A DNA stretch of 64,000 bases, taken from contig NZ_CP123897.1 of the NCBI RefSeq assembly GCF_029910655.1, positions 4,019,547 through 4,083,546 on the forward strand. Direction: 5' to 3'. Under the pieces are notes generated by a model. The model ran no database searches and was not told the origin of the DNA. It was given only the letters and a program-made list of their open reading frames with translations. This DNA is from Methylomonas sp. UP202. Its GTDB lineage: Bacteria > Pseudomonadota > Gammaproteobacteria > Methylococcales > Methylomonadaceae. Position numbers and translations under genes: made by a program. The first letter of the stretch is position 1; every line of letters begins with the position of its first letter. Shown here one piece after another: positions 1-64,000 of the stretch.

Positions 1-2
1 TG

Positions 3-884
3 GCGCGGGAACGCGGCGTTTCGCTTTGGCGAGCCGCCGAGTGCATGCTGGGCGAAAAGCAACTGAGCGCCCGTGCCGCCAATGCCCTGCAAGGCTTCAT
101 GAATCTGATCGAGGCCATAGCCCTGGCGACCGACGGCATGAACCTCTACGAGACCGTCAAATACGTCGTCGAGGCCAGCGGCCTGATCGAACTGTATAAA
201 AAAGAAAAACAGGACAAGGGCGAAGCCAGGGTCGAAAACCTGGAAGAGCTGGTCAACGCCGCCAAGCTGTTCGATTACGACAGCGAAAACGCCGAAAACC
301 TGTCGGAACTGGATATGTTCCTGGCGCATGCCGCGCTGGAAGCCGGCGAAATGCAGGGCGAAGCCGACCAGGATTGCGTGCAATTAATGACTTTGCATTC
401 CGCCAAGGGCTTGGAATTCAAACTGGTCTTTCTGGTCGGCATGGAGGAAGGTCTGTTTCCGTCGCAACAAGCGGTGGACGAACCCGGCCGCTTGCAGGAA
501 GAACGCCGTCTCTGCTACGTCGGCATCACCCGCGCGATGCAACAACTTTATCTGACCTATGCCGAGTCGCGCCGCTTATATGGCAAGGACAGCTATCCGA
601 GACCGTCGCGCTTTCTGCGGGAAATCCCCCCGGAAGCCCTGACCGAAATTCGCCTGCGCGCCAACGTCACCCGCCCAGCCTCATCCAGTCCGGCCACGCT
701 AGGCTCGATGGTCGATCAGAACGCCAGTTTTCGGCTGGGTCAGGCGGTCAGGCACGAGAAATTCGGCGAAGGCGTGGTGTTGCAAACCGAGGGCAGCGGC
801 GACCAAGAAAAGGTACAGATCAATTTCCGCAACGCCGGCATCAAATGGCTGATGTTGGCTTATGCCAAATTGGACAAGGCATAA
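3..884 (+). CDS. uvrD: DNA helicase II UvrD, C-terminal part (5' end outside window)
   Basis: 3'-5' superfamily 1 DNA helicase used in nucleotide excision and mismatch repair. The open frame runs in from the window edge without a start, so only about the last 293 residues are here. The visible parts are the 2A-domain helicase motifs: LMTLHSAKGLEF (motif V region) and EERRLCYVGITRA (motif VI, with the arginine finger). The C-terminal tail ends in the HEKFGEGVV and IKWLMLAYAKL segments typical of UvrD/PcrA. The Walker A half is upstream of the window. The gene ends directly at a strong hairpin that separates it from the convergent pyk. Rep and PcrA share these motifs, but the tail favours UvrD. 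Confidence 0.93.
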   Translation, partial: ARERGVSLWRAAECMLGEKQLSARAANALQGFMNLIEAIALATDGMNLYETVKYVVEASGLIELYKKEKQDKGEARVENLEELVNAAKLFDYDSENAENLSELDMFLAHAALEAGEMQGEADQDCVQLMTLHSAKGLEFKLVFLVGMEEGLFPSQQAVDEPGRLQEERRLCYVGITRAMQQLYLTYAESRRLYGKDSYPRPSRFLREIPPEALTEIRLRANVTRPASSSPATLGSMVDQNASFRLGQAVRHEKFGEGVVLQTEGSGDQEKVQINFRNAGIKWLMLAYAKLDKA

Positions 885-921
885 AAAAGCCGCCGTCCGA
901 AAACTCTCGGACGGCGGCTTA
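885..921. terminator. Bidirectional terminator between uvrD and pyk
   Basis: A perfect 12-bp inverted repeat (889-900 with 907-918, loop of 6) is flanked by an A-run before and TT after. It therefore forms a terminator-like hairpin in both directions. It lies 4 bases after the uvrD stop and 15 bases beyond the pyk stop, between convergent genes. Confidence 0.85.
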
Positions 922-935
922 AGCAGTAACGTCGA

Positions 936-2381
936 TTAACCGGCGAAATCTTCGTGCACGGTAATGACTTTCAACGAGTTGGTACCGCCGCTATGACCGG
1001 TGGCATCGCCCTTGGTGATGATGAAAGAATCGCCGTCGGCAACTAAACCACGATTTCTTAATTTTTCGATGATGTAACGGTTGACCTCCGCGTTCGCCAT
1101 TTTTTCGTGCGTGAACGGAATCGGGAACACACCGCGATACAGAGTAACCCGGCCCAAGGTTTTCTCGTGACTACTGAACGCGTAGATCGGAATGCCCGAG
1201 CTGATCCGCGACATCCACAACGGCGTCGAGCCGGTTTCGGTCAACGAGGCGATCCCGCTGATCTTGGTGTGGTTGGCCATGTACATCGCCGACATCGCAA
1301 TCGCTTCGTCCACATGATCAAAGCTATCGGTCATCCGATGCTTGGACTTGATCACCGCAGGCTGCTTCTCGGTTTCCATGCAGATGCGCACCATCGCTTC
1401 GACCGTTTTGACCGGATGTTTGCCGGATGCGGTTTCCGCCGACAACATGATCGCATCGGTTCCGTCGACGATCGCATTCGCAACGTCGAAAACCTCGGCG
1501 CGTGTTGGAATCGGGTTTTCGATCATCGACTCCATCATCTGAGTCGCCGTGATCACCGCCCGGTTCAATTCGCGAGAACGTTTGATCAAATGCTTTTGTG
1601 CCGCCGGCAGATTGGCGTCGCCGATCTCCACACCCAAGTCGCCTCGGGCCACCATGATCACATCCGAGGCCATGATGATTTCGTCGATGACCTCCATGGC
1701 TTCTGCGCGCTCGACCTTGGCCACCAAGCCCGCGGTAGACCCGGCGGCCAGCAGCAAGGCACGCGCTTCGTGCATGTCGTCGGCGGTACGCGGAAAGGAA
1801 ATCGCCACGTAATCGGCCTGGATGATCGCAATGGTCTTGATGTCTTCCTTGTCTTTATCGGTCAATGCCGCCGCCGACAAACCGCCGCCCAGTAAGTTAA
1901 TACCTTTGTTGTTGGACAGATCGCCGCCGACAACCACCTTGGTATTCACTCGGGCGTTGTCCACGACATTCACGACATCCAGCACCACCCGACCGTCGTC
2001 CAGCAGCAAGCGCGTGCCCGGCTTGACTTCCCGAGCCAACGGTTCGTAGCTGATGCCGACCTGAGTATTGTCGCCGTCCAGCTTGCCGAGATTGATGTCC
2101 AACGCAAAGTCCTGGCCTTCTTCCAGCCAAACCTTGTTTTCCTTGAAGCGCTCGATACGAATTTTAGGGCCTTGCAAGTCGGCCAGAATGCCGACCCGAC
2201 GACCGCTTTTTTTGCTCAACTCGCGAACCCGGTTGGCGCGATCAATGTGATCTTGCGCCGAACCGTGCGAGAAATTTAAACGGACAACATCGATGCCTGC
2301 CTTGAACAAATCTTCAAGCACGCCGGGTTTGTCCGTGGCGGGTCCCAGCGTCGCCAGGATTTTTGTTCTACGTAACTGCAT
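936..2381 (-). CDS. pyk: Pyruvate kinase
   Basis: Converts phosphoenolpyruvate and ADP to pyruvate and ATP, the last step of lower glycolysis. The 481-residue protein has the normal family length. It begins with the RRTKILATLGPAT strand and carries the VRLNFSHG motif, the Mg/K-binding ILADLQGPKIRIE segment, the MVARGDLGVEI loop and the TATQMMESM motif. It lies 9 bases downstream of gapA on the same strand, so the two glycolytic genes probably share a transcript. In Type I methanotrophs these enzymes process triose phosphates from the RuMP cycle; that link is known biology, not read from this sequence. It ends at the terminator shared with uvrD. Confidence 0.96.
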   Translation of the reverse strand: MQLRRTKILATLGPATDKPGVLEDLFKAGIDVVRLNFSHGSAQDHIDRANRVRELSKKSGRRVGILADLQGPKIRIERFKENKVWLEEGQDFALDINLGKLDGDNTQVGISYEPLAREVKPGTRLLLDDGRVVLDVVNVVDNARVNTKVVVGGDLSNNKGINLLGGGLSAAALTDKDKEDIKTIAIIQADYVAISFPRTADDMHEARALLLAAGSTAGLVAKVERAEAMEVIDEIIMASDVIMVARGDLGVEIGDANLPAAQKHLIKRSRELNRAVITATQMMESMIENPIPTRAEVFDVANAIVDGTDAIMLSAETASGKHPVKTVEAMVRICMETEKQPAVIKSKHRMTDSFDHVDEAIAMSAMYMANHTKISGIASLTETGSTPLWMSRISSGIPIYAFSSHEKTLGRVTLYRGVFPIPFTHEKMANAEVNRYIIEKLRNRGLVADGDSFIITKGDATGHSGGTNSLKVITVHEDFAG

Positions 2382-2390
2382 GTATTCCCT

Positions 2391-3404
2391 TTATTTGGCG
2401 TTGTACAAAGCGACGGTGGTGTCCAGCATCCGGTTAGAGAAGCCCCATTCGTTGTCGTACCAGGACAGTACTTTGACGAAGTTTCCGCCGGTGACTTTGG
2501 TCAGACCCGCTTCGTAAATCGAGGAATGCGGATTGTGGTTGAAGTCGGAAGACACCAAAGGCTCGTCGTTGATCGCCAAAATACCTTTCAAGGAACCGTT
2601 GGCCGCTTCGCGCAAAATGCCGTCGATTTCTTCCTTGGTGGTATTGCGAGACGCCTGGAAGCACAAATCGACCACCGAGACGTTGATGGTCGGAACCCGC
2701 ATCGCGAAACCGTCCAACTTGCCTTTCATTTCCGGCAACACCAAGCCAACAGCGGCGGCGGCACCGGTTTTGGTCGGAATCATCGATTGGGTGGCGGAAC
2801 GCGCGCGATGCAAGTCGCTGTGATACACGTCGGTCAGTACTTGGTCGTTGGTATAGGAATGAATCGTGGTCATCAAGCCATGATCGACGCCGATGGTATC
2901 CATCAGCGGTTTCACCAGCGGCGCCAAGCAGTTGGTGGTGCAAGAAGCGTTGGAAATGACGGTATCGCTCGCTTTCAAGCTGGTGTGGTTAACGCCGTAA
3001 ACAACGGTCGCATCGACATCGTTACCGCCCGGCGCGGAAATAATGACTTTTTTGGCGCCGGCGGAGAGGTGGGCGGACGCCTTGGCTTTGCTGGTGAAGA
3101 AACCGGTACACTCGTGAACCACGTCGATACCCAACTCGGCCCAAGGCAATTTAGCCGGATCGCGTTCCGCCAGAACCCGGATGCGATCGCCGTTGACCAC
3201 AATGTAATCACCATCGACGGAAACATCGAACGGGAATTTACCGTGCACGGTATCGTACTTGGTCAAGTGTGCATTGGTTTTGGAATCGCCCAAATCGTTG
3301 ATCGCGACGATTTGAATCTCGTTGGTGCGACCAGATTCGTACAACGCGCGCAAGACATTGCGACCGATACGACCGTAACCGTTAATTGCAACTTTAATTG
3401 CCAT
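2391..3404 (-). CDS. gapA: Glyceraldehyde-3-phosphate dehydrogenase
   Basis: NAD(P)-dependent oxidation and phosphorylation of glyceraldehyde-3-phosphate. The Rossmann start [14 protein letters not shown] and the active-site [13 protein letters not shown] (catalytic Cys) identify it. The C-terminal [13 protein letters not shown] is also canonical. The frame stays open a further 13 codons upstream, but the ATG used here is preceded by GGAG at 8 bases and gives the usual [12 protein letters not shown]-terminus (337 residues). It is followed 9 bases later by pyk. Whether it prefers NAD or NADP cannot be decided by eye. Confidence 0.96.
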
Positions 3405-3583
3405 AGAGTTTTCTCCGGGATGAGTGTGAAGGACTAACTTCAAGATGTGCGGAAAGCACTAAAAATAGCGCTGATTGTAGCAAACCCCGACAAACAACGT
3501 CTACCGCGCAACCGCGCGGCAAAGCCGGAACCGGCGTTGGCTTGCGTTACAATGGGCACCGATTCCGCAAATAAGACCCAACC

Positions 3584-4501
3584 ATGAATATCCAGTGGTA
3601 CCCCGGCCACATGCATAAGGCCAGCAAAGAGATCAAGGAAGCCCTGCCCGACATCGACCTATTGATCGAAATTCTCGACGCCCGCATTCCCTACAGTAGC
3701 CAGAATCCGATGCTAGCCCGGCTGCGCGACGACAAACCGACGATACGCATCCTCAATAAGACCGATCTGGCCGATCCCGAGGTCACCAAACTTTGGCAGG
3801 ACTACCTGGAACGCGAACAAGGCGTCAAGACCCTGGCCCTTACCAGCCAGCAAACCGACAAGGTCAGACAAATCGTCGATCTGTGCCACAAAATGCTGGC
3901 CGACAAACTGGCCGCCGGCAAAGTCCTGCGGACCATGATCATGGGCATCCCCAATGTCGGTAAATCGACGATCATCAACATTCTGGCCGGTCGCGTCATT
4001 GCCAAGACCGGCAACGAACCGGCCGTCACCAAGCGCCAACAACGCATCAACCTGAGCAATAATTTGGTGCTGTCCGACACGCCGGGCGTGCTGTGGCCCA
4101 ACGTCGAAAACCGCCACGGCGGCTACCGCTTGGCCGTGACCGGCGCCATCAAGGACACCGCCTTCCAACACGACGACATTGCCCTCTATGCGTTGGAATA
4201 CCTGACCCAGGCCTACCCCGAGCAACTGAAAACCCGCTATCGGCTGGAACCGCTGCCGGGCGAGGCGCTGGCCGTGCTGCAAGCGATCGGCGCCAAACGC
4301 GGCTGCCTGCGTAGCGGCGGCGTCGTGGAACTGGACAAGGCCGCCAAACTGCTGTTGACCGAGCTCAGAGCCGGCACGCTGGGCCGCATCAGCCTGGAAA
4401 CCCCGGACATGATCGAACGCGAACTACTGGATGTCGCCGCGTTGCGAGAAGAAAAAGCCGCCAAGCAAACGGCGAAGCGGCGCGGCAACCGACCGCAATA
4501 G
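3584..4501 (+). CDS. ylqF: Ribosome biogenesis GTPase YlqF/RbgA
   Basis: Circularly permuted GTPase that helps assemble the large ribosomal subunit. The permutation is visible: the G4 motif NKTD (near residue 59) precedes the P-loop GIPNVGKST (near 121) and the G3 motif DTPG (near 167). The N-terminus MNIQWYPGHMHKA is diagnostic of the family. Its 305 residues match family length. It is transcribed divergently from gapA across a 140-base spacer. The C-terminal ANTAR-like region is present, and a basic tail (KRRGNRPQ) could contact RNA. It stands alone here, with no ribonuclease HII gene next to it. Confidence 0.93.
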   Translation: MNIQWYPGHMHKASKEIKEALPDIDLLIEILDARIPYSSQNPMLARLRDDKPTIRILNKTDLADPEVTKLWQDYLEREQGVKTLALTSQQTDKVRQIVDLCHKMLADKLAAGKVLRTMIMGIPNVGKSTIINILAGRVIAKTGNEPAVTKRQQRINLSNNLVLSDTPGVLWPNVENRHGGYRLAVTGAIKDTAFQHDDIALYALEYLTQAYPEQLKTRYRLEPLPGEALAVLQAIGAKRGCLRSGGVVELDKAAKLLLTELRAGTLGRISLETPDMIERELLDVAALREEKAAKQTAKRRGNRPQ

Positions 4502-4546
4502 GCCGCTAGGCCCCGCGCCAGCGGAAACTCGAGCGGCTCGATCCAG

Positions 4547-5212
4547 CTAGGCCTTCATCACCTTATAAATATAATGCTCGCCGGCATGATTAACGGTGCT
4601 TTCCTCCAATGTCACCGAAAAACCGAATTCCGGGGCGATGTGTTTCGGATCGTGTTCCTCGCCGACGAATTGCGAATAGGGAATATAGATGCGGGTATGT
4701 TCGCTAATGTAGTCCTTCACTTGATGAAAAAACCGTTTCAATATCTCGCGGCCACCGTCCTCGTTCAGGCCAAAAGTGCCGTCGCACGGGTAATAATTGA
4801 AATTGAATACGATCAGGTCGAACAGCCGGTGCGGCACGTCGGCGAATAAATCGCTGTGCAGGAAATCGATAGGCACCAGATTGGGATTCAAGCGGGTATT
4901 TTCCAAGGTACACATCACCGCATCCCGATTAAAATCCACACCCAACACATTCTCGCAACCCATCTTTTTCAATAAAAACGCGAAATAGCCGCTACCGCAG
5001 CCCATATCCAACGCCGTTTCGGCGGGCGGCTGCCGCTGCATGAAATTGCCAAAAAACGAGCTGGTCAGTCCGAAATCGGACGGAAACACGTTTTTGGCGA
5101 TTTTCAAGGTAATGCCGTCCAACTCGGTGATGTACGGCTGTTTGTCCAAGTAGTGGGAAAGCTCTTGTTTGCGAGCTTCGATGCTCATATCCAACGGATT
5201 CATAGGCGGCAA
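4547..5212 (-). CDS. Class I SAM-dependent methyltransferase
   Basis: A 221-residue protein with a Rossmann methyltransferase core. Motif I is ALDMGCGSGYFAFLL, followed by the acidic strand end VLGVDFNRDAV that binds the SAM ribose. Post-motif DLIVFNFNYYP occupies the place where N6-adenine or glutamine methyltransferases carry NPPY. Here it reads NFNYYP, so the usual amino-group specificity cannot be assumed. An N-terminal helical arm of about 65 residues precedes the core, as in MTS/HemK-like small-molecule or protein methyltransferases. The gene is a single unit, convergent with ylqF and divergent from the cupin gene. The substrate is unknown. Confidence 0.8.
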   Translation of the reverse strand: MPPMNPLDMSIEARKQELSHYLDKQPYITELDGITLKIAKNVFPSDFGLTSSFFGNFMQRQPPAETALDMGCGSGYFAFLLKKMGCENVLGVDFNRDAVMCTLENTRLNPNLVPIDFLHSDLFADVPHRLFDLIVFNFNYYPCDGTFGLNEDGGREILKRFFHQVKDYISEHTRIYIPYSQFVGEEHDPKHIAPEFGFSVTLEESTVNHAGEHYIYKVMKA

Positions 5213-5497
5213 AATTGGGTAGTTGAAGGAGACTGTCGATTACTTGGGCATGCTACCGCAAATCCCGGCGCCAGCTCAAACCCGAACCTACTCGCCGTTC
5301 CGCCTCGAGCCCCGAATCGAAACACCTCCGCCACCTCCCGCGCCGCTCGCGTCGGGCGCCAATCGATGGCGGGCAATTTGCCCGGCAATTTCGGGCAAAT
5401 CTCGGCTTACCGCGCGCCGCGAGGCACTTAAACTCCGCTGGTCCCGACCGAATACCGACTGGACAAACTATCCCCACCCACTTTCGAGAACATCCCG

Positions 5498-5941
5498 ATG
5501 AACACCCATTTATTCGACGACAGCCGTATCCGCTGGCAAACCCTGGCCGGCTTCGACCACTTGCACTATTTCATTCTGCACATCGATAGCGAAGCCCAGA
5601 TTATCGACGTGCTCTTTAAATTCGCCGCCGGCCAACAAATCGTGTTGCATCGCCACAAGGCGCCGAACCACATTTTCGTCATCCAAGGCGAGCACCGCCT
5701 ATATCACCCCGACGGCAGCTTGAAGGAAATCCGGCCGACCGGCCGCTACACCGTCAGCCCCGCCAGCGACGAGCCGCACCGGGAAGGCGGCGGCGACATC
5801 GACGTGGTACTGTTGTTCAGCATACGCGGCTGCGGCGTGCTCTACGAAATCCTCGACGACAACGCCAACGTGATCGGCACGCTGGCAATGGCGGACTTCA
5901 TCGCTTTGCACAATGCGCAACCAGCGTTAACCGATGGATAA
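5498..5941 (+). CDS. Cupin-fold protein (ChrR-like)
   Basis: A 147-residue single-domain cupin. Two histidines in the LHRHKAPNHIFVIQGEH segment and a later EPHREGG match the metal-binding pattern of cupin motifs 1 and 2. The remainder is mostly predicted beta strands. Such ChrR-type cupins bind zinc or another metal and act as sensors, isomerases or dioxygenases. No anti-sigma partner domain or neighbouring sigma factor is visible, so a regulatory role is not supported. It lies 120 bases upstream of the phosphatase gene on the same strand and may be co-transcribed with it. Confidence 0.7.
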   Translation: MNTHLFDDSRIRWQTLAGFDHLHYFILHIDSEAQIIDVLFKFAAGQQIVLHRHKAPNHIFVIQGEHRLYHPDGSLKEIRPTGRYTVSPASDEPHREGGGDIDVVLLFSIRGCGVLYEILDDNANVIGTLAMADFIALHNAQPALTDG

Positions 5942-6061
5942 GCACCCTGCCACCAGCTCCCGAGGCCGGGCGATCTTCGCGCGGCCATTACGATTCGGCA
6001 CTGCTCAAGCGGCCTTCGTGCTAGACTCGCGCGAATTTCCAACACCGCCGAGATTAACGCC

Positions 6062-6616
6062 ATGGCCGGAACGCGGACCAGCCACACCCACCCGCTGCAA
6101 ATTGCCGAAGTGCGCGCCAGCCCGTCGCACGGACGGATCGGCATCACCTTTTGCCCCGGCAAGCACGACCGCTTTGCCCACACCGGCGTCTGGGAGCGCG
6201 ATCTCGGCGTCGATTTGGACGCCATCGCCGCCTGGGGCGCCAAACTGATATTAACCCTGGTGGAACCGGCGGAACTGACCGCGCTCAAGGTTCCGCAACT
6301 CGGCCACGAAATTCGTAGACGCGGCATCGAGTGGCTGCATTTGCCGATCGCCGACTATTCGGTTCCCACCCACGCTTTCGAGCAACAATGGCTAACCCAA
6401 GGCGCCGACATCCGTCGGCGCTTACGCAAGGGCGAAGACTTGCTGGTACATTGCAAGGGTGGCCTGGGCCGGGCCGGCATGATCGCCGCGCGGCTACTGG
6501 TTGAACTAGGCATGAACCCGGAAGCGGCGATCCATGCGGTGCGCCACGCGCGCAAGGGCGCCATCGAAACCCCGGCGCAACTGGCGCTGGTCCGCCGCAC
6601 CCAGCCGATCCCATAA
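6062..6616 (+). CDS. CDKN3-like Cys-based protein phosphatase
   Basis: A 184-residue dual-specificity/tyrosine phosphatase-type enzyme. The P-loop HCKGGLGRAG places the nucleophile at Cys131 and the phosphate-binding Arg at 137. The general acid is probably Asp98 in PIADYSVP. The region around IAAWGAKLILTLVEP resembles the KAP/CDKN3 branch, which bacterial annotations call cyclin-dependent kinase inhibitor 3 family. The stop is followed 9 bases later by the kinase-like gene, so the pair is almost certainly one transcript. The natural substrate is unknown; the adjacent kinase-like product is the obvious candidate partner, which is inference from position only. Confidence 0.85.
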   Translation: MAGTRTSHTHPLQIAEVRASPSHGRIGITFCPGKHDRFAHTGVWERDLGVDLDAIAAWGAKLILTLVEPAELTALKVPQLGHEIRRRGIEWLHLPIADYSVPTHAFEQQWLTQGADIRRRLRKGEDLLVHCKGGLGRAGMIAARLLVELGMNPEAAIHAVRHARKGAIETPAQLALVRRTQPIP

Positions 6617-6625
6617 CCCGCCGAC

Positions 6626-7306
6626 ATGACTACCCTCGATACCGCCAAACTTTCACGGGTAGGCGGACAACTGGGCAGCAATCCGGCCGGCGTTTATCAA
6701 GACGGTAACGGCGGCCGACGCTATTACGTGAAGACGCTAGAATCGGCCGCCCACGCCCGCAACGAATGGCTCGCCGCCCAACTCTATCAACTGGCCGGCG
6801 CGCCGACCCTACGCTACGTGACTACTTCGGCACCGGACCAGATAGCGACCGAATGGATCGTACTGGAAAAGAAATGCCTGGCCCATTTCACCGACAGCGA
6901 GCGCGAACAAGCGCGGCAATGGTTCGGCGTGCACGCCTGGACCGCCAACTGGGACGCCGCCGGCTTCAACGGCGATAACCAAGGCGTTGCCGGCGGACAA
7001 GTCCTGACGCTGGATGTCGGCGGCGCCCTGGCCTTCCGCGCCCAGGGCGATCCCAAGGGCAAGGCGTTCGGTATCCGCGTTGACGAGCTGGACGTCTTGC
7101 GCCGCGACGACGCCAACCCTCACGCCGTCAAGCTGTTCGCCGCGATGACGCCTGAACAAATCGAACAAGCCATCCTAGTCGTCGCTCGCATTCCGGACGA
7201 TGAGATTCGTCAGGTCGTCTTAGCCAGCGGCGGTTCGCCAGCGCTAGCCGACAAGATGCTCGCCCGCAAAGCCGATATGGCTCGGCGTATAGCCCGGACT
7301 GAATAA
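6626..7306 (+). CDS. Kinase-like protein of unknown function, partner of the phosphatase
   Basis: A 226-residue protein that I cannot assign to a named family. Its layout resembles a compact kinase fold. It has a glycine-rich N-terminal loop (residues 12-30), a lysine in YYVK (36) and a glutamate in ARNEWLAAQLY (47). A catalytic-loop-like NWDAAGFNGDNQ follows (Asp110, Asn115, Asp117, Asn118), then a DFG-like LTLDVGGAL (Asp130). A helical tail completes it. That reading is inference from motif order, by analogy with HipA-like and PI3/4-kinase-like enzymes. It follows the phosphatase gene by 9 bases. It may modify protein, lipid or nucleotide, or be a non-catalytic binding fold. Confidence 0.6.
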   Translation: MTTLDTAKLSRVGGQLGSNPAGVYQDGNGGRRYYVKTLESAAHARNEWLAAQLYQLAGAPTLRYVTTSAPDQIATEWIVLEKKCLAHFTDSEREQARQWFGVHAWTANWDAAGFNGDNQGVAGGQVLTLDVGGALAFRAQGDPKGKAFGIRVDELDVLRRDDANPHAVKLFAAMTPEQIEQAILVVARIPDDEIRQVVLASGGSPALADKMLARKADMARRIARTE

Positions 7307-7500
7307 CCCAGGGAACCGGAATGTCTAGCGGAGACGGCGTAATCGGAGCAATTTCTAAGCCCGGTGTAAAAAGGTCCGATTAGCGGAATTACTGAAATAG
7401 AGGAAGGCATCCTGGGTCAGAAATCGGCCAAAAGCTGCCTATCGTCATCGTTCCACCAATAGCAGGTAAGCACCTAAAAGCAGCCGCTTAACAATTTAAA

Positions 7501-8703
7501 TCAGTCACCGCTTTCGGCGGGCGGTTGAGTTTGATTTGTTAAAATATTTCTAGTTCGCTCTAGGTAATTTTTTGCAGCTAAGAAATCCATATCTTCGTTG
7601 CTGCCCCTAGGGCCAGAATAAATATTTTTGGCGCATTCTGATTCAAGCATATTAGTGCATATATCTGGATTTATACCTCCATTAGGCAAAAAGTCTCCTT
7701 TATAGTCTAATAATTTGTATGTCGTCACAGCTAATGCATTGCCATTATGTAGGGGGAATACTGTTAAAACGAATGCGTCACCTAGCGTACGAGTTCCAAC
7801 AATTTTTGCATTTCGCAAATCCCTCAAGGCTAGCGCAAAGGCCTCTGCTCCACTCGAAGTTTGACCATCTACCAATAATATAATACGATTTTTTGGAAAT
7901 TTTGTAGCTGTGCCAGTTCGGATTTCAGGTTTTGGCACTTGTGTACGGTTAGATTCTTGTATCACAACTGAATCAGTAATAAATAAGTCCAAGTAAAGCC
8001 CAATTACATCTAAACTTCCTCCAGTATTACCCCTAATATCAATAACAATATCGAAGAGCGTTGGATTATATTTTAATTTTTCGGAAAAAATAGTTTCGTT
8101 TACGCGTTCAAAGCCATTATAAAAATCAACAATTCGAATATATAAAATATCGTTTTTAACTTCTTGTGCGAAAGTAATATTAGATTCATCTGTCCTGTGG
8201 AACTTGCTGTTTCGAAAGTTGTTCCGCCCAGCTTCTTGTTGGGTTGTGCCTCTAAAATCTTGCTGAAAATAAGAGCGCCCATCAATAGAAAACACCGCTC
8301 GATCAATAATACTAGTTTCGAGGGTGTTAAGATCAATATTTGAAATTAATTTAGATAAAGACTTGGCATCATTAATTATTTTATATATAAGATCCCCGAT
8401 ACTAAGAGGCGCATTAATATTGTACTTCATCTGTTGATTTTTATAGGAAATAACAATTTCACTTTCTGTGTGGGTAAACTTAAAATCATTATCAAAGTTA
8501 CTTAACGCGGCTATGCCTTGCTTAAATATTGTCGATTGATCTATAGGCAGCAAATGCTCTTTTTCAATTTTATTAAATATCTCTGTGAGCCCCTGGGGGC
8601 CTAAAGGTTTATAGATTTGCCTATCTTTAGCCGATATAGAAAAAGATAATGGAAACGACAGAATTATAATTATTATTTGTTTTTTTAAGGCTCTATAATT
8701 CAT
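7501..8703 (-). CDS. Secreted S41-family peptidase homologue
   Basis: A 400-residue protein with an N-terminal signal peptide (hydrophobic IIIIILSFPLSFSISA) and an S41 core. The core shows DIVIDIRGNTGG and the nucleophile region LVDGQTSSGAEAFALALRD. No PDZ domain is visible. At the position of the catalytic Lys of C-terminal processing proteases (FGKG) it reads LGDA, and the partner Gln is also absent. It is therefore either of the tricorn/IRBP-like S41B type or inactive. The gene is markedly AT-rich compared with its neighbours, as is the Sel1 gene beside it, which suggests joint acquisition. The downstream flank (7307-7500) holds nothing recognisable. Confidence 0.82.
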   Translation of the reverse strand: MNYRALKKQIIIIILSFPLSFSISAKDRQIYKPLGPQGLTEIFNKIEKEHLLPIDQSTIFKQGIAALSNFDNDFKFTHTESEIVISYKNQQMKYNINAPLSIGDLIYKIINDAKSLSKLISNIDLNTLETSIIDRAVFSIDGRSYFQQDFRGTTQQEAGRNNFRNSKFHRTDESNITFAQEVKNDILYIRIVDFYNGFERVNETIFSEKLKYNPTLFDIVIDIRGNTGGSLDVIGLYLDLFITDSVVIQESNRTQVPKPEIRTGTATKFPKNRIILLVDGQTSSGAEAFALALRDLRNAKIVGTRTLGDAFVLTVFPLHNGNALAVTTYKLLDYKGDFLPNGGINPDICTNMLESECAKNIYSGPRGSNEDMDFLAAKNYLERTRNILTNQTQPPAESGD

Positions 8704-8729
8704 TGTTCACATTATTTTGATAATAGGCG

Positions 8730-8834
8730 CTAAACAAAGTCTGGTAAGTAAATGGTCTTAAGGCGCGCACAATGGGTAGGCTCGGATTGACCTGGCTTTG
8801 ATTGACCACCCACCGCAACCAAGACCTTACCCAT
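8730..8834 (-). other. GC-richer insert with a 34-codon open frame, status unknown
   Basis: Between the two AT-rich genes lies a short, noticeably GC-richer stretch. On the minus strand it carries an ATG-started 34-codon frame beginning MGKVLVAVGGQSKPGQ. Its ends contain an imperfect inverted pair (ATGGGTAAGG against ATGGGTAGG in opposite orientation). It could be a tiny gene or the relic of a mobile or repeated element. No ribosome binding site stands out. Confidence 0.25.
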
Positions 8835-8874
8835 GTAATGAATCATATAAATTTAATTGATTTTCGCGCAGACA

Positions 8875-10629
8875 CTATTTGGCAATTATATTCTGAGCTT
8901 CAATTGATCCATGAGAGGCTGCTTTTTTATACCAAGTAAGCGCCTCATCAGAATTGACATCAAGTCCGCCAAAGCCGTTATCATACATATAACCAAGCAT
9001 ATATTCTGCATTTGCGAATTCCTTTTTCGCGGATAAACGAAGCCATTTGACGGCTTCTTTGAAGTCAATATTTCCAGCATAACCTTTGAAATAAAAATAC
9101 CCTACTCTAAACTGAGCTGAAGGATCGCCCTGATTCGCTGCCAGACGATACCATTTTAATGCTTTATTATAATCCTGATTAACACCTAATCCATCTTCAT
9201 ATGCAACTGCTAAATTTACCTGCGCACCAATATTTCCCTGTTCCGCTGATTTACGTGTCCATTGGGCGGCTAGAACGAGATTCTTATTTACACCCAAACC
9301 ATTTAGATATGCGTAACCAAGCTTTTGCTGTCCTTCAGCCTGACCCTGTTCAGCTCCTTGTCTGTAGTACTCTACTGCTTTGACAAGGTTTTTCTTTACC
9401 CCTTCTCCAATGAAATAGAGGTTTCCAAGTGCCACTTGCGCATCCGCCCCCCCTAGGGCGGCTCCACTTTGAAACCACTTTGCTGCAATCGATTGATTTT
9501 TAATGACTCCGCTACCAATATTGTAAGCGACACCAATCTCATAGTGCGATTCAGGAAGTCCTAAATCTGCAGCCTTATGAAACATTTTTAATGCTAACTC
9601 TTTATCTGTCTTGCCTCCATAACCCTTTGCGTAAAGTATTCCTAAATTGTGAGTTGCTTTAGGGTGGTCGTGCTCAAATGCTTTTGTATACCATTCTCTT
9701 GCTTTTATATAGCTTTGACCAACGCCTAAACCTTTTTCAAATCGATAACCTAAGTTAAATTGGGCCTCTGGGAATCCTTGTATTGCGGACTTATTGTACC
9801 AATATAGTGCATTTTCATCGCTCTGGGGTACACCATCCCCGAGAGCATATAATACTCCAAGCGCATTTTGAGATTGAGGTTCCCCTTTTTCTGCGGCCTT
9901 CTTATACCAAATTGCAGCTTCTTTGGGATCCTTTTTAGTGCCGAATCCAAAGTCATACATACTTCCCAACATATATTGCGCATTTAGTACACCTTCTACT
10001 GCAGCCTCCTTATACAATTGAAACGCTTTATCATAATCTTTATTTCCCAAGCCACCGGAATAATACAAATTGGCTAAATTGAGTTTGGCATTCGGCTCAC
10101 CTAATTTGACACCCTCAAGATATAATTCCTTGGATTTTTCTATATTTATCTCTGTTCCGAAACCAAATTCGTGTAAGTAGCCTAATAACGAATAAGCCTC
10201 TATATATTTATTGTTTACAGCTTTTTCGCACCAAACTTTGGACGTGGAATAGTCTCTCTGTGTAAGTTCACCATTAGCAAATATCACTGCCATTTTATAT
10301 TGGGCTTTCGGAAAACCATTATTCGCCGATGACTGATACCACTTAATAGCTAGATTCGGATTTTTTTCAACAGAATACCCGTTTTCGTATGCAAGACCTA
10401 AGTAATACTGGGATTCAGGATGGCCGGCGTTTGCAAGCCTATGAAGCTCATCCATTATAGATGCATAATTATCACCGTTAATTGCCGCTAGTATTGGCTG
10501 CCATTGTTCGTCAATAGTGTTAACTTTTATTGATTTTTCTGTATCCTTGATGTCTATATTTTCGGTTTGAACAGTTGTACAACCAGATACAAACACCATA
10601 CACAACAGCGCGAAATTATAATTTTTCAT
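8875..10629 (-). CDS. Sel1-repeat (SLR/TPR-like) lipoprotein
   Basis: A 584-residue envelope lipoprotein. The N-terminus carries a type II signal peptide with lipobox VSGC, lipidated at Cys17. From about residue 60 it consists of roughly 14 Sel1-like repeats of about 36 residues, each with an AQYxLGxxYxxGxGVxxD..KAxxWYxKAA pattern. Such alpha-solenoids act as protein-interaction scaffolds, often in envelope stress or host and prey contacts. It shares strand, AT-rich composition and proximity (171 bases) with the S41 protease homologue, so the two may function together. That coupling is inference. No enzymatic domain is present. Confidence 0.92.
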   Translation of the reverse strand: MKNYNFALLCMVFVSGCTTVQTENIDIKDTEKSIKVNTIDEQWQPILAAINGDNYASIMDELHRLANAGHPESQYYLGLAYENGYSVEKNPNLAIKWYQSSANNGFPKAQYKMAVIFANGELTQRDYSTSKVWCEKAVNNKYIEAYSLLGYLHEFGFGTEINIEKSKELYLEGVKLGEPNAKLNLANLYYSGGLGNKDYDKAFQLYKEAAVEGVLNAQYMLGSMYDFGFGTKKDPKEAAIWYKKAAEKGEPQSQNALGVLYALGDGVPQSDENALYWYNKSAIQGFPEAQFNLGYRFEKGLGVGQSYIKAREWYTKAFEHDHPKATHNLGILYAKGYGGKTDKELALKMFHKAADLGLPESHYEIGVAYNIGSGVIKNQSIAAKWFQSGAALGGADAQVALGNLYFIGEGVKKNLVKAVEYYRQGAEQGQAEGQQKLGYAYLNGLGVNKNLVLAAQWTRKSAEQGNIGAQVNLAVAYEDGLGVNQDYNKALKWYRLAANQGDPSAQFRVGYFYFKGYAGNIDFKEAVKWLRLSAKKEFANAEYMLGYMYDNGFGGLDVNSDEALTWYKKAASHGSIEAQNIIAK

Positions 10630-10677
10630 TGTTCCCTAATTATTTTATTAAACTTATAAGGCATAACAAGTTATTGT

Positions 10678-10887
10678 CTATGTCCACATAATTTGTACAC
10701 TAGGCCAATCATTTGAGTCAATCTCTTTGAAGAGCCCTTGAAGTTCTAAACGGGGTAACATGCATTTTTGACATGATAACTGGGTCTGGAACACTTCAAC
10801 GACTGGACCGCTAGTGACAAATACTTGAATGATTTTAAATGTCTGCTCTTCATAAACTTGCTGCCCTTCGTAAAATTTATCTAATAG
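10678..10887 (-). pseudogene. 3' remnant of an unrecognised gene
   Basis: An open minus-strand frame of 69 codons ends at a proper stop but has no usable start. An in-frame TGA lies immediately upstream, and the first ATG comes only near the middle. The translation looks like real protein: a KFYEGQQVYEEQTFKI segment, then VFQTQLSCQKCMLPRLELQ with a CxxC, then ending VQIMWT. It is AT-rich like the adjacent Sel1 gene. It reads as the C-terminal stub of a gene whose 5' end was lost at the junction with the GC-rich repeat region. Family not recognised. Confidence 0.5.
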
Positions 10888-11493
10888 TCAGCTTGGGGTC
10901 GGTAACCGCCCACCAACTCCTCCTCGACTCATCGTAACAACTCTAACGCGTAGAAAAAATCTCCGCTCGAATAAGTTGGCCAGCATGGCGTTCGGAGAGA
11001 TTACAAACCGCGCGAGTCGCAAACGGTGCGGCGGTTGTTATTTTCCAAGACCCCGAGTTTGGCAATGCCGTGCGCCGGTTGTGTTTGCGGGAACGGCTAA
11101 ATCAACAGCGATTTGCCAGGTTTTTATCGCCGATGCGGATGCGTTCAGGCAAAGGGCGGGAACTAGTGTTTCGGGCTTTAGACGCTTTAGTTCCCTTCGG
11201 CTCCGCTCAGGGAACGACCGGCTCCGCTCAGGGAACGACCGGCTCCGCTCAGGGAGTGATCGACTTCATTCGGGGAACAATCGCCTCCTCTCGGGGAACA
11301 ACCTGCGCGCTCTCCGAACGGAGTCGAGGCAAACGTCCTGCGTTCTCGGAAGCGAATCGAGGGGGGATCGCACCGGTCGGTTTAATCATTGCAAGCCCGA
11401 GTCAATACTATCGGGGCGATACGCGTTAAAAACTTACCCTGGCGGTAATTCCCGCCCGCTAACGAAACAAAATCCAATCGCTAAATAGGCCTG
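10888..11493. other. Gene-free stretch containing a 21-bp tandem array
   Basis: No convincing gene. Two overlapping plus-strand frames (10976-11488 and 11070-11429) are open only because the repeat period is a multiple of three. The segment begins at the junction with the AT-rich remnant. Near 10950-10972 it holds AAAAATCTCCGCTCGAATAA, which has a near copy at about 13368-13389 on the far side of the duplicated genes. Confidence 0.5.
11198..11302. repeat. Five 21-bp tandem repeats (array 1)
   Basis: Five consecutive 21-bp units start at 11198, 11219, 11240, 11261 and 11282. The first two read CGGCTCCGCTCAGGGAACGA plus C; the third differs only at its 3' end; the last two are degenerate but keep the register and the GGGGAACAA ending. 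There are no spacers, so it is not a CRISPR. A 21-bp period corresponds to two helical turns of B-DNA. Confidence 0.9.
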
Positions 11494-12228
11494 CTACCCA
11501 ACCCGCCCGCGCCGTTTTAGACCCAACAATCCCATCAGGCCACTACCCATCAACCAAACAGCCCCCGGTATCGGCACGGCCGACAATCGTCCGGGACTCA
11601 CCGCCCATACGTAGTGTTGATAAGTCTTCCGGTGGTTGGCCTGACTACTGTAATAGGCTTCAAAATACCACGCGCTACCGGGGGAAGCCGCATTCTCGGT
11701 ACCTGACCAGTACGAAGAGGCTTGCTCGTGGTCGAAGCTATTGGTATTGGGAATGGAATTAGACGCCGAACCGTCCAATTCGCCGTAAACCAATTGGCCC
11801 AATTCGTTGCCGGCGCTGCCGTCGTATCCGTCGATGGCATTACTGGTTGGCAAGCGCCATTGCGAGCTGCCGCCATAGTTGACGCGATTCAGTAAGCCAA
11901 CGAAAGCTTGCGCGCCAAACCAGTTGGCTCTACCGTCCGACGAAAAATCGGTGGTTTTCACGGTGTAAGAACCGGTGTAACCGTCGAAGCTGTTGGGCGT
12001 GTCGCTAACGGTAGGGCTAGCGGCGATAATGGCTTGGATGACGTTTCGGAAACCGTAAGTGCTTTCCAGCGTAGCCAACAGATTGGCGTCTTGCGTCCAG
12101 GTCACGTTGCCGACGCTGCTGTAGACCAAGCCAATGTCATCGGCACCGGTAAAGCTGATTAGCGTGGCATTGGCGTTGAACGCGGCGGCGCCGAGCAGAA
12201 CGCCGAAGGTAAGTAGCCTGTGTGTCAT
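11494..12228 (-). CDS. Secreted DUF1566-like protein with PEP-CTERM-like anchor (copy 1)
   Basis: A 244-residue exported protein. It has an N-terminal signal peptide (LLTFGVLLGAAAFNANA) and a central DUF1566/Lcl-like domain with the signature QWRLPTSNAI, then GNELGQLVY and YWSGTE. It ends in a VPIPGAVWLMGSGLMGL transmembrane segment followed by LKRRGR. That tail is the VPxPGA variant of the PEP-CTERM sorting signal common in methanotrophs and handled by exosortase systems. No exosortase gene lies in the window. The next gene is a paralogue sharing the N-terminal GLVYSSVGNVTWTQDANL and the core, so the pair arose by tandem duplication. The ligand is unknown. Confidence 0.85.
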   Translation of the reverse strand: MTHRLLTFGVLLGAAAFNANATLISFTGADDIGLVYSSVGNVTWTQDANLLATLESTYGFRNVIQAIIAASPTVSDTPNSFDGYTGSYTVKTTDFSSDGRANWFGAQAFVGLLNRVNYGGSSQWRLPTSNAIDGYDGSAGNELGQLVYGELDGSASNSIPNTNSFDHEQASSYWSGTENAASPGSAWYFEAYYSSQANHRKTYQHYVWAVSPGRLSAVPIPGAVWLMGSGLMGLLGLKRRGRVG

Positions 12229-12384
12229 GAGTAAACTCCTTGGGTATGTGGTGCGCGCGACAATTAGAGTTCATCGACCCGGCCCAACGATCAAAATACA
12301 TTGGGCGTCAACGCCGCGCTTTTGGGATTTAAGTGCCTAAATAAGAATTGGATTCACTGCCGTATTACCCGAGACGACGGAAAG

Positions 12385-13116
12385 TCATTTTCTCCGCAAA
12401 CACAGCAATCCCATCAGCCCGGTTCCAAACAACGCTAATGCGCCCGGTATCGGCACCGCAGCCACTTGCCCTGGGCTAACGAGCCAAACCAGATGCTCGC
12501 GACCCTTTTCATCGTAGCCCTGGGCACCTTTTCGAGCATCAAAGCCCCACGCCGCGGCCTGGTTGGAAGTGAACTCAATACCAGACCAGTAGGCTACCGG
12601 CGATTCGTTGTCGAAGGTTGGGGTGTTGGGAATAAACTTGCCGGCGGTACCGTTCAATTCGCTATAAAACAATTGGCCTAGTTCGTTACCGGCGGTGCCG
12701 TTAAAACCGACAATGGCATTGCTGGTCGGCAAGCGCCATTGGTGGCTGCCGCCGTAGTCGATGCTGTTTAAGTAATTGGCGAAGGCGATAGCCCCCCACC
12801 AACTTAGGAAGCCTGAAGAGGGAATGTTGACATTGAAACTGCCGAAATCGCTCGCCGTCAAGGTTACTTGCGGCCCGGATGAGGCGTAATAATTCGTTGT
12901 AGGCGTCAACGCGATAACCCGGCTGATTAGCGAATGGTCGGCATTGGACAGGGTTTTGAACAAATTGGCGTCTTGCGTCCAGGTCACGTTGCCGACGCTA
13001 CTGTAGACCAAGCCAGCGCCGTCGGCGCCGGTATAACTGGTCAAGCTGGCGTGGGCGTTTAACGTGGCGCCGCCGAGTAACAATCCCAAGGCAACTAAAG
13101 TTTTACGGGTATTCAT
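12385..13116 (-). CDS. Secreted DUF1566-like protein with PEP-CTERM-like anchor (copy 2)
   Basis: A 243-residue paralogue of the preceding gene with the same order of parts: signal peptide (LGLLLGGATLNAHA), GLVYSSVGNVTWTQDANL block, a QWRLPTSNAIVGFNGTAGNE core, YWSGIE, and the C-terminal anchor VPIPGALALFGTGLMG ending in LRRK. The regions between the shared blocks have diverged strongly, for example the NYYASSGPQVTLTASDF segment, so the duplication is not recent or the variable part is under selection. A GGAG-like ribosome site lies just upstream of the ATG. The spacing to copy 1 (156 bases) contains no recognisable terminator, so both may be co-transcribed. Confidence 0.85.
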   Translation of the reverse strand: MNTRKTLVALGLLLGGATLNAHASLTSYTGADGAGLVYSSVGNVTWTQDANLFKTLSNADHSLISRVIALTPTTNYYASSGPQVTLTASDFGSFNVNIPSSGFLSWWGAIAFANYLNSIDYGGSHQWRLPTSNAIVGFNGTAGNELGQLFYSELNGTAGKFIPNTPTFDNESPVAYWSGIEFTSNQAAAWGFDARKGAQGYDEKGREHLVWLVSPGQVAAVPIPGALALFGTGLMGLLCLRRK

Positions 13117-13639
13117 GAACTTCTCCTTTCAATCAATGAACAAAAATGACCATCGAATATCGCTTAGAGGCTACCTTGAGTCAGGACAAATAGGTTTCGA
13201 GCTCGTCCTCCGCGCCTCAATTTCAGAGCCCAAATCACGCGGTACTTGCGAGTGGATATTCGAGTTATCCCAACAACAGCGCCACTCCTCGCCATGACGC
13301 GAGTCGCGGCAACCGTAGGCGATAAAAACCGGCCTAACGCTCCTCCGGCGCGGCTTAATCATAGCGCGCGAAAAATATCTCCGCTCAATTAATTAGCGCC
13401 TACCATATGCTGTTTTAGCAATACAGACCAACTCTACAGGCAGTCAATGAAACTGCGACACTGTTAGGGTGCTAGGTTAATTGCTTAATATTACAGTTGA
13501 TCGCGCGGATCGGCGCGCAGCTTTAGGGTAATGACGGCACGACGACTTCGACGCCCGTCCCGGAACCGTTTTTACGCGTGTTTCCAACGTTGGGGGAAAA
13601 CCTCTGCAAGCCACGGCTGGCGAGGCGTACAGCGATTCG

Positions 13640-13843
13640 GCAGTCACGGAATCGTGGAAACACGTCACGGAACGTCGGAAGCACGTCACTGAGGGATGGA
13701 AACACGACGCGGAACCTTGGAAACACATCACTGAAGGCGAATAGGACGTCACGGAATGCTGGAAGCGCATCACGGAAGGCTGAAAACACGTCACTGGAAC
13801 GTGGAAGGACGCGTTTCCAACATAAAAACACGGCACGGAACGG
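13640..13843. repeat. Degenerate 21-bp tandem array (array 2), nearly ten units
   Basis: Units of exactly 21 bp begin at 13640, 13661, 13682, 13703, 13724, 13745, 13766, 13787 and 13808, with a partial tenth at 13829. The approximate consensus is CACGTCACGGAANGCTGGAA plus one A/G. The sequence drifts while the length does not change, so the period is conserved better than the bases. Unrelated in sequence to array 1, which has the same period. No spacers. Confidence 0.9.
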
Positions 13844-14024
13844 TCTATACCCTTGCTGTCGGCATTGCCGGTGGCGAAACTGGACTGGGAGGGCCGATTG
13901 ATCGCTGATCGACCCCGTCTAAGCCTTTGGTGTTACGCCCTTCTACTTACTCGGGGCCAAAGGGACCGGGTTAAAATTCAGTAACTATTCAACATAGGCT
14001 TCAAGCGGCCCCAATCCAAGTAAC

Positions 14025-14092
14025 CTCTTTGAAAAAGGGAGCTGAGGGGGATTTATTCAAATAGTCTTCCCTGCTCCTCTTTTTTCAAAAAG
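14025..14092. repeat. Imperfect inverted repeat, MITE-like
   Basis: CTCTTTGAAAAAGGGAGCT at 14025-14043 is mirrored by TGCTCCTCTTTTTTCAAAAAG at 14072-14092, with a 28-base centre containing GAGGGGGATTT. This resembles short palindromic intergenic repeats known from many bacteria. It may fold in RNA or be a miniature mobile relic. No target-site duplication is evident. Confidence 0.5.
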
Positions 14093-14233
14093 GGGCTACA
14101 GATCGCTGAAGACTTACTAAATCAGAAGATTGGACGCTAAGAAGTACGGCGGCTGGACGGATAACCATTCGCGAGGACCGAGCGCTTACCGCCGAACCGG
14201 CGGCAAACGCCTAGCCCGCGCGCTATCAACGCA

Positions 14234-15328
14234 TTAAGACGCCAGCAGCATATTATCCAGCGCCAACTTAGCCAGCGCGGCCTCTTCGGCCGGGACCGAC
14301 ACTCGGTTGACGACATGGCCGGCGGCCAGGTTTTCCAACACCCAGCATAAATGCTGCGGATCGGTGCGGAACATCGTCGAGCACATGCTCAAGGTCGGCG
14401 CCATGAAATGGACCTGCTTGCCCTGCGCCTTGGTTTCCTGGGCCAGCCGGCTGACCAGATTCAATTCGGTGGCGACCAGCCAGCGGGTATTGGGCTCGGC
14501 CTCGCGGACAATTTTTAAAATCATCTCGGTGGAACCAATGTAATCCGATTTCTCGCACACTTCGAAACAGGCTTCCGGATGCGAAATCACGATGGTCTCC
14601 GGATATTTTGCCTTGAAATTATCGATTTGCTCGGGCTGAAAAGCCTGATGCACCGAACAGTAACCCTTCCACAAAATCATTTTGGCGTCGCGGATTTGTT
14701 GCTCGGTCAGGCCGCCTTGCGGTTTGTTGAAATCCCAGGTGACCATGTGTTCCAGCGGAATACCCATCCGGTAACCGGTGTTGCGGCCCAAGTGCTGGTC
14801 GGGGAAGAACAGGACTTTTTCGCGGCGCTCGAAGCTCCAATTCAGGATTTTTTGCGCATTGGACGAGGTACAAACGATACCGCCGTGCTGACCGCAAAAG
14901 GCTTTCAAGTCGGCGGCGGAATTGATATAGGTCACCGGCGTCACCGAATTTTCGACGTCGATGATCTTAGCCAACTCGTCCCAACATTGCTGGACCTTGA
15001 TTTTATTGGCCATATCCGCCATCGAACAACCGGCGGCCATGTCCGGCAAAATTGCGATCTGCTCGGGCCGGGACAGGATGTCTGCCACCTCGGCCATGAA
15101 ATGCACGCCGCAAAACACGATGAATTCGGCCGCCGATTGCGCCGCCTCGCGCGACAACTTCAGCGAATCCCCATAAATATCGGCATGCTGGAATACTTCG
15201 TCACGTTGATAATGATGGCCCAGCACTATGCAGCGGCCGTTTAATTGGGCTTTGGCGGCGGCGATACGTTCTGCGCATTCGGCGTCGTCCAACAAGGCGT
15301 AATCATGGATAGGTAATGCGGCAGTCAT
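14234..15328 (-). CDS. nadA: Quinolinate synthase NadA
   Basis: Iron-sulfur enzyme that condenses iminoaspartate with dihydroxyacetone phosphate to quinolinate in de novo NAD synthesis. The 364-residue protein shows LGHHYQRDEVFQHADIYGDS near the N-terminus, the first cluster cysteine in MAAGCSMADM (Cys101), and a middle Cys in WKGYCSVHQAF. The C-terminal MCSTMFRTDPQHLC holds the last ligand. Its length fits the bacterial family. It is monocistronic here; nadB and nadC are not in the window. Start choice: MTAALPIHDYA, with no competing upstream start that fits the family better. Confidence 0.95.
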   Translation of the reverse strand: MTAALPIHDYALLDDAECAERIAAAKAQLNGRCIVLGHHYQRDEVFQHADIYGDSLKLSREAAQSAAEFIVFCGVHFMAEVADILSRPEQIAILPDMAAGCSMADMANKIKVQQCWDELAKIIDVENSVTPVTYINSAADLKAFCGQHGGIVCTSSNAQKILNWSFERREKVLFFPDQHLGRNTGYRMGIPLEHMVTWDFNKPQGGLTEQQIRDAKMILWKGYCSVHQAFQPEQIDNFKAKYPETIVISHPEACFEVCEKSDYIGSTEMILKIVREAEPNTRWLVATELNLVSRLAQETKAQGKQVHFMAPTLSMCSTMFRTDPQHLCWVLENLAAGHVVNRVSVPAEEAALAKLALDNMLLAS

Positions 15329-15540
15329 GTTTCAACCCGGCAATCAAAAGAACACATTGTAACGGCTTGGGCCGCGAAATCGGTAGCCGGTTCCCGGCGT
15401 TGGCTAACCCGATCGTCAAACCGTTCGAAGACGGTGGCGGAGCGAGCCAGGATGCGGGCGTCGTCTCCGCTCAACCGGCGCCAAACGCCGACGAAAAACG
15501 CAAACCGTAGCAACGCCGAGCGGCGACCAACCCGCCGAAA

Positions 15541-16059
15541 CTACCGGTACAAAGCTTGCTCCAGCAAGGCCATCGCCGAAGCCCCGCCTTGATTTTGCAC
15601 GTATTGCAACACCACCGGCACGAATTGGCCGATCATGCTGCTGTTCATCCCCAAGCTCTGAAACGACCCGGCCAAACCCAGCAAACCGCCGGCCGTGCCG
15701 AGTAGCGACGACCCGCCGTCATCGCCAAACTTAGGCTGATTCGAAACCGCACCGAGATAGCGGTCCATACTGGGCACATTGGAGCTGAGTAGCGAAAAGT
15801 CGCCCGGATTCAGGCGCTGTTGCGCCAACGAGAATATCGAACCCACTCCGCCCAGCGCTTGCCGTGGGGAAATACCCAGTTGACCGACCAACAGGGCCAC
15901 CAAGTCCATCTCGGCGCCCAGGTTTCCCGCGGCAGGCACCGACGGCAGCGCCGGGGTTTGCGCGAACGTTTGCCCGGTGTAGGGCTGCGGCGCATTACAA
16001 CCGGCTACCGTGACCGTCGCGGCTAGAAAAAATCCTTTGCTGAAATTGAGTTTGCTCAT
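15541..16059 (-). CDS. DUF2780-like lipoprotein
   Basis: A 172-residue predicted lipoprotein with signal peptide and lipobox VAGC (Cys21). The start MSKLNFSKG is preceded by GGGAG at a proper distance; the open frame extends further but without support. The body is glycine- and leucine-rich. It contains LVGQLGISPRQALGGVGSIF, followed by amphipathic segments ending FVPVVLQYVQNQGG, matching the general pattern of DUF2780 (VcgC/VcgE-type) proteins. Function unknown. It is flanked by divergent nadA upstream and the metal-transporter genes on the opposite strand. Confidence 0.72.
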   Translation of the reverse strand: MSKLNFSKGFFLAATVTVAGCNAPQPYTGQTFAQTPALPSVPAAGNLGAEMDLVALLVGQLGISPRQALGGVGSIFSLAQQRLNPGDFSLLSSNVPSMDRYLGAVSNQPKFGDDGGSSLLGTAGGLLGLAGSFQSLGMNSSMIGQFVPVVLQYVQNQGGASAMALLEQALYR

Positions 16060-16251
16060 CGTGACTCCCGTGAAAAAGACGATTCCGGTTGGCGTTCGCG
16101 GCCTTTTGCGTTGACAGCGCCAACCCGGCGCCGCGCGCATGATACCGAAATCGCACCGGTTTTCCCGGCATATTTGCCAGGGGCTAGACAAATCCGCGAA
16201 TTACCCGCCGACAACCGGAGCGACGAACCTCGGCGGCGGCGGTTAATTCAG

Positions 16252-16257
16252 TATAAT
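16252..16257 (+). promoter_or_regulatory. Possible -10 element of the metal-transporter operon
   Basis: A perfect TATAAT lies 38 bases upstream of the ZIP transporter start. No good -35 hexamer is visible at 16-18 bases, so this is only a candidate promoter. The leader was checked for a manganese (yybP-ykoY) riboswitch and none was recognised. Confidence 0.3.
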
Positions 16258-16294
16258 CGCGACTTTACGCACCCTCACCTTCGGATAATAAAAA

Positions 16295-17224
16295 ATGCAA
16301 AACATACAAGCCAAGCTCGAGGAATACTACCTCCGTCTCCAAGCCCATCCACAGTATCTGAAAATCATGACGCTGCCCACGCTACAACGCTGGGGCGTTC
16401 TGGCTGGTTTGTTTTTGCTGTCGCAAATCGTGGTGTTCGGCAGTCTGTACCTGATATTCGACGGCGTGGTCGTGATCGGCTTTATGGCCAGCATTCTGGC
16501 AGGCCTGGCGACCGGCGTCGGCGCGTTACCGGCGCTGTTTTTCAAGGACATCTCCGAGCGCCTGTTCAACAGCATGCTCGGCGCCGCCGCCGGGGTGATG
16601 CTGGCCGCCACCGCCTTCTCGCTACTGGTACCCGGCATCGACTTCGGCGACCAGATTTGGCCGGGCAAGGGTTTGTGGATCGTCGCGGCCGGCATGTTGC
16701 TGGGCGCGGTGTTTTTGCATTTTGCCGACGAGCGTCTGCCGCACCTGCATTTCGACGCGGTCAGCGACGAAAGTTTGAATTCGCTGCAAAAAATTTCGCT
16801 GTTCATCATCGCCATCACGATCCACAACTTTCCGGAAGGCATGTCGGTGGGCGTCAGTTTCGGCTCGGGAAATATGAATAACGGCCTGGTGTTGGCCATC
16901 GCCATCGCGCTGCAAAATTTGCCGGAAGGTCTGGCCGTCGCGCTGCCGTTGGTCGGCTTGGGCTACAACAAATGGAAAGCGGTTGGGATCGCCACCGCGA
17001 CCGGCTTGGTCGAACCGGTCGGCGGCCTGCTGGGCATTACGATGGTGACGGTGTTTTCGTCGATACTGCCGATTGCGATGGGCTTCGCGGCGGGGGCGAT
17101 GTTATTCGTGATCAGCGAGGAAATCATTCCGGAAACCCATGCCAAGGGCCGCTCGCGCATCGCCACGTTTTCGTTGATGGTCGGCTTCATCATCATGATG
17201 ATGCTGGACAAAATCCTCAGCTAA
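16295..17224 (+). CDS. ZIP-family metal transporter
   Basis: A 309-residue inner-membrane permease of the ZIP family (ZupT/GufA-like), which moves divalent metals such as Zn, Fe or Mn into the cytoplasm. The metal-site motifs are intact: IHNFPEG at about 176-182 on TM4 and LQNLPEG at about 206-212 on TM5. EEIIPETH follows further on. An extra N-terminal amphipathic helix and membrane segment (about residues 1-55) precede the usual core. It is followed 13 bases later by the GDT1-family gene, so uptake and export of related metals are encoded together. The specific metal is not evident. Confidence 0.9.
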   Translation: MQNIQAKLEEYYLRLQAHPQYLKIMTLPTLQRWGVLAGLFLLSQIVVFGSLYLIFDGVVVIGFMASILAGLATGVGALPALFFKDISERLFNSMLGAAAGVMLAATAFSLLVPGIDFGDQIWPGKGLWIVAAGMLLGAVFLHFADERLPHLHFDAVSDESLNSLQKISLFIIAITIHNFPEGMSVGVSFGSGNMNNGLVLAIAIALQNLPEGLAVALPLVGLGYNKWKAVGIATATGLVEPVGGLLGITMVTVFSSILPIAMGFAAGAMLFVISEEIIPETHAKGRSRIATFSLMVGFIIMMMLDKILS

Positions 17225-17237
17225 GCGCTCCGAACCA

Positions 17238-17891
17238 ATGGATTACCTAATAGAGCTTATCAACCGGTTGACGCCCGCCGACCCAGCCGGCTTTTCGGCC
17301 GCCGCCGGGACCAGTCTGGCCTTGATCGCCGCCGCCGAAATCGGCGACAAAAGCCAATTGGTGTGCATGACGCTGGCTTCGCGCCACCGGGCCGCACCGG
17401 TCTGGTGGGGGGCGCTGGCCGCGTTCGCGCTGCTGAATACGCTGGCGGTGGTGTTTGGCGTCGCCATCGCCAACTGGCTGCCGGAATACGCGGTGTCGGC
17501 CGGCGTCGCCTTGTTGTTCGCCGGCTTCGGTTTGCACGCAGTATTCAATCGTGAAGACGAGGACGACGACGCAGCCGTCGTCGAAAAAAGCGGTCACGGC
17601 ATTTTTCTGACCACGTTTTTATTGATTACGGTGGCGGAATTCGGCGACAAGACCCAGTTGGCGGTGGTCGGTTTCAGCAGCAGCGCGCCGGCGGCGGCGG
17701 TCTGGCTAGGCTCGACGGCGGCGCTGGGCTTGACCTCGTTGCTGGGGGTAGTCGCCGGCCGCACCGTGCTGCAAAAAATGCCGCTGGGCTTACTCCATAA
17801 GCTCAGCGGCGGCTTTTTCCTGATACTGGCGGCGGTCGCCGGCTATAAAACTTATCTCGGCCTGAACGCGGCCGGACTGATCGCTCTATGA
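17238..17891 (+). CDS. GDT1/TMEM165-family (UPF0016) cation exporter
   Basis: A 217-residue membrane protein built as an internal repeat. Each half carries the family signature, EIGDKSQL at 34-41 and EFGDKTQL at 134-141. A short acidic, cytoplasm-like loop (REDEDDDAAVVE) lies between them. Characterised members (MneA/MntX-like, plant PAM71, yeast Gdt1) transport Mn2+ and/or Ca2+. It is the second gene of a two-gene unit with the ZIP transporter, 13 bases apart, which suggests a role in Mn or Zn balance. Directionality is inferred from relatives. Confidence 0.9.
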   Translation: MDYLIELINRLTPADPAGFSAAAGTSLALIAAAEIGDKSQLVCMTLASRHRAAPVWWGALAAFALLNTLAVVFGVAIANWLPEYAVSAGVALLFAGFGLHAVFNREDEDDDAAVVEKSGHGIFLTTFLLITVAEFGDKTQLAVVGFSSSAPAAAVWLGSTAALGLTSLLGVVAGRTVLQKMPLGLLHKLSGGFFLILAAVAGYKTYLGLNAAGLIAL

Positions 17892-18037
17892 ATCGCCGCC
17901 GCATCGCGCTTTGACGCGACGGGAAACGGCGGCTTTACGATCTAACCGGTTTGGGCAACCCCACGCCAACGTTAAAACCGGCAACGAACTTGTGAGTTTC
18001 ATTTTCGACAGTTTCCGCTTCTTTGTATTCTGATTCG

Positions 18038-21000
18038 ATGGCGACACCTCTTAACCGCCGGCGCGATTTGCCGGGCATCCTTAGCTTGGCCCTGCTATAC
18101 GGAGCAATCGCCAAAATCACTTTGAGCTACTTTTCGACCAGCGGCAACGTCACGCTAGTCTGGTTTTCCGGCGGATTGGGACTCGCGGTGTTGCTGTTGA
18201 AAGGTCTAAGGTTTTGGCCGGGCATTTTCTTGGGCGCGCTGGCCGCCGGTTTAATGGTCAACGATTCTCTCTGGCTTTCGGGATTGATCGCGGCCGGCAA
18301 TACCTTGGAAACTTTAACCGCGGCGCGATTGCTCGGCAACAATCGCAATTTTTCAGTCACCTTATCCGAACCCAAACATTTTTTAACACTGGTGCTGGTT
18401 GGCGTGGTTTGCTCCGCTATTAGCGCGGCGATCGGCCCGGCGGCACTGTTGGCAAGCGGTTACGTACCCGCCGGGGAACTCGGCGAATCGATGCTGCACT
18501 GGTGGATGGCCGATGTGTTTGGCATCGTCTTCGCCACGCCGGCCACGTTGATTTGGCGACGCTGGCCAAGCAATTGGTTTCACGGCAAACGCTGGCCGGA
18601 AACCGTGATTTTCGTCGGACTCTCCTTTCTGGTCGGCCAGATTCTGTTTTTCGACTGGTTTACCGACCATCTGAAATTCGCCCCGCACACTTATTGGCCA
18701 TTTTTCTGCGTCCTGTGGGGCGCCCTGCGGTTTGGGCGGCACGGCGTGGTACTGGTGATGGTCCTCACCGCCGCGCAGGCCTTGCTGGGAGCCGCCCAGC
18801 ACGTGGGCAAGTTCGCCCACGATTTCGAGCAAAGCGATCTGTTCAATTTCTGGCTGTTCATGGCCGCGTTGTCGACCTGCGGCATGGCTTTGGCGTTGAC
18901 ATTACACAGCAGCCGACGCATCGCCGGAGAACTGCTCGACAGCGAGCTGCGCCTGCGGCATATCGTGGACGCTTCACCAGTACCGCACATCCTTTACGAC
19001 CGCCACGACAATGTGGTCTTCTTCAACTCGGCCTTTTCGGCGACTTTCGGCTACACCCAAGACGATATTCGCTGTCGCGACGATTGGTGGCGCTTGGCCT
19101 ACCCCGATCCGGCTTACCGGCATTCGATCATGGCCGTTTCGCGACGCCATCTGAGCGCCAGTCTAAACCGGCAAGACATCGCACCGGAGAAAGTCGATAT
19201 TCGTTGCCGCGACGGCGCTACCCTTACGGCCCTTGCCAATACCACCGCGCTTAGCGACTCTCTTCAGGGCGGCTATCTGGTCACCTATTTCGATATCACC
19301 GAAAGGATGCGCTACGAAAAAGCCTTGACCGAATCCAATTTATTGCTGCAAACCATCCTGGAAACCTTACCGGTCAGAGTGTTTTGGAAAGACCTCAACT
19401 CGCGGTATCTGGGCTGTAACACGCTGTTCGCCAACGACGCCGGCCGGCGGCGCGCCTCGGAAATGCTCGGCAAGGACGACACCCAAATGACTTGGCGAGA
19501 CCAAGCCGATTTATACCGGAGCGACGACGTGGCGGTCATGTCTTCCGGCACGCCTAAGTTGAATTTCGAAGAACCGCAAACCACGCCGAGCGGCGATACC
19601 ATCTGGCTGCGCACCTCGAAAATGCCGCTAATCAACGGCGACGGCGTCACCATCGGTATCCTCGGCTTATACGAAGACATTACCCAAAACAAGCAGAGTC
19701 AACAACAACTGGCCGAATCGCTATCGATGCTGCAAGCCACGTTGGAAGCCACCACCGCCGGCATTTTGGTGGTTAGCCTAGACGGCTACATCCGCGGCTT
19801 CAACCAGCGCTTTCAAGCGCTGTGGCAAATTCCGAGAGACATGTTACGCGAGGGCGACCACTGCCATGCCTTGCTGGAATTCATCCTGAAGCAGATGAAG
19901 GACCCGGAACTGACGCGCGCCCAAGTCAACGAATTGCGCGAGCATCCCGAACGGGAAATCAAAAACCTGCTGGAACTCATCGACGGCCGGCTGTTGGAAC
20001 GTTATTCTCGCCCCCAACGCATCGGCGATCAAATTATCGGCCGGGTCTGGAGTTACACCGACGTCACCGAACTGCGCGGACTGGAAAAGCAGTTGCAATG
20101 GCGCACCGCTTTTCTGGAGGCGGTATTGGAATCGACGCCGGACGGTATCGTCGCCGTCGACGCCGAAGGTCGCAAGGTGCAGCAAAACCTGAGGATCGGC
20201 GAATTGTGGCGGATGCCGCCGGACCTGGCGAACCAGGACTGTATTGCCGCGCAGTTGGAGATGGCACGGCAACAAATGAAACACCCGGAACAGATGACCC
20301 AGAGCATCGCTTTGGTTCAGGCTCAACCGGATGCTATCGCCCGCGACGAAGTGGAACTGCTCGACGACACGATACTGGAATTCCACACCGCGCCGATTTG
20401 CAGTAAAACCGGCGCTTATCTTGGTCGTATTTGGCAATTCCGCGACGTTACCGCAACCCGCCACGCGGAAAGAACATTGCGGCAAAAGGAATACTATCAA
20501 CGCGCCTTGCTCGACAACATTCCTCACGCAATCTGGCTGAAAGACCGCGACAGCCGGTTTCTGGCGGTCAATCAAGAATTCTCCGCCATCTTCGACGCCG
20601 GCACGCCGGACGAATTGGTCGGCAAATCCGATCTGGATATCGCACCGCCGGAACTGGCCGAACGCTATCGAGCCGACGACCGCACCGTCATGGCAACCCG
20701 CGCCAATCTGGTCGTCGAGGAAGAAATCATCGATCGCGGACTTCGCAAGTGGTACGAAACCTATAAGGCCCCGGTCATCGATCAGAGCGGCGAATTGCTG
20801 GGTAGCGTGGGCTTCGCCCGCGATGTCAGCGAACGCCGCAAGGCCGAGGAAAATTTGCGGCTGGCCGCGCTGGTCTATCAGAACAGTAGCGAGGCGATGG
20901 TCGTCACCGACGCGGACAACAATATCCTCAGCGTCAATCCGGCCTTTACCTCGATGACCGGCTATGCGGCCGACGAAGTCGTCGGCCGAAATCCACGGGT

Positions 21001-22531
21001 ATTAAAATCGGATCAACACGATTCCGGGTTTTATCGGGAGTTGTGGAGGGCATTGGAAGAGACCGGCACGTGGCACGGCGAAATCAAGAATCGCCGCAAG
21101 GATGGCCGCATTTACGTGGAAGAATTAACGATCAACACCATTTACGACGCCTCCGGCCATCCGCAACGGCGGGTGGCGTTGTTCTCGGACATTACGCAAC
21201 GCAAGCAATCGGAGGAACAAATCTGGCGGCAAGCCAATTTCGATCCGCTCACCGGTCTGCCGAATCGCCGGATGTTTCGCGACCGGCTGGAACAGGAAAT
21301 CAAAAAAGCCCACCGTATGGGCCAGATGTTCGCGCTGATGTTTATCGATCTGGACCGCTTCAAGGAAGTCAACGACACTTTGGGCCACGACATCGGCGAC
21401 CAATTGCTCAAGGAAACCGCGCAACGGCTGCAGCTTTGCGTCCGCGAATCAGACACCGTCGCCAGACTGGGCGGGGACGAGTTTACGATCATCCTGGGCG
21501 AACTCGACGAACCGCGCAGCGCCGAACCGATAGCCCGGCATTTGCTGGAGCAATTGAGCGCGCCGTTCCAACTGGCCGAGGACACCACCTACGTCTCGGC
21601 CAGCATCGGTATCACCTTCTACCCGACCGATAGCACCGACCTCAGCGAGCTGTTGAAGAACGCGGACCAGGCGATGTACGCCGCCAAAAACCGGGGCCGG
21701 AATGCCTATAGCTTTTTTACCAAGGCGTTGCAGGATGCGTTGCAGGCACGCGCGGCGCTACTGGCCGATTTGCGCAACGCCTTGAGCGAGCGGCAACTAT
21801 CGCTCCACTACCAACCCATCGTGGACTTGGTCAGCGGCGAAGTCCATAAATCGGAAGCTTTGCTGCGTTGGCGACATCCGACGCGCGGCGTCGTTAGCCC
21901 GACGGAATTCATTCCGCTGGCCGAGGAAACCGGCTTGATCAACAAGATTGGCGATTGGGTGTTCGAAACCGCCGCCCAGCAGGTATTGGAATGGCAAAGC
22001 CGCTTGCACCGCGAGTTTCAAATCAGCATCAACAAATCGCCGGTGCAATTCCAAAGCGCCGGTCAAGCACCCCGTCATTGGTTCGATTATTTGCACTCCC
22101 TCGGCCTGTCGGGACAAAGCATCGTCGTTGAAATTACCGAAGGCTTGCTGCTGGACGCCAATACCAACGTTCAGGACCACTTGATGGCGTTCCGGGACGC
22201 CGGTATGCAAGTCGCGATCGACGACTTCGGCACCGGCTACTCGTCGCTGTCGTATTTGAAAAAATTCGACATCGACTATTTAAAAATCGACCAGTCCTTT
22301 GTCCGCAACCTGACCGAGGATTCCAGCGACTTCGCACTCTGCGAAGCGATTATCGTGATGGCCCACAAGCTGGGCCTGAAAGTGATAGCCGAAGGCGTCG
22401 AAACCGAGCGCCAGCGCGATTTGCTGAAATCGATCGGTTGCGATTACGGTCAGGGCTATTGGTTTTCGCCGCCGGTACCGGCGGAACTGTTCGCCCAACG
22501 CTTCGGTTTGGGTCGAGACCGCGAGAACTAA
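18038..22531 (+). CDS. MASE1-multi-PAS-GGDEF-EAL cyclic-di-GMP enzyme
   Basis: A roughly 1,497-residue membrane sensor with both cyclic-di-GMP synthesis and hydrolysis domains. The N-terminal 300 residues are hydrophobic MASE1-type. Six PAS-like segments follow, each opening with a pattern such as LEATTAGILVV or LEST-PDGIVAV. GGDEF (1145-1149) is preceded by an intact RESD inhibitory I-site, and the EAL domain follows with SEALLRW (EAL at 1273-1275), DDFGTGYSSL and IAEGVET. Both active sites look complete. A TTG five codons upstream (18023) could also serve as start; the ATG was chosen, although no ribosome site stands out for either. The stop overlaps that of convergent rnd by 3 bases. Confidence 0.93.
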   Translation: MATPLNRRRDLPGILSLALLYGAIAKITLSYFSTSGNVTLVWFSGGLGLAVLLLKGLRFWPGIFLGALAAGLMVNDSLWLSGLIAAGNTLETLTAARLLGNNRNFSVTLSEPKHFLTLVLVGVVCSAISAAIGPAALLASGYVPAGELGESMLHWWMADVFGIVFATPATLIWRRWPSNWFHGKRWPETVIFVGLSFLVGQILFFDWFTDHLKFAPHTYWPFFCVLWGALRFGRHGVVLVMVLTAAQALLGAAQHVGKFAHDFEQSDLFNFWLFMAALSTCGMALALTLHSSRRIAGELLDSELRLRHIVDASPVPHILYDRHDNVVFFNSAFSATFGYTQDDIRCRDDWWRLAYPDPAYRHSIMAVSRRHLSASLNRQDIAPEKVDIRCRDGATLTALANTTALSDSLQGGYLVTYFDITERMRYEKALTESNLLLQTILETLPVRVFWKDLNSRYLGCNTLFANDAGRRRASEMLGKDDTQMTWRDQADLYRSDDVAVMSSGTPKLNFEEPQTTPSGDTIWLRTSKMPLINGDGVTIGILGLYEDITQNKQSQQQLAESLSMLQATLEATTAGILVVSLDGYIRGFNQRFQALWQIPRDMLREGDHCHALLEFILKQMKDPELTRAQVNELREHPEREIKNLLELIDGRLLERYSRPQRIGDQIIGRVWSYTDVTELRGLEKQLQWRTAFLEAVLESTPDGIVAVDAEGRKVQQNLRIGELWRMPPDLANQDCIAAQLEMARQQMKHPEQMTQSIALVQAQPDAIARDEVELLDDTILEFHTAPICSKTGAYLGRIWQFRDVTATRHAERTLRQKEYYQRALLDNIPHAIWLKDRDSRFLAVNQEFSAIFDAGTPDELVGKSDLDIAPPELAERYRADDRTVMATRANLVVEEEIIDRGLRKWYETYKAPVIDQSGELLGSVGFARDVSERRKAEENLRLAALVYQNSSEAMVVTDADNNILSVNPAFTSMTGYAADEVVGRNPRVLKSDQHDSGFYRELWRALEETGTWHGEIKNRRKDGRIYVEELTINTIYDASGHPQRRVALFSDITQRKQSEEQIWRQANFDPLTGLPNRRMFRDRLEQEIKKAHRMGQMFALMFIDLDRFKEVNDTLGHDIGDQLLKETAQRLQLCVRESDTVARLGGDEFTIILGELDEPRSAEPIARHLLEQLSAPFQLAEDTTYVSASIGITFYPTDSTDLSELLKNADQAMYAAKNRGRNAYSFFTKALQDALQARAALLADLRNALSERQLSLHYQPIVDLVSGEVHKSEALLRWRHPTRGVVSPTEFIPLAEETGLINKIGDWVFETAAQQVLEWQSRLHREFQISINKSPVQFQSAGQAPRHWFDYLHSLGLSGQSIVVEITEGLLLDANTNVQDHLMAFRDAGMQVAIDDFGTGYSSLSYLKKFDIDYLKIDQSFVRNLTEDSSDFALCEAIIVMAHKLGLKVIAEGVETERQRDLLKSIGCDYGQGYWFSPPVPAELFAQRFGLGRDREN

Positions 22532-23682
22532 GCGGAGACCGGACTAATTTCGACGGCATCGTCGCGCAAACGCAAGCTGTAATCGCCGCGCAGCAAACCT
22601 TGCAATTCCCGTCCGGCCATGTTGTAGCGCCAACCCTGTAGCAGCAGACAATCGTCGTCGCCGGCCAGCAATTGTTCCAGATCGTTGCGGGTCGCCAAAA
22701 TAATCGGATTCAGCGAATTTTCCTCGGCCCGAATCCTGACGACCGCGCCGAGCACATCCAGAATGGCTTCGGTTTGCTGGGTTTTCTTTTGAGGTTTGCC
22801 TTTTTCGACCAGCGGTTTAGGCGGCCGTTGGCGAGCGACATCAATTAGTTCGCACAGGGTTTTACCGTAGCGGTTGACGGTGCGTTCGCCGATATTGCGG
22901 ACCTTGGCCAGATCGGCGACCGTCACCGGCTGCAATTTAGCCAACTCCAGCAACATATCGTCGGCCAACAACCAGTTGCGCGGTTTGTTTTCCTGCTGCG
23001 CGGTACGTTCGCGCCATTCGGTCAAAGCCTGCATGATGGACAATTGCTTGCCGGTCAATTTGTTCTTGCCGCGTATCCGCAACCAGGCATTTTCCGGCGA
23101 CAGTTGATACAACTCCGGATTGTTCAACAGCGCGAAATCGGCATTCAGCCAATCCAAGCGACCGAGTTTATACAACTGCTCGCACATCAAGGTGTAGATC
23201 TTGCAGAGGTAGATCACGTCGTCGGCGGCGTACTCGATCTGTTCCGGACTTAAGGGACGCACCGACCAGTCGGTGCGGGTATGGGCCTTACTCAGGTTAA
23301 CGTTGAGGAAGCTGGATACCAACATTGCATAACCGGGATTTTCCTGAAACCCCAGCAACGGCGCGGCGATTTGGGTGTCGAACACCGGCATCGGAATTTT
23401 GCCGCTCAGTTGATAGAAAATCTCCAAGTCCTGGCGACAGGAGTGCAATACCTTGACGATGGCGGGATTGTAAATAGCCTCGAACAGCGGACTCAGATCG
23501 GCGATCGCCAGCGGATCGATGCAGGCCACCCAGTCCGGCGTGGCAATTTGCAACAAGCAGAACTTGGGGTAATAGGTTTTCTCCCGCAAAAACTCGGTAT
23601 CCAGCGCGATCCAGTCGTGACGGCCGATCTGTACGCAGAGAGCCTGAAGTTGTTCCGGAGTATCGATATATTGAATGGTCAT
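22528..23682 (-). CDS. rnd: Ribonuclease D
   Basis: 3'-5' exoribonuclease that trims tRNA and other structured RNA precursors. The DEDDy exonuclease residues are visible: Asp28 and Glu30 in IALDTEFLRE, the Asp in HSCRQDLEIF, and Tyr/Asp in YAADDVIYL. An HRDC domain follows (around 210-290, with NWLLADDMLLELA). The 384-residue length is normal. Its 3' end overlaps the 3' end of the convergent GGDEF-EAL gene. A region of 352 bases separates its start from the divergent TonB receptor. Confidence 0.93.
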   Translation of the reverse strand: MTIQYIDTPEQLQALCVQIGRHDWIALDTEFLREKTYYPKFCLLQIATPDWVACIDPLAIADLSPLFEAIYNPAIVKVLHSCRQDLEIFYQLSGKIPMPVFDTQIAAPLLGFQENPGYAMLVSSFLNVNLSKAHTRTDWSVRPLSPEQIEYAADDVIYLCKIYTLMCEQLYKLGRLDWLNADFALLNNPELYQLSPENAWLRIRGKNKLTGKQLSIMQALTEWRERTAQQENKPRNWLLADDMLLELAKLQPVTVADLAKVRNIGERTVNRYGKTLCELIDVARQRPPKPLVEKGKPQKKTQQTEAILDVLGAVVRIRAEENSLNPIILATRNDLEQLLAGDDDCLLLQGWRYNMAGRELQGLLRGDYSLRLRDDAVEISPVSA

Positions 23683-24034
23683 AGTGTGTTATTGCGTAGG
23701 GGAAAAGAAAACCTGGGCGGTATTATGGGAGCTGGCGCACGGTCCGGCATTGCCTGAACCGCCAACAAAAGCGACCCGCGATCTTCCGCGTGAATCCGTC
23801 GGGCCGCCAGGGTAGACACTCGAAGCCAGCGTCCGAGCTTCCAATCCCAGCTGAATTCGCACAATCGTCCTTAAAGCCGATCATTTTACCGTGCCGCGCG
23901 CCGAATGGCTCACCGAATCGGCGGCGCCTGGCCATTAGTCGCTTATCGGGAAATTTTCCTTTTTCCGTTTTCACCTCCCCCACCTGTAAGCTGTTAGGTA
24001 TCATCCGTCGGCTGAAGCTAATCTTGAGTCGATC
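23683..24034. other. Intergenic region between rnd and the TonB receptor
   Basis: About 350 bases between divergent starts, presumably holding both promoters. It was read for cobalamin, TPP and other common riboswitches because a TonB receptor follows; no conserved core was recognised. No convincing open frame. Confidence 0.5.
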
Positions 24035-26344
24035 ATGAAAAAACTTGCGCTTGGCATCCTTCCTTGCTTCGGTCTGTTGCCAATGGCAAAGGCCATAGCC
24101 GAGGAAGTGACCCCCGCCAATCTGGACAGCGTCGAAGTCGTCGCGGTGACCCCGCTACAATTCGGCGGCGTCGATATCAACAAAATTCCCGCCCACGTTC
24201 AAACCGCGACTGCCGAGAAACTTCAAGAATCGCAGGCCCTATCGTTAGCGGACTACATGAATCGCTATTTGGGTAGCGTCAACGTCAACGACGCCCAAAA
24301 CAATCCGTTGCAACCGGACATTCAATACCGCGGCTTCAGCGCCTCGCCGCTGATGGGCCTGCCGCAAGGCCTGGCGACTTACGTGAACGGCATTCGCTTT
24401 AACGAACCGTTCGGCGACATGGTCAACTGGGATTTAATCCCCAACGGCGCGATCGACAATATGAGCCTGCAGCCAGCATCCAACCCGGCCTTCGGTTTGA
24501 ACGCACTGGGCGGTTCGATCAGTATCAATACCAAAACCGGTTTTTCAGCGCCCGGACACAGCTTCGAAGCGCAAGGCGGCTCCTGGGACCGGCATTCCGA
24601 GGAAGTCACCAGCGGCTGGAACGATGGCACCTGGGGCTATTTCCTGGACTTTAAATATTTCAATGAGAAAGGCTGGCGCGCCCATTCGCCCAGCGAAGCC
24701 AAACAAGGCTTCGGCACGTTGAGTTGGCGCGGCGTCAAATCCAGTCTGGATTTAAGCATCGCCGGTACCGACAACAGCTTGCGCGGCAACGGCGCCCTAC
24801 CCCAGCAAATGCTGGCTTACGGACGCGATCAAATCTTCACGCACCCGGATATCACCCGCAACCGGATGCTGCTGGTTTCTCTGGACGGCGATACTTGGCT
24901 GAACGACCATAACCAGCTGTCCGGCACGCTGTACTACCGGCGCAATAAAATCAGCACCTACAACGGCGACGGCAGCGAGTTCGCGCCTTGCAGCGGCGAC
25001 CCGACCGCCTTGTGCAACGGGGACGACGAAGTGTTGCAGGCTTTGGGCGGCGGAGGTATACAAGCGGACGACGCCTTCGAGGGCGGCACCATCAACACCT
25101 CCAGCACCTTGCAACAATCGTTCGGCTTTGCGTTGCAGGATGCGATCGATCACAAAATTTTCGGACGGAACAATCATCTAGTCGGCGGGGCCAGTTTCGA
25201 CCACGGCAACGCGCGCTACCATGCCGACACCGAATTGGGTGCGCTGACCGGCGATCGCGGCGTCGCGGCCGGCGGCGTACTGCTGCAGGATTCGCATGTC
25301 AGACTCACCGCCGAAACCGATCATTACGGCCTGTTCCTGACCGACACGTTGAATCTGGCCGACAAACTCGATGTCACGGTGTCCGGCCGTTACAACCAAT
25401 CGCACGTCAAGTTACGCGACCACTTCGGCGAAGATTTGAACGGCAGCCATTCCTACGACCGATTCAATCCGGCCGCCGGCCTGACTTATGCGTTCATGCC
25501 CGAACTGACCTTCTACGGCAACTACAGCGAATCGTCGCGAATTCCGACGCCGATGGAATTAAGCTGCGCCGATCCAAGCGCACCGTGCAAATTGCCCAAC
25601 GCCTTCGTCTCCGATCCACCGTTGAAACAAGTCGTCGCCAATACCTGGGAAACCGGGTTTCGCGGCCGTTTGAGCCGTCTATTGGAAGGATACGTCGATT
25701 GGAATGCCGGCTTTTTCCATACCATCAACAACAACGACATCATTTTTCAAAGTTCGGGCAGCGTGATCGGCAACACCGGCTATTTCGCCAATGTTGGTCA
25801 GACTCAACGCCAAGGCGCGGAATTGGGATTATCCGGTAAGTTTTACGAACGCTGGCGCTGGTCGGCGAACTACAGCTACATCGACGCGACCTTTCAGACG
25901 CCGTTTCTATCCAGCAGCCCCAACAATCCAGCCGCCGACGCAGACGGCAATATCCGGGTGGATGTCGGCGACCGGATTCCCGGCATTCCGGCGCATCAAT
26001 TCAAATTCAGCAGCGATGTGGACATTCTGCCGCAATGGACCCTGGGTTTTGACATGAACTACAACAGCTCCCAGGCGCTGCGTGGCGACGAAGCCAATTT
26101 GACCGGCAAATTGCCGGGCTTCGTCGTGTTCAATTTGCGTAGCGAATACCGCTTCAACCAACATGTGACGCTGTTCGGCCGGGTTAACAATCTGTTCGAC
26201 CGCGAATACGCCAATTTCGGCACTTGGGGCAATACCGGCGAAGTGTTGGATGGCGTCAACGCCGGTCTTAACGACATGAATGCTCGCTTCGTCGGCGTTG
26301 GCGCGCCGCGGGCGGCCTGGATAGGCGTTCGTCTGACGATGTAG
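24035..26344 (+). CDS. TonB-dependent outer-membrane receptor
   Basis: A 769-residue gated beta-barrel that imports a scarce ligand using TonB energy. A signal peptide ends near MAKAIAEE. The plug domain spans about residues 40-165 (ADYMNRYLGSVNVND, DIQYRGFSASP, LNALGGSISINTKTG). The remainder is barrel, closing with WIGVRLTM. There is no N-terminal FecA-type signalling extension and no adjacent FecI/FecR genes, so it is probably not a transducer. Cysteine-containing surface loops (APCSGDPTALCNGDD, SCADPSAPCKLP) may be disulfide-closed. The ligand is unknown; siderophore, metal complex or other are possible. Confidence 0.9.
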   Translation: MKKLALGILPCFGLLPMAKAIAEEVTPANLDSVEVVAVTPLQFGGVDINKIPAHVQTATAEKLQESQALSLADYMNRYLGSVNVNDAQNNPLQPDIQYRGFSASPLMGLPQGLATYVNGIRFNEPFGDMVNWDLIPNGAIDNMSLQPASNPAFGLNALGGSISINTKTGFSAPGHSFEAQGGSWDRHSEEVTSGWNDGTWGYFLDFKYFNEKGWRAHSPSEAKQGFGTLSWRGVKSSLDLSIAGTDNSLRGNGALPQQMLAYGRDQIFTHPDITRNRMLLVSLDGDTWLNDHNQLSGTLYYRRNKISTYNGDGSEFAPCSGDPTALCNGDDEVLQALGGGGIQADDAFEGGTINTSSTLQQSFGFALQDAIDHKIFGRNNHLVGGASFDHGNARYHADTELGALTGDRGVAAGGVLLQDSHVRLTAETDHYGLFLTDTLNLADKLDVTVSGRYNQSHVKLRDHFGEDLNGSHSYDRFNPAAGLTYAFMPELTFYGNYSESSRIPTPMELSCADPSAPCKLPNAFVSDPPLKQVVANTWETGFRGRLSRLLEGYVDWNAGFFHTINNNDIIFQSSGSVIGNTGYFANVGQTQRQGAELGLSGKFYERWRWSANYSYIDATFQTPFLSSSPNNPAADADGNIRVDVGDRIPGIPAHQFKFSSDVDILPQWTLGFDMNYNSSQALRGDEANLTGKLPGFVVFNLRSEYRFNQHVTLFGRVNNLFDREYANFGTWGNTGEVLDGVNAGLNDMNARFVGVGAPRAAWIGVRLTM

Positions 26345-26357
26345 AAATTTGCTTGGT

Positions 26358-26424
26358 GGCGCCAGGGAGGCGCCGCTGCGACACAAGGTCGTGTCGCCAA
26401 AATCGGCGGTTAAACCGCCGATTT
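26358..26424. terminator. Cluster of three hairpins between convergent genes
   Basis: Three successive perfect inverted repeats lie between the TonB receptor and the convergent DbpA-like gene. They are 6 bp at 26358-26374, 7 bp at 26378-26397, and 11 bp with a 3-base loop at 26400-26424. The last is flanked by A on one side and T on the other and is the best bidirectional terminator. Confidence 0.75.
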
Positions 26425-26436
26425 GCAAGCCAGGGA

Positions 26437-26982
26437 TTAGCCAGCCGATTCCGCCGAGGACTTACCCCGCGCTTGGCGAAATTTATTGGGCCTGACCCGG
26501 CGAATATTCAATTTGTGAGGCCCGATCGCAGCCTCGGTCAACAACTGAAAAATATCGGTCGGCATGCCGTCCGGCAACTCCACCAAGGTATAGTGCTGGC
26601 GAATATCGATGCGGCCGATGCGGCGCTTATCGACGCCGGACTCCTGCACCAGTATGTCTTGAATCTGCTCGCGCGCGACCTGATGCTGCAAACCCACGTC
26701 CAAACGGTAACGCACCATCTTGTAATCCAGCCAGGGCAGCTTAGCCGTGGACGTCTCGACCGCCGTCGATTTAGCAGGCACCGGCGCCCCGGCGGCAACA
26801 GACCCGCCGAATAGTTGGGGATGACTCAGATAAATCAACGCAGCCGCGCAAGTCAAAGCGTCCATGCCCTGTTCGGCCATCGCTCCTGCCACGAACTCGC
26901 GTTGCTTGGTCAAATCCTGCTCTTTTACGATGCGCTGCAAACGCCGCTTCAGTTTTTCTTCTCTGCGTTTTTCGGCCGACAT
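26437..26982 (-). CDS. Stand-alone DbpA-type RNA-binding domain protein
   Basis: A 181-residue protein. Its last 75 residues match the RNA-binding domain that DEAD-box helicase DbpA uses to recognise 23S rRNA hairpin 92: RYRLDVGLQHQV, RRIGRIDIRQHYTLVELPDG and HKLNIRRVRPNKF. There is no helicase core. Instead, the first 100 residues are charged and helical (KRREEKLKRRLQRI) with a short linker. It lies 11 bases after surA in the lptD-surA transcript, the place where E. coli carries pdxA. It may be an accessory RNA chaperone or ribosome-assembly factor; function unproven. Confidence 0.8.
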   Translation of the reverse strand: MSAEKRREEKLKRRLQRIVKEQDLTKQREFVAGAMAEQGMDALTCAAALIYLSHPQLFGGSVAAGAPVPAKSTAVETSTAKLPWLDYKMVRYRLDVGLQHQVAREQIQDILVQESGVDKRRIGRIDIRQHYTLVELPDGMPTDIFQLLTEAAIGPHKLNIRRVRPNKFRQARGKSSAESAG

Positions 26983-26993
26983 CGTTGCCCTCG

Positions 26994-28274
26994 TTACAGG
27001 CGGTCGGAATCGATTTCAACGTAGGCTTCGTCGCGTAAGCGCCGTAACCACAACTCAGTCTCTTCCTCGATTTTACGTTTGCGAATTTCCTCGCGGATCT
27101 TGTCCTTCTTGAATTGTTCGCTATTGTCTTGATTTTCGCGGCCCAGGACCTGGATCATGTGCCAGCCGAACTGCGTTTGCACCGGTACGCTGATTTCGTT
27201 GATGCCCAACTTATTCATCGCCTCCTCGAACGGCGGCACCAGCGCACCGGGACTGACCCAATCCAACGAACCGCCGTTGATCGCGGAACCTTTATCGTCG
27301 GAATGCGCGCGCGCCAACGCGGCAAAGTCGTCGCCGTCGTTGATGCGTTCCTTCAACGCCAGCAAACGTTTTTGCGCCTCGGCGTCGTCCACCAGTTCGT
27401 TGGTCTTGATCAGAATATGTCTGACCTTAGTCTTGGTCACGATGTGCTGGGCGCCACCCTCGGTTTCCAGCATTTTGATGATGTGAAATCCACTGGGGCT
27501 ACGAATCGGATCGGAAACGTCGCCTTGCCCCATCGTCGGCACCACATCGGCGAATAAGGACGGAATCTGCCCGAGGCTACGCCATCCTAAATCACCGCCT
27601 TTCAGCGCGTTATTGTCGTCGGATACGCTAACCGCGGTTTGCTTGAAATCCTTGCCGCCGCGCAAATCCGCCACGATTTGGTCGGCCTTGTCCTTGGCTT
27701 TCTGAATCGCACCGGCCGACGCGCCCTCGGACACCGCCACCAGAATATGGCCTAAATGGTATTGCGACGAGACTTGACCGGCCTTGCCCTGGGTTTCGAG
27801 ATAGTGCGCCACTTCGGCGTCGGTGACCTTGACCCGGCTGCCGATTTCCCGGCCGCGTAACTGGTTAATGACAATTTCGTTCCGCAGATTGTCTTCGAAA
27901 CTCTTGTAATCCATACCCTGCCGCGTCAGCTCGTCGCGAAAAGCCTCGACCGACAATCCGTTCCGCGAGGCAATGTCGGCGACCGACGACCTGAGCATTT
28001 CCTCGCTGATCTGCACCCCGGAGCGGGATGCCAGTTGACGTTGCAACTTGTCGACGATCATTCGTTCCAACACCTGCTTGCGCAGCACGAATTCCGGCGG
28101 CATCGTCACGTTATTGCTGGACAGCTTGGCGGTAATTGCCTCGACTTCCCGGTTCAGTTCCCGTTCCAAAATCACGTCGTCCTCGACCACCGCGACGATC
28201 CGGTCCAACACCTGCGTCCAACCGACCGTCAGATAGGCCAACAGTCCGAGAATCCATAATCCCTTCTTCATCAT
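26994..28274 (-). CDS. surA: Periplasmic chaperone/peptidyl-prolyl isomerase SurA
   Basis: Chaperone for outer-membrane proteins, including LptD encoded just upstream. A signal peptide (KKGLWILGLLAYLTVGWTQ) leads into the N-terminal chaperone domain (LDRIVAVVEDDVILERELN). Two parvulin domains follow, around 175-275 (QYHLGHILVAV) and 285-385 (KVRHILIKTNE). A C-terminal helix closes the protein. The start is a tandem ATGATG, 7 bases after the lptD stop; the frame upstream of it overlaps lptD and is unlikely to be used. The length, about 426 residues, is normal. Confidence 0.95.
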   Translation of the reverse strand: MMKKGLWILGLLAYLTVGWTQVLDRIVAVVEDDVILERELNREVEAITAKLSSNNVTMPPEFVLRKQVLERMIVDKLQRQLASRSGVQISEEMLRSSVADIASRNGLSVEAFRDELTRQGMDYKSFEDNLRNEIVINQLRGREIGSRVKVTDAEVAHYLETQGKAGQVSSQYHLGHILVAVSEGASAGAIQKAKDKADQIVADLRGGKDFKQTAVSVSDDNNALKGGDLGWRSLGQIPSLFADVVPTMGQGDVSDPIRSPSGFHIIKMLETEGGAQHIVTKTKVRHILIKTNELVDDAEAQKRLLALKERINDGDDFAALARAHSDDKGSAINGGSLDWVSPGALVPPFEEAMNKLGINEISVPVQTQFGWHMIQVLGRENQDNSEQFKKDKIREEIRKRKIEEETELWLRRLRDEAYVEIDSDRL

Positions 28275-28281
28275 ATGCAAC

Positions 28282-31143
28282 TTACTCAAAGAAACTGGCC
28301 TTGCGATAACCATACAGGTTGGTATTCAGGAAGGTATCCACACTGTCGCCGAAACTGCTCAGACCTTTCAACTCCAATTGCACGAAGAATGCGGTCTCCG
28401 GCTTGGTGCTCGGATCGTTCAACACCGTAATGTTATTGGCGGCGTTGATATAGCGCCGGCCGATAACCCTGAAACGCCAACAGCAATTTTCCTTCTCGAT
28501 GCCGATGAAGCTTTCGGTGGTCTTGTCGAAATTCAACGAGTATTGCCAACGCCCCAAACCGTACCATTCGCCGAATAACGGCAAACGGAACGACACGTCG
28601 GTTTGCGAAATCGTCTGCAAACTATCCAGCGGGTTACGCCGATACCGATAGCCTAGGTTCAAGATTTCGTTGGGCTGATTTCTGAATTTCAGCACGGCCT
28701 GACCGCGGGCAATACTGTTGCGCTCGGGATCCCACTGCGCACCGGTCGAATAGGACCAATTCCGGTTCATCTGGCCGCTGATTTCGCCGATAAAATTCGA
28801 GGTGTTACTGGTCAGAGCCGCCGTGTTGCTGTTCAGATAATCCAGATCGACGTTTCTATCCTGAAAATAGAGGATTTGTCCCAAATTCAGTTTCAAAGGC
28901 TCCAAACCGGTCGTCGAATCGATAAACCGCGAAGTGGCCGCCAAGGTCACTTGATTAGCGTCTTGCACTCGGTCTGCACCGCTGAAACGGTTTTCCCTGA
29001 ACAAGCTATAAAAGTTGGTATCGAACAAATTGGTATCGAATATCGGAATGTTGCTCTGGTCTTTACGCGGGATGTATAGATAGAACAGACGCGGTTCCAG
29101 CGTGTGAGTGTAAGGCGTTCCAGCCAAATTCATTTCCTTATCGAACATCAAGCCGGTATCGACCGAGAAGATCGGCAGAAACCGACTGACGCTAGACGGT
29201 TGAGCCGAATTGGTAATATTGTTCAACTGGTACTGCGTATATTGGCCGGTCAACTTGGGTATCAAGAACCCCGCGCCGCTCTCAAGCGGCACACTCACCG
29301 AAGGCGCAATGTTGTAGCGCTGGCCGTTGACCAGGGTATCGTGGCTGAAATACACGAATTGGTTGTCCAGCGCCAAGTTGACCGGGAGATTGTCGAACTG
29401 ATGCGCGTAATTTAAATTGATTCTAGGCAGCATATCGTAAGGCATGCCGGCGTCGGTTACGGTTTTGTCCACCGACTGATAGTGCTGCACACCGGCCTGT
29501 AGCGAGACGTCGGAGATACCGTAGTTTACGTACGCGTTACTCGACAAAAACCGGGTATCCTGAAAGCCCAGCGCATTGTTCAAGTCGTTGAAATAGGTTT
29601 TGTCGGATACGTAATTCAAGTTAACCGAAGTCCGCAGATTCTCGGCCAGGACGCTCTGATCCTGCCACGACCCCGAATATCTGGATTTGTCGGCGATTTC
29701 GTCGTACGGCAGCAGTTCCGCCGAAAAAGTCCCTTGCGAGGTTTCAGTCAAATACCGGAACTTGTTACGAATCTGCTCGCCACGCTTGCTCATGTAACGC
29801 AAGGTGATAATGTCGTCGAAGTTGGGCGCGATGTTCCAATAAAACGGCACCGAAGCGTCGAAGCCGTTCCGCTGGGTAGTACCCCAGTTTGGTGCCAGCA
29901 GGCCCGACAATCGCCGGCTGTCGGTCGGAAAAGAGATGTAAGGGGTGTACAACACCGGTACTCCCTTGAATTCCAGCCAGGCATTCTTGGCCGAGCCTTG
30001 CCCGGACTCGCGGTTAATCTTTACCCGCGACGCATGCATGATCCAATCCTGATTACCCGGCGAACAACTGGTAAACGCCGCTTCGTTGTAACGCGATAAA
30101 CTTTTACTATCCCGGTATACCACATCGGCGCTACCCCGGAACGGCGCCTCGGGAACGACGAATAGGGCCTTGCGCAAGCGGGCCTCGTCCTTGCCCAGAC
30201 TCAGGGAAGCCGTTTCGCTGAACAGCGCCAATTGATCCTCGCTATACAAGACGTTGCCTTGCGCGTCCAGGGTTTCCGCGACGGTATCGTAGCTGGCCTT
30301 ATCCGCGATCAAGTGCTGATCGGCCCTGGTCAAATCGACGTTACCGGCAAAATTGAGCACCTCGCCGTCGTACACTTCGGAAAAATCGGCGGTCACATCG
30401 GTGGTTGCCGCGTCGCGCGCCTCTTGCGACGTAGCTTTGATTTTGCGTTTCTTGCTGCCCCAAGTCGAACAGTTCTGCCAGGGATCGCGGTCGAACTCGC
30501 CCCGCAAGGTCTGGAAGGATCGCTCTTGCTGATATGAAAAAGTCGGCGTCAGCCAATAGGTCGCGGCAAGCTCCGTCTCGACTTCGCTGACGGGCCTGGC
30601 CTCGCCTTTCGGGTCGGCACCAACCAGATTGCAATTCCAACCGCTTTTATCGTCGCCGGTCTTACAAGTCCAACCGGGAACCGTTCCGGAAGATGCCGTC
30701 TGGCTTTTCGGTTGCACTGACTCGGCGGCAGGCTTTTGCGGCTCGTTAACCTTAACCCGAAGTTTTTGGGCCTCGCTGACCGCTTTTTCGACCACTTTGA
30801 CTTTTTCCCGTTCAGGCGGCACGGCCGGAACAGGCTGAGCGACTTGCGGGATCGGCGCCGGTTCCGTCTCCACCGGCTTGGGCTCGGCTTGCCGAACCGG
30901 CGCGACCTCTGGCTTGACCTCCGGCTGCGCTGGCTTGGCTTGCTGGGCCGGTACCGGCGGCGCGGGCTGGGTTTTGATGACCTGAGGTTGAGGCGGCGTG
31001 GCACCCGCGGGGGTTTGATTCAAACAAGTCCATTCGCCGCTTTGCGACTGCTCGCAATTCCAGGCGCCGTTGCTCGCCGCGGAAACCGCACTGGCGGTGT
31101 ACAAGGACAATGCCAACGAAATGGAGTGAACCCGAAAATTCAT
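28282..31143 (-). CDS. lptD: LPS-assembly outer-membrane protein LptD
   Basis: Beta-barrel that inserts lipopolysaccharide into the outer leaflet with LptE. A signal peptide ends near SAVSAA. The beta-jellyroll (OstA-like) spans about 225-335 and the barrel fills the rest. ENCCWRFRV supplies the adjacent cysteines that form the functional disulfides with N-terminal cysteines. At 953 residues it is about 170 longer than the E. coli protein. The excess is an N-terminal extension with two WxC-type cysteine pairs (Cys30/40 and Cys160/171) joined by a Pro/Lys/Glu-rich linker (50-150). Operon with surA; divergent from amgK. Confidence 0.95.
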   Translation of the reverse strand: MNFRVHSISLALSLYTASAVSAASNGAWNCEQSQSGEWTCLNQTPAGATPPQPQVIKTQPAPPVPAQQAKPAQPEVKPEVAPVRQAEPKPVETEPAPIPQVAQPVPAVPPEREKVKVVEKAVSEAQKLRVKVNEPQKPAAESVQPKSQTASSGTVPGWTCKTGDDKSGWNCNLVGADPKGEARPVSEVETELAATYWLTPTFSYQQERSFQTLRGEFDRDPWQNCSTWGSKKRKIKATSQEARDAATTDVTADFSEVYDGEVLNFAGNVDLTRADQHLIADKASYDTVAETLDAQGNVLYSEDQLALFSETASLSLGKDEARLRKALFVVPEAPFRGSADVVYRDSKSLSRYNEAAFTSCSPGNQDWIMHASRVKINRESGQGSAKNAWLEFKGVPVLYTPYISFPTDSRRLSGLLAPNWGTTQRNGFDASVPFYWNIAPNFDDIITLRYMSKRGEQIRNKFRYLTETSQGTFSAELLPYDEIADKSRYSGSWQDQSVLAENLRTSVNLNYVSDKTYFNDLNNALGFQDTRFLSSNAYVNYGISDVSLQAGVQHYQSVDKTVTDAGMPYDMLPRINLNYAHQFDNLPVNLALDNQFVYFSHDTLVNGQRYNIAPSVSVPLESGAGFLIPKLTGQYTQYQLNNITNSAQPSSVSRFLPIFSVDTGLMFDKEMNLAGTPYTHTLEPRLFYLYIPRKDQSNIPIFDTNLFDTNFYSLFRENRFSGADRVQDANQVTLAATSRFIDSTTGLEPLKLNLGQILYFQDRNVDLDYLNSNTAALTSNTSNFIGEISGQMNRNWSYSTGAQWDPERNSIARGQAVLKFRNQPNEILNLGYRYRRNPLDSLQTISQTDVSFRLPLFGEWYGLGRWQYSLNFDKTTESFIGIEKENCCWRFRVIGRRYINAANNITVLNDPSTKPETAFFVQLELKGLSSFGDSVDTFLNTNLYGYRKASFFE

Positions 31144-31239
31144 GAAGTGGCTTGAGCGGCTAATTGGCTTAGCGGAACGGAAATCGAATAAAATGCATGC
31201 CCATCATTTTACCTTAGGTTGCTCGGCAATAAGTAACTA

Positions 31240-32241
31240 ATGTATTTTTCCAGTTCAGACTCAAGACTCGCGGAGCTCAATGCCTGGCTAGTCAACGACT
31301 TGGCATTGGACGTGCGCGGCATCGCCCCCGCTTCCAGCGACGCCAGTTTCCGGCGCTATTTCAGGGTCAGCCACGGCCTTGGCAGCCAAATCGCCATGGA
31401 CGCTCCGCCGGACAAAGAAAACACCGAGCCCTTCGTCAAGGTTGCCGAGTTGTTCGCCGGCGCGAACATCCACGTGCCGAAAATCTATCGCCAAAACCGC
31501 CAGCGCGGTTTTTTACTGTTGGAAGACTTCGGCAGTACCAGCTATCTCGACGCGCTGACTCCGGACAACGCCGACACGCTATACGGCGATGCGATCGACG
31601 GCCTGCTGACGCTGCAAACCCGCCTTCACGGCACCAACCTTGATCTACCGGCCTACGACGCAACACTGCTACGCCGGGAACTGGGCATTTTCCACGAATG
31701 GTTCCTAGCCGGCTTGTTGAACCTGACGATGACAAGCGATCTGGCCGACGCGACGCACAGCCTGTTGATCGATTCAGCACTCGAACAGCCGCGGGTATGC
31801 GTGCACCGCGACTACCACTCTCGCAACTTGATGTTACTGGCGCAAGCGTCACCCGGTGTCATTGACTTCCAGGACGCGGTGATTGGCCCGTTGACCTACG
31901 ATCTGGTTTCCCTGCTGCGCGATTGCTATATCGCCTGGCCGGAACAGCGGGTTGATACCTGGGTCGATCGCTATTACCAACAGGCGCTGACGCTGAACTT
32001 GACCGACGCCGACTTCGGGCAATTCCGGCGCTGGTTCGACCTGATGGGGATGCAACGCCACCTGAAAGCCATCGGCATCTTCGCCCGCCTGCACTTGCGC
32101 GACGGCAAATCCGGCTACTTGCAAGACATTCCCCGCACCTTGAACTACGTGGAAGAGGTTTGTCGCCGATATCCCGAGCTGGAAAAAATGGGGCACTTCC
32201 TGCAACAACACGTCCTGCCGCGTTACGCCAAAACCCTATGA
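31240..32241 (+). CDS. amgK: N-acetylmuramate/N-acetylglucosamine anomeric kinase AmgK
   Basis: A 333-residue APH-fold sugar kinase that phosphorylates MurNAc and GlcNAc at C1 for the cell-wall recycling shortcut. The catalytic loop CVHRDYHSRNLML and the metal-binding VIDFQDAVIGP are intact. Its last codon overlaps the murU start by 4 bases (ATGA), so the two are translationally coupled, which is the arrangement of the characterised Pseudomonas pathway that bypasses de novo UDP-MurNAc synthesis. It is divergent from lptD across a 96-base promoter region. The assignment rests on the motifs plus the murU context. Confidence 0.93.
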   Translation: MYFSSSDSRLAELNAWLVNDLALDVRGIAPASSDASFRRYFRVSHGLGSQIAMDAPPDKENTEPFVKVAELFAGANIHVPKIYRQNRQRGFLLLEDFGSTSYLDALTPDNADTLYGDAIDGLLTLQTRLHGTNLDLPAYDATLLRRELGIFHEWFLAGLLNLTMTSDLADATHSLLIDSALEQPRVCVHRDYHSRNLMLLAQASPGVIDFQDAVIGPLTYDLVSLLRDCYIAWPEQRVDTWVDRYYQQALTLNLTDADFGQFRRWFDLMGMQRHLKAIGIFARLHLRDGKSGYLQDIPRTLNYVEEVCRRYPELEKMGHFLQQHVLPRYAKTL

Positions 32242-32921
32242 AAGCGATGATTCTGGCCGCCGGCCGCGGCGAACGCATGCGGCCGTTAACCGACCACACG
32301 CCGAAACCCCTGCTCAGAGCCAACGGCAAACCGTTGATTGAATATACCATTGAGCACCTAGCCTCGGCGGGCTTTAACCAAATCGTGATCAATTTGGCCC
32401 ATCTTGGCGAGCAAATCGCCGCCTACTGCGGCGACGGCGAGCGCTGGGGGGTGCGAATACGCTATTCCGACGAAGGCGACACCGCTCTCGAAACCGCCGG
32501 CGGCATTGCCAAGGCGCTGCCCTTACTGGGCGAGGCTCCGTTCTTGACCTTGAATGCCGACGTCGCCTGCGACTTTCCGCTGGAAAAATTGCGGACGGTC
32601 GATGTCGATCTCGCTCATTTGGTGATGATACCCAACCCGCCGCACCACCCCGCCGGCGACTTCGCAGTCACGCCGACCGGCCAGCTAAGCGAGGTCGGCA
32701 GCGGCAAACTGACCTACAGCGGTATTGGTGTATATCGCCCCGCTCTGTTCGCGAATCTTGCGATCGAACCGTTGAAATTACGCCCGGTTTTGAACGGTGC
32801 CATTCAGGCAGGCCGAATCAGCGGAGAACGTTATAACGGCTACTGGTTGGACATCGGTACGCCCGAGCGTCTGCACGACTTATCGGAGCGGCTGACCAAA
32901 GCCGCGGAATCGGCCGCCTGA
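32238..32921 (+). CDS. murU: MurNAc-1-phosphate uridylyltransferase MurU
   Basis: Nucleotidyltransferase that converts MurNAc-1-P to UDP-MurNAc. The signature MKAMILAAGRGERMRPLTD and TPKPLLRANGKPLIEY form the nucleotide-binding loop. VACDFP supplies the metal-binding Asp, and GYWLDIGTPERL closes the sugar site. The start was set at MKAMIL because it overlaps the amgK stop by 4 bases; the open frame extends upstream inside amgK. 227 residues, normal for MurU. The gene ends 2 bases before the convergent hemJ stop, with no room for a classic terminator. Confidence 0.93.
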   Translation: MKAMILAAGRGERMRPLTDHTPKPLLRANGKPLIEYTIEHLASAGFNQIVINLAHLGEQIAAYCGDGERWGVRIRYSDEGDTALETAGGIAKALPLLGEAPFLTLNADVACDFPLEKLRTVDVDLAHLVMIPNPPHHPAGDFAVTPTGQLSEVGSGKLTYSGIGVYRPALFANLAIEPLKLRPVLNGAIQAGRISGERYNGYWLDIGTPERLHDLSERLTKAAESAA

Positions 32922-32923
32922 GA

Positions 32924-33349
32924 CTAAAAAGGTTTAAGTACCGCCAGCCAAACGATCGCGAACAAAAACAACACCGGAATTTCGTTGACCCATCGAAAAT
33001 ACACGTGGGAATGGCAGTTGCGGTCGTGTTTGAAGTCCAACAACCACTTACCGCACCAAACGTGATAGATAGCCAATAGGCCCAACAGCGCCAGCTTGGC
33101 ATGCAACCAGCCGCTACCGGAATATAGTGTCCAGGCGTAATCGCCCAACATCCAGATCCCGAAACCGAAGGTCGCGACCATGCCGGGGGTCATGATGCCG
33201 AAGTACAGCTTACGTTCCATGACCTTGAAGCGCTCTCGGCTTACCGCATCGTCGCTCATCGCGTGATACACAAATAAGCGCGGCAAATAGAACAAACCGG
33301 CGAACCAGGTCACCATAAAGATCAAATGTAGCGCTTTCAACCAAAGCAT
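32924..33349 (-). CDS. hemJ: Protoporphyrinogen IX oxidase HemJ
   Basis: A 141-residue inner-membrane protein for the penultimate step of heme synthesis. It has four hydrophobic segments. The family signature includes LKALHLIFMVTWFAGLFYLPRLFVYH with conserved His, then ERKLYFGIMTPGM and HAKLALLGLLAIYH. HemJ substitutes for HemG/HemY in many proteobacteria. The gene is convergent with murU and co-directional with the DUF4124 gene further upstream (75 bases). The product could also be annotated as a CopD-family protein, but size and motifs fit HemJ. Confidence 0.9.
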   Translation of the reverse strand: MLWLKALHLIFMVTWFAGLFYLPRLFVYHAMSDDAVSRERFKVMERKLYFGIMTPGMVATFGFGIWMLGDYAWTLYSGSGWLHAKLALLGLLAIYHVWCGKWLLDFKHDRNCHSHVYFRWVNEIPVLFLFAIVWLAVLKPF

Positions 33350-33423
33350 AGTCGTGTTCCTGTGTCGCGAGATGATGAATGGTCCAGCAGCAAAGCCTAA
33401 CCCACAAACGAAACGACCGGCAC

Positions 33424-34002
33424 TTAACGGCCGCCAACTTTCCCCCGCCGCTCGGACGAGGGCTTAGCGTCGACATCGTCGACCGGCTGATTGGGAGCCT
33501 CGCCGGGCCGCCGTTCATGTTCATGGTGATGCAGCTGGTCGCCCGAATATCCCGGAGAGCCGCCTAACCCAGGCAATCCGGGAATACCGGGCATCGGCGC
33601 CACCGGCGCATAAATTACCGGCGCGCCGATATAAGAATTGCGCCGCTCCAAGGCCTCGGCCTGGCGCCGCTGCGCATCGGCTTGTTGTTGCTGGGCCAGT
33701 GCGCTACGCTTCATGGCCTCGACTTCCTCGATCTGGCGTTGCTGCTCGGCTTGCTGCTTTTCGGCCTCGAGCCGAGCCGCTTTTCTGACCTGATTTTCCT
33801 CACGCAAGGCTTCTAATTTCGCTTTGGCTTCCGCCTCCCGCGCCGGATCGGCATGTATGTCGAGTTGCCGGCCACCTTCTTGCGAGCAAGGCTTTTGCTG
33901 GTAAACCGTTTTGCCGGATTTACCCGAGCATTTAAACACCTCGGCTTGCGCCGAAGCCAAACCGTACAGACCTAACAACAGCCACGCTAACCGCATATCC
34001 AC
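33424..34002 (-). CDS. DUF4124-domain envelope protein
   Basis: A 192-residue exported protein. A signal peptide (WLLLGLYGLASAQA) is followed by a short DUF4124 domain (VFKCSGKSGKTVYQQKPCS) with two cysteines. A long Ala/Glu/Gln/Arg-rich coiled-coil segment covers about residues 55-125 (EKQQAEQQRQIEEVEAMKR). Then comes a Pro/Gly-rich stretch (PMPGIPGLPGLGG) and a His/Arg-rich charged tail. Function unknown. The domain order suggests a periplasmic or surface structural role. Confidence 0.8.
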   Translation of the reverse strand: MDMRLAWLLLGLYGLASAQAEVFKCSGKSGKTVYQQKPCSQEGGRQLDIHADPAREAEAKAKLEALREENQVRKAARLEAEKQQAEQQRQIEEVEAMKRSALAQQQQADAQRRQAEALERRNSYIGAPVIYAPVAPMPGIPGLPGLGGSPGYSGDQLHHHEHERRPGEAPNQPVDDVDAKPSSERRGKVGGR

Positions 34003-34083
34003 CTCGCAAATCGAATTTTTGGCGGCGACGATAATTCCTCCGACTTAAACCGGGATTAATGGCCGCTCGCCAAGCGATCCAAT

Positions 34084-34371
34084 CTAGGCCTGACCGGAGT
34101 CGTCGCCGGCGCGCGGATGGCGCAAAACAAAGTACAAGTTACGAAAATAGATCAACAAGCCCATACCCTGCCCGAGAATGAAGACCGGATCCTGCTTATG
34201 GATCGAATACACCAGTAAAGTCACGCCGCCAAAAATACTGAAATACCAAAACATGGTCGGTATTACGCTACGCTTTTGCCGTTCGCTGGCCAGCCACTGC
34301 ACCAGAAACCGCGCGGAAAACAGACCCTGCCCCAGAAATCCGACGATTAGCCATAAAGTATCGTTATCCAC
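34084..34371 (-). CDS. LAB_N-domain small membrane protein
   Basis: A 95-residue membrane protein that is a stand-alone lipid A biosynthesis N-terminal (LAB_N) domain. Three hydrophobic helices carry DTLWLIVGFLGQGLFSARF, LVQWLASERQ and PTMFWYFSIFGG. It starts with GTG preceded by GAGG at 6 bases, inside the 3' end of the glycosyltransferase gene (8-base overlap), so translation is coupled. Such proteins accompany GT2 and ArnT-like enzymes and may flip or present the polyprenyl-linked sugar; that role is inferred from recurrent neighbourhood. Confidence 0.85.
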   Translation of the reverse strand: MDNDTLWLIVGFLGQGLFSARFLVQWLASERQKRSVIPTMFWYFSIFGGVTLLVYSIHKQDPVFILGQGMGLLIYFRNLYFVLRHPRAGDDSGQA

Positions 34372-35089
34372 GCGCCACCTCGCTGACCACTGGCCGACTA
34401 TAACGGCGCTTTAACCACACCACGCCCAACAAATCGACAATACCCGCCAACAGGCGATCCAAGGTACCGTATTTCGATGTGCCGTGGCTACGCGAGCGAT
34501 GATTGACCTTGACCGAAATCACCCGTCCGCCGGCCATCCGCACCAAAGCCGGCAAAAACCGGTGCATATGATCGAAATAAGGCAGGGCCAAAAAGCGGTC
34601 GCGCTTGAATAACTTCAGGCCACAACCAGTATCCGGCGTTTCGTCATGCAGAATCGCCTGACGAACCGAGTTGGCAAACTTCGATGAAAATCGCCGCCAA
34701 CCGGTATCGTTGCGCCGATGCCGAAAACCGGCCAGCATCCACAACTGTTCGTCGTCAGCCGCCTGCTGAGCCGCGGCCAACTGGGGGATGTCGGCAGGAT
34801 CGTTTTGGCCATCGCCGTCCAACGTGGCTATCCAGGCGTGGCGCGCGGCAACCACGCCGCTGTGCACGGCCCGGCTTTGACCGCAACCGCGTTGATGATT
34901 CAACACCCTCAAGCCGGGATAACGCGGCATCAGCGCCCGCAAACGCGAGGCGGTGTCGTCGGTACTGCCGTCATCGACAAAAATCATTTCGAAGGCGAAT
35001 CGCCCTTCCAGCGCCTGCTGTATCTCTTCGATCAACGGCCCGACATTGTCGGCTTCGTTGTGAACAGGGACCACCACGGAAATCTCCAT
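34364..35089 (-). CDS. Polyprenyl-phosphate glycosyltransferase, GT2 (DPM1/ArnC-like)
   Basis: A 241-residue cytosolic-side GT2 enzyme. The nucleotide-sugar site is SVVVPVHNEADNV and FVDDGSTDDT; the metal-binding DxD region is LDGDGQNDP; the acceptor helix is HRFLPALVRMAGG. Family members load a sugar onto undecaprenyl phosphate. Unlike ArnC it has no long C-terminal membrane hairpin, only a short hydrophobic LLAGIVDLLGVVWL. It overlaps the LAB_N gene and follows the ArnT-like gene by 63 bases, forming a three-gene lipid glycosylation cassette. The sugar is unknown. Confidence 0.88.
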   Translation of the reverse strand: MEISVVVPVHNEADNVGPLIEEIQQALEGRFAFEMIFVDDGSTDDTASRLRALMPRYPGLRVLNHQRGCGQSRAVHSGVVAARHAWIATLDGDGQNDPADIPQLAAAQQAADDEQLWMLAGFRHRRNDTGWRRFSSKFANSVRQAILHDETPDTGCGLKLFKRDRFLALPYFDHMHRFLPALVRMAGGRVISVKVNHRSRSHGTSKYGTLDRLLAGIVDLLGVVWLKRRYSRPVVSEVARG

Positions 35090-35152
35090 AACACCACTTT
35101 CTCTACTAAAACAATCGATTATACCAAACCATGCCTACGCCTGGCCGGTCTG

Positions 35153-36736
35153 TTAAAGAGCCTTGATTTCGCCGGCCCGATCGGCATGGCGCACGACCAA
35201 CCAGTATTCCCGATGGCCTTGCACTAAAAACTCGCCGCCGGGCGGCTGATTTTCCAGCGACACCAAATAACCGTCCGGATGTTCGGCGGCCCAAGCCTTG
35301 GCCCGCTCGGCGGGAATGACCGGCAGAGGCCGAGTCAGCTTGCCCAAAAAATTCAACTGACCTTGATAGTTACCGACATACACGCACGGCACCCCGGTAT
35401 CGGCGAAGTTCTTGACTTGTCGAGCCGTTGGCGACAAGTCGTACGCGGCGCCGTTATCTCGAAAAAAGCAAACAAAGCCGATGGCGACGGACAACACCAC
35501 GGCCGCTGCCGCCGCGAACGGCGACAACCGTTGGCGATGCCAAGTCCACAATCCCAAACCGCCCGCGACCAGTAACACGCTTGCGCCCCAGTCCGCTTGC
35601 AAGGCCCGAACCCAACTCCACTTCGCCAGACCCGGTATCGTCGGCATCGCCAATAGAAAGGCGCCGACCGCTAACAGCAGCCCAGGAATCACCATCTCCG
35701 TATACCGCGACCGCACCTGGCCGGATTCGTCCCAAACTCTGGCGGCAAACAGTGCGAACGCCGGCATGGCCGGTAACAAATAGTGGATCTGCTTGCTAGG
35801 CACGGCGGAAAACACGACAAACGTCGCGCCAAACCAAACAAGGCAAAACCGCGCCCCGGCATCTTCACCGAGCCGCATCGCGCGCAAATTACGCCAAAAC
35901 CGCGGCGCATAGCCCCACGGCAACAAAAATAGCGGCAGAAATAGCAGATACCAGAACGGCGAGCGAGTATGAATTTTGGTGCCGACGGCCCGGTCGGCAG
36001 TCTGATGCCAAAGTATCGCCCGGCCGTACTCTTCGCCGCCGGCCTGAGCGGCTGGAATCGCCCAACTTAAAGCCAGCGCCGCGCCGACCAAGACCGCGCC
36101 GATCACCCCTAGCGACCAGTTCGAATAGGTCGGCCGGCGCCGGTCGGCCCAAAAACCCACGGCCACAGCGGTGGGCAAAACATGGAGCAACACCACCGGT
36201 CCCTTGGCGAGAATGCCCAAACCCAAACCCAAGCCAGCCAAGCCCCAGGCTTGCCAACCGCCACCGCGCGCCGCCGCCAACACCCCCAGTAGAACCAGTA
36301 GCACGCAGTCGGTCAACAATACGTCGAACATCGTCGAACTGGCGAACAAGGTCCACAACAAGGTCGAGATCAAAATCCAAGGGGCTAAACCAGCGACCCC
36401 GCGCCGCTCCGGCCACAACGCTTGCGCCAGCCTCCGCAGCAGCACCAAGTTCGCCAACGCCGCCAACGGCCCGACCAACCGCGGCCACCAATCGTTAACG
36501 CCAAACACCGCCCAGCCGGCCTGCATCAGCCAAAACAACAGCGGCGGCTTATGGCTGTAGCTTGCACCGTTCAGATGCGGCACCAGAAAATCGCCGCGCA
36601 ACCACATTTCCCAAGCCACGCTCAAATAGCGGGTTTCGTCTATCGGAATCGGCGCGCGAAAAAAAACCGTAACGGTCAGCACTAGCCAGAGCGGATACAC
36701 GCCCCAGCGAGCGAAAAACAAATGTCGATCAGTCAT
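35153..36736 (-). CDS. ArnT-like GT39/GT83 glycosyltransferase
   Basis: About 527 residues, a polytopic inner-membrane glycosyltransferase that takes a sugar from a polyprenyl-phosphate donor on the periplasmic face. The catalytic Asp/Glu pair is in PIPIDETRYLSVAWEMW, and SYSHKPPLLFWLM is the second conserved loop. About a dozen hydrophobic segments follow, then a small soluble C-terminal domain with GNYQGQLNFLG. The ATG giving MTDRHLFFARWG was chosen; a GTG 14 codons upstream is possible, and neither has a clear ribosome site. With the GT2 and LAB_N genes it could decorate lipid A or another envelope lipid; a strict Ara4N role is not supported because arnA and arnB are absent. Confidence 0.85.
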   Translation of the reverse strand: MTDRHLFFARWGVYPLWLVLTVTVFFRAPIPIDETRYLSVAWEMWLRGDFLVPHLNGASYSHKPPLLFWLMQAGWAVFGVNDWWPRLVGPLAALANLVLLRRLAQALWPERRGVAGLAPWILISTLLWTLFASSTMFDVLLTDCVLLVLLGVLAAARGGGWQAWGLAGLGLGLGILAKGPVVLLHVLPTAVAVGFWADRRRPTYSNWSLGVIGAVLVGAALALSWAIPAAQAGGEEYGRAILWHQTADRAVGTKIHTRSPFWYLLFLPLFLLPWGYAPRFWRNLRAMRLGEDAGARFCLVWFGATFVVFSAVPSKQIHYLLPAMPAFALFAARVWDESGQVRSRYTEMVIPGLLLAVGAFLLAMPTIPGLAKWSWVRALQADWGASVLLVAGGLGLWTWHRQRLSPFAAAAAVVLSVAIGFVCFFRDNGAAYDLSPTARQVKNFADTGVPCVYVGNYQGQLNFLGKLTRPLPVIPAERAKAWAAEHPDGYLVSLENQPPGGEFLVQGHREYWLVVRHADRAGEIKAL

Positions 36737-36877
36737 GTGATTGGAATGAGTTTGAAAATGCCGGCACTTGGAGAACACGAACCGGCGAGTGGAAATCGGC
36801 AGGGAAGCGAATATTGTGCCGCCGAGTCCGACACCGGAAACCGCCGGTCAAACCGAGCCGATACCTTGAAACGCTCC

Positions 36878-36913
36878 GGTTCAAATCCCCCACCAGCCCG
36901 GTGGATTTGAACC
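36878..36913 (-). terminator. Hairpin downstream of pyrC
   Basis: GGTTCAAAT (36878-36886) pairs perfectly with ATTTGAACC (36905-36913), extended by a CCACC/GGTGG inner stem after a 3-base bulge. It lies 9 bases beyond the pyrC stop. There is no clear T tract, so it may be a processing or stability hairpin rather than an intrinsic terminator. Confidence 0.5.
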
Positions 36914-36922
36914 ACGCGTCAG

Positions 36923-37957
36923 TCAATCCGCGACGCGCCAATTCAAGGTTTCACCGGCCCGCAACGGCGTCAATGATTGCTCGGCTTCGCCGTATCGTTC
37001 AGGCAGCGCCCAAGTCCGTCTTTCCAGCGTGATAGTACCGACGTTACGCGGTAAACCGTAGAAGTCGGCGCCGAATTGGCTGGCAAAACCTTCCAGTTTA
37101 TCCAGCGCTCCGATTTGCTCGAACGCCTCGGCATAAAGCTCCAAAGCCGCATGAGCGCTGTAACAACCCGCGCAACCGCACGAAGTTTCCTTTGCGGCGG
37201 TCGGATGCGGCGCGCTATCGGTGCCCAGAAAAAATTTGGGATTTCCCGAGCCGGCCGCTTCCAGCAAGGCCTGCCGATGATGCTCCCGCTTTAAAACCGG
37301 CAAACAGTAAAAATGCGGACGAATGCCGCCGGCCAAAATTGCGTTACGGTTGTACAGCAAATGCTGCGGGGTAATCGTCGCGCCTACATGGGCCGGCGCT
37401 TCACCGACGAACTGAACGGCTTCGCGAGTCGTCAAATGTTCGACAACAATCCGCAAGGACGGAAAGCGGCGCACGATCCCGGTCAACTGGGTATCCAGAA
37501 AAACCTTCTCGCGATCGAAAATATCGTATTCGGCGGCGGTGACTTCGCCGTGAACCAACAGAGGCACCGCGAACTTTTCCATCGCCTCGAATAATGGATA
37601 GGCGGCCTCGATATTCGCGACACCGGCGTCGGAATTGGTGGTCGCCCCGGCCGGATACAATTTAAAGGCATGGACATGCTCGCTCTTCGCCACTTTCTCG
37701 ACTTCGGCAATCGGCGTATTACCGGTCAGATACAAGGTCATCAGCGGCTGAAAGTCGGCGCCGGCCGGCAGAGCCTGCAAAATTTCGTCACGATAGCGCA
37801 GCGCCTGCTCGACAGTAACCACCGGCGGCTTCAGATTCGGCATCACGATCGCGCGGGCGAATTGCCGCGCGGTATGACCCACCACGGTCCGCAACATCGC
37901 ACCGCTACGCAGATGCAAGTGCCAATCGTCGGGCCGGCTTATCGTCAATTTGTCCAT
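36923..37957 (-). CDS. pyrC: Dihydroorotase (class II, PyrC)
   Basis: Zinc amidohydrolase that cyclises carbamoyl aspartate to dihydroorotate in pyrimidine synthesis. The start MDKLTISRPDDWHLHLRSG matches the E. coli-type enzyme exactly in layout and carries the HxH metal pair. The carboxylated lysine lies in HAFKLYPAGATTNSD. Later metal and substrate residues are LLVHGEV, VEHLTT and LGTDSAPH. The frame is open 37 codons further upstream, but the chosen start gives the standard 344-residue length. It is divergent from the FmdB gene. Confidence 0.95.
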   Translation of the reverse strand: MDKLTISRPDDWHLHLRSGAMLRTVVGHTARQFARAIVMPNLKPPVVTVEQALRYRDEILQALPAGADFQPLMTLYLTGNTPIAEVEKVAKSEHVHAFKLYPAGATTNSDAGVANIEAAYPLFEAMEKFAVPLLVHGEVTAAEYDIFDREKVFLDTQLTGIVRRFPSLRIVVEHLTTREAVQFVGEAPAHVGATITPQHLLYNRNAILAGGIRPHFYCLPVLKREHHRQALLEAAGSGNPKFFLGTDSAPHPTAAKETSCGCAGCYSAHAALELYAEAFEQIGALDKLEGFASQFGADFYGLPRNVGTITLERRTWALPERYGEAEQSLTPLRAGETLNWRVAD

Positions 37958-38066
37958 TTCCAGCGGGATTTCGATTAAAATGCCGGCAATTCTATCACTG
38001 CCGACCTTGAAAACTTCAAGAGTCGGCCCTATAGACAACTTGATTTCGATTTTTTGGGAGTAGCTC

Positions 38067-38336
38067 ATGCCTATCTACGAATACCAATGCAATGCTTGCG
38101 GTCACGAACATGAAGCCCTGCAGAAACTGGGTGCGGAGCCTTTGGTGATCTGCCCGGCCTGTAACGAAGCCGAGTTGAAAAAGAAAATCTCCGCGGCCGG
38201 CTTTCGCCTGAAAGGTGGCGGCTGGTACGAAACCGACTTCAAAAGCGGCAACAAGAAAAACGTCGCCGGCGAAAGTGGCAACTCCTCCAGCAGTAGCAGC
38301 TCCGGCGGCTGCGGCGGCAGTTGCGCCTGTCATTAA
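38067..38336 (+). CDS. FmdB/CxxC_CxxC_SSSS zinc-ribbon protein
   Basis: An 89-residue regulator-like protein of the FmdB family. The start MPIYEYQCNACGHEHEALQK and the second pair ICPACNE form one zinc ribbon. The body ends in a Gly/Lys-rich region and a serine-glycine-cysteine tail (SSSSSSSGGCGGSCACH). It lies 107 bases upstream of aspS on the same strand, an association common in proteobacteria. The role is unknown; older FmdB literature proposes regulation of amide or urea uptake, which need not apply here. Confidence 0.9.
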   Translation: MPIYEYQCNACGHEHEALQKLGAEPLVICPACNEAELKKKISAAGFRLKGGGWYETDFKSGNKKNVAGESGNSSSSSSSGGCGGSCACH

Positions 38337-38443
38337 CCCTGTCCAACGTCGCTAGAAAGAACGCGCCGGACGCCGGTCCGCGCCTGGCGCTTTCCGTCCT
38401 TATTTTTTGAAATATTCCTTTTCCGATCAACTCGAGAACCATT

Positions 38444-40237
38444 ATGCGTAGCCACAAATGTGGAGAATTGAACACCCAACATCTAGGCCAGACCGTCGCG
38501 CTGTGCGGCTGGGTCCATCGCCGCCGCGACCACGGCGGGGTCATTTTCATTGATCTGCGCGACCGCGCCGGTCTGGTGCAAGTGGTGTTCGATCCCGACG
38601 CGGCGGAAAGTTTCGCGACCGCCGAACAGGTGCGTAGCGAATATGTGCTGCGCATCGAAGGCGTTGTTCGCGACCGGCCGGCCGGCACACACAACCCGAA
38701 CATGGCGACCGGCGAGATCGAAGTCTTGGGCAAGCATATCGAAGTGTTGAACGAGTCGGAAACCCCGCCGTTCCCGCTGGAAAGCGACATTGAGGTCAAC
38801 GAGGAAACCCGCTTGCGTTTCCGTTACATCGACCTGCGCCGCACCGCGATGCTGGAGAAGATGAAAGTGCGCCGCGACGTCACCCGCAACCTGCGCCAGT
38901 ATCTGGACGAACACGAGTTCTTCGAAATCGAAACGCCTTATTTGACCAAGGCCACCCCGGAAGGCGCGCGCGACTACATCGTACCTAGCCGGACCCATCA
39001 AAACTCGTTCTTTGCGCTGCCGCAATCGCCGCAGCTGTACAAGCAATTGTTGATGATTGCGGGCATGGATCGCTACTACCAAGTAGTCCGCTGCTTCCGC
39101 GACGAAGACCTGCGCGCCGATCGCCAACCCGAATTCACCCAATTGGATATCGAAACCTCGTTCATGAACGAGGAAGACATCATGGCGGTAATGGAAGAAA
39201 TGATCCGCCGCCTGTTCAAGGACATCATCAATGTCGATCTCGGCGACCCGTTCCCGGTAATGACTTACGAGGAAGCGATGCGCCGTTACGGTTCCGACCG
39301 TCCAGACCTGCGCATCCCGCTTGAACTGGTCGACATCGCCGACGAAATGAAGAACGTCGAATTCAAGGTGTTTTCCGGTCCGGCCAACGATCCGAACGGC
39401 CGTGTCGTGGCGATGAAACTGCCCGAAGGCGGCGAGCTGAGCCGTAGCGTCATTGACGAACTGACCAAGTTCGTCGGCATCTACGGCGCCAAAGGCCTGG
39501 CTTACATTAAGGTTAACGACCTGGCGGCGGGTATCGACGGCTTGCAATCGCCTATCGTCAAATTCGCCCCGGCCGACGTTTGGGCTAAAGTGATGGACAA
39601 AGTCGGCGCCCAAAACGGCGATTTGGTCTTTTTCGGCGCGGACAAGACCGGCATCGTCAACGAAGCGATGGGCGCGTTGCGCGTCAAACTCGGCTTGGAT
39701 CGCGGTTTGTTGACCGGCCCGTGGAAACCGCTGTGGGTTATCGATTTCCCAATGTTCGCCTGGGACGACAAAGCCCAGCGCTACACCGCCATCCACCATC
39801 CGTTTACCGCGCCGAAATGCGGCATCGACGAACTGAAAACCGATCCAGGTAAGGCATTGTCCCGCGCTTACGACTTGGTCCTGAACGGCACCGAAGTCGG
39901 CGGGGGGTCGATCCGGATCAACCGCACGGCGATGCAACAAACCGTGTTCGATATTCTGAGCATAGGCCACGAAGAGGCCCGCGAGAAGTTCGGCTTCCTG
40001 CTGGATGCGTTGAAATACGGCGCGCCTCCGCACGGCGGTATTGCCTTCGGCTTGGACCGCCTAGTGATGCTGATGACCGGCGCCAGTTCAATCCGCGACG
40101 TCATCGCCTTCCCGAAAACTCAAACGGCGGCCTGCCCGCTGTTCAACGCGCCGGCTCAAGTCAGCGAGGAGCAACTCAAGGAGTTGGGCATCCGTTTGCG
40201 CAAACCAGCCGGCAAAGACGAAAAAACACAGGAATGA
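38444..40237 (+). CDS. aspS: Aspartyl-tRNA synthetase
   Basis: Class II aminoacyl-tRNA synthetase of bacterial type, 597 residues. The N-terminal OB-fold ([23 protein letters not shown]) binds the anticodon. The catalytic core shows motif 1 ([16 protein letters not shown]) and motif 2 ([18 protein letters not shown]). The GAD insertion domain covers about residues 290-420, and motif 3 is [13 protein letters not shown]. The length matches the bacterial enzyme. Whether it discriminates Asn-tRNA (a non-discriminating enzyme acting with GatCAB) cannot be judged here. A terminator-like hairpin follows the stop. Confidence 0.97.
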
Positions 40238-40290
40238 CCCACACCAAGGCGGACAGGTTATCGCGCATGCCGGCCGGCCAATACGACCAC

Positions 40291-40321
40291 AAAATTTGCC
40301 GGATTTTATTCGGCAAATTTT
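40291..40321 (+). terminator. Terminator-like hairpin after aspS
   Basis: A perfect 11-bp inverted repeat (AAAATTTGCCG / CGGCAAATTTT) with a 9-base loop lies 53 bases beyond the aspS stop. The 3' arm itself ends in TTTT. Confidence 0.65.
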
Positions 40322-40358
40322 GCCCAGCTTTTTCTCCGCAATCTTCTAAAAAAGCCCA

Positions 40359-40427
40359 TTGACATCGTTTCGGCGATGTTGCACCCTGAAGACGTTATCT
40401 TCGATAACAGGACTCGGGAGCGAGTCC
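40359..40427 (+). promoter_or_regulatory. Hairpin-rich leader before the 90-residue gene
   Basis: Three small stem-loops stand in a row: ACATCG/CGATGT (about 40362-40378), GTTATC/GATAAC (40394-40408), and a perfect GGACTCG/CGAGTCC with a GGAG loop (40410-40427). A TTGACA lies at 40359 but no -10 is seen at the right distance. The GGA in a hairpin loop resembles a CsrA/RsmA site; this is inference. No known riboswitch core was recognised. Confidence 0.35.
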
Positions 40428-40476
40428 TCCGCCGTTCAAGGATTGCTGTCAAACACTCATCTCCGAGAGGCTTGCC

Positions 40477-40749
40477 ATGAATAAAATCACACCTCGTCTG
40501 ATCCGCGATTTAAACGAAACCTTGCCGGAAGGCACGGAATGCTATTTGTGCGAAGCGGTTAGAAACGCGCTGTTCAATTACCGCAAGGGCCGAGAACCGT
40601 CAAATTACATTGATAAAGAACAAGCCTTGCCGATGCTTGCACAAAGGCTGGGGCGTGGCTTGAAAAATTTCTTTGTCGACGATGTCAGGCAAGCGCTGGA
40701 CGCCTATGAAGACGCCCGCGTGGGTAGAAAATTCAGCTGGCCGACATAA
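40477..40749 (+). CDS. Small protein of unknown function
   Basis: A 90-residue soluble protein I do not recognise. The gene is well supported: ATG start, GAGAGG ribosome site 6 bases upstream, typical codon usage and neighbours on both sides ending at hairpins. The protein is predicted mostly helical, with ITPRLIRDLNETLPEG and ECYLCEAVRNALFNY at the N-terminus (a CxxC-like CYLC) and FVDDVRQALDAYEDAR near the end. No signal peptide. Preceded by a hairpin-rich leader, which suggests post-transcriptional control. Confidence 0.7.
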   Translation: MNKITPRLIRDLNETLPEGTECYLCEAVRNALFNYRKGREPSNYIDKEQALPMLAQRLGRGLKNFFVDDVRQALDAYEDARVGRKFSWPT

Positions 40750-40801
40750 GTTCCCTGAACGGTGATTTCGAACCGACCGAGAACGCCGAGTTACGACGTG
40801 C

Positions 40802-40822
40802 TCCCCCTTCCGGAGAGGGGGA
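40802..40822. terminator. Hairpin between the small gene and epmA
   Basis: TCCCCCT (40802-40808) pairs with AGGGGGA (40816-40822) around a 7-base loop, between the stops of two convergent genes. The flanking T tract is weak (ATTTT after 40823), so termination strength is uncertain. Confidence 0.5.
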
Positions 40823-40850
40823 CATTTTAACAATCGAGACAACACGGTTT

Positions 40851-41831
40851 TCAAGCATGCGCCACTGGAAACGCAAGAACTTGGTCGATGGCTTTGCGGT
40901 CCGTCAATAACATCAACAACCGATCCAAGCCCAAGGCCACCCCGCTACAATCCGGCACCCCCTCTCGAAGCGCTGCCAAAAACCGCTGGTCCTTGTTAAC
41001 GACCGGCAACTCGTGGCTTGAACGATAAGCGATCTCCCGATCGAAACGCCGCTCCTGCTCCTCGGCATCGGTCAGCTCGTAAAATCCGTTACCGAGTTCG
41101 ACGCCATCGACAAACACTTCGAAGCGCTGGCTAAGCCTCGGGTCGTCCGCATCGATCCTAGCCAGGGACGACTGAATCGCCGGATAGCCGTGGATTAGAT
41201 GCACTCGGTCGCCAATCAACGCCGGCTGAACATAGAGACTGAATATAAAATCCAACCACAACGAATGATCGTCGCCGCACAACTCGCCAGCCTCGCAAGC
41301 TCCGTGAGCCGCCGCGAAAGCACGGTAGCCGGACAGGTCGAAAACCAGGGGATCCAAACCGGTCCGAGCAACAAACACCTCTCGGTAGCTCGAGCACTCG
41401 ATGGCCAAATCGGGGCGCGCGGCTGAAAACAGCGACAACAAGAGTTCGCCAACCTCGGCCATCAGTTGTTTCATATCGAAACCGACCCGATACCACTCCA
41501 ATATCGTGAATTCAGGATTGTGATAACGCCCGGCCTCGCCATTTCGAAACGCTTTGCAAATTTGATAGATGCAGCCGCTTCCGGCCGCCAGCAAGCGCTT
41601 CATCGCAAATTCCGGCGACGTTTGCAAAAACAGATCGCGCGATTGTGGAGGGAAATCGAATTGGCTACGAAAGAAATGCAGTTGCGGATCGGTGCCGGTT
41701 GCCCCGCATAGCAGCGGCGTTTCCACTTCCAGCACTTGCCGATCCGCGAAAAACCGGCGTATACCGGCCAACATCGCCGCCCTCGCGCGCAACTGTTCGA
41801 GAGAGCATGTCGGCCGCCAGATGTTCGACAC
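40851..41831 (-). CDS. epmA: EF-P--(R)-beta-lysine ligase EpmA (PoxA/GenX)
   Basis: Paralogue of the class II lysyl-tRNA synthetase core that attaches (R)-beta-lysine to Lys34 of EF-P. At 326 residues it lacks the anticodon domain, as expected. Motif 1 is in REVETPLLCGATGTDPQ-like sequence (here VLEVETPLLCG), motif 2 is CKAFRNGEAGRYHNPEFT, and motif 3 is SGVALGLDRLLMLL. It starts with GTG. That G is the last base of the efp stop codon (TAGTG), a 1-base overlap indicating translational coupling to efp. Confidence 0.96.
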   Translation of the reverse strand: MSNIWRPTCSLEQLRARAAMLAGIRRFFADRQVLEVETPLLCGATGTDPQLHFFRSQFDFPPQSRDLFLQTSPEFAMKRLLAAGSGCIYQICKAFRNGEAGRYHNPEFTILEWYRVGFDMKQLMAEVGELLLSLFSAARPDLAIECSSYREVFVARTGLDPLVFDLSGYRAFAAAHGACEAGELCGDDHSLWLDFIFSLYVQPALIGDRVHLIHGYPAIQSSLARIDADDPRLSQRFEVFVDGVELGNGFYELTDAEEQERRFDREIAYRSSHELPVVNKDQRFLAALREGVPDCSGVALGLDRLLMLLTDRKAIDQVLAFPVAHA

Positions 41832-42400
41832 TATTCCTTGACGCGGGAAACGTATTCGCCGGTGCGGGTGTCGACGCGTATCACCTCGCCAATTTGTACG
41901 AACAGAGGTACCCTTACCACCGCACCGGTTTCAAGCGTCGCGGGTTTGCCGCCGCCACCCGAGGTGTCGCCTTTCAAACCCGGGTCGGTTTCGGTAATCG
42001 CAAGCTCGACGAAGTTGGGCGGCGTCACCGACAGCGGCGCGTCATTCCACAAGGTCAGGATGCACATATCCTGCTCTTTCAGCCATTTCAACGCTTCACT
42101 AACGGCGTTCTTGTCGGCTTGGTATTGCTCGAAGGTATCCGGCACCATGAAATGCCAGAATTCGCCATCGCTATAAAGATATTGCATGTCTTTATCGACG
42201 ACGTCGGCACTCTCCACGGTATCGCCGGACTTGAAGGTACGCTCGATGACGCGGCCGGTTTTCAGGTTTCTAATCTTAACCCTGTTAAACGCCTGCCCCT
42301 TGCCCGGTTTAACAAATTCGTTTTCGATAATCGAACAAGGGTCGTTGTCGAGCATGATCTTCAATCCGCCCCTGAATTCGTTGGTGCTGTAAATCGCCAT
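41831..42400 (-). CDS. efp: Elongation factor P
   Basis: Relieves ribosome stalling at polyproline. The start [12 protein letters not shown] is preceded by GAGGA; an ATG 6 codons upstream is in frame but less well placed. The modification loop [10 protein letters not shown] puts the target lysine at 34. Three beta-barrel domains are present, ending [22 protein letters not shown]. 189 residues, normal length. It overlaps epmA by one base and is divergent from epmB, so all three parts of the modification system are contiguous. Confidence 0.97.
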
Positions 42401-42434
42401 TTTTTCCTCGTGAAACAAACAATAGTCCGCCGAT

Positions 42435-42440
42435 TATAAT
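42435..42440 (+). promoter_or_regulatory. Possible -10 element for epmB
   Basis: A TATAAT lies in the 73-base space between the divergent efp and epmB starts, 34 bases before the epmB start chosen here. No clear -35 element accompanies it. Confidence 0.3.
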
Positions 42441-42473
42441 GGATTGGAATTTCAATCGGAAACCGGAGCTAAA

Positions 42474-43460
42474 TTGACACCCAAAACCGCCCGTTGGCAA
42501 CGGTCGCTGGCCGATGCTTTCGACAGCGTCGATGCCTTGTTGACATACCTGGAATTGACTCCGGACGAACTTCCGATACTTCGCGACTACCCAGCGTTCC
42601 CACTCAAAGTACCGCGCGGATTCGCCGCCCGCATGGAACCACGCAATCCCAACGATCCGCTGTTGCGTCAAGTTCTTCCGCTTGGCGCCGAATTGCACGC
42701 ATATCCTGGTTATAGCCGCGATCCGGTCGGCGACTTGCACGCAATCGCCGCTCCCGGCGTCATCCACAAATACGCCGGCAGGGTGTTATTGGTCGCCACC
42801 GGCGGTTGCGCGGTACATTGCCGCTATTGCTTCAGGAGAAACTTTCCTTACGCCGAACAGCAGTTGTCGCGGAGCAAATTGGCTCTGGCGCTGGACTATA
42901 TCGCTGAACGCCCCGATATACACGAAGTTATTTTGAGCGGCGGCGATCCGCTGTTATTGAGCGACGACAAACTTTTCAATTTGCTGACTGCGTTAGCCGG
43001 TATCGGTCATATCCGCCGACTTAGAATTCATAGCCGTATCCCGATCGTACTGCCGGAACGCATGACCGATACATTATTGGACTATTTAAGCGGACTGCCC
43101 GTTTCTATCGTTTTGGTAGTGCATGCCAACCACGCCAATGAGCTGAGTTCCGACGTTGGAGCGATTTTAAACCGCTGGCGACGGCGCGGCATAACACTGC
43201 TAAATCAAAGCGTACTGCTCGCCGGTATAAACGATAATGTAGATGCGCTCTGCAATTTAAGTGAAAAACTATTTGGCTTCGGCATTTTGCCCTATTATTT
43301 ACATTTGCTGGATAAAGCCGCCGGCGTTGGTCATTTTGAAGTGGCCGAAGACACGGCCAAACAGCTGCTACAACGAATGCAGCGAACCCTGCCGGGTTAT
43401 CTGGTTCCGAAACTGGTTAAGGAATGCGCCGGCGAACCCAATAAGACCTCGATTCTTTGA
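42474..43460 (+). CDS. epmB: EF-P-(lysine) 2,3-aminomutase EpmB (YjeK)
   Basis: Radical-SAM enzyme that makes (R)-beta-lysine for EpmA. The cluster motif HCRYCFRRNFPY (CxxxCxxC-type) is intact, preceded by KYAGRVLLVATGGCAV, and PLP-binding sequence follows in the C-terminal half (QSVLLAGINDN, PYYLHLLDKAAG). Start: no ATG fits. The TTG chosen has GGAG 5 bases upstream; a TTG 10 codons earlier is possible. About 328 residues, close to E. coli EpmB (342). The hydroxylase EpmC is not nearby. Confidence 0.94.
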   Translation: MTPKTARWQRSLADAFDSVDALLTYLELTPDELPILRDYPAFPLKVPRGFAARMEPRNPNDPLLRQVLPLGAELHAYPGYSRDPVGDLHAIAAPGVIHKYAGRVLLVATGGCAVHCRYCFRRNFPYAEQQLSRSKLALALDYIAERPDIHEVILSGGDPLLLSDDKLFNLLTALAGIGHIRRLRIHSRIPIVLPERMTDTLLDYLSGLPVSIVLVVHANHANELSSDVGAILNRWRRRGITLLNQSVLLAGINDNVDALCNLSEKLFGFGILPYYLHLLDKAAGVGHFEVAEDTAKQLLQRMQRTLPGYLVPKLVKECAGEPNKTSIL

Positions 43461-43546
43461 CAAGCGCGATCCGCTGACAACCATTTCGGCGAATTACGCG
43501 AATTCGAGTCTCGTCAGCGATCAATATCCGCCTCATCCGCACCGAT

Positions 43547-46500
43547 ATGCAAGAGCCGTCCGCCAACAATGCCAATCCGATTTCCAGGCTAGCGCTGATC
43601 GTGGTCTGCCTGTTGTTGCTAGGCAATATCGCATTGACGTTTCTTCACCACCTGCGGACACCGCACGAACTACCCGTATTCGGCACCGATGTCGCGCTAC
43701 CCGGCTTGGCGATTCTGCTGCTATTGATCTTGATGCTGAAAGACGACCGACGTCGCGGAATCTCCACCGGTTACGACATTCAGGATGCGTCAAGCCAAAC
43801 TTTGATTGTTGTCGATACCCACTGCATTATCCGTTCGGTCAACAAAACCGCTGCCACTACGGTCAACTTGCCAGTCGAAGAACTGATTGACCTACCGGTG
43901 CACGAACTGTTTCATCCCGCCCAGTTCAGCGAAAACGCCTGTCCCATCTGCCAGCACATCCGGGCTGGCCAGGAAATGCCCGCTACCGATTTCAGATACG
44001 CCAACGGCCATTGGCAAGAAATTTCGCTAACTCGACTGCCACGACCGGCGTATCCTCGATTGTTGCAAATCCAGACCGACATTAGCTCTCGCAAACAGGT
44101 CGAGGAGCAATTAGCCCTTGTGATTGACGGTGCCGAACTCGGTTATTGGGATTGGGACTACCTGACCGGCAAGCATTCGGTGAACCAACGCTGGCTAGAC
44201 ATGCTGGGCCTGTGCGCCGCCGACCTCGACCATTACATCTCCGACTGGGCAAATCGGCTCCATCCCGACGACCGCGAACGCGTTCATCGCATCATTTCCC
44301 AACATATCGAATCTGGCGAACCCTACGTAATCGAATTCCGAATGCAACACCGGCAAGGACACTGGGTTTGGATTCAAGGCGCCGGGGCGGTGGTCGCTCG
44401 CGATCCGGCAACCGGCAAACCGACCCGATTGTGCGGCACTCACCAAAACATCAGCGCCCGCAAGCAATCGGAAAGCAGCCTGCAAGCGGCTTACCAAATC
44501 ATCAGTCACAGCGCGGCGGTGGTGATGAAATGGAATAATGCCGAAGGCATGCCTATCGAATTCGCCACCGAAAACGCTCGCCAATTGTTCGGCTATAGTG
44601 CCGAACAATTGGCAACCGGTGACATTTTCTACATGAACTTGATTCACCCAGACGATTTGGACGGTTACATTCGGGAAATTAGCAGCTGCGGCAACGATGC
44701 CAATTGCCGGGAAGTGGTCCATCAACCCTACCGGATCATCGCCAAGAACGGCGGCGTCAAATGGGTGCAAGATCGCAAAGTTCTGACCCGCGACGAATTC
44801 GGACGCGTCGTCGACTACCAGGGCTTGGTGACCGACGTCACCCAGCAACGCCAGCAAAGCAGCGCGATTCGGAACATCATCACCAGCTCCGCGCAGCATG
44901 CCGGCGGCTCGATGCTGGATAACCTAGCCCTACTGGCGCTGGAAACCCTGGGCGCCGATTACGCACTGATCGCGGAGCAGTGGGAACTCGGCCGTGCCCG
45001 CAGCCTATCGCTGTGCGCTAAGGGTCAAATCGTCGAAAACCTCGAATTGGACCCGCGGGATTTTCCAAGCCCAGACCTTCAAAACGGCACCCCGTGCTGT
45101 TACACGCAGGCGGTCGCGGACCGTTTTCCCAAGTCCGAGTGGTTACGCGATCGAGAGATCGTCGGTTATCTAGCGATCCCGTTGCTCGACAACCAGCAAC
45201 ACGGCTTCGGATTCGTGGCAGTCGCCTATTGTCGTCCCATTCCGGACGTAAATCCGGCAAGCGACATATTGACGCTATTCGCGGTACAAATCAGCGCGGA
45301 ATTGGAGCGTAGCCGGGCAATTGCCGCGCTCAAGGATCAAAAACAGCGCCTCATGGACGCGCAAGCGCTTTCCCACATCGGCGACTGGTGCTGGCATTTG
45401 CAGGATCAACACTTTAGCTGGTCGGACGAAATGTATCGGATCACCGGCACCGGCAAGACCGGGTTTATTCCCAACTATGCCAACCTCTGCGAGCAACTGG
45501 TACATCCAGACGACCTGAATCTGTTCAAGACGGCAATGGAGCACCCCGAAGCCGAGAACGGCATCGATTTTCGCCACCGCATCGTGCTTGGTGACGGTCA
45601 AATTCGCCATGTTCACCAACGAGGGAAGCCGATACTCGCGCCAGATGGCCGCTGTATTGCGATACAGGGTACGATGCAGGACATCACCGATCGACTTCAA
45701 ACCGAGCAGCGCCTGCTCGAGGCCAAACATCAGGCGGAACAAGCTACCAAGGTCAAATCAGAGTTTCTGGCCAACATGAGCCACGAAATCCGCACCCCGA
45801 TGAACGCTATCATCGGCTTGGTCGAACTTTGCCTGAACAGCGCCGTGACCGCCAAGCAACGCGATTACCTGGAACGCGTGGAAACCGCGGCGCGCTCTCT
45901 TATGACGATCATCGATGACATTTTGGATTTTTCCAAAATGGAAGCCGGGAAGATGCATTTGGAATCGCTGCCGTTTTTATTGGAAGAGATGTTGGACCAA
46001 GTGTTTTCGACGATGTCCGAGCTGAGCGCGCGCAAAGGGGTCGACTTGATCCGCCCCAACCTTCAGGGCGCCAGTTACGCGGTCATCGGCGATCCGCAAC
46101 GGCTCAGGCAAATTTTCATCAATTTGATCGGTAACGCCATCAAATTTACCGATTTCGGCGAAGTGCGAGTCACGCTGACCGAAATCAGCCGTAGCACCCA
46201 ACACGTCTGCCTGCAATTCAGCATCGTCGACACCGGTATAGGAATGAGCCAGGAGCTACAGTCCAAATTGTTTCAAGCCTTCAGCCAAGGAGATAGCAGC
46301 GTCACGCGCCACTACGGCGGCACCGGACTGGGCCTGATCATTTCCAAACAACTGGTCGAACAGATGGGCGGATCGATCAGCGTCAGCAGCCAGGAAAACC
46401 TAGGCTCGACTTTTACGTTCACCGTGAACCTGGGTGTCACTAATCTTGCATCGATACGTTTGGCCCAGCACCAACAGCAAAACCCGGTCGATACCAGCAA

Positions 46501-47533
46501 GCTTCAATACATTCGCGGCGCGCGCATCTTGTTAGTCGAGGACAACGAGGTCAACCGCATCGTCGCGATCGAATTACTAGAACAAGCGCATTTGTGCGTC
46601 GATATCGCCGAACACGGCGAAATTGCTCTCGCCAAACTACGTGGGCAAAGCTATGACTGCGTATTGATGGATATTCAAATGCCGGTATTGGACGGCTACG
46701 AAACCACCCGTCAGCTGCGCAAGCTGTCCGGCTGCCAAACACTGCCGGTCATCGCGATGACGGCTAATGCAATGAGCGACGACCGCAATAAATGCCTGCA
46801 AGCGGATATGGACGATTTCATTAGCAAACCGATCTTGCCCGAAACGCTGTATGCGATGTTAGTAAAGTGGATTCCGCCGCGCCACGACGAGTCGGCCGAG
46901 AGTCCCACCGCTTCCGCGGAGGCCTTAATTCCCTATCTTTACGGCATAGACAGTGCAACCGGCCTATTACATACGGCCGGCAACCACGCCGTATACCGAA
47001 AAGTTCTGCAAAAATTCGCCGAGAACCATGCCGATACGATGCTGGAAATCGCCCATGCCTTCTCCTCCAACGATTACGACAAGGCCTACCAACTGGTTCA
47101 CACCCTGAAAGGCTTGGTCGGATCGCTGGGCGCCCTACAATTACAAAGCCAATTGGTTCGTTTGGAGGAATCGTTGAAAGATCACAAGCTCGATATTGCG
47201 CACGTGCCGAATATCGACAGCAATATCGCGACGATTACGCTGGAAATGGCCAAGCTCGTCAACAGCATCAAAATCACGCTCCCCCAGGAAACGTCAATGG
47301 AAATAGCGCCTTTGCCGTTGTCGTCGCTGGAAACTCGTCAACAACTGGCAATCCTGATCAATAAGCTTCAAGTGTTCGATTCGGACGCCGATCAGCAACT
47401 GGACCATATTTTGGCGCACATTGACGATAGAAACCTAATCTCCGCGCTATTGCCCATTAAAAAACAAATCGCCAATTACCAATTCATCGACGCGGCGCAG
47501 GCGATAAACCATCTTCTCGATCACGGGATTTAA
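43547..47533 (+). CDS. Hybrid sensor histidine kinase (TM-PAS-GAF-HK-REC-Hpt)
   Basis: A 1,328-residue membrane-anchored phosphorelay kinase. Two N-terminal membrane helices (about 12-32 and 44-64) lead to several PAS domains and a GAF-like segment (about 440-590). The catalytic core has the H-box [12 protein letters not shown] with His746, N-box [20 protein letters not shown] and GGTGLGL. A receiver domain follows (Asp1042 in [13 protein letters not shown]), then an Hpt domain with His1185 in [12 protein letters not shown]. All phosphotransfer residues are present. The next gene, a REC-GGDEF protein, starts 4 bases after the stop and is the likely output. Confidence 0.94.
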
Positions 47534-47537
47534 GTTC

Positions 47538-48485
47538 ATGGAAAACATCAATCAACACAAGATTCTGGCAGTGGACGATAGCCCGGAAAATCTCGACTTG
47601 ATAAAGAACATCCTCGAACCGCACTATCAAGTCAAAGTGGCCGTGCGCGGGGATTTGGCGTTACAAATCGCCAATACGCAGGATCTCGACTTGATCTTGC
47701 TGGACATCATGCTCGACGACATGGACGGGTATGAAATCTGCAAACGTCTCAAATCGCACGACAAAACCCGCAACATTCCGATTATTTTTTTAACCGCCAA
47801 ACGATCCGAAGAAGACGAAGTCCACGGTTTTCGGATAGGCGGCAACGACTACATCACCAAACCGTTTTCGCCGTCGATCGTCCTGGCTCGGGTCAAAACT
47901 CAAATTCAGTTGAAAACCAAATCCGATTTGCTGGAAAAACTGGCATCCTTGGACGGACTGACGGAAATCCCCAATCGGCGCGCCTTCGATGCCGCGTTGG
48001 AACGCCAATGGAATCAAAGCAAACGTAACGGCATGCCATTGTCGTTATTGATCGCCGACATCGACCACTTCAAGCAATTCAACGACTACTACGGCCACCC
48101 GCTCGGAGACGACTGCCTTAAAAAAGTATCCGCGTCGTTGCGGACTACAACCCATCGTCCCGAGGATTTGGTGGCCAGACTAGGAGGCGAGGAATTTGCG
48201 ATTCTCTTACCGAACACCGATGCCATCGGAGCGATGATCCGGGCCGATCAGTATCGTCAAGCGGTCGAAAACTTGAAGACCCCGCATATTCTCAACGAAC
48301 CCTATCGACTGGTAACGATTTCGATCGGCGTCGCCACCCTGCAACCGCACGCGCGCGACGACGTTTCGACATTACTCGGCGCGGCCGACAATGCACTATA
48401 CCAAGCCAAACACCAAGGCCGTAATCGAGTTTGCGGTCACAATAAACAGACGTTCGACGCGCCGAGTGGCGACGCCGACACTTAG
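47538..48485 (+). CDS. Response-regulator diguanylate cyclase (REC-GGEEF)
   Basis: A 315-residue PleD/WspR-like output protein. The receiver domain carries the acidic pair Asp13/Asp14 and the phospho-acceptor Asp56 in LILLDIMLDDMDGYE, plus conserved Lys in ITKPF. The GGDEF domain has GGEEF at 216-220 and the product-inhibition site RPED five residues before it, so it should be an active, feedback-controlled cyclase. Only 4 bases separate it from the hybrid kinase gene, making a phosphorelay-to-cyclic-di-GMP pathway very likely. Confidence 0.95.
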   Translation: MENINQHKILAVDDSPENLDLIKNILEPHYQVKVAVRGDLALQIANTQDLDLILLDIMLDDMDGYEICKRLKSHDKTRNIPIIFLTAKRSEEDEVHGFRIGGNDYITKPFSPSIVLARVKTQIQLKTKSDLLEKLASLDGLTEIPNRRAFDAALERQWNQSKRNGMPLSLLIADIDHFKQFNDYYGHPLGDDCLKKVSASLRTTTHRPEDLVARLGGEEFAILLPNTDAIGAMIRADQYRQAVENLKTPHILNEPYRLVTISIGVATLQPHARDDVSTLLGAADNALYQAKHQGRNRVCGHNKQTFDAPSGDADT

Positions 48486-48502
48486 TCCCAAATAAAAACG
48501 AC

Positions 48503-48508
48503 TATAAT
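48503..48508 (+). promoter_or_regulatory. Possible -10 element before the SafE-like gene
   Basis: TATAAT sits 28 bases before the start codon of the membrane protein gene. No matching -35 element is clear. It would allow transcription of this gene and the sigma-54 activator independently of the kinase operon. Confidence 0.3.
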
Positions 48509-48536
48509 CGCGCGGTCGTCTGTCTCCGGTTTCATC

Positions 48537-49262
48537 ATGCACCTCTATCTCGATTTCAACGCTTCGTATTTCGCCGCCTTTGTCATGGGATTGCTCAGCA
48601 GCCTGCATTGTATCGGCATGTGTGGCTCGATTATCGGATCGTTGACTTACAGCCTGAAGCCCGAATTACGCAACGACAAACTCAAATTATTTAGCATCGT
48701 CCTGAACTACAATCTCGGCCGAGTGTTCAGTTACACCGTGGCGGGCGCTCTGGCCGGCATGCTCGAGACCTTTCTAAGCCTGCCTTTAAGTCAAGGCGAT
48801 GCTCACCGGGTATTGCAATTGCTGTCGGCGATCATCATGGCCGGCGCCGGTCTGTATATAGCGGGCTGGTTCCCGCGCTTCGCCTATATTGAGAAAATGG
48901 GCTCACGTTTCTGGAAACTGATAGAACCCTTCGGCCGCCGTCTGATACCGGTAAAAAACCGTACTCAGGCCTTCCTATTCGGGATGGTCTGGGGGTGGCT
49001 ACCTTGCGGTTTGATATATACGGCGCTCGCTCTGGCCGCGACGACCGGAAATGTTATCCATAGTTCCTTGACTATGCTCACTTTCGGTCTAGGGACTTTA
49101 CCTGCGGTGATGGGTGTCGGTATAATGACTACGCTCTTAACAAGGCTTTACAAATCCCGACAATTAAAACATCTCGCGGGCACCTTGTTTATCATCTTCG
49201 CTTTGTTGGCGGCCTTCCCCTGGCTTAATCCAATGCGGGTTGAACATATAACGACGTTTTGA
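48537..49262 (+). CDS. SafE/UreH-like (DsbD_2) six-helix membrane protein
   Basis: A 241-residue inner-membrane protein with about six helices of the UreH/SafE/DsbD beta-domain group. A first-helix CxxxC in LLSSLHCIGMCG and a second-half LPCGLIYTALALA are the conserved cysteine/proline motifs. Relatives near cytochrome oxidase or heavy-metal genes handle copper, nickel or reducing equivalents. Here it sits between a cyclic-di-GMP module and a sigma-54 activator whose gene starts 10 bases after its stop, so the two are probably co-transcribed. Substrate unknown. Confidence 0.82.
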   Translation: MHLYLDFNASYFAAFVMGLLSSLHCIGMCGSIIGSLTYSLKPELRNDKLKLFSIVLNYNLGRVFSYTVAGALAGMLETFLSLPLSQGDAHRVLQLLSAIIMAGAGLYIAGWFPRFAYIEKMGSRFWKLIEPFGRRLIPVKNRTQAFLFGMVWGWLPCGLIYTALALAATTGNVIHSSLTMLTFGLGTLPAVMGVGIMTTLLTRLYKSRQLKHLAGTLFIIFALLAAFPWLNPMRVEHITTF

Positions 49263-49272
49263 GAGGTTAGCA

Positions 49273-50226
49273 GTGGATAATTTCGATCCTATTATCGGTC
49301 AATCTCCGGCTATCGAGGCGCTAATCCGTAGCGCGCGCATCGTTGCGGCAACCGACGTAACCGTTTTGATCAAAGGCGAGACCGGCACAGGCAAGGAAGT
49401 ACTTGCCACCGCCATCCAAAAAGAAAGCCCTAGAGCCAACAAACCGTTCATCACACTAAACTGCGCGGCATTGCCGGAAGGTTTGGTGGAATCCGAGATC
49501 TTCGGACATAAAAAAGGTGCGTTTACCGGCGCGGTGGGCGACAAACAAGGCCTGTTTCAAGCGGCCGACGGCGGCACATTATTTCTCGACGAAATCAACT
49601 CGTTGCCGTTTTCGATCCAGTCCAAATTGTTGCGTTTCTTGGAATCCGGCGAATGCCTTCCGGTCGGAGGCACTAAACCCTATAAAGTCAACGTCCGTGT
49701 CATCGCCGCTTCCAACGCCGATCTGAGCAAACTGATAGATTTCGGCGAATTTCGGCAGGACTTGTATTTCCGCCTGAATGTGGTTCCTCTTGAAATTCCG
49801 GCTCTTCATCAACGTACCGACGACATTGAGCTGCTGGCGAATCACTTCTTTACCCATTTCTCGGCGGCCCACAGTCTGGAACCGCCAACTTTCAGCCGGC
49901 ACGCGTTAAGGACCTTGAAATCCTACAAGTGGCCGGGCAATGTTCGCGAGCTGCGCAATCTGTGCGAGCGCCTCAGCATTTTGTTGTCAGGCAAGGTCAT
50001 CGAACCTGAAAACCTGCCCCATGAATTCAATCGCGGCCCCGCCAATCCAAGTTCAGCATTTACCTTACCCGAACTTGGCCTGCAATTGGACGCATTGGAA
50101 GCGGACATGATCTTACAGGCACTGCGCCGAACCAAGGGCAACCGCAGTAAATCGGCGAGGTTGCTGGGCATCTCTCGCGATACATTACTTTATAGAATTC
50201 AAAAACACGGATTGGCAACACATTAA
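49273..50226 (+). CDS. Sigma-54-dependent activator without N-terminal sensory domain
   Basis: A 317-residue AAA+ enhancer-binding protein for RNA polymerase-sigma54. Walker A GETGTGKE (35-42), the sigma-54 contact loop GAFTGA (82-87) and Walker B GTLFLDEI are intact. The C-terminus is a Fis-type helix-turn-helix (RSKSARLLGISRDTLLYRIQ). The protein begins directly with the AAA+ domain. It therefore lacks the receiver or GAF domain of NtrC-type proteins and resembles PspF in layout, which is restrained by a separate partner. It starts with GTG behind GAGAGG. Targets unknown. Confidence 0.93.
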   Translation: MDNFDPIIGQSPAIEALIRSARIVAATDVTVLIKGETGTGKEVLATAIQKESPRANKPFITLNCAALPEGLVESEIFGHKKGAFTGAVGDKQGLFQAADGGTLFLDEINSLPFSIQSKLLRFLESGECLPVGGTKPYKVNVRVIAASNADLSKLIDFGEFRQDLYFRLNVVPLEIPALHQRTDDIELLANHFFTHFSAAHSLEPPTFSRHALRTLKSYKWPGNVRELRNLCERLSILLSGKVIEPENLPHEFNRGPANPSSAFTLPELGLQLDALEADMILQALRRTKGNRSKSARLLGISRDTLLYRIQKHGLATH

Positions 50227-50256
50227 GCGTCTGCCTATATTATCCGACCAAACGAC

Positions 50257-50292
50257 AAGGCCGAACCGCTCAGCGAGCGGCTCGGCCTTTTT
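50257..50292 (+). terminator. Strong intrinsic terminator after the sigma-54 activator
   Basis: A 14-bp stem with one G-T mismatch (50257-50270 with 50276-50289), 5-base loop and a run of five T. It lies 30 bases after the activator stop, between convergent genes. Confidence 0.9.
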
Positions 50293-50327
50293 CACGCCCT
50301 AAGGCAAAATGCCGCACGACGTTTGCC

Positions 50328-51068
50328 TTAAAGCTTACGCACCCATTGAACAGTGACGTTATCGCTGTGGCCTTGCGCGCGCAACACCGCCATTTTCGCC
50401 ATTTTCCTAAGCTCTGCTTTTCCGCTGTCCGGTTGCGATAAGGTCAGCATCTCTTGCTCCTTGACGAACTCCCAAAACCCGTCGCTGCACAATACGAACG
50501 TCTCCCCTTCCAACATCGGCGGGCAACGCACTACGTCAACCTGAGCCGGCATCAACACATTGATACTGCGGGTCAATTTATGCTGATCGGGATGCGCGCC
50601 CATTTCCCACTCGCTAATTCTGCCCTCGTCATACAATTGCTGCGGCACCGAATGATCCTTGGTGCGCCAAAGCACCCGCTCGGGATTGATCCGGTAAATT
50701 CGCGAATCCCCGCAATGCGCGGTGATGGCCTGACGCGGGTCCAGATACAAAATGGCACAGGTGGTATGAGCGTTGCTACCGTCGGGATCGCCGGCGAACA
50801 ACTCGCGCATTTTACCTATCGTGTCGGCAATCCAAGCCTGCACGGCCGATTCGCCGCGCAGATGAATCTGCGGCTGGTATTTGTCGGCCAACGCCACCAG
50901 TAAACGGCAAAAAAACTGCGACGCCTTTTCACCGGCGTGGTGCCCCCCTAGGCCGTCGGCCACCACGAAAACCGCATAGTCGGCGCACACCCGGTGCGCC
51001 ATGCAATCCTGATTGACGTCGCGATTGCCTATCGCGGTCAATTGATAAAACTCCAGCTCTGTCAGCAT
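50328..51068 (-). CDS. PP2C-type protein serine/threonine phosphatase
   Basis: A 246-residue soluble Stp1/PppA/PrpC-like phosphatase. The metal-binding residues are present: IGNRDVNQDC, VVADGLGGHHAGE, AHCGDSRIYR, CSDGFWEFV and the final SDNVTV. The start MLTELEFYQ lies 4 bases after the pdxJ stop; the frame extends into pdxJ but that start is less likely. It therefore ends the lepA-to-pdxJ transcript, in the position E. coli uses for acpS. No Ser/Thr kinase gene lies in the window apart from the kinase-like protein 43 kb away. Target unknown. Confidence 0.92.
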   Translation of the reverse strand: MLTELEFYQLTAIGNRDVNQDCMAHRVCADYAVFVVADGLGGHHAGEKASQFFCRLLVALADKYQPQIHLRGESAVQAWIADTIGKMRELFAGDPDGSNAHTTCAILYLDPRQAITAHCGDSRIYRINPERVLWRTKDHSVPQQLYDEGRISEWEMGAHPDQHKLTRSINVLMPAQVDVVRCPPMLEGETFVLCSDGFWEFVKEQEMLTLSQPDSGKAELRKMAKMAVLRAQGHSDNVTVQWVRKL

Positions 51069-51072
51069 CGGG

Positions 51073-51816
51073 CTAAACTTGGGCGCGCGCCTCACGCATA
51101 ACCCGCTTCATGTCGCCGACCGCTTGCGCCAATCCGCCAAACAATGCTTGGGCGATCAACGCATGACCGATATTCAACTCGACTATGGTTGGAATTCGAC
51201 AAATCGCCTCAACGTTGTTCAAGGTCAACCCGTGGCCGGCATTGACTTGCAAGCCCTCGCGATAGGCGTACTCCGCCGCGACCTTTATGCGCTCCAATTC
51301 CGCCAGCCGACTATCTCGACTGTCGGCATCGGCGTAACGACCGGTATGCAATTCGACAACCGGCACGCCCGCCTGCACAGCCGCATCGATCTGCGCCAGC
51401 TCGGGATCGATGAATAGCGAGACTTCCACGCCGACATCGGCCAAGCGCCGACACGCCCCTCGCATCCGCGCCAAGGCTCCCGCGACATCCAGACCGCCTT
51501 CGGTCGTCAATTCCTCACGGCGCTCCGGTACCAAACAACACGCTTGCGGCCGCACCCGGCAAGCGAGATCCAACATCGCATCGGTGACCGCCATTTCCAG
51601 ATTCAACTTGGTCTGCAACACCTGCTTCAGCAAATCGATATCTCTATCCTGAATATGGCGTCTATCCTCGCGCAAATGAGCGGTAATTCCGTCGGCTCCG
51701 GCCTGCTCGGCCAGCAAGGCCGCATGCACGGGATCGGGATAGCGGGTACCGCGGGCTTGACGCACCGTGGCGACGTGATCGATATTGACACCCAGTAGTA
51801 TCGGTTGCTTAGTCAT
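51073..51816 (-). CDS. pdxJ: Pyridoxine 5'-phosphate synthase PdxJ
   Basis: Condenses deoxyxylulose-5-phosphate with 3-amino-1-hydroxyacetone phosphate in vitamin B6 synthesis. TIM-barrel motifs are [21 protein letters not shown] at the N-terminus, [14 protein letters not shown] (active-site His), VELHTGRYA and the C-terminal [14 protein letters not shown]. The ATG giving [13 protein letters not shown] was chosen over a TTG three codons upstream. 247 residues, normal. It lies between recO and the PP2C gene in the long minus-strand operon. Confidence 0.95.
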
Positions 51817-51849
51817 TCGCTGCAATTACCCATCCTATCGTGAATTTAT

Positions 51850-52551
51850 TCATAGATGTTTCAACATCGTCGCCAGCACTTCGCGACTCTTCAACGGCCG
51901 CCCTCGCAGATGACCGTCCAGAAGCTGGCGCAATATCACCTTGGCTTCGGCGGCAATGCCGTCCTGGAGTCGATCGCGCGTGGCCAAGGCCAGCAAGGTT
52001 TCCCCGCTTACTCGGCCACCGTTATCCAGCACCCAGCCCTGATCGGCGCGGTAGCCGTAGCGCTCGCGCGGCAATATCGGCGTAGAATCCGCGGCGACCG
52101 TCAACTCGACCTCGTAACCGGCTTCCCTGAGCAAATCCAATTCGAAATAGCGCAAGGTTTGCTCAATACCGACACCCAACGTCAAATCTCGCAATGCCGC
52201 CCGATAAACTGCAAACAATGCCGGATGCGGGTCGTGGCGATGTAAAAACAATTGGACCAGTTCGTTTAGATAAAAGCCGCAATACAAAGCCAAGCGCTCA
52301 AGCGGATACTGGCGGACAAACTCGCTACCCACCAGAGTCTTCAATTCACCGCGATCGGAAAACGACAATTTCAACGCTGTGAACGGCAGCAGCAGGCCAG
52401 CTGATTTGGATTTTTGCTTGCGTACGCCTTTCGCCAACATCGTCACGATGCCGTAGTCGCGAGTGAAAACCTCGAGCAGTAGACTAGTTTCCCGATACGG
52501 CCGGTGTTGCAGGATATAAGCCGGCTGCAAATAAACCGTCGAGTCGGACAT
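51850..52551 (-). CDS. recO: DNA repair protein RecO
   Basis: RecFOR recombination mediator that loads RecA onto SSB-coated DNA. An N-terminal OB-fold (AYILQHRPYRETSLLLEVFT, IVTMLAKGVRKQKS) is followed by the helical C-terminal domain (LALYCGFYLNELVQLFL). No cysteine zinc cluster is present, as in the E. coli type. About 233 residues. Its ATG shares one base with the era stop (TGATG), so translation is coupled, as in the conserved rnc-era-recO-pdxJ order. Confidence 0.94.
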   Translation of the reverse strand: MSDSTVYLQPAYILQHRPYRETSLLLEVFTRDYGIVTMLAKGVRKQKSKSAGLLLPFTALKLSFSDRGELKTLVGSEFVRQYPLERLALYCGFYLNELVQLFLHRHDPHPALFAVYRAALRDLTLGVGIEQTLRYFELDLLREAGYEVELTVAADSTPILPRERYGYRADQGWVLDNGGRVSGETLLALATRDRLQDGIAAEAKVILRQLLDGHLRGRPLKSREVLATMLKHL

Positions 52552-53441
52552 CAATCCGCGCTATCGAGGAATCCCAAACTTTGCAAGGCGCGTTCGTTGT
52601 CCGACCAGCCTTTTTTGACTTTGACCCAAAGCTGCAAAAACACTTTTTGGTCTATCAGTTTTTCGATGTCCACTCTCGCTTCGGTACCGATTTTTTTCAG
52701 GTTTTCGCCCTGTTTACCGATAACGATGCTTTTTTGACTGCTACGCTCAACCCAAATATTGGCGTAAATCTTCGTCAGACTAGGATGTTCTTCGTATAAC
52801 TCGATTTCAACGGTCAATGCATACGGCAATTCGTCACCCAATCGGCGCGTCAATTTTTCGCGAATAATCTCGGCGGCAAAAAAACGTTCCGAGCGGTCTG
52901 TGATTTGATCTTCCGGAAAGATCGGCTCGGCGTCCGGCAACAAAGCCATAATTTGGCGCTCCAGTTCGTCGAGATTGGTGCTTTTCAACGCCGACACCGG
53001 CACAATGTGCTTGAACGGAAACTTTTTGGCCGCCTCGTCAAAGAAGGCCAGCCCGGCCTGCTTGTCCTTGACCTTGTCGATCTTATTCACGACCAAAATC
53101 ACCGGTAAACCGGCCTGCTCCAGCTTTCTGAAGATTTGTTCGTCGTACTCGTGCCAATACAAACCGTCCAACAGCCATAACACCAAATCGACACCCAGCA
53201 AGGAGCTGTCGGCGGTTTTATTCAAATAGCGGTTCAGCACTTTCTTTTCGTCCCGGTGCATACCGGGCGTATCGACGAAAATAGCCTGCCCGGCACCGGT
53301 GGTCTTGATGCCGAGGATACGATGACGCGTGGTTTGAGGTTTACGGGAGGTGATGCTGAGCTTTTGTCCCAGCAAGTGATTCATTAACGTGGATTTGCCG
53401 ACATTCGGCCTACCGATTAACGCAACATGTCCGCAGTTCAT
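52551..53441 (-). CDS. era: GTPase Era
   Basis: Essential GTPase that binds 16S rRNA and couples ribosome assembly to growth. G-domain motifs are LIGRPNVGKSTLMNHLL, DTPGMH and VNKIDKVK. The C-terminal KH domain has the IVIGKQGENLKKIG loop. 296 residues, normal. It overlaps rnc by 4 bases upstream and recO by 1 base downstream. Confidence 0.97.
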   Translation of the reverse strand: MNCGHVALIGRPNVGKSTLMNHLLGQKLSITSRKPQTTRHRILGIKTTGAGQAIFVDTPGMHRDEKKVLNRYLNKTADSSLLGVDLVLWLLDGLYWHEYDEQIFRKLEQAGLPVILVVNKIDKVKDKQAGLAFFDEAAKKFPFKHIVPVSALKSTNLDELERQIMALLPDAEPIFPEDQITDRSERFFAAEIIREKLTRRLGDELPYALTVEIELYEEHPSLTKIYANIWVERSSQKSIVIGKQGENLKKIGTEARVDIEKLIDQKVFLQLWVKVKKGWSDNERALQSLGFLDSAD

Positions 53442-54121
53442 TGATCCGTATTCAAAAGTAAATTCAACATTTTCTCGGCCGCGGCCTGTTCGGCTTTCTT
53501 ACGGGAAATACCGCTAGCCTGGGAAACCTGATCGGTGACGGCTACTTTACACCTGACCTCGAAGGTTTGCGCGTGGTCGACACCCGACATCGCGACCAAT
53601 TCGTAAATCGGCAAGGGTTTGCGTTTAGCTTGCATCAACTCCTGCAAACGGGTTTTAGGATCCTTGACCCAATCGTCGGCTTTCAGCTCGGCCAATTTGT
53701 CGGCAAACAAGCCCAATATCCAGGTCCGGCAAGCCTCGACGCCCTGATCCTCGACCAAAGCGCCCATAATCGCTTCCAGCGCATCGGACAGTATTGAATC
53801 GCGGCGAAAACCGCCGCTTTTCAGTTCGCCGGACCCCAGTATCAAGTACTCGCCCAGATTATGCTCACGCGCCAATTCGGCCAGTGAATTCTGATTGACC
53901 AGGCTGGCACGCAAGCGGCTCAATACGCCTTCGCCGGCCTCGGGAAACGATTCGTACAACTTTTGCGCGATGACAAAACCGAGCACCGAGTCGCCCAAGT
54001 ATTCCAGACGCTCGTTATTCTTGGCACCGACACTGCGATGCGTCAGGGCCACGGCCAGCAATCCGGGATTTTGGAAGGTCAATCCCAATTTTTTCGCGAG
54101 TATTTCTGGCTTTTTTATCAC
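53438..54121 (-). CDS. rnc: Ribonuclease III
   Basis: Double-stranded RNA endonuclease for rRNA processing. The catalytic signature NERLEYLGDSVLGFVIA and the later DALEAIMGALVED supply the acidic metal ligands. A dsRNA-binding domain occupies about residues 155-225, ending with KKAEQAAAEKMLNLL. It starts with GTG; that codon overlaps the stop of the DUF4845 gene by 4 bases (GTGA). 227 residues, normal. Confidence 0.97.
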   Translation of the reverse strand: MIKKPEILAKKLGLTFQNPGLLAVALTHRSVGAKNNERLEYLGDSVLGFVIAQKLYESFPEAGEGVLSRLRASLVNQNSLAELAREHNLGEYLILGSGELKSGGFRRDSILSDALEAIMGALVEDQGVEACRTWILGLFADKLAELKADDWVKDPKTRLQELMQAKRKPLPIYELVAMSGVDHAQTFEVRCKVAVTDQVSQASGISRKKAEQAAAEKMLNLLLNTDQ

Positions 54122-54495
54122 TTGTTCCCGGCTTCGAATCCTTCGTGAAACTCCACCAGCACGCTTAAGTTCCCAAAGATGGGTTCCACTCGCTCGTAAT
54201 CGATCTCGACGCTGACGTAACCGGGTTGGGCAACAATCTTGACATCTTCCGGCTTAACGTATTCCACGTAGTTCAAGTCGAAACGTTTTTCCAAACTGGA
54301 CTTGATCTCGGCTTTGGACTTGCTGGCGATATCGGTGGTCGCTTCCACTGCCTTCAAGGCGTTCATCACCCGACTATGATTGATATAAATTGGCGCGATC
54401 TTCAACACCAATAGCGTAAAGAATGCGATCAGCCCGAGAATAAAAACGATGGAAATAAACGTCAGCCCGCGCTGATGCTTGATCGATGTCGGCAT
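54118..54495 (-). CDS. DUF4845 membrane protein
   Basis: A 125-residue inner-membrane protein usually found between lepB and rnc in gamma- and betaproteobacteria. A short basic N-terminus (PTSIKHQRG) leads to one membrane helix, LTFISIVFILGLIAFF, that resembles the pilin-type hydrophobic segment. A soluble periplasmic domain follows (SSLEKRFDLNYVEYVKPEDV). Function unknown. It overlaps rnc by 4 bases. Confidence 0.88.
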   Translation of the reverse strand: MPTSIKHQRGLTFISIVFILGLIAFFTLLVLKIAPIYINHSRVMNALKAVEATTDIASKSKAEIKSSLEKRFDLNYVEYVKPEDVKIVAQPGYVSVEIDYERVEPIFGNLSVLVEFHEGFEAGNK

Positions 54496-54540
54496 AGGAT
54501 GTCCCCAAACGAGTTAAATAGGAATCGACCGCCGGTCGGC

Positions 54541-55317
54541 TTAGCGTAGCCTAGTGCCGAGTCGATCGAAAGCAATGCCCTTATTTTCCCAATCCCAATT
54601 CATCCAGATAAAAAACGCCTTGCCGACCAAGTTAGCTTCAGGCACAAACCCCCAATAGCGGCTGTCGTTACTGTTGTCGCGATTGTCGCCCATTACAAAA
54701 TAGTGACCTTCGGGCACGACGAATACGTCTTGTACCGTCGACACGCCGCGGCTGATCAAAATCGAGTGTTCGACGCCCATTAAATCTTCTTCCAGACGCT
54801 CGGCTCCACTCATGCCGACACCTTGACCGACGCCCTGATAACGCCCCAGCGAGACTTGTTTGATCGGCTGGCCGTTCACGTAAATCACTTTTTCGAAATA
54901 ACCGATGCGGTCGCCCGGCAAGCCGATCACGCGCTTGATGTAATCGACCGACGGTTGTTTCGGGAAGCGGAACACCACAATATCCCCGCGCTTTGGCTCG
55001 TTCATTTCGATGATTTTTTTATTAATCACCGGTAAGCGCACGCCGTAGGTAAATTTGTTGACCAAAATGAAATCGCCGACCAACAGCGTCGGCATCATCG
55101 AGCCGGACGGAATCCGGAACGGCTCGAACAAAAACGAACGTAGCAGCAACACGATCAACACGACCGGGAAAAACGAGCGGGCGTATTCCACCAACACCGG
55201 TTCTTTCTCGACCGGATAGGGCTGTTGAGTCTGGCGCAGATACAACCAATATCCGCCCCAAATCACGCCGGTAACGAAGGTTGCCGCCACCAGAAAAAAG
55301 GAAAAATCGTAATCCAT
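54541..55317 (-). CDS. lepB: Signal peptidase I
   Basis: Removes signal peptides of exported proteins at the inner membrane. Two N-terminal hydrophobic segments (about 5-25 and 50-64) anchor it. The nucleophile is Ser73 in RIPSGSMMPTL and the general base Lys128 in VDYIKRVIGLPGD. The C-terminal GDNRDNSNDSRYWG box is intact. 258 residues, shorter than the E. coli enzyme (324) but common in this group. It follows lepA by 15 bases. Confidence 0.96.
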   Translation of the reverse strand: MDYDFSFFLVAATFVTGVIWGGYWLYLRQTQQPYPVEKEPVLVEYARSFFPVVLIVLLLRSFLFEPFRIPSGSMMPTLLVGDFILVNKFTYGVRLPVINKKIIEMNEPKRGDIVVFRFPKQPSVDYIKRVIGLPGDRIGYFEKVIYVNGQPIKQVSLGRYQGVGQGVGMSGAERLEEDLMGVEHSILISRGVSTVQDVFVVPEGHYFVMGDNRDNSNDSRYWGFVPEANLVGKAFFIWMNWDWENKGIAFDRLGTRLR

Positions 55318-55332
55318 GCTAATAAACCGTCA

Positions 55333-57132
55333 CTATTCTTTGTTGACCTGCAACACCGCCAGAAAGGCTTCCTGCGGAATTTCGATACTACCTACTTGCT
55401 TCATCCGCTTTTTGCCGGCCTTTTGTTTTTCCAACAGCTTTTTCTTACGGGTGATGTCGCCGCCGTAGCACTTGGCGGTCACGTTCTTCCGCATCGCCTT
55501 GACCGTGGAGCGAGCGATGATTTTGGAACCGATCGCGGCTTGGATCGCCACTTCGTACATCTGGCGCGGAATCAGGTCTTTCATTTTCTCGACCAGATCG
55601 CGGCCACGATTCTGAGCCTGATCGCGATGCACGATAATCGACAAGGCATCGACCTTGTCGGCGTTAATCAACACATCCAGTTTCACCAGAGGCGCCGGCT
55701 CGAAACGGACAAACTCGTAATCGAACGAGGCGTAGCCGCGACTGACCGACTTCAGACGATCGAAGAAATCCAGTACCACTTCGCTCATCGGCAGTTCGTA
55801 GTTCAAACTCACCTGACCGCCGACGTATTGCATATTTTTTTGTACGCCGCGCTTTTCGATACACAGATTGATCACGCTGCCCAGATAGGCTTGCGGCACC
55901 AGAATGTTCGCCAAGATGATCGGTTCTCGCACTTCGGTAATGGTGCCTGGATCCGGCAACTTGGCAGGATTATCCACCATCAACACTTCGCCGTTATGCG
56001 TCTCGACTTCGTAAACCACCGTCGGCGCGGTCGTGATCAAATCGATATCGTACTCGCGCTCCAAGCGCTCCTGAACGATTTCCATATGCAGCATGCCCAG
56101 GAAACCGCAGCGGAAACCAAATCCCAAGGCTTGCGAGGTCTCCGGCTCGAAATTCAACGCCGAATCGTTAAGACGCAACTTGTCCAGCGCCTCCCGCATC
56201 GCGCCGAAATCGTCGGAACTGACAGGATACAAACCTGCGAATACCCTAGGCTGAACTTTTTCGAAACCGGGCAAGGCTTCCGCGGCCGGATTGTCGGCGC
56301 CGGTAATCGTGTCGCCGACCGGCGCTCCGAAGATATCCTTAATCCCGGCAACAACGAAACCGACCTCGCCAGTCCCCAAATCCTGCTTTTCCAGTTGTTT
56401 GGGGGTAAACACACCCAGCTTTTCCGCCAGATAGGACTTGCCGGTCGACATCACCGTGATCTTTTGCTTGCGGCGCAGGCTGCCGTTGACGATGCGCACC
56501 AACGACACCACCCCCAAATAGTTGTCGAACCAGGAGTCGATGATCAAGGCCTGTAACGGCCCTGCTTCGTTGCCGCTGGGCGGAGGAATCTTTTGAATCA
56601 ACTGCTCCAGCACCGACTCGACATTCAAACCGGTTTTGGCGCTGATCCGGCAAGCCTCGTCGGCTGGAATACCGATTACATCCTCGATCTCGGTCATCAC
56701 CCGCTCGGGTTCCGCCGACGGCAAATCGATTTTGTTCAACACCGGCACGACTTCCAGACCTTGCTCGATCGCGGTATAGCAATTGGCGACGCTTTGCGCT
56801 TCGACACCCTGCGCGGCATCCACCACCAACAGCGCGCCTTCGCAGGCCGCCAGCGAGCGGGAAACCTCGTAGGAAAAATCCACGTGGCCGGGCGTATCGA
56901 TGAAATTCAGTTGATAGGTTTCGCCGTCGCCGGCTTGATAATCCAATGTGACGCTTTGCGCCTTGATCGTGATGCCGCGTTCGCGTTCCAGATCCATCGA
57001 ATCGAGCACCTGCGACTCCATCTCCCGGTCGCTCAACCCGCCGCAAATCTGGATGAAGCGATCCGCCAACGTCGATTTACCGTGATCGATATGGGCGATG
57101 ATGGAGAAATTTCGAATATGTTTCTGGTCCAC
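55333..57132 (-). CDS. lepA: Elongation factor 4 LepA
   Basis: Ribosome-associated GTPase (back-translocase or initiation/biogenesis factor). G motifs: [24 protein letters not shown] and VLNKIDLP. The C-terminal LepA-specific domain ends [26 protein letters not shown]. 599 residues, normal. First gene of the operon lepA-lepB-DUF4845-rnc-era-recO-pdxJ-PP2C, a 6-kb minus-strand transcript with several 1-8 base overlaps. Confidence 0.97.
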
Positions 57133-57202
57133 TGAGTCAGGTGATTTCGTTTGAGTTATTTCGGTTAAAGAGCAGACCGCCGTCGCGGCGAGGGCGGAGC
57201 GT

Positions 57203-57931
57203 TCAGGAAGCCTTAATCATCAGTTGTCGGAAATGATCGACGGTTTCGGCGGTCAGCGGTTGGCGCTGATTATCCCAAACCACGCCGTCCAATTCTTCGG
57301 CCAAGGTGTCCATGGTTTCCATGAAGTCGTCGAAAACCGCCAACGGTGCCTCGACCTCGCGCGGCTGCATGAAGAACACAATACCGGGACAATAAAAGTT
57401 TTCCAGATCGTCGTCGGGGAAGGTACCGGGATCGACCATGCTGGCCACCGCGAAATCCACCATCCGGTTCTTATCGACGCGCTCGAAAACCTTAACGCTG
57501 CCGTATTTCAAACCGACGCGTTCGAAAGCCTCGAACAAGTCCTCTCCCTTGAAACCCTCGTCGGCGCGGGCAACGATGCTGAATTCGATCAGCGCCGGCA
57601 ACTCGGAACGCTTTACGCTAGGTTGCGGTTTTACGCTCGCGCTCGGCTCCGGCCGCGACGGCGTGCTCTGCTTGGGCGTCGGCTGAATCGCCCTATCGTC
57701 GAGCAAGGCATCGCCATCCACCAGATCTTCGCCGACCCGAAACAAATCCATTTCGTCTTCATCGGCTTCGACCTCGAATTCGTCGTCTCTTTCGTCGTAG
57801 CGATCGTCGTCGTAATAATCGTCGGCCGCGCGTTTATCGCGCAAACCCTTGACGAAATGCCACAACACCATGCCGATCATCACCAGCACGCCGATCAAAA
57901 TAATCACGACTCTGAGTAGTTCTTTATCCAT
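57203..57931 (-). CDS. zipA: Cell division protein ZipA
   Basis: Membrane tether that binds the FtsZ C-terminal peptide at the division septum. An N-terminal membrane helix ([20 protein letters not shown]) precedes a long acidic and Pro-rich linker ([18 protein letters not shown], then [16 protein letters not shown]). The globular ZipA domain follows ([18 protein letters not shown] to VWDNQRQPL). 242 residues, shorter than E. coli ZipA because of the linker. The smc stop overlaps its ATG by one base (TAATG). Confidence 0.93.
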
Positions 57932-60900
57932 TAGCTTTCCGCCATGCTTACCGCTTCATCGATATCTACCGCCACTAAACGGGACACGCCCGGTTCCTTC
58001 ATGGTAACACCTGCCAGATGTTTTGCAATTTCCATCGTGACTTTGTTGTGTGAAATGTACAAGAATTGGACGGTCGACGACATGTCCTCGACCATCTTGG
58101 AAAAGCGCACCACGTTAGCGTCGTCCAACGGCGCATCGACTTCGTCCAGCAAGCAAAACGGCGCCGGATTCAGGTCGAAAATCGAAAACACCAACGCAAC
58201 GGCAGTCAGTGCCTTCTCACCGCCGGACAACAAATGTATCGAGCTGTTGCGCTTGCCGGGCGGCCGGGCAATGATGTTGACACCGGCCTCCAGTACGTCG
58301 TCCTCGGTCAATTCCAGATAAGCCTGGCCGCCGCCGAACAGGCGCGGAAACTTTTCCTTCAGTCCGTCGTTGATTTTGTCGAAGGTTTCCTTGAAACGCT
58401 GCCGACTTTCGCGATCTATCTTGCTGATGGCCTGGTCCAGCGTGTTCAACGCGTCGACCAAGTCGTCGTGCTGCTCATTCAAAAACTTCATCCGTTCGGA
58501 TTGGGTTTTATATTCCTCGATCGCGGTCAGATTAATCGAACCCAAGCGCTCGATTTGCTCGGCAAGATCGTCCACCTGGCGTTTCCACTGACTCTCGCTG
58601 GCACCGTCCGACAAAGCGCTCAAAATAACTTCCGGGTCGGCATCGACTTCGGCCAATTGTTCGGCGACGGTCTGTTGCCTGACCTTGCTGTCCTGCTGCT
58701 CGAAGCGCACCTTGTCCAAGGCTTCTTTCTGCTTTTCGAGCTCGCGTTGGTTGCGGGAATATTGCTCGGCCAACTCGCTGACAGTTTGTTCGCTGGCTTG
58801 TTGAGCCCTGCGTTCCGATTGCAACAGATCTTCGATCTCGTGTTTACGCTCCAGCAATGCCTCGAGCTGCATTTTCTCGTCGTCCATCGGCGCCAGTGCG
58901 AACTGCAACTTGTTTTCCAGTTCGGCGATGCGGTCGGCGGCTTGCCGATGCTGAGACTGTAAACGCTCGATTTGCTTGACGGTCAGCACTTCGGACGACT
59001 TCATCGACTCGATCTGCGCATGCAGGCGCTGTAAATGATGCCGGGCCTCGCCGACCGAGGCGTCGGTATTTTGTTGTTGAGCCTGAATTTGCCGGTTCAA
59101 CTCTTCCAGTTGCGCTTTCTTCTCGCCCAAATCGCCCAGTGCCTGCTCGGCATCCTGTTTAATCAGCTCCGCTTCGGAAATACTTTCGACAATTTCGCCT
59201 AGATGCCCGCTCAGCTCTTCGATTTCGTGATCGAGCTGGGCGGCGCGGCGTTGCTGCTGTTCCAGACGAGCCGATTGGGCGCTGAATTCGGCGCTCTTGG
59301 CCGAATGTTCCGCACCCAGCAGTTTATCTTTTTGTTGATATTGTTCGCGATGGCTCTCGGCGGCCTTCAATGCTTGCTCGCAGTGTTCCAATTGCTGCTC
59401 ATCCTCGGCAATCGCCATCTGCAATTCGCCCTGGCGCAGCTTCAGTTCGCGCAACTCTTTTTCGCGATGCAGCACACCGGCCTTGCTGTCGCTACCGCGA
59501 CTGATTTTGATCCAGTCCCGGCCCAGCCAAGTGCCGTCCGCCAACACTACCGACTCGTGCGGCTGCAAGGCCATTTGGCGAGCTTGCGTCATCGAATCGG
59601 CACAGTAGATGCCGCTCAACAAACTATCGAGGCACCAACGGCTGTTTACCTTGCCGGCCAACGCGTTTAAAGCGGCGACCGACGGCTCGGTGTGAGTTTC
59701 GAACACGATCAGCGACTGCTTGCTCAATTCCTGCAACTCGCTAAGAATCGTTTCGGTACTATCGACGCAAATCGCTTCCAGATAACTGCCCAACACCGTT
59801 TCGACCGCAGTTTCCCAACCCTCGTCGGCCTCAAGAAACTCGGCCAGCCGCGGTTGTTGCTCCAATCCGACCTGTTCCAGCCAAGCCGATAAGTCTTTTT
59901 TGTCCTTGCCCATGGCGTGTTGCTGCAGCAATTCCAACGAGCTGATCTTGCCGTTGACTTTCTGCAGCTCGGCACGATTGGTGTGCAAGCTATCGTGTAA
60001 TTGCTTAATCTCCGGGCGCAGTTCGGCGATGCGCTGCAACACCGCTTCCAGTTGCCGCTGTAACTGTTCGCGTTCGGTCTCTATCAGTTCGATACTGCTA
60101 TCCAGCGTATCCAAAGCCAGTTGCAACTGGGTATCGGCCAACTCACCGCGCTCGCCGCGCAACTTATCCAAACGGGCCTGCAACTGACGATTCTGATTTT
60201 CCAACTGCACCAATTTGGTCCGCTGGACTTCGGCCTGCTCGCGGTAACCGGCGTTCTCGGCCAAGAATTCTTCCCAACGCAACTGCCATTGCTGTTTTTG
60301 CAGATGCGCGTCCTGTTGGATGCCGAGCAAGTCTTCCTCACGTTCCTTGGCGACGATCATCGTCTCCTCGGCTTCCAGCAAAGTCTGGCGGATTTCTTCC
60401 AGTTGTTGCCTATCCTGCTCGCATTCGATTTTGGCGTGTTCGGCTTGCTGCGTCAAACGCTCGATTTCGATCAAGGTTTCTTCGTGGCTTTTTTGATTGT
60501 GCTTGATCGCCTGTTCCAGCCGGCTGACTTCGGCCACGACGGCGGTATATTCGGCCTGAGTGCTATCCAGATGTTGTTGCAGGGCTTTTTGCTCGCCGCG
60601 CTTCAGCTCCATCGCCTTTTCGGTATCGCGCAGCAACACGAACAAGCGGTTATGCTCCTCGGCGATCGTCTGTAGCTTGGCTTCGAGTTGCTGGGCGTTG
60701 CGCTGAAAGCTTTGCCAACGCATCGCCAGCAATTCTTGCTTGAAGCGGCGCTCCTGCTTTTTGAATTCGGTGTATTTTTCGGCCTTTTCCGCCTGCTTGG
60801 CCAAGTTCTTAATTTGCTTGTCGACCTCGTCGCGTAGGTCGTTCAACCGCTCCAGATTCTCGCGGGTATGGCGCATCCGGGTTTCGGTTTCCGAACGCCT

Positions 60901-61425
60901 TTCCTTATATTTGGAAACGCCGGCGGCTTCCTCGATATGCAGCTTCAGATCTTCCGGCTTGGCTTCCACCATCCGCGAGATCGTGCCCTGCTCGATGATG
61001 GCATAGCTGCGAGAACCCAGGCCGGTGCCCAAAAACAAGTCGGTGATGTCCTTGCGCCGGCATTTACTGCCGTTCAGCATGAATTGTGACTGGCCGTCGC
61101 GACTCACCTGGCGCTTGATCGAAATCGTCGCGTATTGCGCATACTCGCCGCCGGCCTTACCTTCGGCGTTGTCGAACACCAATTCCACCGACGCCACGCT
61201 CACCGGCTTGCGCCCGGACGAACCGTTGAAAATCACGTCGGCCATATTGCCGCCGCGCAGATGCTTGGCCGAACTCTCGCCCATCACCCAACGCACCGCG
61301 TCGATGATGTTGGACTTGCCGCAGCCGTTAGGCCCGACGATCGCGGTCAGGTTACCCTGAATCGGAATCGTGGTCGGATCGACAAAGGACTTAAAGCCCG
61401 CGAGTTTGATTTTTTCCAGCTTCAT
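57931..61425 (-). CDS. smc: Chromosome segregation protein SMC
   Basis: A 1,164-residue condensin ATPase that compacts and resolves chromosomes. Walker A is GPNGCGKSNIIDAVRW near the N-terminus; long antiparallel coiled coils flank a hinge around residues 500-650. The C-terminal head carries LLSGGEKALTAVALVFSIF (signature) and FCLLDEVDAPLDDANV (Walker B). Using SMC, not MukBEF, fits a gammaproteobacterium outside the enteric/Vibrio group. scpA and scpB are not in the window. Overlaps zipA by one base. Confidence 0.97.
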   Translation of the reverse strand: MKLEKIKLAGFKSFVDPTTIPIQGNLTAIVGPNGCGKSNIIDAVRWVMGESSAKHLRGGNMADVIFNGSSGRKPVSVASVELVFDNAEGKAGGEYAQYATISIKRQVSRDGQSQFMLNGSKCRRKDITDLFLGTGLGSRSYAIIEQGTISRMVEAKPEDLKLHIEEAAGVSKYKERRSETETRMRHTRENLERLNDLRDEVDKQIKNLAKQAEKAEKYTEFKKQERRFKQELLAMRWQSFQRNAQQLEAKLQTIAEEHNRLFVLLRDTEKAMELKRGEQKALQQHLDSTQAEYTAVVAEVSRLEQAIKHNQKSHEETLIEIERLTQQAEHAKIECEQDRQQLEEIRQTLLEAEETMIVAKEREEDLLGIQQDAHLQKQQWQLRWEEFLAENAGYREQAEVQRTKLVQLENQNRQLQARLDKLRGERGELADTQLQLALDTLDSSIELIETEREQLQRQLEAVLQRIAELRPEIKQLHDSLHTNRAELQKVNGKISSLELLQQHAMGKDKKDLSAWLEQVGLEQQPRLAEFLEADEGWETAVETVLGSYLEAICVDSTETILSELQELSKQSLIVFETHTEPSVAALNALAGKVNSRWCLDSLLSGIYCADSMTQARQMALQPHESVVLADGTWLGRDWIKISRGSDSKAGVLHREKELRELKLRQGELQMAIAEDEQQLEHCEQALKAAESHREQYQQKDKLLGAEHSAKSAEFSAQSARLEQQQRRAAQLDHEIEELSGHLGEIVESISEAELIKQDAEQALGDLGEKKAQLEELNRQIQAQQQNTDASVGEARHHLQRLHAQIESMKSSEVLTVKQIERLQSQHRQAADRIAELENKLQFALAPMDDEKMQLEALLERKHEIEDLLQSERRAQQASEQTVSELAEQYSRNQRELEKQKEALDKVRFEQQDSKVRQQTVAEQLAEVDADPEVILSALSDGASESQWKRQVDDLAEQIERLGSINLTAIEEYKTQSERMKFLNEQHDDLVDALNTLDQAISKIDRESRQRFKETFDKINDGLKEKFPRLFGGGQAYLELTEDDVLEAGVNIIARPPGKRNSSIHLLSGGEKALTAVALVFSIFDLNPAPFCLLDEVDAPLDDANVVRFSKMVEDMSSTVQFLYISHNKVTMEIAKHLAGVTMKEPGVSRLVAVDIDEAVSMAES

Positions 61426-61562
61426 GACTGGGATTTAGAGGTCCGGCGACAATGACAAAGCCGGATATTATCGTCGAAATGGCGGCGAGATGGGAATCCG
61501 ATTTCAGTCGCCGAACTTCTGCAAAGTGTGTGCGGGCAATGTCGCTAGATAAACCTGCCCAA

Positions 61563-61590
61563 GGCATGCCGGCAATGTCGCCGGCATGCC
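61563..61590. terminator. Hairpin downstream of the HhH gene's opposite flank
   Basis: A perfect 11-bp inverted repeat GGCATGCCGGC/GCCGGCATGCC with a 6-base loop in the 245-base space between the smc start and the stop of the helix-hairpin-helix gene. It is very GC-rich and without a T tract, so it may be a repeat-type palindrome rather than a terminator. Confidence 0.45.
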
Positions 61591-61670
61591 CGAGCGCGCT
61601 TGGCAATCAAATCGGCGATCAAAACCGCTGAAAGTGCTTTCGAAGCCGCGCGCCGCTCAATCTGGAACAT

Positions 61671-62867
61671 TTACAACGCAAACAGCTCGCGCAACAATTT
61701 CAGCAACTTCGGGCCGACGCCCTTGACATTGGAGAGGTCGTCGAACGAGGCAAACGGTTGCGCCGCGACAATGTTTTCGACCGTCTTTTTCGGCACACCT
61801 TTTAGCGCGCCCAATTCATCCAAGGTTGCTTGGTTGATAGACGCTCTCGAAGCCGAAACGCCGCCGGCAAGCGCTACCGGCTCGACTGGCGTGACCGCCG
61901 CTTTTTTACTTTCCCCAAACTGGACATTGATGACGTTGTCCGACTCCTTGCGAGCCGCCACCGGCTTCGGCGTCACCGTGTAAGGGACGGCAAAGTTGAT
62001 GCAATCCCTGGTTTCATAAGCGACGCCGTTCCATTCCCGCAACATCAGACTCAAATGCCAGCGACCGACCGGCGGCTCGCAAAATTCGGTTTCCAGACTC
62101 AGCTCGCGAAAACCTTGCCGACCGGCCAATTCGCCGACCCGGACGCCGGCCACCGCGAACCCGTCGAAATGCCCGCCTTGATACGCTTGGTCGAGCGCCC
62201 ATAACTCCAACACCAAGGTACCGCTGACATTGTCCGCGCCGCGCCGGTTGGCAATTTCGCCGACATTCAAGCGAATCCGCCCGTTTTGAACGTCGTAACC
62301 GCAATTGCCCAGCAACAACAGCTCGGCGGCCGCCGGTTTGAACGCCTGGGCTTGCACGAAGTAGTCGTTCTCGATAAAGCGTCCCGAGTGGCTATCGCTG
62401 GCCTCGGCATGCTTGTACTCGATGAAACTCACTTCGATGACATTATTCGTGCCTTGCCGGACGGCGGTTTTAACCGGACTGTAAGGAGCCGCGAAATTGA
62501 CGAAATCGCGCGTCTCGTAAGCCACGCCATTCCACTCGCGCAACATCAGCGTCAGTTGCCAGCATCCTTCGCCGGGCTCTTGGAACGCCAGCTCCCAGGA
62601 AGCCGGCCCAATCGCATGTTGACCATGCAATTCGCCGATAACGACGCCAGCCAGGGGAATACCGCTGAAACTGCCTCCTTGATATGCTTGATTCAGCGCC
62701 CAGAGTTCCACCGAAAGCGTCCCGCTTAGATTCCCGAACGACCGGTGGTTGGCAACTTCGCCAATATTCAGCGTAATACGATCGCCTAGAATGGAATAAC
62801 CACTAATACCGTTTAGCCGCAATTCCGGAATATCGGTATCAAAAATAGGGTTTTGTAATGCATACAT
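61671..62867 (-). CDS. Duplicated unknown domain fused to helix-hairpin-helix
   Basis: A 398-residue protein with two copies of a domain I do not recognise (about residues 15-135 and 165-285). The copies share ELWAL[N/D]QAYQGG, the block LMLREWNGVAYETRD, and (I/L)GEVAN or (V)GEIANRR; spacing is conserved, so this is an internal duplication. The C-terminal 75 residues are a ComEA-like helix-hairpin-helix unit (SINQATLDELGALKGVPK and FDDLSNVKGVGPKLLKLL) that usually binds DNA non-specifically. No signal peptide is visible. It looks like a beta-rich ligand or polymer-binding protein joined to a DNA-binding tail. Function not known. Confidence 0.75.
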   Translation of the reverse strand: MYALQNPIFDTDIPELRLNGISGYSILGDRITLNIGEVANHRSFGNLSGTLSVELWALNQAYQGGSFSGIPLAGVVIGELHGQHAIGPASWELAFQEPGEGCWQLTLMLREWNGVAYETRDFVNFAAPYSPVKTAVRQGTNNVIEVSFIEYKHAEASDSHSGRFIENDYFVQAQAFKPAAAELLLLGNCGYDVQNGRIRLNVGEIANRRGADNVSGTLVLELWALDQAYQGGHFDGFAVAGVRVGELAGRQGFRELSLETEFCEPPVGRWHLSLMLREWNGVAYETRDCINFAVPYTVTPKPVAARKESDNVINVQFGESKKAAVTPVEPVALAGGVSASRASINQATLDELGALKGVPKKTVENIVAAQPFASFDDLSNVKGVGPKLLKLLRELFAL

Positions 62868-63115
62868 AGTTTATGACTCAGTGATTAAGGAAGGAAAATT
62901 ATATATCAAGCCTAGAATATCTCGCCAATATTTCCAACCTTTTAACGCTTATAAAACAGCCGCTTACGCACCAATCAAGTGCAACAAAACTGAATTTAAC
63001 GCTCTTTTTTGGTGAATACCGCAAAACTCAAACCCCGCCAGTTTGGATATACCGAATTCGAAACGAGCGCGCAGGTTCTTAAAAAACACAAAACTCGAAA
63101 AAGCGTCGATGTGCT

Positions 63116-63688
63116 TCACGTGCGATCCGCGAATGCGCCTTGGCTACGGACGTAAACGATAATCCCGGCATGGATGGCAAGCGCCACCGCGATGCCAATC
63201 GCGTGCGCCGCAAATCCTCCAGCCCCGGCTATTTGAAACCGCCAAATACTGTAAGCGCCTACCGGCAAAAACAGCGCCGCACCGGTCGCAAGTCCGGGGT
63301 TGTACATTTTGAAGGCCAGGGCGTGACCGATGTGGACCAGACCGTTGACGACGGCCAGATACACTGCGATCAAACCCAGACCCGGCTCGCGGAGCGCCGC
63401 CAAATAGGTGGCAATGACGATGACGCCCCAAACGCCGGGGACATTGATGATAAACACGGCCAACGGCGACAGCACCGGCTTGCCGCCGCCGACGGTCCGG
63501 TTGAAAAAAGTTCGGAAGCGGTCTTGATCGTGTTCCTCGTACTGATGCAGCATATACATCGGCAGATGCAGAAACGTCAGCGCGAGCGGCATCGACCACC
63601 CCGCGGTCAACAACGGGAATAACATCAATAATAGTAACCCGGCCAACGCGCCGCCATAAACCCAATGCGTTATCAAGCGCTCGAACAT
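63116..63688 (-). CDS. HXXEE-domain membrane protein
   Basis: A 190-residue polytopic membrane protein of the HXXEE family. The defining motif is LHQYEEH (His48, Glu51, Glu52, His53), with a second HIGHA segment further on. About five hydrophobic helices span it. These residues suggest a metal-dependent membrane hydrolase-like active site, but no substrate is known for the family. The gene stands alone. The AT-rich 248-base space behind it (62868-63115) shows nothing recognisable. Confidence 0.85.
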   Translation of the reverse strand: MFERLITHWVYGGALAGLLLLMLFPLLTAGWSMPLALTFLHLPMYMLHQYEEHDQDRFRTFFNRTVGGGKPVLSPLAVFIINVPGVWGVIVIATYLAALREPGLGLIAVYLAVVNGLVHIGHALAFKMYNPGLATGAALFLPVGAYSIWRFQIAGAGGFAAHAIGIAVALAIHAGIIVYVRSQGAFADRT

Positions 63689-64000
63689 GAAATGTTTCCG
63701 ACAGTCGATTAGAAGTCGTTAACTCTAGTCCAGTTCGAAAGTTTCAGCGCCGACAAACGGCCGATTTCCATGTTGGAATCGCCAAGTAAACAACGCAGCC
63801 CCCCCCCCCCCCCGACTGGTCGTATCCTTGGAAGACCGCAACAAAATAAATAGCGAATAGCGTGACAAATGTGGAAAGTGATCAGCGAACAGGAAGCCAT
63901 CCCGCCCGAACCGGACAAACTGGATCGAAAGTTCGCGCAACGCCCTTCGCTGAAACGGCTTCGAGACCTCTTGCTCCCAGTTTAATTCGCCATGCATCGC
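63689..64000. other. Gene-free window end with a 15-base C tract
   Basis: No convincing gene. Two minus-strand open frames cross a homopolymer and are not supported. A plus-strand 38-codon frame (63869-63985), beginning MWKVISEQEAIPP and ending in a taa, is possible but lacks context. Confidence 0.5.
63799..63813. repeat. Poly-C/poly-G tract, 15 bases
   Basis: An uninterrupted run of 15 C on the plus strand. Tracts of this length are slippage hotspots; they can be phase-variation switches or assembly artefacts. Confidence 0.9.

Follow-up and report, generated by a model that had tools for sequence, protein, structure and literature searches.

Which process in the cell uses a small Cys-phosphatase and a kinase-like protein that are encoded as a tight pair? 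We addressed this question for a locus of Methylomonas sp. UP202 that lies in the window, by which we mean the whole stretch of 64,000 nucleotides that was analysed (G000:C1:4019547-4083546; Table 1). A first-pass annotation, made from the letters alone, described two reading frames in tandem, and we find the frames and their spacing as it described them, with the kinase ATG 9 bases after the stop codon of the phosphatase. It went on to suggest a writer/eraser module with an upstream cupin as a possible sensor. What it missed, and what we consider the main news, is that the pair is tied to DraT and nitrogenase and to enzymes that act on ADP-ribose.

Table 1. Features of the phosphatase-kinase locus, in positions of the window.
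Feature	Positions	Strand	Description
Cupin-like ORF	5498-5941	+	120 bases upstream of the phosphatase gene
Phosphatase, 184 aa	6062-6616 with stop (6062-6613 without stop)	+	CDKN3-like dual-specificity/rhodanese-type Cys-phosphatase
T29-F-C31-P-G-K34	6146..6163	+	Subfamily motif; invariant in 27 aligned sequences
Asp98	6353..6355	+	Candidate general acid (putative role); invariant in 27 aligned sequences
P-loop H130-C131-X5-R137 (H130-C131-KGGLG-R137)	6449..6472	+	H, C and R invariant in 27 aligned sequences, window's included
Kinase-like protein, 226 aa	6626-7306 with stop (6626-7303 without stop)	+	Atypical kinase-like; CtkA/HipA-like predicted fold
Lys36	6731..6733	+	Candidate ATP-binding lysine (putative role); invariant in 27 aligned bacterial sequences
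Glu47	6764..6766	+	Candidate helix-C glutamate (putative role); invariant, as is a Glu in the phage-type set
N108-W-D110 ... D117-N118	6947..6979	+	Catalytic-loop candidate; N108, W109, D110 and N118 invariant, D117 in at least 90%
D130-V-G-G	7013..7024	+	DFG-like metal-binding candidate; D130, G132 and G133 invariant

A conserved pair of phosphatase and kinase-like genes

With the kinase protein as sole query, a search that finds only close relatives, genome_contigs yielded 27 loci, and the phosphatase gene lies directly upstream of the kinase gene in every one of them (the phosphatase of L003 is cut by the contig end, and the kinase frame of L028 is interrupted). Going by record names, most of these loci come from Alpha-, Beta- and Gammaproteobacteria, and a MAG labelled Desulfovibrionales contributes one. 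Among the 237 genomes of the window's family, Methylomonadaceae, an intact kinase is encoded in 20, and these are the same 20 that encode the orthologous phosphatase (cut by a contig end in G129). Excluded from this number are G174, which has a MuF/ART phage-type protein, and G105, which retains a remnant of both genes; G103 has two copies of the pair. The constant order at 27 of 27 loci and the coincidence of both genes in the same 20 family genomes argue that the pairing is not due to chance. Phosphatase and kinase even form one open frame of 405-412 residues at L011 and L017, both within the 27 loci, and additionally on a Rhodobacter plasmid (L055). The orthologues are well conserved, with mean column identities of 61% and 76% in the kinase and phosphatase alignments, respectively. 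The kinase protein of the window is 97% identical to that of the nearest named contig, and the genome is close to M. koyamae.

We identified no third conserved gene: the neighbours differ between loci when compared by eye, and ten neighbours scanned against Pfam share no common family. On one side of the pair, the window encodes the cupin and a methyltransferase. By eye, the surroundings in the window resemble housekeeping genes. A module of cupin sensor, phosphatase and kinase, as first proposed, has in its favor that the cupin gene lies on the strand of the pair, 120 bases upstream. However, among 50 loci the cupin adjoins the pair only in the window's own genome (L001) and in one genome of the same species (L002, L029). 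The cupin was thus rejected as a conserved part of the module, a sensor role for it is unsupported, and we give the three-part arrangement almost no credence.

The phosphatase exceeds the Pfam cut-offs of the PTP-SAK, Tc-R-P and CDKN3 models (PF22784, 2.7e-12; PF22785, 1.4e-9; PF05706, 3.3e-8), and it resembles KAP/CDKN3 and PRL-like phosphatases in both sequence and fold. For example, the AlphaFold2 model of the fused L017 protein (pLDDT 92.5; pTM 0.71, which leaves the domain arrangement unsure) has KAP/CDKN3 as its best PDB match (1fpz, E 2e-9), followed by other phosphatases and, further down, by CtkA and RIOK1. The description of a CDKN3-like enzyme with a Cys131/Arg137 P-loop and an acidic Asp98 was therefore borne out, as HCX5R, the general-acid candidate, Pfam and fold agree and the named residues do not vary among the 27 sequences. 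The protein shares its P-loop, Asp98, fold and Pfam families with the CDKN3/KAP-like and PTP-SAK rhodanese-type phosphatases, but differs from them in having the motifs TFCPGK and GA(I/V)ET and a kinase as partner. The T, C, P, G and K of TFCPGK are also invariant in four plasmid relatives and in L055.

The 226-residue protein matched no Pfam family over cut-off and nothing in NCBIfam, PHROGs, PADLOC or the PDB sequences. Its AlphaFold2 model (pLDDT 85.6, pTM 0.85, built from 27 sequences) is a predicted atypical kinase fold nearest to those of CtkA, HipT and HipA. Foldseek against the PDB ranked CtkA best (3akl, E 3.7e-6, TM 0.57 on the query), with HipT next (8ezr, 1.3e-4) and HipA further down (4pu3, 1.2e-3), and many ordinary kinases rank behind these three. 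The kinase reading of the first-pass annotation is upheld by this prediction, and so are most of the residues it listed: K36, E47, D110, N118 and D130 are invariant in the kinase alignment of 27 sequences (the window's included) and D117 is kept in at least 90%, but N115 varies. Across 26 phage-type proteins that carry the same domain, a Lys in the conserved block corresponding to that of Lys36, the N-W-D and D-N of the catalytic-loop candidate and D-x-G-G are invariant as well. From this pattern of conservation we infer catalytic roles for K36, E47, N108, D110, N118 and D130.

CtkA and HipA are protein kinases. The window's protein shares with them and with HipT the predicted fold and the candidate Lys, Glu, Asp, Asn, Asp set; in contrast, its identity over the fold matches is only ~10-14%, it has no match to HipA_C (PF07804), and its partner is a phosphatase instead of HipB or HipS. 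The sole sub-threshold HipA_C match, at 25.7 bits under a cut-off of 30.5, is in a phage relative (L151). Kinship of fold with HipA and HipT and the adjacency of the genes would be expected of a HipA-type toxin-antitoxin system, with the phosphatase as antidote. We consider such a system highly improbable, given that the upstream gene encodes a phosphatase in 27 of 27 loci and no HipB/HipS-like protein, that the genes are fused at three loci, and that none of the 237 family genomes has an intact kinase without the orthologous phosphatase, or the reverse. A writer/eraser reading of the pair, by comparison, is reasonable, because the predicted fold is that of a kinase and the gene order is conserved, in places to the point of fusion; neither a model lacking a kinase-like fold nor a loss of co-occurrence was what we saw.

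Distribution of the pair and of DraT

DraT attaches ADP-ribose to dinitrogenase reductase (NifH) and thereby stops nitrogen fixation, and DraG removes the ADP-ribose. Together they are the textbook example of reversible bacterial ADP-ribosylation. Here, we report that the phosphatase-kinase pair is found almost only in bacteria able to switch nitrogenase off in this way. With DraT scored by PF07357 and nifH by TIGR01287, DraT is encoded in 41 of 42 carrier genomes of the pair (20 + 18 + 1 + 3, each genome counted once and L026 and the Rhodobacter plasmid L055 excluded). Overlap between sets was allowed for in this count: of the 26 genomes from which the genome_contigs loci come, 8 belong to the family set as well, and these 26 also include G502, G247, G251 and G260.

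Within the window's family, DraT occurs in 61 of 237 genomes and nifH over cut-off in 119, and the 20 genomes with an intact pair are all positive for both and fall within the 61 (Fisher 1.1e-13; this and the following tests ignore shared ancestry, and the carriers span three classes). The association persists when only nifH-positive genomes are compared, as the pair is present in 20 of 56 with DraT and in none of 63 without (Fisher 3.2e-8); in the window's genus the corresponding numbers are 19 of 26 and 0 of 5 (Fisher 0.005). A second family, that of Amphritea, has DraT in 14 of 116 genomes and the pair in 6, all of which encode DraT (Fisher 1e-6). In an even sample across the class, DraT was found in 19 of 369 genomes and the kinase profile matched in 4, of which 3 are full-length. 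These three carriers (the window's own genome, G387 and G502, the latter two from one family) all encode DraT (Fisher 1.2e-4), and the remaining genome, G620, has a partial kinase match in a longer frame and is DraT-negative. Among the genomes behind the genome_contigs loci, 25 of 26 encode DraT and all 26 have nifH over cut-off (nifH counts leave out G387, G668, G669 and G673). The one exception is the carrier MAG G244, which has no DraT match. Its pair lies on a 5.4-kb contig and its kinase falls inside a mainly gammaproteobacterial branch of the tree, so misbinning and transfer are both possible.

The association is seldom one of gene neighborhood. In the window's genome the pair (C1:4026172), DraT (C1:1654632) and nifH (C1:984911) are megabases apart, and draG, draT and nifH are absent from the flanks (up to 6 kb, some shorter) at 26 of 28 loci probed. 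At L017 and on the Rhodobacter plasmid L055, the fused gene stands tail to tail with draG-draT. Neither gene of the pair is itself draT or draG, and 41 of the 61 DraT-positive family genomes lack an intact pair; thus, DraT/DraG works without it. We also considered control of the pair by NifA and sigma-54 and rejected it, since the 250-base regions upstream of 27 phosphatase genes and of the window's show no conserved site (-24/-12 or TGT-N10-ACA); isolated look-alike sites occur in L012, L023 and L025 only.

The pair could instead serve some other trait of diazotrophs, such as redox, NAD or cofactor metabolism, and travel with this lifestyle while leaving DraT/DraG untouched. The flanks devoid of draG, draT and nifH at most loci and the absence of the pair from two thirds of the DraT-positive family genomes are consistent with this explanation. 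Nevertheless, we consider it unlikely, as the linkage to DraT is sharper than that to nifH (20 of 56 against 0 of 63 among nifH-positive genomes) and recurs in the second family and in genomes named as Alpha-, Beta- and Gammaproteobacteria. Among the matches listed for open PubMed Central papers, searched by title and start of abstract, there was no kinase or phosphatase acting with DraT/DraG and no kinase for protein-bound ADP-ribose. The draB gene of Azospirillum is not part of this pair, because the passage on it describes it as NifO-like (PMC5249018).

ADP-ribose enzymes around relatives of the two proteins

Viral contigs yielded 128 relatives of the kinase, and each of the 80 that were analysed is part of a longer open frame (387-3135 residues, with some frames cut by contig ends). 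The top Foldseek matches of the model in a viral library are phage proteins too, some labelled ADP-ribosyltransferase or PI3/4-kinase. We examined 35 distinct phage-type proteins with the kinase domain, from viral contigs, four annotated phage/plasmid loci or genome loci (E up to 0.001). Of these, 20 have an ART domain, 16 a NUDIX domain and 30 at least one of the two, counts in which the ART match of L130 is included though under Pfam's cut-off, L115 is counted once with L114, and L053 and L115 enter through pooled scan totals only. Neither domain was found in L054, L128, L143, L151 and L186, and at L054 the gene two downstream is annotated as an ADP-ribosyltransferase. The arrangement is constant: ART lies C-terminal of the kinase domain in all 19 proteins mapped (starting within 100 residues in 8), and NUDIX lies N-terminal of it in all 15 (within 50 residues in 11).

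By single-sequence searches, ART or NUDIX was detected in 49 of 80 kinase-domain ORFs, compared with 9 of 138 further long ORFs on these contigs. This contrast is only indicative, because the kinase ORFs are much longer (median 1522 vs 487 aa), kinase-domain proteins supplied the queries, and the contigs include near-copies. Phage MuF-type proteins may often have ART domains regardless of the kinase. Phage polyvalent and MuF proteins with ART domains are treated in passages of two papers (PMC5512222, PMC9503650), and the same kinase-domain family occurs in such MuF/portal/NUDIX/ART proteins; the phage versions are large proteins, whereas the window encodes a two-gene unit. In a midpoint-rooted tree of the kinase domains, the bootstrap of which had not settled, the 26 standalone kinases group as a single clade (100/100) that is nested within 71 phage-type domains. 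The tree omits L002, L003 and L028, the last because its kinase frame is interrupted, and phage domains shorter than 190 residues and exact duplicates were dropped (71 of 85 kept).

The phosphatase also has relatives without the kinase. In the window's family, 14 further genomes have weaker profile matches of this kind, and in the family to which L019's genome belongs, 8 of 28 genomes have phosphatase relatives and lack the kinase. The five best plasmid relatives outside the pair are 47-55% identical to the phosphatase, and all except the one from Thauera lie in or beside an ADP-ribosylglycohydrolase gene (L208, L210 and L211 were inspected, and the fourth is from annotation alone). TFCPGK and GA(I/V)ET are common to the plasmid relatives, and three of the four aligned ones are linked to ADP-ribosylglycohydrolase. 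Most of the 68 plasmid phosphatase records are more distant (mainly near 30% identity) and lack the kinase, and the 30 of them listed are mostly annotated as phosphatase only and mostly not as ADP-ribosylglycohydrolase.

Host ADP-ribosylglycohydrolase neighborhoods include a coupled phosphatase in a little over 55% of cases, mostly of the rhodanese-phosphatase superfamily, according to passages of PMC9503650, and the passages of that paper on kinases do not describe the kinase of the window. The close relatives L208, L210 and L211 resemble these systems in being fused to, or in an operon with, ADP-ribosylglycohydrolase; at L211 the fused gene stands beside WYL and PD-(D/E)XK genes. The pair in the window, in contrast, is not fused to ADP-ribosylglycohydrolase, has none of ADP-ribosylglycohydrolase, WYL or NUDIX regulators among the neighbours assigned to families (the cupin and the methyltransferase on one side), and includes a kinase instead.

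These contexts raise the possibility of a defence module, in which the pair would counter ADP-ribosyltransferase/kinase proteins injected by phages, as passages of PMC9503650 propose for host ADP-ribosylglycohydrolase systems. The nesting of the standalone kinases, as one clade, among phage domains under midpoint rooting and the gene company of L211 would agree with such a role. Yet defence does not predict the restriction to DraT-positive genomes, PADLOC gave no match, the orthologues are well conserved (61% and 76% mean column identity), and the surroundings in the window look like housekeeping genes by eye. A defence function thus appears very unlikely.

A proposed module in the DraT/DraG circuit

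We propose that the kinase and the phosphatase form a module acting in the DraT/DraG circuit of nitrogenase, and we regard this as probable, whatever the substrate. The proposal draws on the pairing and fusion of the genes, the predicted folds, the conserved candidate residues, the joint occurrence with DraT and the ADP-ribose surroundings of relatives of both proteins. From these we infer that both proteins are active enzymes, that they oppose one another and that their place of action is DraT/DraG control. The CtkA/HipA-like kinase would add a phosphate somewhere in the circuit and the phosphatase would strip it again, so that the switched-off state of nitrogenase could be held or released independently of DraG. 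On what we see as the most economical account of the data, the module would combine a captured phage kinase domain with a phosphatase of the ADP-ribosylglycohydrolase-linked type. One candidate substrate, which we advance tentatively, is the ADP-ribosyl group, and its phosphorylation would give a phospho-ADP-ribosyl-NifH resistant to clearance by DraG. Another candidate, put forward with the same reserve, is a side chain of DraT, DraG or NifH.

Ordinary protein phosphorylation might account for the pair without any chemistry on ADP-ribose. The kinase would then be a Ser/Thr kinase whose target is a side chain in DraT, DraG, NifH or a PII-type regulator, the phosphatase would reverse it, and the ADP-ribose context would be historical. 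This explanation agrees with CtkA and HipT/HipA as the nearest folds, CtkA and HipA being protein kinases, and with the sequence and fold of the phosphatase, which resemble those of KAP/CDKN3 and PRL-like phosphatases, and the co-occurrence with DraT fits it equally. On its own, however, it leaves unexplained why the kinase domain is found with ART and NUDIX and the phosphatase relatives with ADP-ribosylglycohydrolase. We treat it as a possibility to be taken seriously, if a doubtful one.

A fuller scenario, which we consider rather unlikely in its entirety, is that the kinase phosphorylates protein-bound ADP-ribose and began as a phage weapon. Phages would place it beside ADP-ribosyltransferases, blocking reversal by host ADP-ribosylglycohydrolases, and hosts would counter with a phosphatase fused to ADP-ribosylglycohydrolase. 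Diazotrophs would have taken the phage kinase domain once and joined it to that phosphatase, and the pair would now lock and unlock the ADP-ribose that DraT places on NifH.

If the proposed module acts in the DraT/DraG circuit, a kinase/phosphatase pair that tracks DraT in three proteobacterial classes would be a new post-translational layer on nitrogen fixation. The kinase domain, which none of the family libraries searched (Pfam, NCBIfam, PHROGs, PADLOC) recognises, would also gain a name and a family. The kinase family beside phage ADP-ribosyltransferases and close relatives of the phosphatase beside host ADP-ribosylglycohydrolases suggest a possible chemical link between phosphorylation and ADP-ribosylation in bacteria. 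Should this be true, phospho-ADP-ribosylation would be a new reversible protein modification, common to phage warfare and the control of nitrogenase.

Remnant of the pair in a related genome

The pair of a Cys-phosphatase and a kinase-like protein appears to have been lost in G105, a genome of the window's genus that encodes DraT, the enzyme switching nitrogenase off by ADP-ribosylation. Portions of both the phosphatase and the kinase persist there as a remnant (locus L049).

Protein couple and tandem repeats in the window

Elsewhere in the window, two similar proteins are encoded side by side, and each has a C-terminal tail that, by its sequence, resembles a PEP-CTERM sorting signal. The window also holds two tandem-repeat arrays with a repeat unit of about 21 bases and higher periods of 42 and 63 bases.

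Coordinates of the features described
Feature	Sequence	Position	Strand
First protein of the couple	window	11494-12228	-
Second protein of the couple	window	12385-13116	-
Tandem-repeat array	window	11197-11303	
Tandem-repeat array	window	13643-13811	
NUDIX, kinase domain and topoisomerase IB protein	L122	4182-6599	

Phage proteins carrying the kinase domain

On viral contigs, relatives of the predicted kinase domain occur in multidomain phage proteins. At L174 and L175 the kinase domain shares a single chain with a 2'-5' RNA ligase-like (2H) domain and an ADP-ribosyltransferase domain, joined at L175 by a NUDIX domain, and L122 encodes a further combination in one protein. In the 512-residue phage proteins of L117, L119 and L135, the kinase domain and a NUDIX domain make up nearly the whole chain (Pfam scan covering L117 and L135), and these three are compact candidates for biochemistry.
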